Below are positions 1 through 28,606 of a stretch of DNA of 28,606 bases, one piece after another. The notes beneath the pieces are model-generated. The model had not been told where the DNA came from. It ran no database searches and worked only from the letters and a program-made list of their open reading frames with translations. The translations under genes and the position numbers were made by a program. The stretch is from a virus: IMG/VR virus record IMGVR_UViG_3300037148_000013, positions 1 to 28,606 of that record. One strand, given 5' to 3'. Positions within the stretch are counted from its first letter, which is position 1. Each line of letters begins with the position of its first letter.

Positions 1-1106
1 GCGGAGGTGATCGACTTCATCGCGGCGGGCAAGGGGAAGATCCACTGGGTGCCATCCGGGGCAGGAGCCACGGTATAGGTGCCTGCGGCCCCCGCGAAGG
101 TGGCCCCGATGACCCAGACCCGGTTGACCTGGGCTGCCTCGTCGTGTCCCGCTTCCCAGTTCTCAGCCGGGAAGGTCGCCAGCTCGCCCTCGCTGAGCCC
201 CTGCCCGAAGTTGGGGAAGGCCGAGATCCCAAATGGGGCCGGTGAGGTGCCGATCCCAAGGTACTGGACGCACTTGTAGTAGTCGATCCGGTAGGTGGCG
301 TTGGTGACCTTCACCACCCGCGTCAGGAACTGCTCTAGCGTGTGCTGCGGGAACGAGATCGGCGGCATGAGGCCGAACAGCTCCTGTACCTGGGTCACGT
401 CCACGTCGGCGCAGAAGCGCGTGAACACGTCCCGGATGATCTGCTGGTCCGTCCACCCCAGCGGGTGCGCCGGGTCGATCCCATAGGCGGCGTTGCAGGT
501 CGTGAACTTGGTGCGGATCGTATAGTCCTGGGCCTGCACCGTCCACACCCGCTGCACCCCGCCGCCCAGTGAGTCGGCGTATGCCTCGCTGACGTAGCCG
601 CCGAACAGCCGTGCGGTCCACCCGGAGGGGTTCTGGGCGGGCTCCAGCGGTGGCATGGTGTCGTAGTAGCCAACGCCATCACCGAGCACGGCCGGGACCG
701 TCACCAGCGCTTGACCGCCATAGGGGAAGCCCGCATAACCGGCAGAGGCCCAGCCTCCCGAGAGTCGGGCCGGGATTATGTCTTGGGTGTCGTACTGCCA
801 GCCCTCGTCGTACTCGTAGCCGAACGGCGCGGAGTTCGGCGGTGGCTGGTCGTAGATGGGCGGCTGCGCCGGGAAGCCCGTCCAGCCCACCGGCAAGGAG
901 GCGGCCGGGTAGTCGTAGATGATGACCTCGGCCCGCTTGGGGATGTAGATCTGGTTGAACTCATCGAACAGGGTGAGCGTCAGGGTGTCAATCCGCTGCC
1001 CGATGGTGGCCTGCACCTGGTTGCTTGCGGAGCGGTCCACGAAGCCCGAGAGGTCGCCGTTGTAGGGCACCCCGTCGATCAGGCAGCCCTTGATGGTGAC
1101 GATCAC
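1..1106 (-). CDS. Baseplate hub / Tal-like minor tail protein, partial (cut by left window edge)
   Basis: The frame is open from a GTG at 1106 to the left edge (368 complete codons, no stop), so the C-terminus is missing. The start follows directly after the TGA of the fibre gene (TGAGTG). The N-terminus (VIVTIKGCLIDGV, then a stretch reading GQRIDTLTLTLFDE, then IPKRAEVIIYDYP) resembles the first beta-barrel of siphovirus hub proteins, in which a short strand-rich domain sets up the tail-tip ring. Further on come a Trp/Tyr/Pro/Gly-rich insertion and then HTLEQFLTRVVKVTNATYRIDY, the type of segment seen in Tal/hub proteins. Position two genes after the tape measure fits a tail-tip role. Family assignment is from sequence feel and context only; a distal tail protein is the alternative. 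Confidence 0.72.
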   Translation of the reverse strand, partial: MIVTIKGCLIDGVPYNGDLSGFVDRSASNQVQATIGQRIDTLTLTLFDEFNQIYIPKRAEVIIYDYPAASLPVGWTGFPAQPPIYDQPPPNSAPFGYEYDEGWQYDTQDIIPARLSGGWASAGYAGFPYGGQALVTVPAVLGDGVGYYDTMPPLEPAQNPSGWTARLFGGYVSEAYADSLGGGVQRVWTVQAQDYTIRTKFTTCNAAYGIDPAHPLGWTDQQIIRDVFTRFCADVDVTQVQELFGLMPPISFPQHTLEQFLTRVVKVTNATYRIDYYKCVQYLGIGTSPAPFGISAFPNFGQGLSEGELATFPAENWEAGHDEAAQVNRVWVIGATFAGAAGTYTVAPAPDGTQWIFPLPAAMKSITS

Positions 1107-2240
1107 TCAGGCCACCCGAGTCGCTGTCCACCCTGTCGCGCCGGGGAAGCCGAACGTAGGGGTCGTGGCAGGAATCACTTGGCCCCCCCCGTTGGTTTCG
1201 GCGTTAAAAACCAGCGTACCGGCGGCCGTGATGACTACCAGGCAGGTCAGGCTGGGACCGGGGCCGTAGGACTCTTCTGTGCCCGCGCTCTGCTGACCTT
1301 TGAAGGTTGCAGAAGCCGTGCCGACCGCTAGTGAAATTTCCAGATTCCAGGTCCCGGGACCGATGGTCTCCGCCCCAAAGGTCACCCGCCATGTCCCCAC
1401 GGCCAGACTGGGAGAGGTAAATACGACAGTGAGGGTACTGGCAGACAGGGCCAGCCCACTCGACAGTTGTCCGCCCTGTGGGGTGGAGAGCGGATAACTG
1501 CTTGGCGCAGCTGGCAGCCCGTGGTCATGGTCGTTACGGGCGAAGTGAGTTCCGGTCCCGACTACCGCACTAGCCCCGTAGGAATCCGGGCCGGTGGTGG
1601 TCGTCGCCGCCAGAGGAGCCGGGTTCGCCGGGAGTCCGTGGTCGTGGTCCTGGCGGGCATAGTTGGTATTCGACCCCACGACGGCGGCGGCCCCAAACGC
1701 ATCTGGGCCGACGACGGCCGTCGCTGGCGTCCCAGCAGTCCCAGCCGATGCGATCAGGCCCCAGTAGGTCGCGTTGGGAGGTGTGTGGTTGGTGTGGGCC
1801 AGGATGCAGATGTAGGAAGCGCCGCCGAGCGACACACCATCACTGGCGACATAGGCAGTCGCGCTCGACCACGCGCCGAGCCAGATCATGCCGATGGGTC
1901 CAGTCGGTCCGGTCGGCCCCGTCACTGCCGTCGCGGCCAGAGCGGCGAGCGTCCCGGCAGTCGGCCAGTTCCCAACCGGCGTACCGATCGGATGAGCGAA
2001 GGCCGTCTGGACTCCAGCAATCACCTCAGAGGCTCGGGTCAAGGAGGAGAACACGGTCCCGCCGACCACCCCCACCTCTACGATCTCCCAGCCGTTGACG
2101 TTATCCATGATGGTGAGCGCGAAGGTGCCTACGCTCGGGAACTTGGCCGTGTCACCCGGCTCGATGGTGAGTGAGAGGTCGCCCGATAACATAGCGACGG
2201 CCAGGGTCGAAGCTGCTCCGTTGGCTGCCTGTTCGGTCAT
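1107..2240 (-). CDS. Tail fibre protein with collagen-like segment, carbohydrate-binding-like segment and DHDH repeats
   Basis: 377 aa; ATG at 2240 preceded by GGAGA. Residues 1-90 resemble the N-terminal attachment region of phage fibres. Residues 108-117 are a short Gly-X-Y run (GPTGPTGPIG). Residues 120-162 have the aromatic spacing W.G.W..ATAY...D.V..GG.SYIC...H......YW seen in small chitin/cellulose-binding modules. Residues 176-207 and 215-246 are two copies of one repeat ending in DHDHGLP. His-x-His motifs of this kind bind metal ions inside trimeric phage fibre shafts such as T4 gp37. The C-terminal 120 residues look like a beta-sandwich tip. The likely role is host surface recognition. 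It sits between the tape measure and the hub gene, 22 bp after the former. The fibre call is secure; the ligand is unknown. Confidence 0.8.
   Translation of the reverse strand: MTEQAANGAASTLAVAMLSGDLSLTIEPGDTAKFPSVGTFALTIMDNVNGWEIVEVGVVGGTVFSSLTRASEVIAGVQTAFAHPIGTPVGNWPTAGTLAALAATAVTGPTGPTGPIGMIWLGAWSSATAYVASDGVSLGGASYICILAHTNHTPPNATYWGLIASAGTAGTPATAVVGPDAFGAAAVVGSNTNYARQDHDHGLPANPAPLAATTTTGPDSYGASAVVGTGTHFARNDHDHGLPAAPSSYPLSTPQGGQLSSGLALSASTLTVVFTSPSLAVGTWRVTFGAETIGPGTWNLEISLAVGTASATFKGQQSAGTEESYGPGPSLTCLVVITAAGTLVFNAETNGGGQVIPATTPTFGFPGATGWTATRVA
1503..1715 (-). repeat. Two tandem 32-residue coding repeats (DHDHGLP repeats) in the tail fibre gene
   Basis: Copy 1 spans 1620-1715 and copy 2 spans 1503-1598, separated by 21 bp. 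Each encodes GPD.(F/Y)GA.AVVG....(Y/F)AR.DHDHGLPA.P. The protein identity is high and the DNA has diverged at third positions, so the duplication is not recent. Confidence 0.7.
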
Positions 2241-2262
2241 TGCTTCTCCATGCTATCGGGGG

Positions 2263-4662
2263 TCACCCGGTATTGCTCCCAGCCGTCGTAAGCCCCTGGT
2301 GGCGCATCCCCTTGCCCATGTACTTGGCGACGATGGTGGCGAGGGTCTGGCCGTCCAACTGGAGGGTGATCGGCACGGTCAGGTTGGAGGCGGTGGCCGA
2401 CACAGCCGAAGATCCTCCACCACCGCCAGACAAGACGCTAGCGCTGCTCAGTGGGGCCACACCGCTCGCAAACTGCGCGGTGAGCTGGGATAGCGGGACG
2501 ACCACTTCAGGGCCGCTCTCGCCCACTAGGGCCAGGGTCGGCTTGGTCACCAGCCCGCCGGTCGCCAGGCCCATCGCCTTCAGCGCACCACCGATCACCG
2601 GGAGGTTATTGAGCGCGCTCTTGATGTCCCCGAGCACGGAGCTGCCCAGGCTGCTAAGAGCGCTCCCGATCTTGGCTGGCAGGCCCGCGAACCAGGTCAC
2701 GATGCCGCCGATCATGCCGCCCACGTCACTCGTCACCGTGGTCCAGAAGCCCTTGAGGGTGGATACCACAGTGCTGCCCATCGTCTTGACGAAGCCGATC
2801 ACCTTGCCGGGCAAGCCCGAGAAGAAGTTGACCACCCCGGAGATGAACCCGCTCACATCAGAGGTGACCGTCTTCCAGACTCCCACCAGGAACTCCACGA
2901 TGGCGACGATGGTCTTGACGGTGGCGATGATCAGGGTGATCGCAGTACCGATGACAGTCGAAACGATGTCCCAGGCCACCTTCACCGCCGTCGAGATGAT
3001 GTCCCACTCGACCCCGAGGTAGGCCACCAGGATGGTCAGCGCCACCTTGATAACGGACGAGATCACAGTCCAGGCCACCGAGATGATGGCCGAAACCACG
3101 GCCCACACCGCCGTCGCGTCGGCTTGGATCTGGTCCCAGTGAGCCGAGATCCAGGTCGTCACGTCGGCCACGATCCCCTTGGCGAAGGTAATCGCATCGG
3201 CAAACGCACCCTTCACCAGCGACACGAAGGCATCGACCGCATCCTTGAAGCCGGTGACATGGGTGTAGAGGAGGACGAAGGCAGCGATGAGGGCCACGAT
3301 GCCCACGATCACCCAGACCATCGGGTTCGCCAGCAGCGAGGCGTTCAGGGCATCATTGGCTCCCGTCGCCGTGTCGGTCCCAACGGCAGAGGTGGCCTGC
3401 GCTCCACCGAACAGCGTGGTGATCGCCGTCACCTTCCCCGCGATGAAGCCGAAGGTGGTGACCCCCAGCACGAGCGCAGCCACCGCCCCGGCTACCAGTC
3501 CCAGCTTCGTCACGAGCGACGTGTTGGCCCCGATCCAGTCCAGGACGTTCTTGAGCACCGGCATCACGGCTGTGACTATCCCCATCACTACCGGCAAGAG
3601 CTTCTGCCCGATCATCGTGGCCGCATCACTCAGGGAAGCCTTGAGGAGGTCCATCTGGTGGGCGAAGGTAGCCGCCTGCTTCTGGGCGGCAGCGTGGGCC
3701 GCACCGTTCTTGGTCACCTCGTCGGTGTACTTACTCAGGACGGCAGGCCCGGCCATCATCGTCTCGGCCAACTTGATCGAGGCGCTTCCGAAGCCGAGGG
3801 TCTTGAGGGTCGCCGCGTTCGTCGCCGCCGAGTGCCCAGCCAGGATCGGCTGGAGTTCAGCGAAGATCGTCTTGAGCGGCAGGAGCTTCCCGGTGGCATC
3901 GGTGAAGGAGACACCCGCCGCCTTCTGGGCAGCCGTAACCGCAGCGGTGGGGTTGATAATCCCGGTAAAGGCAGAGCCCAGAGTCGTGAGAGCCTGCCGC
4001 CCTGTCTCGCCGTGCTTGGTCAGGTCCACCAGCAGGCCGCTCATGGCCCCAATGGGGGGAGCCGCTGCACCCATCTGGGCACGGACTCGCACCATGCTCT
4101 GGGTCAGGGCATCCACGCTGGTCCCGGTTAGGCGACTGGCCGAGAACAGGATGTTACTGGTCGCAGCGGCATCCTTAAGCGGCTGCTGGTACGCCAGCAT
4201 GATCTTCGACAGATCCGAGGTCGCACTCGCCAGGCTGGTACCGGATGCCTCGGCCAGGTCAGAGGCCGCCTTCATCACCAGCGTTGCCTGGGCTGCTGTT
4301 AGAGCGTGACCGGTCAGCAGTTCCAGTTGCCCGGAGATGGGCGTGTACGCCTTCATCATCTCCGTGGCCGAATAGACAGACGTGCCCATAGTGGCTAGGA
4401 AGGCAGCTGAAACCTTACTCGCCGCCGCGACGGACACATCGGACTGGGCAGCCAGGGTAGCGGTAAGCGACTGGTACTGGATGGCCGACTTCAGGGAGAC
4501 CACACCGATGGCGACCACCCCGGCGATGACCGCTGCCGCTCCCAGGGCCAGCATCGCCTTCGCCAGTCCACCCAAGCTCTTGGTGGCGTTGTCGGCGTTA
4601 GTCGAGGCTAGATCATTGGCGCGAACGGTCACCAACAGGACGGCTTCATCCACCAGTGCCAT
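2263..4662 (-). CDS. Tape measure protein
   Basis: 799 aa, the longest tail gene here. The ATG follows the TAA of the HNH gene without a gap. Tape measure proteins line the tail tube, fix its length and help DNA enter the cell. Evidence: an Ala/Val/Gly-rich hydrophobic stretch at residues 38-57, further hydrophobic helices near 355-375, 387-408 and 449-467, then a long amphipathic helical region with regularly spaced Trp (..AVWAVVSAII.., ..VAWTVIS.., ..VAWDIVST.., ..VWKTVTSDV.., ..FWTTVTSDV..), and a C-terminal ATGGLVTKPTLALVGESGPE-type segment common to many phage tape measures. At about 0.15 nm per residue this predicts a tail near 120 nm (rule of thumb). Position after the tail assembly chaperones is canonical. 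I see no lytic transglycosylase or peptidase motif. Confidence 0.95.
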   Translation of the reverse strand: MALVDEAVLLVTVRANDLASTNADNATKSLGGLAKAMLALGAAAVIAGVVAIGVVSLKSAIQYQSLTATLAAQSDVSVAAASKVSAAFLATMGTSVYSATEMMKAYTPISGQLELLTGHALTAAQATLVMKAASDLAEASGTSLASATSDLSKIMLAYQQPLKDAAATSNILFSASRLTGTSVDALTQSMVRVRAQMGAAAPPIGAMSGLLVDLTKHGETGRQALTTLGSAFTGIINPTAAVTAAQKAAGVSFTDATGKLLPLKTIFAELQPILAGHSAATNAATLKTLGFGSASIKLAETMMAGPAVLSKYTDEVTKNGAAHAAAQKQAATFAHQMDLLKASLSDAATMIGQKLLPVVMGIVTAVMPVLKNVLDWIGANTSLVTKLGLVAGAVAALVLGVTTFGFIAGKVTAITTLFGGAQATSAVGTDTATGANDALNASLLANPMVWVIVGIVALIAAFVLLYTHVTGFKDAVDAFVSLVKGAFADAITFAKGIVADVTTWISAHWDQIQADATAVWAVVSAIISVAWTVISSVIKVALTILVAYLGVEWDIISTAVKVAWDIVSTVIGTAITLIIATVKTIVAIVEFLVGVWKTVTSDVSGFISGVVNFFSGLPGKVIGFVKTMGSTVVSTLKGFWTTVTSDVGGMIGGIVTWFAGLPAKIGSALSSLGSSVLGDIKSALNNLPVIGGALKAMGLATGGLVTKPTLALVGESGPEVVVPLSQLTAQFASGVAPLSSASVLSGGGGGSSAVSATASNLTVPITLQLDGQTLATIVAKYMGKGMRHQGLTTAGSNTG

Positions 4663-5265
4663 TTAGCCCACCAGCCTCAGTTGACTTGCGACGGCGTCTC
4701 TATTCGACTTCCGCTGATTACAGTGGTCGTGAGCTAGCTGGACATTGGCCTTGAGGTTATTGCCTCCCTCGGAGAGCGGAATAATGTGATCGATCGACGC
4801 TCTCTGAGATGAGCGGCCCTTGGTCTTGGTCGGAACTCGCTTGTAGCAGAGTTGGCAGATCCCTCGATCTCGCTCGTATATCTCGGCCAGCGTGTAAGGC
4901 TCGGTTTCCACCCCGGTCTTACGCGCTCGGTATGCCCGAGTCGTGGTCCTGCCGCTCTCCGGGTGAGCGGCCGACCAGGCCCTCATGTAGTCCTGGAGAC
5001 TGCTGCGATGCGCGATCTTATAGACCGCGTTGTACTCCTTCGCCCGGTCGCGCCGGATAGCCGCCCGCAACTCCTTCTCCTGCCGATGAGCCTCGTCCCA
5101 GGCGGCCTTGGCCTCGTCGGTCCGGTGCGCCGCTAGCCATCCCGCCCGATAGGCAGCAACCTCGGCCTGATGTACCGCGTCCCATGCCCGCTTCTGGGCG
5201 TTTCGCTCCTCGCGATGCTTGGCGTGGTAGCGGCTGTATCTGGTGCCGGGTAACTTCTCTCTCAT
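4663..5265 (-). CDS. HNH endonuclease (free-standing, homing type)
   Basis: 200 aa. Residues 1-115 are charged and helical with recurring W/Y...H patterns (RAWDAVHQ, AGWLAAHR, AAWDEAHR, RAWSAAHPE), a probable DNA-binding arm. The nuclease core is at residues 134-189: CQLC (Cys137, Cys140), SIDHIIPLSEGG (Asp159-His160), N170, and HDHCNQRKSNR (His181, Cys182, Asn183). This is the classic zinc-stabilised HNH (beta-beta-alpha-metal) site. It lies exactly between the chaperone stop (9 bp upstream) and the tape measure start (0 bp downstream), disrupting neither, which is typical of self-propagating HNH genes placed in conserved phage operons. A role in phage replication or packaging is less likely here. 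Confidence 0.88.
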   Translation of the reverse strand: MREKLPGTRYSRYHAKHREERNAQKRAWDAVHQAEVAAYRAGWLAAHRTDEAKAAWDEAHRQEKELRAAIRRDRAKEYNAVYKIAHRSSLQDYMRAWSAAHPESGRTTTRAYRARKTGVETEPYTLAEIYERDRGICQLCYKRVPTKTKGRSSQRASIDHIIPLSEGGNNLKANVQLAHDHCNQRKSNRDAVASQLRLVG

Positions 5266-5274
5266 GACCTTACC

Positions 5275-5604
5275 CTAGCCCTCGGGCACGACAGCAGGCA
5301 TCGGCAAGCCAGCGCCCGCAGCCTGGGCCACGATCTCTGCGTTGGTGCGTTCCCCTGGGTCCGGCGGCATCCCCCCTCTGCCCTGGAGCCCTTCGGTGTA
5401 GTCACCTTCGGCCCGGATCACCTGATCTAGCTCCTCCAGAACATCCTTGGGTGTGTCGCGGTACTGCCAGTAGTCCCAGCCGTACCGCTGAAGGTAGAAG
5501 TCGAGCGCCATCGCCTGGGGCACCGGGCCATGCTTGGTGCGGAAGGCCGCCAGCGCCAGCTCATAGATTTGCTCTAGTTGGGCTGCCCTCCGGCGGTCAG
5601 CATG
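5275..5604 (-). CDS. Tail assembly chaperone, -1 frameshift extension (GT-type C-terminal part)
   Basis: This is the -1 frame downstream of the slippery site at 5604-5610. It reads without a stop from CAT at 5604 through a segment QLEQIYELALAAFRTKHG, then PQAMALDFYLQRYGWDY, to a stop at 5275, adding 109 residues to the first 146 of the upstream chaperone (255 aa in all). A GTG at 5523 could be called as a separate start, but no Shine-Dalgarno precedes it, and convincing coding sequence lies upstream of it in this frame. In lambda-type phages the analogous gpG-gpGT pair coats the tape measure protein and recruits tail tube subunits; the extended form is made by a small fraction of ribosomes. 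The location directly before the tape measure (apart from the HNH insertion) is as expected. Confidence 0.82.
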   Translation of the reverse strand, partial: HADRRRAAQLEQIYELALAAFRTKHGPVPQAMALDFYLQRYGWDYWQYRDTPKDVLEELDQVIRAEGDYTEGLQGRGGMPPDPGERTNAEIVAQAAGAGLPMPAVVPEG

Positions 5605-6041
5605 TTTGGGCTATCTTCGTCCGCCTCGGGGTACATCTCCCCCACCATCCGCACAAGCTGCTTGCCGTGCTCGTCATCCATGAGGAGCAGTTGGTCCAGC
5701 GAAAGCGGGATGGGCCGGTGCTCGTGGGTCGGATCCTCGGGCACTCCAGGCTCGTGGTCGTCCACACAGAATCCGGGCCCACCCCAGGCAGCCAGCCCCG
5801 CGAATATCTTTGCCACGCCGCTATCCCCAGGGGTGTAGGCCACTTCGAACACATCACTGGGGGCGGTCTTCCCCTTCTTGATGGAGGCGTTGGACTTGGC
5901 CCGCACCTTAATCGTCGCGTTCTCGATCCGGGTCGAATCGCCCATCGTTAGGTGGCGTCGGAGCTCCACCCAGTCAACGCCATCGGCAAAGTAAATCCGC
6001 TGGGTCGGCTCGTCCCCCTCTCGCCGGAAGTTCCTTGGCAC
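5574..6041 (-). CDS. Tail assembly chaperone (G-type)
   Basis: 155 aa from a GTG at 6041, with GGGAGG nine bases upstream. The zero-frame product starts with a basic segment and a beta-rich part (RIYFADGVDWVELRRHLTMGD), followed by an acidic helical C-terminus (LSLDQLLLMDDEHGKQLVRMVGEMYPEAD-type). It has no enzymatic motif. Placement between the major tail protein and the tape measure, with an in-phase CCCAAAC near its 3' end leading to a second frame, identifies it as the short chaperone of a gpG/gpGT pair. It keeps the tape measure soluble during tail assembly and is absent from mature virions in lambda. Confidence 0.85.
   Translation of the reverse strand: MPRNFRREGDEPTQRIYFADGVDWVELRRHLTMGDSTRIENATIKVRAKSNASIKKGKTAPSDVFEVAYTPGDSGVAKIFAGLAAWGGPGFCVDDHEPGVPEDPTHEHRPIPLSLDQLLLMDDEHGKQLVRMVGEMYPEADEDSPNMLTAGGQPN
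5604..5610 (-). promoter_or_regulatory. Programmed -1 ribosomal frameshift site, CCCAAAC
   Basis: On the minus strand the heptamer is C CCA AAC, matching X XXY YYZ, and its CCA AAC codons are in phase with the upstream chaperone gene (codons 145 and 146 of 155). Slipping back one base re-pairs with CCC AAA and opens the 109-codon extension. The zero frame stops nine codons later. I see no strong downstream stem. Confidence 0.85.
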
Positions 6042-6063
6042 TAGGTCTGTCCTCCCTGGTCGC

Positions 6064-7035
6064 TTAGACGGTGCTCTGGGCCGAGATCGAGGTGATCATC
6101 GACTCATGCGCCGCCGTGATGTCGTAGATCGCCTGGAGGTCCATCTCCCAGGTCGTGTTGGTATCGCGGGCTCCGATCTTGAAGGTGTCCCAGATGCCCC
6201 AGAAGTCGAAGTACTGGGCCTTGTAGATCGGGCCTGTACTGCCGGCGATGCCGATGCCGGTAAGGCCCAGCCGGACCACCGCCTCAGCGTTGCCCTGCAT
6301 CAGAGCCCACTGCACGGTATCGGTGCCCTCGAAGGTGATGGTCGCCATCGTCTGCCGCCGCCCCCGGCCCAACTTGGTGAACACCGCCGAGCCATCACCG
6401 AAGTACTTGCGGGCGTTCTGGTTGTGGTAGGAGAAGGTCGCGCTGATGAAGCGCCCGCTCATCTGGGTGGTGCCAGGAGTCCCACCGGCCACGTCGATGT
6501 AGAGCTTGTTGAGCATCCCGCTCACGCCCTCCACCACCCGGTCGGGGATGGCGGCGGTGAAACCCGTGAACGAGGTGGTGAGGGTCGGGTCCGCGCTCTG
6601 GGCGATCCAGTTCTGCACCCAGCCCCCGTACTTCACCTTCAGGGTGTCGTCCAGCCCCAGGGTGTAGTCGGCGGTATCCACAGTCCCGAAGCACCCTTGC
6701 CAGGCCACGGTGTTATCCCCGGTCTCGATGGTCATGGTCTTGAGCGTGTCGGAGGTCGAGTCGGGAGCCACCGCAGTGGTGTAGCCGAGCAGGGCGCTCC
6801 CAGTTGGGGCCGCCGCGCCGTTGTAGTGCAGCGAGAGCCAGAACGCCTGGTCCTCGAAGGTGGAGTCCCCCGAGAAGGTGAATCCGGCCTCCACGGTCTT
6901 GAGGTTGCCACGGTACTTGTCCACGAATGAGCCTCGGTCGTCTGCCGCCCAGATGTGGGGCTGCGCCCAGGTGGGCTCCAGCACCCCGTAGAGCTTCTTG
7001 GTCGCGGCAATCGCCGTGCCCCTGGTGGCCTCCAC
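6064..7035 (-). CDS. Major tail (tube) protein
   Basis: 323 aa from the first conventional start, GTG at 7035. The product is beta-rich and ends near SMITSISAQSTV. The pattern VEATRGTAIAATKKLYG at the start, then EAGFTFSGDSTFEDQAFWLSL, and SATFSYHNQNARKYFGDG later are typical of actinophage-type tube proteins that open with an ATRGTA motif. The gene lies just before the chaperones, as tube protein genes do. The GTG has no Shine-Dalgarno, while AAAGGAGGT sits at 7077-7085; reading upstream in frame adds IGEVVLRKNQAA and reaches an ATC at 7071, six bases from that site. The true start may therefore be ATC at 7071 (335 aa). Confidence 0.85.
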   Translation of the reverse strand: MEATRGTAIAATKKLYGVLEPTWAQPHIWAADDRGSFVDKYRGNLKTVEAGFTFSGDSTFEDQAFWLSLHYNGAAAPTGSALLGYTTAVAPDSTSDTLKTMTIETGDNTVAWQGCFGTVDTADYTLGLDDTLKVKYGGWVQNWIAQSADPTLTTSFTGFTAAIPDRVVEGVSGMLNKLYIDVAGGTPGTTQMSGRFISATFSYHNQNARKYFGDGSAVFTKLGRGRRQTMATITFEGTDTVQWALMQGNAEAVVRLGLTGIGIAGSTGPIYKAQYFDFWGIWDTFKIGARDTNTTWEMDLQAIYDITAAHESMITSISAQSTV

Positions 7036-7072
7036 GGCAGCCTGATTTTTCCTTAATACGACTTCCCCGATG

Positions 7073-7216
7073 TCACACCTCCTTTGCCAGCGAGAGAACG
7101 GGGCTGGCCGCTTTCAACAGATATTCGATGGCCCGGCCTCGGTGCCTCCGGTCTTGGTGGCACTCGGCCATCCTTGACCCGGGACGAATCCGAGAGCGGT
7201 AAGTCGGCACACTCAT
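7073..7216 (-). CDS. Small hypothetical protein, 47 aa
   Basis: An ATG at 7216 lies three bases after the stop of the preceding gene, and the frame runs 47 codons (MSVPTYRSRIRPGSRMAE at the start, ending in LLKAASPVLSLAKEV) to a TGA at 7073. It fills what would otherwise be a 180-bp gap in a very compact operon and its end carries the strong ribosome site of the tail protein. It is Arg-rich in the middle (QDRRHRGR). No family is recognised; it could also be a non-coding spacer that happens to be open. Confidence 0.5.
   Translation of the reverse strand: MSVPTYRSRIRPGSRMAECHQDRRHRGRAIEYLLKAASPVLSLAKEV
7077..7085 (-). promoter_or_regulatory. Very strong Shine-Dalgarno (AAAGGAGGT) for the major tail protein
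   Basis: AAAGGAGGT is nearly a full complement of the 16S rRNA 3' end. It overlaps the 3' end of the preceding small gene. No ATG, GTG or TTG in the tail protein frame lies at usable distance; an ATC at 7069-7071 is six bases downstream. The nearest GTGs (7076 and 7078) either overlap the site and stop at once or open a 7-codon frame. Confidence 0.7.
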
Positions 7217-7219
7217 CGC

Positions 7220-7480
7220 CTAGCTGGTCTCCTCATCCGCCGTGCCGCTAGGCACTTGAGGCGGGTTGGCCCCTGGCTCAGCCAGCGGCGGAATCTCCCC
7301 CGAGTAGACACGCAACTCCTCCGGGCCGGTCACGTTCCCGTAGAGGATCTGATAGTCGGCATCGCCCAGCGCAGCCAGATCCTCGGCCGTGAGGTCGCGT
7401 CCTGGGATGCCTGTGAAGTAACCGGGCCCCACATAGGTGAGCACCGGCCCTTCTGCCGCCTCGGTCTTAGCCCTTGCCAT
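7220..7480 (-). CDS. Hypothetical protein in head-tail region
   Basis: 86 aa; ATG at 7480 with AGGAGAG upstream. The sequence has TYVGPGYFTGIPGRDLTAED near the N-terminus and a Pro/Glu-rich end. The segment V.YVGPG...GIPARDLT is a recurring pattern in small proteins encoded near the major tail protein of actinophages, but I cannot name a function. Its place between the tail completion and tube genes suggests a minor structural role. Confidence 0.75.
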   Translation of the reverse strand: MARAKTEAAEGPVLTYVGPGYFTGIPGRDLTAEDLAALGDADYQILYGNVTGPEELRVYSGEIPPLAEPGANPPQVPSGTADEETS

Positions 7481-7489
7481 GTGCTCTCC

Positions 7490-7930
7490 TCATGCCGTGT
7501 AGGTGGTGGGGATCTTCTCGGTGACTGATAGGGTCAGGTCGTAGGTGCGGAACTGGACACCGGCCAGGTACAGCCAGCTCGGGGAGCCGCCCATGATCCG
7601 GGCTCGCCCGCCAAGTATCGCGCCGTTGAGTTGGACGTGCTCGCGGAACACCTGCCGCACTTGGTCGATCAGCACCGCCAGCGCACTCTCCGCCACCAGG
7701 ACTCCCGCGCCGTACTGCCAGATCAGCTTGAGCTGAAGCGTCCAGGTCGTAACCTCAGGCTGCACGTTCTCCAGGGGAGAGGCGAACGGGGCCAGCAGCA
7801 CCCAAGCCGTAGGCGAGCCGGGGATGGAGCTCGCGCCGCCCATGACCACCTGCTTGAACACGGGCTGCCCGGTATCGTCCAGCATCCCCTGGAGGAGTTC
7901 GACCACCTGCGGCCAGATCGTGGTGATCAC
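7490..7930 (-). CDS. Tail terminator / tail completion-like protein
   Basis: 146 aa. The GTG at 7930 overlaps the stop of the previous gene as GTGA, which fixes the start. The product has an N-terminal helix (WPQVVELLQGMLDDTG) followed by alternating strands (TTWTLQLKLIWQYGAG, WLYLAGVQFRTYDLTLSVTEK), matching the alpha-beta layout of lambda gpU / HK97 gp10-neighbour tail terminators, which cap the tail tube and bind the head connector. The gene order (connector, gp10-like, this gene, tube protein) supports this. The assignment rests on context and fold pattern rather than a clear motif. Confidence 0.65.
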   Translation of the reverse strand: MITTIWPQVVELLQGMLDDTGQPVFKQVVMGGASSIPGSPTAWVLLAPFASPLENVQPEVTTWTLQLKLIWQYGAGVLVAESALAVLIDQVRQVFREHVQLNGAILGGRARIMGGSPSWLYLAGVQFRTYDLTLSVTEKIPTTYTA

Positions 7931-8475
7931 GGGGCCAGCTTCCCGCCCAGCGCGGACTTGATCTGCGCCAGTGCCTCCATCGCCAGGTCGTGGCCCATCG
8001 AGTCTAGGATCGGCTCGAACGCGCCCTGAGCCTCCTCGAAGCCGGGCACCAGCCACGGGGCCTTCACCATGCCCTTGGTGGACTTGGCGAAGATCATGGC
8101 ACCGCTGGACCCGGCGGTAGCGGCTCCGGTGAGCCGGGTAGAGCCACCAGGCCACGCCATCACATTCGCGTGCTTGGGAGTGATCCTCTGGCCGGTAGGC
8201 CCGTGGATACCAGTACCGAACTCGAACCACGGGCCGCGCTTATCCACCGTACCGACATAGCCGATCAGCAGCTCCGGGTCCACCTCCGAGGTGATCGAGC
8301 GCTGAAGCGAGCCAGTCTTGCGGTGTGGTGCTGCCTTCGCCATCGCGGCGGCTCGGATTAGCATGGTCATCTTCGTCAAGCCCGCGGCGATGATGGCCTT
8401 GCTGCCCAGGCTGGTGAAGTTCTCCGCGAGCGACCCCAGCCCCTCCACCTCACACGCAAACGCCTGGCCAGCCAT
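7927..8475 (-). CDS. HK97 gp10-like neck / tail completion protein
   Basis: 182 aa; its ATG overlaps the previous stop as TAATG. The segment APHRKTGSLQRSI (about residues 49-61), then GYVGT and FEFGTGIHGPTG (about 85-96) is the recognisable HK97-gp10 family signature (helix, P.RTG.L..S, then a YG/FEFGT strand). Members join the head connector to the tail. The C-terminal part contains the insertion-like GG/GSS-rich loop and ends in a helix (ALAQIKSALG). The next gene starts at its stop codon. Confidence 0.8.
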   Translation of the reverse strand: MAGQAFACEVEGLGSLAENFTSLGSKAIIAAGLTKMTMLIRAAAMAKAAPHRKTGSLQRSITSEVDPELLIGYVGTVDKRGPWFEFGTGIHGPTGQRITPKHANVMAWPGGSTRLTGAATAGSSGAMIFAKSTKGMVKAPWLVPGFEEAQGAFEPILDSMGHDLAMEALAQIKSALGGKLAP

Positions 8476-8627
8476 TAGAGCCGATCCTTCGGCTTCGGCT
8501 TGGGCTGAGGCGGCGGTGGCCGGAAGCCAATCGGGCGAGCCTTCTTCGTTCCCTTCGGCATGGGAAGCCGGGTCAGGGTAGAGGCCGAGCCCGTACCGAT
8601 CACAGTCGGGCCCTCGTCGTCCTCCAT
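8475..8627 (-). CDS. Small Pro/Lys-rich protein, 50 aa
   Basis: An ATG at 8627 overlaps the connector gene stop as TGATG, and its TAA at 8475 overlaps the next ATG as TAATG. This double coupling strongly supports translation. The product is acidic at the start (MEDDEGP) and ends in a Pro/Lys-rich tail (PPPPQPKPKPKDRL). No family is recognised; it may be a small neck-associated or assembly protein. Confidence 0.7.
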   Translation of the reverse strand: MEDDEGPTVIGTGSASTLTRLPMPKGTKKARPIGFRPPPPQPKPKPKDRL

Positions 8628-9496
8628 CAGCTCGTATACCACCCGACCCAACGGCTCACGTAGTCCGGGCTGCCAGCCTGGGAGCCATAGACCCGCTCGT
8701 CGGCAATGTCCACCCCGTCAGCGGTGATCCCAGCCACCCGGATCGAGGCGGGGGAGTACTCCTCGGCCACGTCCTTGACGAACTTGGGCACCGACCACGG
8801 GTAGGGCAACTTCGCATCCCCGCCGACGTCCACCTCCTCGCTCATCCCGCCCTGGCCGCTGCGGTACAGCAGCACGACCCACTTGGCGAGCGCATCCACC
8901 ACGTCCTCGGGAGTGACCCACCAGCCGCCGACCACGTTGCCGTCCGCATCCCAGGGAGCCAGCGCCGCGATCTTCACAGGGTCACTGATCGCCCCCGGCC
9001 CGTAGCCGATGGCCGCTGGCTGGGTGGCCCCGAAGTCAGGCTGCACCAGTCCCCAGACGCCGTGGATCCGAACCTGCCCAGTCTGGTAGGCGTCCACGTA
9101 CCAGGTATTCATGCGCCAGATCATCTGCTTGGGCCAGAGCCGCATCGGGAGCACCACCGCCTGGTTATCCGCGAAGTCAGCGGTGTAGTCCTGCCAGCTT
9201 GGCACCATCGCACCCGGAGTTACGTTGATCTCGATCTGCTTGATCGAGGCGAACGGGTCAGTACTGATGTTCTGGGCTCCCTTGCCTCCGAAGATGCGCG
9301 GTTCGTAGATCGGCGCGAAGGCGTTGAGACCCTGCCCGGTCAGCTTCTCGAACCGCCGGGAGACCACCTGGCAAAGCGAGCTCAGGTAGGCATCCTTGGT
9401 GGGGTCGCCAGTCACCAGGGCCGGGGACGACTGCCCCTCGAACAGCCGAGAGTAGACGTCCGTGCTCTGGCAGTACGACAGGTGGGAGGTCGTCAC
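8627..9496 (-). CDS. Head-tail connector / adaptor protein
   Basis: 289 aa from GTG at 9496. The N-terminal part (STDVYSRLFEG, then KDAYLSSLCQVVSRRFEKLTG) has the pattern of gp6-like adaptor proteins, in which helices pack under the portal ring, followed by a strand-rich middle with many aromatic residues (MIWRMNTWYVDAYQTGQVRIHGVWG) and a C-terminal DVVDALAKWVVLLYRSGQGG helix. It lies between the capsid region and the gp10-like gene, where adaptors are expected. The start has no obvious Shine-Dalgarno and is 6 bp after the preceding stop. Confidence 0.72.
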   Translation of the reverse strand: MTTSHLSYCQSTDVYSRLFEGQSSPALVTGDPTKDAYLSSLCQVVSRRFEKLTGQGLNAFAPIYEPRIFGGKGAQNISTDPFASIKQIEINVTPGAMVPSWQDYTADFADNQAVVLPMRLWPKQMIWRMNTWYVDAYQTGQVRIHGVWGLVQPDFGATQPAAIGYGPGAISDPVKIAALAPWDADGNVVGGWWVTPEDVVDALAKWVVLLYRSGQGGMSEEVDVGGDAKLPYPWSVPKFVKDVAEEYSPASIRVAGITADGVDIADERVYGSQAGSPDYVSRWVGWYTS

Positions 9497-9502
9497 CAGC
9501 AG

Positions 9503-10030
9503 TTACGCCGAAGCCCTTGGCCTCGGAGCTCCTGGAGCGGTGACGGCAGGAACTTTGGCCCCAGTCTGCGGAGTGACGGGTGCCTTGGCCTTGACCTTCG
9601 GCTCCACCACCGCTGGGTGGTCCTGATTAGCTGCCAGAACGACCTCGCCGTCCAGCACCACAGCCTGATCCTTCCCGCCGCTATGGCGCTTGCCCACAGG
9701 CAGCCCCTTCCGCTTCTCGGGCTCATCCGCCAGCACCACTCCGGGCAGCTTCTGGCCGTCAGCGGTTTCACCTGCCTGGAGCACGCTCGACTGTAGGAAC
9801 CGGTCGGGGGCAGGGTCACCCGCCGAGCCATGACTGACCCCGACGCGGCTGTCCATGCCCTGATCCTTCAGCCGCTTCTCAGTCGCCTGGATGTTGCGGG
9901 CGTCATCGCTGTTCGCGCTCACCCGGAACACCGGGCCCCGGTAGACACCGACCCCGTTCAGGCCAGCATCGCTGATCCGCTTCTCCGCGATCTGGGCGAT
10001 GCGCTCGTCCTCGCTCTTGGTCTCAGCCAT
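9503..10030 (-). CDS. Hypothetical protein, disordered Lys/Pro-rich C-terminus
   Basis: 175 aa; the ATG overlaps the end of the HNH gene by 8 bp, with AGGAGA just upstream inside that gene. The first 55 residues look like a small alpha-beta domain (IAQIAEKRISDAGLNGVGVYRGPVF..S), the rest is low in complexity and rich in Lys, Pro, Ala and Gly (VVEPKVKAKAPVTPQTGAK). Not recognised. Position between capsid and connector suggests a minor capsid or neck protein. Confidence 0.72.
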   Translation of the reverse strand: MAETKSEDERIAQIAEKRISDAGLNGVGVYRGPVFRVSANSDDARNIQATEKRLKDQGMDSRVGVSHGSAGDPAPDRFLQSSVLQAGETADGQKLPGVVLADEPEKRKGLPVGKRHSGGKDQAVVLDGEVVLAANQDHPAVVEPKVKAKAPVTPQTGAKVPAVTAPGAPRPRASA

Positions 10031-10652
10031 TGATTCTCCTTAGGTACTCGGCAGCGGCTTCAAGTCGAACGGGGTCGTCACCGAATTTGCCCAGCCCCAA
10101 GTTGCACGAGTTGCAGAGCAGACCGCGCACCATCCCCGTCGCATGGTCGTGGTCCAGATCGAGCTTGCGCCGACTCTCTGAGACTCGGCAGATGGCGCAT
10201 TTTCCATCCTGCTCCCGGAGCAGTCGGTGGTAGGCCGAGACCGCCTCAGGACCGTACTTACTGGCCAAGGTCCGCGCCCAGCCTCGGAGAGGGTCTTTAT
10301 CGTACTGAGCATGATCGGCCAGAGCCTTCTGCGCGCGGTGTGTCCGTTCCCAGTTCCGCTTGTAGGCTCGAACATGTTCCGCATTGCCCTCACGCCAGGC
10401 TCCGATGGCTTCCTTGCGCTGCTCAGAGTGCTCAGCCCGCCATTGGACCATGTAGCACTTCTGGCACAGGCCCTCTGCCCAGTGAATCGCCTCCGGGTGT
10501 CCGCAAGTGACCACCTGGGCGATGCTTCCCCGCCGCGGAGATGCCTCCAGGGTGCCATCGCGATAGGCCCGAACGTAACAGGTTCGGCATAACCCCCGGC
10601 CCGCATAGGGCTTGTCCGGATGGCAGTCCGGTCTCCGACTGGCCTTGCGCAT
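10023..10652 (-). CDS. HNH endonuclease, endonuclease VII-like, with two N-terminal zinc modules
   Basis: 209 aa; ATG at 10652 with GGAGGG six bases upstream. Residues 10-30 and 50-70 are two copies of a small zinc module, C.HP......GLC..CY...(Y/W)R. A charged helical linker follows (residues 75-145). The nuclease core is CAIC (152-155), LDLDHDHATG (164-173) and GLLCNSCN (177-184), matching the recombination endonuclease VII branch of HNH nucleases. T4 endonuclease VII resolves branched DNA before packaging, but free-standing relatives like this in structural operons are usually mobile homing-type genes. It sits between the capsid gene and the neck genes. Confidence 0.9.
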   Translation of the reverse strand: MRKASRRPDCHPDKPYAGRGLCRTCYVRAYRDGTLEASPRRGSIAQVVTCGHPEAIHWAEGLCQKCYMVQWRAEHSEQRKEAIGAWREGNAEHVRAYKRNWERTHRAQKALADHAQYDKDPLRGWARTLASKYGPEAVSAYHRLLREQDGKCAICRVSESRRKLDLDHDHATGMVRGLLCNSCNLGLGKFGDDPVRLEAAAEYLRRING

Positions 10653-10746
10653 CGAGTTCCCTCCACGGCAGGTGATTCATCCCGTCCTGTGTAGAGTTTA
10701 CTCGCTACGCCCCTGTCTCTGTTCATCCGGCTCCTGTGAGGGATCG

Positions 10747-10774
10747 GACCCTCCCGAGTTGCCCCGGGAGGGTC
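10747..10774 (-). terminator. Stem-loop after the capsid gene (10-bp perfect stem)
   Basis: GACCCTCCCG at 10747-10756 pairs with CGGGAGGGTC at 10765-10774, with an 8-base loop. It lies 20 bp beyond the stop of the protease-capsid gene. There is no T-run after it on the minus strand, so it may slow or stabilise transcripts rather than end them. The rest of 10653-10794 shows no gene I can support, only the HNH ribosome site. Confidence 0.55.
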
Positions 10775-10794
10775 GTCTTCACCTGTTTCTGAAC

Positions 10795-13700
10795 TTAGTT
10801 CGTGATCGAGCTGTTCAATCCGAGGATTGCCGCGAAGGCAGTGGGCTGGCGAGCTGCGGTAAAACCGAGTCTCTCCTCCCCACGATACCACGTCTGGTTG
10901 GCCTCGAACGAAGTCCCCGCCTCGTTGGACACGTCAACGGTGATCCCCGAACGCTCGAAGATCCACGCCTCGTCCATGTTGGCGACGATGGCTGGCGCGT
11001 CCGTGCCCCCGGTCGGGGTCAGAGTTCCAGCCGCGTAGGTGGTGCCGATGTTCGCATCCGAGATGACCGGCAGGCCCCACACGGAGCCAACCGCAACCGG
11101 AGTCTGAGCCGCCCCACCCATGAAGGTGGCAGGTCCACCCAACTGGGGAGCCATCAGCTGGTTGTAGCCAGCCTCGAAGATGTATCGCCCAGTGGAGTCC
11201 TTAGCCTGCCGGAGCGTACCCACCACTCGCGGATGCACGATCACGCAGTTCGGGTCACCGAAGTAAGCCGACTGGATCGCCGTGATCGCCAGCGAGAGCG
11301 CGTCACCGATGCCCGACCCACCCGAGCTGTCGGTAGCGTAGGTCACGGTCAGGATGCCGGTGGTCGCCAGGATACCCAGCGGCATCCCGGAGCCGGAGCC
11401 CGCCAGGAACGCCTGGTCCTCAGCGCGGCCCAGGGTGCGCCCCAGGTCGTTGCGGAGAATCTGATCGACTGCGGGGGACGAGTCCTCCAGCAGCTGGTTG
11501 GAGACCTTCGAGATGCCGGCCAGCGCGTAGATCGGAACGCTGATCTGGCTGAAGGTCTGGTCCTGGGATGGCTTGGCTGCGTTCTCAGCCACCCACCCGA
11601 CGATGGCGATCCCAGTCTCACGCGGCACCAGCACCATGTTCGAGTTCACCCCACCGATGACGGTGCAGAGCGGGCGAACCTTGGCAGCCGCGATACGCAG
11701 CTCAGCCAGTCCTTGCTGGTAGTACTCGGGCGGAACGAGGTATCCGCCAGAGCTGGTCGAACTCTCGCCTACGGCCTTGGTGCCGTAGCCCTCTCCGTAG
11801 GCTTCCTGCGCTGCCTTCTGGTCCTCCTGGAGCCGACCAAAGGCGTTGAAGTCACCACGCCGCGAGTCGCGCATGTCCTTCAGCCAGTCCGAGATCCGGC
11901 GAGCTCCACCCGCCTTCGCACCGGCTGTCGGGTGCTGGAACTTGCGAGGGGTGACCAGATTGGCCCGCTTGGCCTCTACAGCCGCAGCCACCATCGCCTC
12001 CAGCTTCACCGCGTCAGCGGCATCCTGAGCGGCCTTGGTCTCAGCGACCTTCGCCTCGTCCTCCAGCCGCTGGGCAGCCTTGGTCTCGGCCTCAGTTGCC
12101 ATGTCACGCTCCCGCTTCTCAGCGAGTAGCGCCTCCAGTTGCTTGGCCTGGTCCAGGCCGAATCCCTTGCCCTCGGTCTCCCTCGGAGGGGCCTGAGACG
12201 AGGCACCGGCCTCGGGGATCTCGTTGCCGTTCTCGTCCTTCATCTTTGGCTTAGCCTCCTTGGTGCCCGTAGACCATCCGGCCATTACGGACTTGACTTG
12301 TGCTGCTAGGTCGGGTCGCTGGTTGGCGAGCATGATGCCCACCGCCTCGTTAACAGCGGCCTTCCCAGATGGCCTCTGCCCCTCCTCATCGCTGTCATCA
12401 CCGGTCGCATCGAGCGGGATCGCCTTGGCTTCCTCTGCGAAGTCCTCCAGTATTCCCTGCATCGTGGCGATCTTGTCAGCGTCGGAGGCGCTGCCCTGCA
12501 CAAGTTCAGCCACCGCCTTTTGGACGGCTTGGAGCAAGTCTGACACAGTATCGAACCCGTCCGCATCATCCGGCCCATCGCCAGACGGTGGAGCCGAGCC
12601 CGCCGCGTCACTCGGGGGAGGGTCCGAGCTAGCCTTGGACCCGGCCCCACCTGAGACGCTGGTATTGGGGAGCAGCGATGCGGGGAGCGCTCCGGCCATG
12701 CTCCCAGCAGGAGCGAGCGGGGTGTACTTATTCTTCATCGCCGGGACCGGGAACCCGCCCTTGCCCGAGTGGTCATGGTTCAGAGGGGCAGGCCCGTGCT
12801 GGTGCGCGGAGCTCATCCCCGAGTGGCGATGGAGTCCATGAAGGTGAGGCAGCTCAGCCCCAGGGTGATCATGGGTTCGCCTGCGGGTCGCCATTCCAGG
12901 CCGTCCGCTCACCGGGCCGTGGTTGTGACGGAGGACGGCTGGCAGCATGGCGATCTTGCCCTCGGCTGCCCAGGTCAGGCCCTTCTGCTCAGCCACCTCG
13001 AACACCGACAGGGTATTACTGGGCACGGACACAATCGAGGTCTCGTGCCAGTCCATGCTGTCGATGATGCCTGGGCCCTTAGACCTCCCGAAGATACCGC
13101 CCACCGAGAAGGTGCGGTAAACCCGGTTCTTGAGGTCATGGTAGGCCTTGACGTGCCAGGGCTCGGTGCCAGGAGGCGGCTCGGGCACGAAGTACTTGGT
13201 GCCGACTCCGATGTGGTCCAGGACGGGGCGCTCCATCAGGGTACCGATGGGCTTCAGCCGGTCGTGGCCCACGATCAGCACCGGGTTGAGCATGTAGGTG
13301 CCCAGGGACTTCTCGAATGCCTGCCGCTCGAAGTGCTCCTTATCCCGGTCGTTGATCCAGGTGTTGACGTAGCCCTTCAGGATCAGCCCGTGGCCCTTCG
13401 GGGTATCCACCTCGTCAACCGACTTGACCTCGCCGTAGGCGGTGAACGGGACTCCCTTACCCTCCCCGGCATACTCCAGCAGCGCCGGGGGCGGATCTGC
13501 GTCGATCTTCCCGTACAGCGTCACCAGCTTCCGGGCGGCGGCCTTCTTGGAGGCAGGGCTGGTATCGACCTGGTTCAGCCTCCCAGCCGCAGAGGTCACA
13601 GCGCCTGGGTTCAGCTTCCCGTTCGGCTCCTGCACCGGCAAGTGGCAAAGACCCTGCACCTTGTCTTGCCCCGCCGGGTTGTCATCGATCAGGCAGGCAG

Positions 13701-14022
13701 CGCAGTAGGCATCGGTGTCGGGGTACTCAGAGGCCGCACCGGTCCACGTGCCAGCCCCGCTCACGGGTGCCTTGGCCGGGTCTCCAGCTAGCACTCCGGC
13801 GACCGCCTTGCCCTGGGCTGCGTACTTGGCCTTGTCCTCATCACTGAGGTCGCTGGCGTTCCCCGAGCCGTGGCAGGCAGGACAGGTGACGTGGCCGTCC
13901 TTGATCTTCCCGGAGCCCCCACACAGCGGGCAGTCAGCCGGGGTCGCCTTGCCGTTCAGGTACTGGGGCGGGGTGATCGCCTCAGCGGTCGCTCCTCCAG
14001 CCGCCTTGCCTTCTGGCTTCAT
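10795..14022 (-). CDS. Prohead protease - scaffold - major capsid polyprotein (HK97 type)
   Basis: 1075 aa in one frame. Residues 31-54 hold two CxxCxGxG motifs (CPLCGGSG, CPACHGSG), as in the DnaJ zinc domain. Residues 90-175 match a helical module seen in other phage proteins (YCAACLIDDNP, CHLPVQEPNGKLNPGAV, AARKLVTLYGKI). Residues 190-350 are an HK97-type prohead protease with probable catalytic His253 (VGHDRLKPIG) and Ser306 (RTFSVGG). Residues 366-418 form a linker with twelve histidines. Residues 490-690 are acidic and helical with a coiled coil (625-686), like a scaffold or delta domain. Residues 750-1075 are the HK97-fold capsid (SGGYLVPPEYYQQGL, VGWVAENAAKPSQDQTF, GMPLGILATTG). The protease should cut the helical region from the shell. 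Separate genes are usual for these functions. Confidence 0.93.
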   Translation of the reverse strand: MKPEGKAAGGATAEAITPPQYLNGKATPADCPLCGGSGKIKDGHVTCPACHGSGNASDLSDEDKAKYAAQGKAVAGVLAGDPAKAPVSGAGTWTGAASEYPDTDAYCAACLIDDNPAGQDKVQGLCHLPVQEPNGKLNPGAVTSAAGRLNQVDTSPASKKAAARKLVTLYGKIDADPPPALLEYAGEGKGVPFTAYGEVKSVDEVDTPKGHGLILKGYVNTWINDRDKEHFERQAFEKSLGTYMLNPVLIVGHDRLKPIGTLMERPVLDHIGVGTKYFVPEPPPGTEPWHVKAYHDLKNRVYRTFSVGGIFGRSKGPGIIDSMDWHETSIVSVPSNTLSVFEVAEQKGLTWAAEGKIAMLPAVLRHNHGPVSGRPGMATRRRTHDHPGAELPHLHGLHRHSGMSSAHQHGPAPLNHDHSGKGGFPVPAMKNKYTPLAPAGSMAGALPASLLPNTSVSGGAGSKASSDPPPSDAAGSAPPSGDGPDDADGFDTVSDLLQAVQKAVAELVQGSASDADKIATMQGILEDFAEEAKAIPLDATGDDSDEEGQRPSGKAAVNEAVGIMLANQRPDLAAQVKSVMAGWSTGTKEAKPKMKDENGNEIPEAGASSQAPPRETEGKGFGLDQAKQLEALLAEKRERDMATEAETKAAQRLEDEAKVAETKAAQDAADAVKLEAMVAAAVEAKRANLVTPRKFQHPTAGAKAGGARRISDWLKDMRDSRRGDFNAFGRLQEDQKAAQEAYGEGYGTKAVGESSTSSGGYLVPPEYYQQGLAELRIAAAKVRPLCTVIGGVNSNMVLVPRETGIAIVGWVAENAAKPSQDQTFSQISVPIYALAGISKVSNQLLEDSSPAVDQILRNDLGRTLGRAEDQAFLAGSGSGMPLGILATTGILTVTYATDSSGGSGIGDALSLAITAIQSAYFGDPNCVIVHPRVVGTLRQAKDSTGRYIFEAGYNQLMAPQLGGPATFMGGAAQTPVAVGSVWGLPVISDANIGTTYAAGTLTPTGGTDAPAIVANMDEAWIFERSGITVDVSNEAGTSFEANQTWYRGEERLGFTAARQPTAFAAILGLNSSITN
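12241..12261 (-). promoter_or_regulatory. Possible internal ribosome binding site and start for free capsid protein
   Basis: AAGGAGG at 12255-12261 precedes an in-frame ATG at 12241-12243 by 11 bases. Starting there gives 482 residues (from Met594) beginning MKDENGNE, just before the coiled-coil segment, i.e. the length and layout of a stand-alone HK97-type capsid precursor. The spacing is slightly long and AAGGAGG encodes Lys-Glu in frame, so chance is possible. Confidence 0.4.
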
Positions 14023-14039
14023 TGGAACTCCATTGTGCG

Positions 14040-14903
14040 CTACGCGGCCCTTGCGGCCACGAGTTGCGGTACGAAGATGCGACGCTCTGGCTTCCAGAGC
14101 TTACGGACCGGCGCCCAGAGGTCACCGACTCGCTTCGAGTTGAGCATCACGATTGGGTTGCCCCCCGCGACGGCAGGAGACTTGAAGGTCATTATCGCGA
14201 CGCTCCAGTAGGCAGCGATTCCGAGTGTTCCGCCGAGGGTGAGTGTCGCCGTGGAGGAGAGGATCTGGTAGAAGGCGAACTGACTGGCCCAATAGGTGGA
14301 GCTAAGCTCGCCAGTTCGCCCGGTCTCGGCGTTCCACCCCGTGGTAACGCTCCCGATGGTCTCGCCTGTCGTGCTGGACAGCGTCCCGATGACGCCAATG
14401 GCGATCTCGCTGGCCTGGGCCGTGGCCGAGCCCGCAGTTAGGGTCGGGGCCGTGTTCTTCGCGGTCAGCGGGGTTGCAGGTGCGAACGCGGTGACATCGA
14501 CCGGAGATGTATCCGTGCCGCCGATCTCAAAGAAAGTGCAGGCCAGTCCGCAGGTGGCGGCGCTCTTGGCCGTCACCGTGGTGATGGCGGCAGAACTCAG
14601 CTTGTAGAAGATCGTGGTGGTGAGGTAGTTGGGTTGCCCCACTCTCCTGCCGTCGCGGGGGGCAACCCAATCGTGATGCTCAACTCCTAGCGAGTCGTGG
14701 CCCTCGGCCGTCACGCCCGAGGCCCAAGTCTGGGCCGAACTGTCTGTCATCGAGAGCGTGATGGTGCTGCTGGCACTCACCCCGGTGACGCAGCAGACCA
14801 CGAGGTGCCCGACTGTCACTGGGGAGATGGTCGGCGCGACGGAGGTGGCCCCAGCCGTCCCGGAGTTGCCGAGGCTCACTGCCTGCACTACCGAGAGCGC
14901 CAT
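14040..14903 (-). CDS. Fibre/decoration-like structural protein containing an inverted repeat
   Basis: 287 aa; ATG one base after the previous stop. Ser/Thr/Ala-rich, strand-forming sequence (AVSLGNSGTAGATSVAPTISPVTVGHLVVCCVTG, TTTIFYKLSSAAITTVTAKS, LACTFFEIGGTDTSPVDV) resembles phage beta-sandwich fibre or virion-surface proteins. Residues 69-87 (HDSLGVEHHDWVAPRDGRR) are unlike the rest: charged, and encoded by an inverted copy of the DNA that encodes residues 242-259. The C-terminal 45 residues are basic. Location between the portal and capsid genes points to a head-associated rather than tail-associated protein, by inference only. Confidence 0.72.
   Translation of the reverse strand: MALSVVQAVSLGNSGTAGATSVAPTISPVTVGHLVVCCVTGVSASSTITLSMTDSSAQTWASGVTAEGHDSLGVEHHDWVAPRDGRRVGQPNYLTTTIFYKLSSAAITTVTAKSAATCGLACTFFEIGGTDTSPVDVTAFAPATPLTAKNTAPTLTAGSATAQASEIAIGVIGTLSSTTGETIGSVTTGWNAETGRTGELSSTYWASQFAFYQILSSTATLTLGGTLGIAAYWSVAIMTFKSPAVAGGNPIVMLNSKRVGDLWAPVRKLWKPERRIFVPQLVAARAA
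14126..14180. repeat. Left arm of a 55-bp inverted repeat (53/55 matches)
   Basis: Reverse complement of 14643-14697. Nine bases match, two differ (14135-14136), then 44 match without error. On the minus strand it encodes residues 242-259 of the fibre-like gene. The arms are separated by 462 bp and both lie inside one gene. Confidence 0.93.
14643..14697. repeat. Right arm of the 55-bp inverted repeat
   Basis: Partner of 14126-14180. On the minus strand it encodes residues 69-87. The same sequence read in the same phase occurs on the plus strand at the left arm, so an inversion between the arms would keep the reading frame across the junction. Confidence 0.93.
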
Positions 14904-14904
14904 A

Positions 14905-15465
14905 TCAGACCGTCACATCGAAGAAGAAGCTGAGGCTCAGCCCGTCTGGGGTCCCGCTGATCGAGGAGATCACCGGGGCGAAGGCATCCCCGTTCGCGAC
15001 CGTGGGAGGTGTGCCGCAGGCGGTAAATCCAGCCGTGGTCGTAACCGTCAGCGCCGAGAGGCTGGAGACCGCCGAGCCGTTCTGGTTGATCGACATCGTG
15101 GCCGAGGTGGTGCCCCGCACCACGGCATAGACCCCTGCCAACTCGGCCGACTGGCCGGTGGGGATCGGCATGAAGAACCCGGGCAGGAAGTTGGTCGCCC
15201 CCGAAGGCACCGCGAGCGGCCCCGCGACTGAGTAGTTGTGGCAGATCCGCATGGTCTTGGTGAGCACCGTCCACGTCCCAGGCGTCCCGCCTGCCGTGCA
15301 GATCCAGACGATCTTGTTGGTGGGGTCGAAGGCGAAGTCCCCGGTGACGTAGGTGCCCGAGGAGGGCGCTCCGCTGGTGTTCCCAACGTACCGGCCAGCC
15401 GTGCCCGTCAGCGCGGCTCCGACAGCCGGGGTGTCCAGCTCGGTGCCCAGAAACTTGGTGGTCAT
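14905..15465 (-). CDS. Fibre/decoration-like structural protein
   Basis: 186 aa; its ATG directly follows the TAG of the upstream gene (TAGATG). The N-terminal third (GTAGRYVGNTSGAPSSGTYVTGDFAFDPTNKIVWICTAGG) carries the common fibre segment in which a strand-turn motif ends in W.CTAGGTPGTW. The rest is a predicted beta-sandwich with short strands (SAELAGVYAVVRGTTSATMSI) and ends LSLSFFFDVTV. Similar domain styles occur in host-binding or virion decoration proteins. It is one of a run of such genes between portal and capsid. Confidence 0.75.
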   Translation of the reverse strand: MTTKFLGTELDTPAVGAALTGTAGRYVGNTSGAPSSGTYVTGDFAFDPTNKIVWICTAGGTPGTWTVLTKTMRICHNYSVAGPLAVPSGATNFLPGFFMPIPTGQSAELAGVYAVVRGTTSATMSINQNGSAVSSLSALTVTTTAGFTACGTPPTVANGDAFAPVISSISGTPDGLSLSFFFDVTV

Positions 15466-16791
15466 CTAGCCAACGATCACGACGCGGTAAGCATTGCTCG
15501 CGGGAGCCGTGGCGAAGTTGAAGGTGACCACGCTGGTAGAGGTGGCGGTCCAGTCCACCAGCACGAAGTTACCCGAGGCGTCCATGACCGTCACCTGCAC
15601 GTCAGTGGTGCCCAGCGAGTGAGTGACCGCGATGGCGGTGAGCGAGCCGTTGCCGATGCTAGCGGCGTACTTTGCCACTCCCGTGGTGGTGACCTTGCTG
15701 AACTGGACCCAGGTTTCCGAGGTGGTGTCCACGGTCTCCACCAGGCCGGTCATCACCCAGCCGGAGCCGATGTTCGCCGTCCCTTGCTCGGTCATCACGA
15801 ACGCGCCGAGCTGAGTGCTGGCAGAGGCGAAGTCGGTGGGCCGGGACCACGCGCCCGAGGCAGCTACCCAGATGCCGTTCTGGCTGGCCGTCGCCTGCGC
15901 CGTCGCCAGGACACGATCACCAGCGGAGACCGTGATCCCATCAATCGTGAGCAGGCCACCTGTGGCCGGGACAGCCGAGAGGGCGCTGGTGGCTGTCACC
16001 CGCACCGATGGCTTGGCGTCAAGCCCCTGGGCCACGCCGTCCACATACCCCTTGGTCGCCAGGTCAGAGGCCGCCGTTGGGGTGGTGCCGTTCTCGGCTC
16101 GGTAGCCGCCGAGGTTGATGACACCCGTCATGGTGCCGCCCGCTAGCTGCAGGTAGCTCGCCAGGTCGGTCGTGATCGCGGCCAGGATGCCCCGGCCCGA
16201 GATGCCAGAGGAGAGCGCGTACCAGACGGTGCCAACGTAGATCAGGCTCACCGCCTCGCCCGCAGCCACGGTGATGTTGCCCGTCACCGCGAAGTTGTTG
16301 ATGGTCGCTCCGGCACCAGGGGCCAGGGTCAGCGAGACCGACGACAGGTTCAGGACCGTATTGGCCGTAGATACCTGGGGGGTGACCGGCAGGGTGAGTG
16401 TCTGCCCGGAGGTAGAGCCGGTGAAGATGGTCTCCTCGCCTGCCAGCAGGGTCGCGGTAGCCGTCCTCGCCGTGGCGTTGGCCAGCTCAGCCGCGATGGC
16501 CGCCGAGGCCGCCGTCTGGGCCACGCCCTGGACCTTGCCGACCGTCGTGGCGCTGGGCAGGCCGGTTACGTCACCGACCAGGGTGAATGAACTGCCGTCG
16601 AAGTTGAACCAGGCGGTCCCGTTGTAGAACCGGAGCTCCTGGAGCGCGGTGTCGTAGTAGAACTGCCCCGCTGTCGGGCTGCCGGGAGCCGAGGCAAGCT
16701 GGTGTCCGATGGGGTTGCGTAGCTCATTGCTGAGCAGGTCGATGAACGCGGCGAATGAGTCGCCCTGTCCGAGATGCTTGGTAAGGCTCAT
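15466..16791 (-). CDS. Fibre protein, 441 aa, with virion-attachment-like and tip-like domains
   Basis: ATG at 16791 with AGGAG four bases upstream. Residues 29-63 (GHQLASAPGSPTAGQFYYDTALQELRFYNGTAW-type) are a very common phage fibre segment, G(S/T)P..GQ.YY.T....L..YNGTAW. The middle (about 120-375) is Thr/Ala-rich with repeated strands, including YLQLAGGTMTGVINLGGYR and ASDLATKGYVDG, which are fibre-shaft motifs. The last 66 residues (VTHSLGTTDVQVTVMDASGN to YRVVIVG) are a fibre-tip-like domain with an H.LG..DV signature, also found in the neighbouring collagen-like protein. It probably forms a trimeric fibre. Whether it decorates the head or the tail is not decidable from sequence; gene position favours the head. 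Confidence 0.82.
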   Translation of the reverse strand: MSLTKHLGQGDSFAAFIDLLSNELRNPIGHQLASAPGSPTAGQFYYDTALQELRFYNGTAWFNFDGSSFTLVGDVTGLPSATTVGKVQGVAQTAASAAIAAELANATARTATATLLAGEETIFTGSTSGQTLTLPVTPQVSTANTVLNLSSVSLTLAPGAGATINNFAVTGNITVAAGEAVSLIYVGTVWYALSSGISGRGILAAITTDLASYLQLAGGTMTGVINLGGYRAENGTTPTAASDLATKGYVDGVAQGLDAKPSVRVTATSALSAVPATGGLLTIDGITVSAGDRVLATAQATASQNGIWVAASGAWSRPTDFASASTQLGAFVMTEQGTANIGSGWVMTGLVETVDTTSETWVQFSKVTTTGVAKYAASIGNGSLTAIAVTHSLGTTDVQVTVMDASGNFVLVDWTATSTSVVTFNFATAPASNAYRVVIVG

Positions 16792-16806
16792 GCCGCTCCT
16801 AGTTGC

Positions 16807-17385
16807 TCAATTGAGATAAGCCACGCCCCCAAAGGCGCTGGCAAAGCTGATCGTAAGCTCGTTGGCCGAGAGGTAGTCGATGTCGCCGTAGACCGTATCC
16901 CCGCCCGAGTCCACCGTCGTCACGGACGGGTAGCGCCCCAGGTTGTGAGCGATGGTCCAGACCGAGGCGGGCACGTACTGGTCGTAGACGGAGGTGGTGC
17001 CAGGAGGTCCAATCGGCCCGACGCCGCCCTGTGGTCCAGGCGGGCCCTGGCCGGGCATCACCGAGGCCGGTTCGCTGGTGACCAGTGCAAGGTAGTCGCC
17101 GCCGCCCGCAGGCACCGTGATCCAGAGCGGCGGCAAGAAGGCCCCGTTGTAGAAGCGGCTGATCTCGTAGGTCATCCCGACTGGAGTCATCGAGTCCGTA
17201 CACTCCAGGTCCAAAGACCAAGTGCCATCCGAGGCCGACTCGGTGCTGATCCCCGCCGGGTTGATCCCGTAGGTCTCCTCCGACCAGCAGAGCCGCCAGG
17301 GATAGAGCGCGGCGGTCACCTGGACTCCGGCGAGCAGGTTCCCACCTGCATCGATCTCCGTGCCCGTCACCGTGGCCTTGGTCAT
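16807..17385 (-). CDS. Collagen-like fibre protein with Ig-like N-terminus
   Basis: 192 aa; ATGA overlap with the upstream gene. Residues 1-108 are a beta-sandwich that parallels the whole upstream protein (ATVTGTEIDAGGNLLAGVQV; DGTWSLDLECTDSMTPVG; NGAFLPPLWITVPAGGGDYL), of the carboxypeptidase-regulatory/Ig-like style. Residues 114-131 are six Gly-X-Y triplets (GPPGPQGGVGPIGPPG), a trimerising collagen-like stalk. Residues 136-192 form a tip domain (SVWTIAHNLGRYPSVTTVD, then GGVAYLN). This three-part layout is that of a short virion fibre. It was probably formed by fusing a duplicated Ig-like domain to a stalk and tip. Confidence 0.8.
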   Translation of the reverse strand: MTKATVTGTEIDAGGNLLAGVQVTAALYPWRLCWSEETYGINPAGISTESASDGTWSLDLECTDSMTPVGMTYEISRFYNGAFLPPLWITVPAGGGDYLALVTSEPASVMPGQGPPGPQGGVGPIGPPGTTSVYDQYVPASVWTIAHNLGRYPSVTTVDSGGDTVYGDIDYLSANELTISFASAFGGVAYLN

Positions 17386-17705
17386 GGCGCACTGGTGAGC
17401 AGCGACAGGTAGTTGCCGCCTCCGCTTGGGACGGTGATATAGGCCACGGGCAGGAAGGCACCATCGGCAAATCGCTGGATCATGTAGACCTCACCCGAAG
17501 GCGTCATCAGGTCTGTGCGCTCCAGCGACAGCGACCACGTGCCGTTGCTGGCCGAGTAGGTGGTCAGCGGCAGGTTCGGGTCAACGTCATCGGGCCCAGG
17601 CTCGTCCACCACCACGCTCGGGGTGAGCGTGGCGATCACCTGGACTCCTCCGAGCGGGTTGCCGCTGGCGTCGATCTCCGTGCCGGTCACCGTCGCAGTT
17701 GACAC
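17382..17705 (-). CDS. Ig-like/carboxypeptidase-regulatory-like virion protein
   Basis: 107 aa. I place the start at GTG 17705 rather than GTG 17711 because GAGG lies five bases upstream and the resulting MSTATVTGTEIDASGN aligns residue for residue with the start of the downstream paralogue (MTKATVTGTEIDAGGN). It continues GTWSLSLERTDLMTPSGE and FADGAFLPVAYITVPSGGG. This is a single beta-sandwich domain with no stalk. It may be a capsid decoration or the base of the neighbouring collagen-like fibre. Confidence 0.75.
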   Translation of the reverse strand: MSTATVTGTEIDASGNPLGGVQVIATLTPSVVVDEPGPDDVDPNLPLTTYSASNGTWSLSLERTDLMTPSGEVYMIQRFADGAFLPVAYITVPSGGGNYLSLLTSAP

Positions 17706-17721
17706 GCTCACCTCGGCTTGA

Positions 17722-17768
17722 GGGCGGGGCCGTCACCAGCTATTGGGGAACTGGCTTCGACCCCGCCC
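17722..17768 (-). repeat. Intergenic stem-loop (8-bp GC stem with inner CCAG/CTGG pairing)
   Basis: GGGCGGGG at 17722-17729 pairs with CCCCGCCC at 17761-17768, and CCAG (17735-17738) with CTGG (17751-17754) inside. It occupies one of the few gaps in the head region, between two structural genes, and could modulate readthrough or mRNA stability. No T-run follows. Confidence 0.5.
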
Positions 17769-17781
17769 GAGTGCAGTGTTC

Positions 17782-18165
17782 CTACTGGAGTTCGACCTCC
17801 AGGACGGCACCGACAGCCAGGACGCCCCCGGTCCCGGTGTGAGTCACCTCCAACTCGAAGGTGTCCCCGGTCTGGACCTGCTGGTCCGCGCTGGCCAGAG
17901 TGAAGTCCACCGGAACCTCCTTAACCAGCGCAGTCGCTCCCAGCGATAGGGTGCCCAGCGCGGCCACGGACGATCCCGCCCGGAACTGGGTCACGGTCAG
18001 GGTGGCGAAGTTGGTCGCGCCCTGAGCCGACGCGGTGGCAGCCGGGATCAGGTGGATGCGGAACACCGCCGAGTCGAGCTCACCGACCGGAACCTCGAAC
18101 AGCTCCTCGGTCCAGTCAGTGCCCGCCGCGACAGCGGCTAGCGTGTAGGGATAAGTACCGCTCAC
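17782..18165 (-). CDS. Beta-rich virion protein, possible head decoration
   Basis: 127 aa. GTG at 18165 overlaps the previous stop as GTGA and gives MSGTYPYTLAAVAAGTDWTEELFEVP. The remainder (SAVFRIHLIPAATASAQGATNFATLTVTQFRAG, DTFELEVTHTGTGGVLAVGAVLEVEL) is strand-rich and Ala/Thr/Val-dominated. The pattern of an extended N-terminus, a lipid-free beta sandwich and an L..GTLSLGATALV segment recalls actinophage proteins of unknown function near portal genes. No named family; a decoration role is inferred from place and composition. Confidence 0.7.
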   Translation of the reverse strand: MSGTYPYTLAAVAAGTDWTEELFEVPVGELDSAVFRIHLIPAATASAQGATNFATLTVTQFRAGSSVAALGTLSLGATALVKEVPVDFTLASADQQVQTGDTFELEVTHTGTGGVLAVGAVLEVELQ

Positions 18166-18458
18166 TGTTCGTTCTCCTCGATTTGACAGCCAGCTCTGCA
18201 AACGTAGCCGCCCGCTGGATGGGCAAGCCCGACGTGCCTATGAGGTCTGGCGCAGGAAGAGTCCAGGCAGTCGCCCGCATAGCCTCCGCAAGTGCCACAC
18301 CTCACCATATCGCGGTCGTTGACCCAGGGCCAGATCACGTCGCCTGGCCGGATCTCCTCTCCCGCTCCAGGTGGATGGGTGAGGGTCAGAGCGACCTTGC
18401 CGCAGGGGGGCAGGCCGCCCAGGCTATCACCAGCCAGATGAAGTAGATCCACACGCAC
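18162..18458 (-). CDS. Small zinc-binding-type protein
   Basis: 98 aa; GTG at 18458 has GAGGTG seven bases upstream. The C-terminal half has CGTCGGYAGDCLDSSC and YVCRAGC, two cysteine clusters able to bind zinc, with a His-rich stretch (RPHRHVGLAH) between. The N-terminal half has a PPGAGEEIRPGDVIWPWV strand-turn segment. It sits between portal and virion-surface genes. No function can be named. Confidence 0.7.
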   Translation of the reverse strand: MRVDLLHLAGDSLGGLPPCGKVALTLTHPPGAGEEIRPGDVIWPWVNDRDMVRCGTCGGYAGDCLDSSCARPHRHVGLAHPAGGYVCRAGCQIEENEQ

Positions 18459-18470
18459 TATCGCACACCT

Positions 18471-20789
18471 CTACCCGGAACTGCCATCCGCCGTGTCCGC
18501 AGAGGAGGTCGTGGCCGAGTCGTAACTGGGGGCGAAGGTGATGGTGCCGTTGGGGTGCTCAGAGTCAGCCCACTCGTCGGCGGTCTCCAGGTCCACGGTC
18601 TGGCCGTCCCGCGAGGCGCACATCTCGTCCACATCGCCGTCGTAGACCAGAGTGCTCGGAACGCTGGCCTGGGCATAGCTCGAGAGAGACCCGGCGTTGT
18701 AGGCGGTACTCATCTCCGTTCGGGCCACTCGCTCAGCCTGCCAGTCGGTCGCTCCCTGCATCACGTCCATAAGGCTGGAGGTCACGCCCAGGTCAGCGTT
18801 GCCATTCACGGCATCCAGGGCGGTGCCACCGACCTCGATGGTCTTAGTCACCACATCCGAGATCGCATCGATCTGGGTATCAGCGATGGTCGAGACCGAG
18901 CGCAGACGGGCAGCCATGAGCGGCAGCCGCTTAGCGACCTCAGGGTCAAGGTGGCCCGAGCCGGGAAGGGTAGGCGCAGCGAGACCGAGCGAAGCCTTGG
19001 TCCCGACCACCCGAGAGCTCGAAGCCGCCCCAGCGGTGAACCCAGTGCCTCGCACCGTCCCCAGGGCAGCGGCCAGGGGCGACTGGTCCTCCAGCAGCGT
19101 AGCGACGGCAGCGCGGCGCTCGTCAGCGTCCTTGATCGCCAGCAGCTTCGCCACCGCAGCCGCGCTTAGAGCGGGTGCCAGGAACGCCCTCATGCCTTCA
19201 GCCACCAGGCGCTTGGCTCGCACCTTCTGCGCTCCCCAGAGTCGGGCCTTATCCGCTACCAGGGCATGACCCGGCACCACGGCCTTGGTCTCGATCACTG
19301 GGCGGTGGGCCCTCACTCGCTGGAAGGGCGACGGCGCAGCCTTAGTCCCGATGCCCCGCTTCACCGCAGCGGCTCGGACCTCCCGTACCCAGGCATCGCG
19401 CTCCATCTGGGCTCGCTCCTCTGGCGTGATCACCGACTTCATGTCCAGCAGCTTGAGCACCGGCTTGCCCACGGGCGCTCCCTCACCAGGCGTCTCAGGA
19501 CTGGCAGGCGCAACCGGAGCCGGTGGAGCGGGCGGGTTGAGGATCGCATCGGCGTTCGCATCGGCTATCGCCCCGAAGTCAGCCAGCGGAGTGATCACCA
19601 GCAGGTTCGAGAGCACCAGCACCTCGCCAGCCTTATTCGGAAGCGGCTCTGCACCCACGTAGACCCGCACCTCGTCCAGCGTGAAGCCCGCAGCCAGCAT
19701 CAGCCCTGCATTAGTCAGCTTGTCGGTGTCGTCCTCGAAGTTCCGCCGCTCGTACTGGAGCGTCCAGTCAGGCTCGTAGAGGTCCACGAGCGGCTGGAGC
19801 CCGACTTCCCAGCGCTTGAACTTGGGCTCCATCGTCTCGGTCTCGAAGGTCTCGTCCGCGTCCTCGGCCTTGTACTGGGCGTTCTCCAGGATGCCGATCT
19901 TCGGCCCCGGCACTCCCCAGACGGCCAGGATCGTGTCGCGCTTGCCCTTATCGAGGTTCACCAGGTCGAGGTTCTTCATCCCCTCAGCGATGGGGGTGTA
20001 GTGCAGGCCCTTCGAGAGAATGGCCGTCCTGATCCTGTTCTGGTCATCCCGATTGCTGGCCTGCCACTCCCGCTTCAGCCGGTCGAACTCCTCGTTGCTC
20101 AGATAGTCATCGGTCTCCAGGACGCCCGTGATCTTCCCGCCCGACCTCCAATAAGCGAACTCGGTCCGGTCCATCGCATCCTTGGTATCGAGCAGCATGG
20201 TCATGGCCTCGATGTTGCCCATGCCGTAGTAGGTGTCGGTCGGGTTCGGCAGCTTGATATGGATCACTTCGTCGGCGTCGTAGGGCACCAGGATCTGACC
20301 CGGCAGGCCGAGCCCGGAGGTCGAGCCGTTCACGTCGTAGACGTAGCCCTTAACGTAGTTCACCGGGTCGGGGATGACCCGCATATTGGCCGGGTTCGGC
20401 AGGTACATCTCCCGAGGTCGCCCATAGGCGTCCCGCTCCTCCAGGGTGATGTAGACGTTCCCGGTCAGCTCCAAGTACAGCTCGGCCAGCTCCCAGAAGG
20501 AGAAGCCGTCCTGCACCGGGTTCGGCTGGGCGAGGAGCTGGAGCAGCGGGTTGTTGGGGTCCACCACCGGCTCGTCATCGTTGGTGGTGTCGATGAGCTG
20601 CTTGGTATTGCTGGCGAAGTAGTAGGCGATCAGGCTGGCGCAGGCATTCACCCAGGGAGTCTTGAACGCCCTCAGGTACGAGGAGTAATCCCGGTACTTC
20701 GACTGGACCTGAAACGCCTGGAGCGTGTTGGGGACGGATGCCTGCTGAGAGCGGTCGGCCTTCGCCTCAAGCCGGATCGGAAGGCTCAT
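18471..20789 (-). CDS. Portal protein fused to a MuF-like minor head domain
   Basis: 772 aa; TGATG overlap with the upstream gene. Residues 1-415 are an HK97-type portal: SYLRAFKTPWVNACASLIA (38-56), WELAELYLELTGNVYI (99-114), a DEVIHIKLPNPTDTYYGMGN clip/stem segment (173-192), and VWGVPGPKIGILENAQYKAEDA (290-311), the typical portal motif before the C-terminal helices. Residues 418-440 are a Pro-rich linker. After a helical region, residues 684-757 look like a Mu gpF/SPP1 gp7 minor head domain (ERVARTEMSTAYNAG; DGDVDEMCASRDGQTV; HPNGTITFAPSYD). Portal rings are the dodecameric DNA gate; MuF proteins are injected or internal head proteins. The two are usually separate genes. Confidence 0.93.
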   Translation of the reverse strand: MSLPIRLEAKADRSQQASVPNTLQAFQVQSKYRDYSSYLRAFKTPWVNACASLIAYYFASNTKQLIDTTNDDEPVVDPNNPLLQLLAQPNPVQDGFSFWELAELYLELTGNVYITLEERDAYGRPREMYLPNPANMRVIPDPVNYVKGYVYDVNGSTSGLGLPGQILVPYDADEVIHIKLPNPTDTYYGMGNIEAMTMLLDTKDAMDRTEFAYWRSGGKITGVLETDDYLSNEEFDRLKREWQASNRDDQNRIRTAILSKGLHYTPIAEGMKNLDLVNLDKGKRDTILAVWGVPGPKIGILENAQYKAEDADETFETETMEPKFKRWEVGLQPLVDLYEPDWTLQYERRNFEDDTDKLTNAGLMLAAGFTLDEVRVYVGAEPLPNKAGEVLVLSNLLVITPLADFGAIADANADAILNPPAPPAPVAPASPETPGEGAPVGKPVLKLLDMKSVITPEERAQMERDAWVREVRAAAVKRGIGTKAAPSPFQRVRAHRPVIETKAVVPGHALVADKARLWGAQKVRAKRLVAEGMRAFLAPALSAAAVAKLLAIKDADERRAAVATLLEDQSPLAAALGTVRGTGFTAGAASSSRVVGTKASLGLAAPTLPGSGHLDPEVAKRLPLMAARLRSVSTIADTQIDAISDVVTKTIEVGGTALDAVNGNADLGVTSSLMDVMQGATDWQAERVARTEMSTAYNAGSLSSYAQASVPSTLVYDGDVDEMCASRDGQTVDLETADEWADSEHPNGTITFAPSYDSATTSSADTADGSSG

Positions 20790-21214
20790 CAGGCCCTAAG
20801 CATGGACGTATCCATCGGCCTCTGCACAGTCTCGTAAGGCGGGCGGGCCCATCCTGACGGCCAGACGAACCCCCACTTCGTCCACTCGGAGTGCGCCAGG
20901 CAGTAGCTCTTGGCTGCCACGCTCGGCTCGGGGTCAGACTCACCACGGTGGTTGCGGTGCTCCGGGTCGCCCTCCAGCCAGCGCACCACCTCCTCGACCG
21001 GGCGGCGCTGCCCAGCGATCAGCCTGTCCTCGGTAACCACCTGCATCGAGCTCACCTTCGTCTTACCTCGGAGGTTCACATACCGGAGATGGACCAGCAG
21101 GTCGCCTTCGGGCGTATAGGCCGCCTGCAGGTTGATGTTCGCGGGCGGGTTGGGCAGTCCCAGGAAGGCCAGGTCGCGGAAGACGATGCGGCTCACTTCG
21201 CCTGGGTTGATCAC
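20789..21214 (-). CDS. Hypothetical protein between terminase and portal
   Basis: 141 aa. GTG at 21214 is chosen because GAGGAG lies six bases upstream and upstream in-frame sequence is Arg-rich shadow of the terminase gene. The first 85 residues look like a small alpha-beta domain (VSRIVFRDLAFLGLPNPPANINLQAAY, DLLVHLRYVNLRGKTKVSSM). The C-terminus has conserved-looking aromatic segments (YCLAHSEWTKWGFVWPSGW). Not recognised. Its place suggests a role in packaging or portal assembly. Confidence 0.75.
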   Translation of the reverse strand: MINPGEVSRIVFRDLAFLGLPNPPANINLQAAYTPEGDLLVHLRYVNLRGKTKVSSMQVVTEDRLIAGQRRPVEEVVRWLEGDPEHRNHRGESDPEPSVAAKSYCLAHSEWTKWGFVWPSGWARPPYETVQRPMDTSMLRA

Positions 21215-21254
21215 TCGGTGCTCCTCAGGGTTCGGGAAGCGCGCCGAGAGCGTA

Positions 21255-22805
21255 TCACTCCCAGCCGCCTCGCCTGGTAGGTGACGCCTCGCCCATCGGT
21301 CGCCAGTTCCCTCGGGTCTCCTCCTCGGTGCCACCGATCCTGATGCCAGCCGAGATCGCCGGGGCGCAAGCCATGATGACCGCATCAGCCCGGTCGGTCG
21401 AGCGCTTCAGCCGTGACCTGATCTGGTCCTTGCTCTCGATCTGGATGTGGCCCGAGCTGGTTGTCTTCCAAGTGGGGGCGACCAGCTCTGCCAGCAGGAA
21501 GTCGTCGGGCGGCAGGGCCAGCAGCGCTCCACCCTTCTGGTCCGGGTCCAGCATCTCGCGCATCGCCCACCACGCTCCGGCCCTGGCGTTCAGGAAGGCC
21601 AGCTCGCCACTCCGGTCGCGCCAGCCGGTGCGCTCAGAGGCATTAAACGGCACCACCGCCAGCCCGTCCTCCCTCAGCCTGTCCACCACACCCGCACCGA
21701 TCCCGATCACGTCCACCACCGCCTTGGCCTTCGGGTCGTTCCTCAGCAGCCGAGCCAGCACGCCCGTGATCTGCATGGTGTCCGCCCCAGGGACAGCGGT
21801 GAGCTCCCCGACGTAGGGCCACTGCTTACGGGCGAGGATAGTCTCGTCGCCTCCACCTCTCGCTATGTCAGCGCCCAGGATCAGCGGCTCAGCCGGGTCG
21901 GGCCAGGTAGTCTCCCAGCGCAGCATCGCCGCCTCCACCCAGGCCAGCGGGATCACCGAGTCCACGGCGTCAGCGGCGAAGTTGCCGAGCACCCGGTTCT
22001 GGAACACCGCCGACTGCTCACCGAAGTCGCGGCGCATGTCGTCTACCCATTCCTTGCTGACCCGCCCAGCCGCCATCGCCTCCTCCAGACTCACGTGGCG
22101 GGCCCACCAGCGTTCCTTGCCTGGCTTCCGGGCGTGGATGTCGTAGAAGGTGCCCACCGGCTTACCCGGAGTCGAGATCGCCAGGCACCACGCCTCGCTG
22201 GCGGTGTCGGGCCCAGCCCCGGCGAAGGCACCCTCGATGGACTCCCACGTCTTGGGGCCGATCATCTTGGCCTCGTCCAGCACGTAGAGCAGGTAGTCGG
22301 CATGAGCTCCCTCGATGGCTTCCGGCTCATCAGGGGAAGCGGAGAAGGCCGCACCGTGGCCAAGCTGGAGGTTCCGCTTCAGCAGCTCCGAGTGCGGGTC
22401 GAACGGTGGCCGGCCGATCTTCCCCCAGTCCAGCAGGCGGGCCCACTTGTGGACCTCGGGCCAGAGGTACTGCGCGAGCTGGAGCCACTGGCTGGCGGTG
22501 GTCGGGATCTTCCAGTCGAGGTGCTGCTCCTCTCGGGTCAGGGCGAACGCCTCGATGGCGATGGAGGCGATGGTGGACTTCCCCAGGCCGTGCGGACCTC
22601 TAACCGCCACCCGCTGACGGGCACACAGCGCATCGAGGATCTCGTCCTGGTACGGGGACAGACTCTTTCCCTCGGGCCAGCGGATGCAGTCATGGGCGAA
22701 GGCGGTGAAGTCGTAGAAGTACCGCTCCAGCCGGAAGCGGTGGATCAGGGGCGGGGCGCTCCGGTCGATCAGCTTCGTCCACGTCCCGCCCAGGGCAGCG
22801 GTCAC
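21255..22805 (-). CDS. terL: Terminase large subunit (TerL), packaging ATPase and nuclease
   Basis: 516 aa from GTG at 22805. The ATPase domain has Walker A GPHGLGKST (70-78), Walker B YVLDEA (174-179; Asp177, Glu178) and a coupling-type STPG (211-214). The RNase H-fold nuclease domain has acidic positions at ILGADIARGGGDE (Asp313, Asp320), VVDVIGIGAGVVD (Asp365) and STDRADAVI (Asp471 or Asp474). TerL docks on the portal, pumps DNA into the prohead and cuts the concatemer. Length and motif order are normal. No usable Shine-Dalgarno precedes the GTG; a 13-codon frame ends over it (GTGA), so translation may be coupled. Confidence 0.96.
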   Translation of the reverse strand: MTAALGGTWTKLIDRSAPPLIHRFRLERYFYDFTAFAHDCIRWPEGKSLSPYQDEILDALCARQRVAVRGPHGLGKSTIASIAIEAFALTREEQHLDWKIPTTASQWLQLAQYLWPEVHKWARLLDWGKIGRPPFDPHSELLKRNLQLGHGAAFSASPDEPEAIEGAHADYLLYVLDEAKMIGPKTWESIEGAFAGAGPDTASEAWCLAISTPGKPVGTFYDIHARKPGKERWWARHVSLEEAMAAGRVSKEWVDDMRRDFGEQSAVFQNRVLGNFAADAVDSVIPLAWVEAAMLRWETTWPDPAEPLILGADIARGGGDETILARKQWPYVGELTAVPGADTMQITGVLARLLRNDPKAKAVVDVIGIGAGVVDRLREDGLAVVPFNASERTGWRDRSGELAFLNARAGAWWAMREMLDPDQKGGALLALPPDDFLLAELVAPTWKTTSSGHIQIESKDQIRSRLKRSTDRADAVIMACAPAISAGIRIGGTEEETRGNWRPMGEASPTRRGGWE

Positions 22806-22843
22806 TTCGAAACGCCCTGCCGTATAACCGTTGTCGTCCGCAT
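22802..22843 (-). other. 13-codon mini-ORF overlapping the terL start
   Basis: ATG at 22843 reads MRTTTVIRQGVSK and stops with TGA overlapping the terL GTG (GTGA). It fills the 50-bp gap before terL. It has no clear ribosome site. It may only be a chance frame, or a translational coupler for the poorly equipped terL start. Confidence 0.25.
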
Positions 22844-22855
22844 ACGCTTATACGC

Positions 22856-23692
22856 TCAGTTAACCGAGTCCGGCGCGGCGATCAGCCCTTGGTTGCCAGC
22901 CACCAGGATCAGCTGCTCGTGGAACAGCGCCTTGCCCCGCTCGATCTCGGCAGAAGGCAGATCGAGCTGGTCCAGCACCTGGTAGACCACCGCCACGAAC
23001 GCATCGGCCATCTGCTCGTATGCCTTGACCGCTCGCTCGCTCACCGCAGCCTCGATCCCCTGGTGGCGGTGCTTGGAGATATCCGCTGCCGCCTTCTCAG
23101 CCAGGTCGAGGTACTTCTGCTTGACCTCCGAGCCCGCTGGTAGCGTCCGGTCGCTGGCTCGCTTCCAGCTCTCCTCCACGATCAGCCACATGGACTCCTC
23201 CACGTCCTGAGCACTCGCCTGTGCACCCTCGACGGCCAGGATCCGAGATCGCTTCATATCCTCCTGGACCGTGTGGAGGCTCATCGGCGGTTCGTTGTGG
23301 TCCTCGGCCCATTGCCTCATCACGGGCAGCAGCCGCTCAGCTCGCCTAGCGCCTCGCCCCATGAGCTGCGAGATGGTTCCCACCCGCTCCATGATCACCG
23401 CGTCTTTCCGCCACGGCAGAGTGTCTGGGTGAACTCCAGGAGCGGTATGGCGATTGCGCGCATAGCCCTTCCGATGGTTTCCGGGCCGTCCGTTCGGCCA
23501 TCCAGCTTCACGAGCACGAGCCGCCGCGAGCTTTGCAGGGGACTCAATGGGCTTTGCCACGTATGCCTCCGCTCCACCAGGCACCCGATCTCGCTTCGTC
23601 CTTCTCGGGCCCTTCTGCTCAGCCTTCGGCTCCGATCTCGCCTCCGGCTCGATCTCAGGGTCGCCTGGGCCTCTGAGTGGTAATGCTCCCAT
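22856..23692 (-). CDS. Putative terminase small subunit
   Basis: 278 aa; ATG at 23692. The N-terminal 90 residues are charged and disordered (Glu/Arg/Lys/Pro-rich). Residues 96-150 look like a helix-turn-helix region (KDAVIMERVGTISQLMGRG, RAERLLPVMRQWAEDHNEPPMSLHTVQEDMKR-type). Residues 150-278 are helical with coiled-coil potential (YLDLAEKAAADISKHRHQG; VSERAVKAYEQMADAFVAVVYQVLDQL). Small terminases bind the packaging site with an N-terminal HTH and oligomerise through helices, so the layout and the place directly before terL fit. There is no diagnostic motif; an unrelated DNA-binding protein remains possible. Confidence 0.62.
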   Translation of the reverse strand: MGALPLRGPGDPEIEPEARSEPKAEQKGPRRTKRDRVPGGAEAYVAKPIESPAKLAAARAREAGWPNGRPGNHRKGYARNRHTAPGVHPDTLPWRKDAVIMERVGTISQLMGRGARRAERLLPVMRQWAEDHNEPPMSLHTVQEDMKRSRILAVEGAQASAQDVEESMWLIVEESWKRASDRTLPAGSEVKQKYLDLAEKAAADISKHRHQGIEAAVSERAVKAYEQMADAFVAVVYQVLDQLDLPSAEIERGKALFHEQLILVAGNQGLIAAPDSVN

Positions 23693-23838
23693 CCCAAGTG
23701 GACGATAGCACCAGGACTAGGTGTTACGGTGGGGTGGAGCCTTCCCCGGTGGTTTCAGCCGTCCTCATAGCGCGACTTGTAGAAGGCCGGGGGAGGCTCC
23801 GTTCCGCTACTCAGCTACGCCACCTTTGGCGGCTTCGC
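23693..23838 (-). promoter_or_regulatory. Leader region before the putative terS gene, with two stem-loops
   Basis: About 146 bp with no supportable gene, unusual in this operon. GGAGCCTTCCCCGG at 23736-23749 pairs with CCGGGGGAGGCTCC at 23787-23800 (13 of 14 Watson-Crick pairs; the odd one is G-T on the plus strand). A second stem lies at 23813-23839 (GCCGCC-AAA-GGTGGC core on the minus strand). Such a place next to terS often holds the packaging recognition site, or a terminator or promoter. The role is unknown. Confidence 0.5.
23736..23800. repeat. Long inverted repeat (14-bp arms, 37-base loop)
   Basis: Arms 23736-23749 and 23787-23800. On the plus strand, pairing can extend to 23731/23805 through G-T pairs (T35-G01, G34-T02, G33-T03) followed by two G-C pairs, giving about 19 pairs. 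Confidence 0.75.
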
Positions 23839-23916
23839 TCACTTACGAAACAGTTCTCCAAACGTCCAGCCCATTGCCAGCGCCAGCCCGCAGAGAATCA
23901 CAACGTGGGCGATCAC
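23839..23916 (-). CDS. Possible 25-aa single-pass membrane peptide
   Basis: A GTG at 23916 overlaps the stop of the winged-helix gene as GTGA, the same coupling used throughout this operon. The product is almost all membrane span (IAHVVILCGLALAMGWTFGE, then LFRK with basic residues at the end). Its stop overlaps the first stem-loop of the leader. Such tiny peptides are rarely annotated, and an open frame of this length could be chance. Confidence 0.35.
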   Translation of the reverse strand: MIAHVVILCGLALAMGWTFGELFRK

Positions 23917-24170
23917 AGTGCCACCGGGTGGCCGTATTCCCACCTGGGCATTGAAGGGATCCCCGGCGGGAGGAGCAGCGTGTAGCGCGCGATGTGACCC
24001 GCGTGGGAGTGCTTGCGGCAGGGCTCGCTTGTGATCTCCCAGCCACTCCGCTTGAGTTCGCTGACGCGGTTGCGGGCGCAGTACCCCAGGTCCACGGGCA
24101 GGTCCGATATGCAGACCCCGCGCTTGCCGGCGATGAACAGTTCAGTCAGGACCAAGGCTCGCTGGGTCAT
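23913..24170 (-). CDS. Small winged-helix DNA-binding-type protein
   Basis: 85 aa; ATGA overlap fixes the start at 24170. MTQRALVLTELFIAGKRGVC, then ISDLPVDLGYCARNRVSELKRSGWEI and IARYTLLLPPG follow the pattern of compact phage winged-helix proteins: helix 1, a Gly turn, a recognition helix (ARNRVSELKRSG) and a wing closing on RYTL. It could regulate transcription or be a packaging factor, as it is near terS. No catalytic residues. Confidence 0.72.
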   Translation of the reverse strand: MTQRALVLTELFIAGKRGVCISDLPVDLGYCARNRVSELKRSGWEITSEPCRKHSHAGHIARYTLLLPPGIPSMPRWEYGHPVAL

Positions 24171-24343
24171 GAGTACAGCGCCGGACCCAGGAAGGAAGTG
24201 CAGGGGCACGCCGCTGTCGCCGCGCAGACTTGCCTATCGGCATAGTGAGCCATCTTGTGATGCCCGCAGCGGGCGCAGGGGACGATTCCCGCCAGAACGG
24301 GGTTGGAGGTGTCCTTGTAGCGGTTAGCCTTGCCCCGGCTCAT
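24167..24343 (-). CDS. Small Cys-rich (zinc-type) protein, 58 aa
   Basis: Starts with ATG at 24343 in an ATGA overlap and ends in another. Basic N-terminus (MSRGKANRYKD), then CARCGHHKMAHYADRQVC and CPCTSFLG. Paired cysteines and a CGH..MAHY..R.C pattern recur in small phage proteins that resemble zinc ribbons. It shares the C..CGH..(D/A)H logic with the next upstream gene. Function unknown. Confidence 0.7.
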   Translation of the reverse strand: MSRGKANRYKDTSNPVLAGIVPCARCGHHKMAHYADRQVCAATAACPCTSFLGPALYS

Positions 24344-24621
24344 GGGTACAGCTCCAGCACCCACTCGGCCATCTCGACCAGACCGGGGGCGCTGTGGGGC
24401 CGACCTGCCAGTAGTTCGCCGCGCCTCGCCTCCAGGGCCATCTCCAGGCCGTCCCACGCCTCCTGCTGGGCTTGGCTCCTGAACCCGGCGCACGGACACG
24501 AGAGGTATCTGATCGTGCTCCCGCAGAGTTCGCAGGCATCGGACGGCTCGTGGTGGAGGCAGACGGTGCTGTGCTCGTCCTCCAGGTGTCCGCATCCCGG
24601 CCTCGCGCAGTTCTCGGTCAT
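24340..24621 (-). CDS. Small Cys/His-rich protein, 93 aa
   Basis: ATGA overlaps at both ends. The N-terminal half has CARPGCGHLEDEHSTVCLHH, CELCGST and CPCAGF: three cysteine clusters that could bind two zinc ions. The C-terminal half is helical (AQQEAWDGLEMALEARRGELL). Similar to the 58-aa neighbour in its C.H..(E/A)H....C pattern, so the two may be paralogues. Function unknown. Confidence 0.72.
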   Translation of the reverse strand: MTENCARPGCGHLEDEHSTVCLHHEPSDACELCGSTIRYLSCPCAGFRSQAQQEAWDGLEMALEARRGELLAGRPHSAPGLVEMAEWVLELYP

Positions 24622-24872
24622 GGGTACAACTCCCCTTGAACGAAGGTCGCCAGGACGCCCATCGGGTAGAACGGGACGGAGTGCTCCCGCCAGTCGTCAT
24701 CGTCCGGGTATAGCCCCGACCAGGCTTGCCCGAGCCGCGCCACGGCGATCTCCCGAGCCCCGTGCTCGTCCGATGCCAAGATGTCAACCCAACCGTCCCG
24801 GTGCGCCTTTGGGAACGTCGGGTGCTCTTCGCGGGGGAATCTCTGCCCGAACGTGACGTGGAACAGTCTCAC
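24618..24872 (-). CDS. Hypothetical protein, 84 aa
   Basis: GTG at 24872 forms GTGA with the previous stop and has AGAGG eight bases upstream; it gives MRLFHVTFGQRFPREEHP. The sequence has a strand-loop-helix feel (DGWVDILASDEHGAREIAVARLGQAWSGLYPDDD-type), a pattern seen in small actinophage proteins beginning with a VTFGQ strand. No function can be named. Confidence 0.7.
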   Translation of the reverse strand: MRLFHVTFGQRFPREEHPTFPKAHRDGWVDILASDEHGAREIAVARLGQAWSGLYPDDDDWREHSVPFYPMGVLATFVQGELYP

Positions 24873-25174
24873 GGCGTCCACCTCTCGACCGTGTAGCAGG
24901 CACTAGCAGCAGCCAGGACCATCAGCCCGCCGATCCAGGCGGCGAGCCCCAGGGCGTAGGTGTCGAAGGTAGCCAGGTAACAGACAGCCAGAGCCATCAG
25001 AACCACCAGCAGCCGGATCACGTTCACCCGCCGCACCTTGACGGGCTCCCGGCGCGGGCGAGTCCATCCCGGCGCGGGCTCCCCAGCCGAGGCGGCGATA
25101 CGGTGGCGCAGATCAGCCCGAATCTGCGCCCACTCAGGAGTGTCGGTTGGGGCCGGGCCCATCCAGTCAGCCAT
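24869..25174 (-). CDS. Small membrane protein with two transmembrane helices
   Basis: 101 aa; of two nearby ATGs, 25174 is chosen because GGAGG lies nine bases upstream. A hydrophilic basic N-terminus (about 50 residues) precedes two hydrophobic segments, VIRLLVVLMALAVCYLA (about 52-68) and LGLAAWIGGLMVLAAASACY (about 75-94), ending VERWTP. Neither lysis genes nor host-takeover genes are next to it, so a holin role is only one option; superinfection exclusion is another. Confidence 0.7.
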   Translation of the reverse strand: MADWMGPAPTDTPEWAQIRADLRHRIAASAGEPAPGWTRPRREPVKVRRVNVIRLLVVLMALAVCYLATFDTYALGLAAWIGGLMVLAAASACYTVERWTP

Positions 25175-25457
25175 CGCCATCGGCCTCCGGCTCGGGCACA
25201 GGCAGCTCGATCTGCTCCAGCGCTTCGAGCCCCACCCGCAGAGCCTTGCAGACTTCACAGGCGAACTTATGGAGCTTAATACGGTAGAACGTGGAGGTGT
25301 ACCGACGATCCGCCTCCGAGAGCATCGTTTGTAGCTTCAGCCAGTCCTCCGAATGGGTCTCCGCGAAGTGGGCCAGATACGTCACCCGCATCACCGCCCG
25401 CGCCGTGGTGATAGTCCGCTGCGCCTTCTCCAGCGCCATCGTGTCGTCCTTACTCAT
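25167..25457 (-). CDS. Hypothetical helical protein, 96 aa
   Basis: ATG at 25457 overlaps the previous stop as TGATG. Helical and charged (MALEKAQRTITTARAVMRVT; SEDWLKLQTMLSEADRRYTS), with one CEVC pair and an acidic Pro/Glu tail. It is not recognised. Confidence 0.68.
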   Translation of the reverse strand: MSKDDTMALEKAQRTITTARAVMRVTYLAHFAETHSEDWLKLQTMLSEADRRYTSTFYRIKLHKFACEVCKALRVGLEALEQIELPVPEPEADGDG

Positions 25458-25777
25458 CAGTCTCCCTCCGGTCCGAATATCAGATGCAGCCAGCCGCCGA
25501 GCTTCCAGCCCCAAATGTTGATCGGCACCTCCTCCGGCGATCCCTCGCCCATGAAGATCGGCCTCATGCTTGGGAATATCTGCCACTCAATACCTCGATC
25601 CAGCCGAGCCCGGCAAGTGCCACGGTCACGGTTCAGCCGCCCCTGTATCGCCTTCCAGTCGGCTCGGGTAAGATCCGCCAGCCCCTCACGGCCCTGGATC
25701 ACGTAGGTTGCATCCCACGGCCCTCTCGGGCGTCTAGGGGCAGTCTCGATGCAGCCCCAGAGCTTCATAGCCGTCAC
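25457..25777 (-). CDS. Hypothetical protein, 106 aa
   Basis: GTG at 25777 is preferred (GGAGG seven bases upstream, GTGA overlap) over ATG 25768. It contains a helix (DLTRADWKAIQGRLNRDRG) and an aromatic/Gly-rich end (PINIWGWKLGGWLHLIFGPE). Upstream in-frame sequence is Arg-rich and is the shadow of the neighbour. Not recognised. Confidence 0.65.
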   Translation of the reverse strand: MTAMKLWGCIETAPRRPRGPWDATYVIQGREGLADLTRADWKAIQGRLNRDRGTCRARLDRGIEWQIFPSMRPIFMGEGSPEEVPINIWGWKLGGWLHLIFGPEGD

Positions 25778-25968
25778 CCCGGTGCCTCCACGTCGTTCTC
25801 GTGGTCCTCGTGGCAGAGCGGGCAGGTGAAGATCGTGCTCTCGCTGGTGGCGCTCACGTCGGCCACCCCGTAGTCCTCCAGGGTCGGACAGTAGACCTCC
25901 TGATCGAGCAGAAGATCCCCATCGGCTACGGGTTCGGTCGTGCTGTAGGCGGAAACGGTCTCTTTCAT
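25774..25968 (-). CDS. Small acidic protein with a zinc-type cysteine pair, 64 aa
   Basis: ATG at 25968 with AGAGGAG upstream. Mostly acidic; it carries C and CPLCHEDHE near the C-terminus, a possible metal site. First gene after the 65-bp gap that holds a promoter-like sequence. Function unknown. Confidence 0.68.
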   Translation of the reverse strand: MKETVSAYSTTEPVADGDLLLDQEVYCPTLEDYGVADVSATSESTIFTCPLCHEDHENDVEAPG

Positions 25969-26007
25969 TCGGTCTCCTCTGAGAGGTCTTCCCAACCTCG
26001 TGGCCTA

Positions 26008-26016
26008 AGTGTATCA
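26008..26016 (-). promoter_or_regulatory. Possible extended -10 promoter element (TGATACACT)
   Basis: In the only gap over 60 bp within the small-gene block, the minus strand reads TGATACACT, i.e. TGN plus TANNNT, the form of actinobacterial extended -10 elements, 40 bases before the ATG at 25968. It sits inside a CTAAG/CTTAG inverted pair (26006-26010 and 26029-26033). No clear -35. Confidence 0.3.
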
Positions 26017-26033
26017 CAACGGTGGCGCTTAGA

Positions 26034-26411
26034 CTAACGTCCTCCCTCCAGGGCCGAGAGCACCACGTCGAGGGTGTCCTGGGCCTCCTGTCCGTGACGG
26101 GCCCCATAGTCGGCCTGCTCCTGGGCCAACTCGATCTTCGACTCCAGCCGCTCGATCACCTTGTGGAGTTCCTCGATCTCCAGACGCCGCTCCTCGGCTA
26201 GATCATCCAGGTGGTCGTGGCTGGCTCCCATCACCTCCAGCTCCTCCAGGGTGGTCTGGAGGTCAGCCTGGATGCGGTCGATCTCGGCCAGGAGGATGGC
26301 CTTGGGACACTCCTCGTAGGCCATCTCGCAGATGCACCACTCGCCGTCCTCATTGACGATTCCCCGCCCGTGCTCCAGTTTCAACTCTTGCAGCGTGGCG
26401 AAGCGCCTCAT
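26034..26411 (-). CDS. Coiled-coil protein, 125 aa
   Basis: ATGA overlap at the start. The N-terminus carries CICEMAYEEC, a possible metal site; residues 40-120 are a long heptad-like helix (LLAEIDRIQADLQTTLEELE; EERRLEIEELHKVIERLES; KIELAQEQADYG). It probably forms a dimer or multimer. Adjacent to another coiled-coil gene. Function unknown. Confidence 0.68.
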   Translation of the reverse strand: MRRFATLQELKLEHGRGIVNEDGEWCICEMAYEECPKAILLAEIDRIQADLQTTLEELEVMGASHDHLDDLAEERRLEIEELHKVIERLESKIELAQEQADYGARHGQEAQDTLDVVLSALEGGR

Positions 26412-26710
26412 CCCTTCTCCTCCGAGCCCAAGCCCTCGATCACGTTCTCAATGGCCCCTACCGCCGTGGCCCCTTGCTCTACTGCCGTCCCCACCATCCA
26501 GAGCAGCCCCGTGACGGCAGCCCGCAGCGTCTTGTTCTCCGCCCCTAGCCGGTCGATCTCGTCGTTCTTATCCTGGCTCTGCTGGATGAAGGTCTTGCGG
26601 CTAACCCGCAGCTCGTCCAGCTCGGCTGCCTGGCTATCAATCACCTTTGCCAGCGCCCGCTCGGGAGTCTCCTCGAAGGCCCGATTCTCGTCGTAATTGG
26701 CTACCGGCAT
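26408..26710 (-). CDS. Coiled-coil protein, 100 aa
   Basis: ATG at 26710 (10-bp overlap with the gene before) gives MPVANYDENRAFEETPERAL. A long coiled coil follows (KVIDSQAAELDELRVSRKTF; QDKNDEIDRLGAENKTLRAA), then a weakly hydrophobic helix (VTGLLWMVGTAVEQGATAVG). It may pair with the downstream coiled-coil product. Function unknown. Confidence 0.65.
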   Translation of the reverse strand: MPVANYDENRAFEETPERALAKVIDSQAAELDELRVSRKTFIQQSQDKNDEIDRLGAENKTLRAAVTGLLWMVGTAVEQGATAVGAIENVIEGLGSEEKG

Positions 26711-26949
26711 TCTTCCCCCTCCTCCTGATATAGCAGCCCCAGATCCCTCGCGTACTGGGCCGGAATCCCCCAGTCGTATCCGCCTTTGCCCCGCGTCGTC
26801 AGCCACTCAATGGCATCACTCCGTTCACCGCGATCGCCGCCGTTCTCGTCAAGGTAGGAATTCCGGGCTACCGCGCCGACTACCTTAAACAGCTCTGCGT
26901 CGGATAGGGACTCCACCCACTCCTGCCTGCGCCTCTCCCATTCGGTCAT
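26701..26949 (-). CDS. Hypothetical protein, 82 aa
   Basis: ATG at 26949 forms ATGA with the previous stop (a GTG at 26955 is the alternative). Charged helices (EWERRRQEWVESLSDAELF) then KVVGAVARNSYLDENGGDRG and an aromatic end. No family recognised. Confidence 0.66.
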   Translation of the reverse strand: MTEWERRRQEWVESLSDAELFKVVGAVARNSYLDENGGDRGERSDAIEWLTTRGKGGYDWGIPAQYARDLGLLYQEEGEECR

Positions 26950-27305
26950 GGCCACCCCTCCTCCTGATGGGCCGGAAGGATGAGGGCGGCCTTGCGCTTG
27001 TCATTCCAGATGGCCAATTCCGCCATAGCCCCCAGCGCCGGGGTCTTGTTGCGCGCCATGTTTAGAACCGCCTGAACGCACTCACCGGCAATCGCCATCA
27101 CCGGAGCAGCTTCACGCAGCAGACTCTCCAGTTCCTTCACCCTCTCTGCCAGCCGGTCGGCTTCGGCTATCCACAGAGCGGTGTCGCAGGGCCATTCGCT
27201 CGGATCTTCGTAAACGTCCTGGCAGCCATCGCACACTGAGCCGTCATTGGTCCCTACGCGCTGGTGCCGTGCTCGGATCTCCTCTAGCCGACTCATCTGG
27301 GTCAC
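26946..27305 (-). CDS. Hypothetical protein with Cys motif and helix, 119 aa
   Basis: ATGA overlap at the start. The pattern LEEIRARHQRV..NDGSVCDGC.DVYEDPSEWPCDTALWI is a recurrent phage small-protein module (R.RH........C..C......WPCDT), here with three cysteines able to hold a metal. It is followed by a helical region with LAERVKELESLLREAAPVMA. Function unknown. Confidence 0.72.
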   Translation of the reverse strand: MTQMSRLEEIRARHQRVGTNDGSVCDGCQDVYEDPSEWPCDTALWIAEADRLAERVKELESLLREAAPVMAIAGECVQAVLNMARNKTPALGAMAELAIWNDKRKAALILPAHQEEGWP

Positions 27306-27436
27306 GGCCCCAACCGCGCCGCAGCCTTGGCCGCGATGTACGCCTCCACGGCCACGCGCTCGCCCTCCTCGGCTTCATGCTCTCGATCCCAGGCTCGGCC
27401 AGTTTCGATGACTGCCGTAGGTAGCTTGTCTGTCAT
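27302..27436 (-). CDS. Small helical protein, 44 aa
   Basis: ATGA overlaps at both ends place the start at 27436 (MTDKLPTAVIETGRAWDREH). Ala/Glu-rich helix to the end. No family recognised, but the double coupling supports expression. Confidence 0.6.
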   Translation of the reverse strand: MTDKLPTAVIETGRAWDREHEAEEGERVAVEAYIAAKAAARLGP

Positions 27437-27885
27437 GGCTCCACCCCCGCAGCTTCGAGCTGCCTGATCTGCTCCCGGATACCGTCGTGCCATCTCTGTC
27501 GCTCGTTCGTAGCCCCGGTGTACCCAGGGCAGAAGGTCTCAGCCCCCAGAGCCGCCAGCCGGGCTGAGGCTGCCTCCAGGAGTGCGTGGATGCGATCCTG
27601 GTCGTCTATCGAGGTAGGGCGGCGGCGGTCCAGCCCGTCGTGGCATTCCCGGCAGAGCGCAGCGGTCAGCTCCACCGTGTTCGCCCACTCTCCGAGTTGC
27701 AGGCCAGTTGCAGGTCGGCCCACGATGTGGCACCACTCCAGATCCTTCCGCTCCAGGCACATCTCGCAGCGATACCCGGAGCGGCGCTTGACGGCGGGCC
27801 AGGTCTCCCGCCGAGCCTTGAGGACGGTAAGGGCCTGCCGCCCCAACTTGGGTTTGCCAGGCTGCTTGTACCGGAGCGGGCTCAT
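27433..27885 (-). CDS. HNH endonuclease, 150 aa
   Basis: ATG at 27885 forms ATGA with the gene before; in-frame upstream sequence is low complexity. A basic N-terminus (KQPGKPKLGRQALTVLKARR) precedes the core: CEMC (Cys40, Cys43), WCHIVGR (His53), and ALCRECHDG (Cys78, Cys81, His82), i.e. two cysteine pairs around a His-containing HNH motif. Small HNH proteins near terminase genes help TerL cut DNA in HK97-like phages; this one is about 4 kb upstream of terL, so a packaging role is possible but not shown. Confidence 0.82.
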   Translation of the reverse strand: MSPLRYKQPGKPKLGRQALTVLKARRETWPAVKRRSGYRCEMCLERKDLEWCHIVGRPATGLQLGEWANTVELTAALCRECHDGLDRRRPTSIDDQDRIHALLEAASARLAALGAETFCPGYTGATNERQRWHDGIREQIRQLEAAGVEP

Positions 27886-28274
27886 GGCTTGACCCCCCGG
27901 TGGGCGCGAACCGGCTCCAGCTCCACTACCGGAACCGCCCGCCACTCATCAGGGAGCGTCACCGCTTCAGAGTAGGCCGCAGCCAACCGCTGATAGAACT
28001 CGTCCAGCTTCGGGTCCACGTCATGCGGCCAGAGGTGCTTCGTAAAGGCATCGAGCAGCTCCCGGAACTTCTCGTGCCGCGACACGGCCTTCCAAAGCTC
28101 CAGGCGGGTCTGCTCGTTGACCAGCGGATCCACGGGGATCACCGCCGCAGCCACTAGCTCATCCGACATGACTTCCCGGACACTGAGCTGGACACCAGCC
28201 TCGTAAGTGGTATGCCCTCGCCACGGGTCATGCTGGCGGGTAACTCCTAAGTCCCAAAGCTTGGCATCGCTCAT
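27882..28274 (-). CDS. Hypothetical protein, 130 aa
   Basis: ATG at 28274 in ATGA overlap. Sequence has a conserved-looking opening (MSDAKLWDLGVTRQHDPWRG), a VREVMSDELVAAAVIPVDPL strand-helix and a C-terminal helix (FYQRLAAAYSEAVTLPDEW). No known family recognised. Confidence 0.66.
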   Translation of the reverse strand: MSDAKLWDLGVTRQHDPWRGHTTYEAGVQLSVREVMSDELVAAAVIPVDPLVNEQTRLELWKAVSRHEKFRELLDAFTKHLWPHDVDPKLDEFYQRLAAAYSEAVTLPDEWRAVPVVELEPVRAHRGVKP

Positions 28275-28579
28275 GGCTTCAGTCCCGCCGCCTTGCGATG
28301 GTCCGCTGCGTCGGGGCAGCTAGCAAAGTGACTCTGGAACCGGGGCTCGGTCTCGCTCTTGTCCCAGGCACATAGCCACGGATAGTCGCCCGACTTCGAC
28401 AGCTCCGGGTCGTAGGGTTCGGTGCGGCTGGGCAGTTTCCGATAGACCTTCAGCGTCCCGCCAGCGACCGGCTTCCGGTCCAACGGCATCCGAGCCCCGG
28501 TGGAATACGTCGTCCAGAGAAGGGGAGCCCCGCATGACGAGCAGTGGGCTCCCGGCTCACGGTGTCTGATGGTGGTCAC
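28271..28579 (-). CDS. Small zinc-type protein, 102 aa
   Basis: GTG at 28579 is chosen because GGAGGG lies six bases upstream (a TTG at 28600 is the alternative). It shows CSSCGAPLLWTTYSTGARMP (about residues 13-32) and SHFASCPDA near the C-terminus: a zinc-ribbon-like protein common in actinophages (C..CGA.(L/I).W......G..MPLD, then HF..C..A). Function unknown. It is the first gene in the window; the last 27 bp hold only its ribosome site. Confidence 0.72.
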   Translation of the reverse strand: MTTIRHREPGAHCSSCGAPLLWTTYSTGARMPLDRKPVAGGTLKVYRKLPSRTEPYDPELSKSGDYPWLCAWDKSETEPRFQSHFASCPDAADHRKAAGLKP

Positions 28580-28606
28580 GCTCGTCCCTCCACTACCCAA
28601 CTCAGC

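Follow-up and report, generated by a model that had tools for sequence, protein, structure and literature searches.

Fusions of a prohead protease with a major capsid protein have been published for Arthrobacter phages of clusters AM, AU and AN and for the Rhodococcus phage RRH1 (PMC5513430), as well as for the Gordonia phage EpicDab (PMC9671378). Dozens of phage records from Arthrobacter, Gordonia and Rhodococcus also carry the annotation "major capsid and protease fusion protein". An earlier sequence-only reading of the DNA studied here regarded such fusions as rare, a view not supported by the published cases, the many annotated records and the 33 fused genes among the 205 capsid-bearing ORFs that were tested. 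The protease-capsid arrangement is already known, and the gene in the window (the whole stretch of viral DNA analysed, 28,606 nucleotides) is an unusually long and elaborate variant of it. Like the window gene, the actinophage fusions from Arthrobacter, Gordonia and Rhodococcus place an S78-type protease before an HK97-type capsid in one frame, with no separate capsid gene. They differ from it in length, 515-689 aa in the 15 fetched compared with 1,075 in the window, and many belong to genomes of 14-17 kb. In addition, none matches 80% of the window protein in tblastn, and those inspected have no His-rich linker.

The window gene also resembles gp4/gp5 of HK97 in its fold, in the delta-like scaffold on the capsid N-terminus and in a K/A-type maturation site. 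In HK97, however, the protease (gp4) and the capsid (gp5) are encoded by separate genes. The closest protease sequences in phage records, at 30% identity, are the T5-like prohead proteases of the Demerecviridae, but these occupy a separate gene, and the one fetched (L006) has neither a zinc ribbon nor a His-rich linker. A 516-aa chain labelled "major capsid protein" in the PDB entries 9sz9 and 9sza matches the protease profile weakly over residues 8-165 (E=0.017), and these entries are possibly experimental structures of a fused protease-capsid. An assignment of 9sz9 to phage BlueFeather was checked and ruled out.

Organization of the fused gene

The fused gene lies on the minus strand, from 14022 down to 10795, and runs for 1,075 codons from ATG to stop without an internal stop, within a stop-to-stop frame of 1,101 codons. 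Its parts are as follows.

10795-14022, minus strand: complete fused gene (1,075 codons and the stop)
13873-13932, minus strand: zinc ribbon CPLC-x12-CPAC, residues 31-50, with the same spacing in the fused relative L007
13471-13713, minus strand: helical module, residues 104-184, from the predicted model and without a family match
12988-13431, minus strand: S78-type prohead protease, residues 198-345, from tblastn, alignments and fold
13264-13266 and 13105-13107, minus strand: codons of the catalytic H253 and S306, respectively, from alignment
12769-12927, minus strand: His-rich disordered linker with 12 His, residues 366-418, from composition and the predicted model
12274-12546, minus strand: helices predicted with low confidence, residues 493-583
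11956-12156, minus strand: long helix of the delta-like scaffold, residues 623-689, from alignment and the predicted model
11773-11778, minus strand: predicted maturation cleavage site K749/A750
10798-11775, minus strand: predicted mature HK97-fold capsid subunit of 326 aa, residues 750-1075, from profiles, PDB matches and fold

GC3 remains between 0.68 and 0.91 throughout the frame (0.69-0.73 at residues 376-600), and the other two forward frames contain 33 and 41 stops, so nothing points to a frameshift. The earlier proposal that a protease, a scaffold helix and an HK97 capsid share one uninterrupted frame is confirmed, with the minus strand as a detail absent from that claim. A frameshift or stop at residues ~430-600, sought as a possible refutation, was not seen, as the frame is open there and codon-position GC is continuous. 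What sets the gene apart is its size, with 749 residues preceding the capsid domain, and its extra parts. A search of the 28.6-kb window found no separate capsid gene.

The four cysteines near the N-terminus (C31, C34, C47 and C50) make up two CxxCxGxG motifs, which had been read as DnaJ-like. The motifs are present, but the DnaJ interpretation did not hold. The DnaJ central zinc domain scored 16.8 bits against a cut-off of 32.7, through one match of 26 positions and with two motifs rather than four. A single zinc ribbon fits better, because L007 keeps the C-x2-C-x12-C-x2-C spacing but lacks the DnaJ GxG. Since this ribbon is common to L007 and the window, it is probably useful. Ribbons of the form C-x2-C-x14-C-x2-C also occur elsewhere in the protein in the protease ORFs of three other loci (L095, L111 and L123), and zinc ribbons may be recurrent on prohead proteases. 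The helical module that follows includes the YCAACLID sequence, found at residues 106-113 as previously described, and is predicted with a pLDDT mostly of about 75-83 in its helices. It had no match in a Pfam search and only chance-level matches in tblastn; one of these, 26 residues at 54% identity to a halovirus prohead protease (E=9), is a lead only. The module is absent from L007.

The protease domain is secured by tblastn and fold, with the sequence profile below its threshold. Pfam PF04586 gave E=0.061 with the whole protein and E=0.0024 with the domain alone, whose 18.4 bits miss the Peptidase S78 cut-off of 21. The protease of the split sister L009 passes that cut-off (52 bits) and is 45.5% identical to the window protease. 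Residues 183-349 matched T5-like prohead proteases in tblastn at 30% identity, with a best E of 5e-9. His253 and Ser306, which had been proposed as active-site residues, are both invariant in two alignments of prohead proteases. In the predicted model, the pLDDT is mostly above 90 at residues 198-335, and the best matches among PDB folds are the herpesvirus assemblins. Thus, the structure prediction that had been suggested as a check found a protease fold. On this basis, the domain is an S78-type prohead protease, with predicted activity.

Residues 347-490 are predicted to be disordered and include the 53-residue linker with twelve histidines, a composition that no 53-residue stretch matched in 2,000 shuffles of the protein. 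The linker was found in none of the other loci examined, including L007. The earlier suggestion that it and the zinc ribbon make assembly metal-dependent is a conjecture. The coiled coil anticipated ahead of the capsid appears as the long helix predicted at residues 623-689. The capsid domain itself, at residues 759-1063, is identified with certainty by profile, PDB sequence matches and fold. Specifically, it matches Pfam PF05065 with E=1.3e-45 (156 bits, cut-off 24.2) and TIGR01554 with E=4.3e-57 (194 bits, cut-off 27.5), its sequence matches in the PDB are the RcGTA and HK97 capsids, and its AlphaFold model matches the D3 and HK97 capsids with E from 5e-18 to 1e-16. The HK97 fold that had been claimed is thereby confirmed. 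K749/A750 aligns with K103/S104, the maturation cleavage site of HK97. The K-A pair is invariant in close relatives, and K-A or K-S is found in much of the wider set of fused and split genes. Cleavage is therefore likely to occur at K749/A750, judging from the alignment, and this predicted site falls inside the range of ~690-755 in which cleavage had been expected.

The neighborhood is that of an ordinary head and tail region.

21255-22805: terminase
18471-20789, minus strand: portal protein (772 aa) whose C-terminus carries a MuF-like (head morphogenesis) domain
15466-16791, minus strand: 441-aa protein between the portal and capsid genes, matching head-decoration and tail-fibre families
14040-14903, minus strand: protein of 287 aa encoded just upstream of the fusion, unmatched in Pfam and PHROG
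10023-10652, minus strand: endonuclease VII-like gene directly behind the capsid fusion
4663-5265, minus strand: HNH endonuclease gene inside the head-tail region
2263-4662: tape measure
1107-2240, minus strand: tail protein; CBM5/12 chitin-binding-like module, a weak match (E=4.4e-5) slightly short of the cut-off

The portal-MuF protein gives this genome another fusion of head genes. The tail protein with the chitin-binding-like module is perhaps a host-surface binder.

Fused and split relatives

Relatives among viral contigs were found with an alignment of capsid domains, while two viral-contig scans with the raw fused protein returned no match and another genome scan gave distant matches only. 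The nearest capsid, at 56% identity, is that of L007, a fused gene of 693 aa; no second capsid gene was found in its 88-kb record. The next five (L008-L012, 42-49% identity) have split genes: an S78-type protease ORF is found upstream of the capsid and, in L008 and L009, is its immediate neighbor. Only one in-frame stop codon separates the two frames in L009. The window and L007 group together with good support (SH-aLRT 96) in a tree built from 109 capsid domains. The same tree, a quick one with some long branches, implies 13 changes between the fused and split states by parsimony, at least nine of them on strongly supported branches. The protease and the capsid are already in the same frame in 48 of 153 split pairs. 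Several split loci (L153-L156, L143, L145 and L201, in addition to L009) have both genes in one frame with a single stop codon between them, and read-through of that stop would yield a fusion product without any mutation.

A candidate internal start and the number of products

Two features near the junction of the protease and the scaffold suggest how a free capsid protein could be made.

12255-12261, minus strand: AAGGAGG, a Shine-Dalgarno-like (SD) sequence before Met594, -11.3 kcal/mol, spacing 11 nt
12241-12243, minus strand: ATG of Met594, candidate internal start of a free 482-aa scaffold-capsid, from SD pairing and position

The anti-SD pairing at Met594 is the best of all in-frame starts in the gene, and 17 comparison gene starts reach at most -9.8 kcal/mol, but the spacing of 11 nt is long. 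The strongest internal ATG of L007 (-10.3) also ranks first in its gene. Met594 lies 156 aa from the K/A pair and the L007 start 141 aa, compared with 127-137 aa for the capsid starts of the split relatives L008, L009, L011 and L012. Among 23 non-redundant fused genes, the internal ATG with the strongest SD falls in the protease-capsid junction in 18, where 4.85 were expected (P=1.3e-9). Compared with ATGs inside the capsid domain, junction ATGs also score better, both for SD energy (P=1e-8) and under a synonymous-codon test (P=1e-4). Because the fused genes in these statistics are mutually related, all the P values overstate the significance to some degree. The median SD energy is -7.35 at the fused junctions compared with -5.5 at the capsid ATGs of in-frame split relatives, so that the fused genes are no weaker. 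For the window itself, synonymous-codon support was rejected: 278 of 300 shuffles were equally good (mid-p 0.46), so the encoded amino acids suffice to account for the SD, with Lys-Glu-Ala forcing AAGGAGGC. The same test of L007 was likewise no better than chance. In the 15 published actinophage fusions the junction signal is weak (9 observed, 4.2 expected, P=0.007) and finds no support in the synonymous-codon test; a convincing junction start is missing from SallySpecial, EpicDab and Idaho. Among cultured Gordonia phages with a fused gene, GMA5 and McGonagall have candidate junction starts at Met265 and Met276, respectively. A literature search of incomplete coverage found no internal starts described in protease-capsid fusions.

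Based on this evidence, we infer, with somewhat more confidence than doubt, that the gene makes two products sharing a C-terminus. The major product would be the free 482-aa scaffold-capsid begun at Met594 behind AAGGAGG, and the minor product the full-length protease-scaffold-capsid of 1,075 aa. Most of the prohead would consist of free subunits, with the protease carried in, covalently attached, by a full-length minority. Once the prohead is assembled, cuts by the protease at K749/A750 and elsewhere would remove the scaffold and the protease itself, and a normal HK97 shell of 326-aa subunits would remain. The presumed origin of the gene is a pair of neighboring protease and capsid genes in which the protease stop codon was lost and the capsid gene kept its own start.

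The sequence-only reading had envisaged one protease per capsid subunit unless free capsid is also made. The first part is unlikely here, because free capsid is probably also made from the internal start, and it is the exception that seems to apply. A protease on every subunit would also create a space problem at T=7, which a free capsid product removes. By our own estimate, which assumes the T number of the phage and an inner radius of 195-210 A at T=7, the 749-residue pre-sequence on all subunits would fill 107-133% of the T=7 cavity and 71-89% of that at T=16.

That overfilling of the T=7 cavity is one reason to doubt that full-length protein is the single product, with one tethered protease per subunit or with most of the proteases cut off during assembly. 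The recurrence of junction starts across fused genes is another, and this explanation appears unlikely, although it deserves real weight: annotators name one product, a shell would have room for smaller fusions of 515-690 aa, and in several actinophage fusions no good junction start is present. It is a good deal less probable that only full-length protein is synthesized and that an early cis cleavage in the linker, at about residues 347-490, frees the protease ahead of assembly or in the course of it and so lowers the load in the shell. The predicted disorder makes this region a plausible place for a cut, and herpesvirus pUL26 provides a precedent by freeing its own protease through autocleavage at the R-site (PMC4498786). 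However, no cleavage motif was identified in the linker, and such a cleavage would leave the recurrent strong junction start unexplained.

An assembly or sequencing artefact that merged two genes is nearly refuted. One lost stop codon would suffice to produce it, and the closest relatives other than L007 are split; against this, codon-position GC is continuous and fused genes recur in phage isolates. Moreover, the fusion is not an assembly error because L007, an independent contig, is fused in the same place. For protease-capsid fusion genes in general, the case for two products, with the capsid start kept at the protease-scaffold junction and a minority of subunits carrying the protease, appears evenly balanced. 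If it holds, the retained start would make the stop between the genes almost dispensable, which would account for the frequent interchange of fused and split states.

Comparison with nested scaffold genes

The number of proteases that enter the prohead, and the route by which they do so, is a basic question of assembly in tailed phages and herpesviruses. If free capsid is made from the internal start, the fusion would set the dose of protease genetically, and the present annotation of dozens of phage capsid genes, with a single product each, would be incomplete. Nested genes of this kind have counterparts elsewhere. In the C/Nu3 genes of phage lambda, a nested in-frame start gives a product that shares the C-terminus of the scaffold. 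In the herpesvirus UL26/UL26.5 pair, the long product contains the protease and the nested in-frame product shares the C-terminus of the scaffold (PMC4498786). The two-product proposal for the window resembles both systems in that the protease is confined to the long product and the nested product shares its C-terminus. In UL26/UL26.5 and C/Nu3, however, the two products have only scaffold in common and a separate protein forms the capsid, whereas in the window the common part would include the capsid. Overall, the gene would be a phage parallel of UL26/UL26.5 in which the capsid itself has become part of the nested product.
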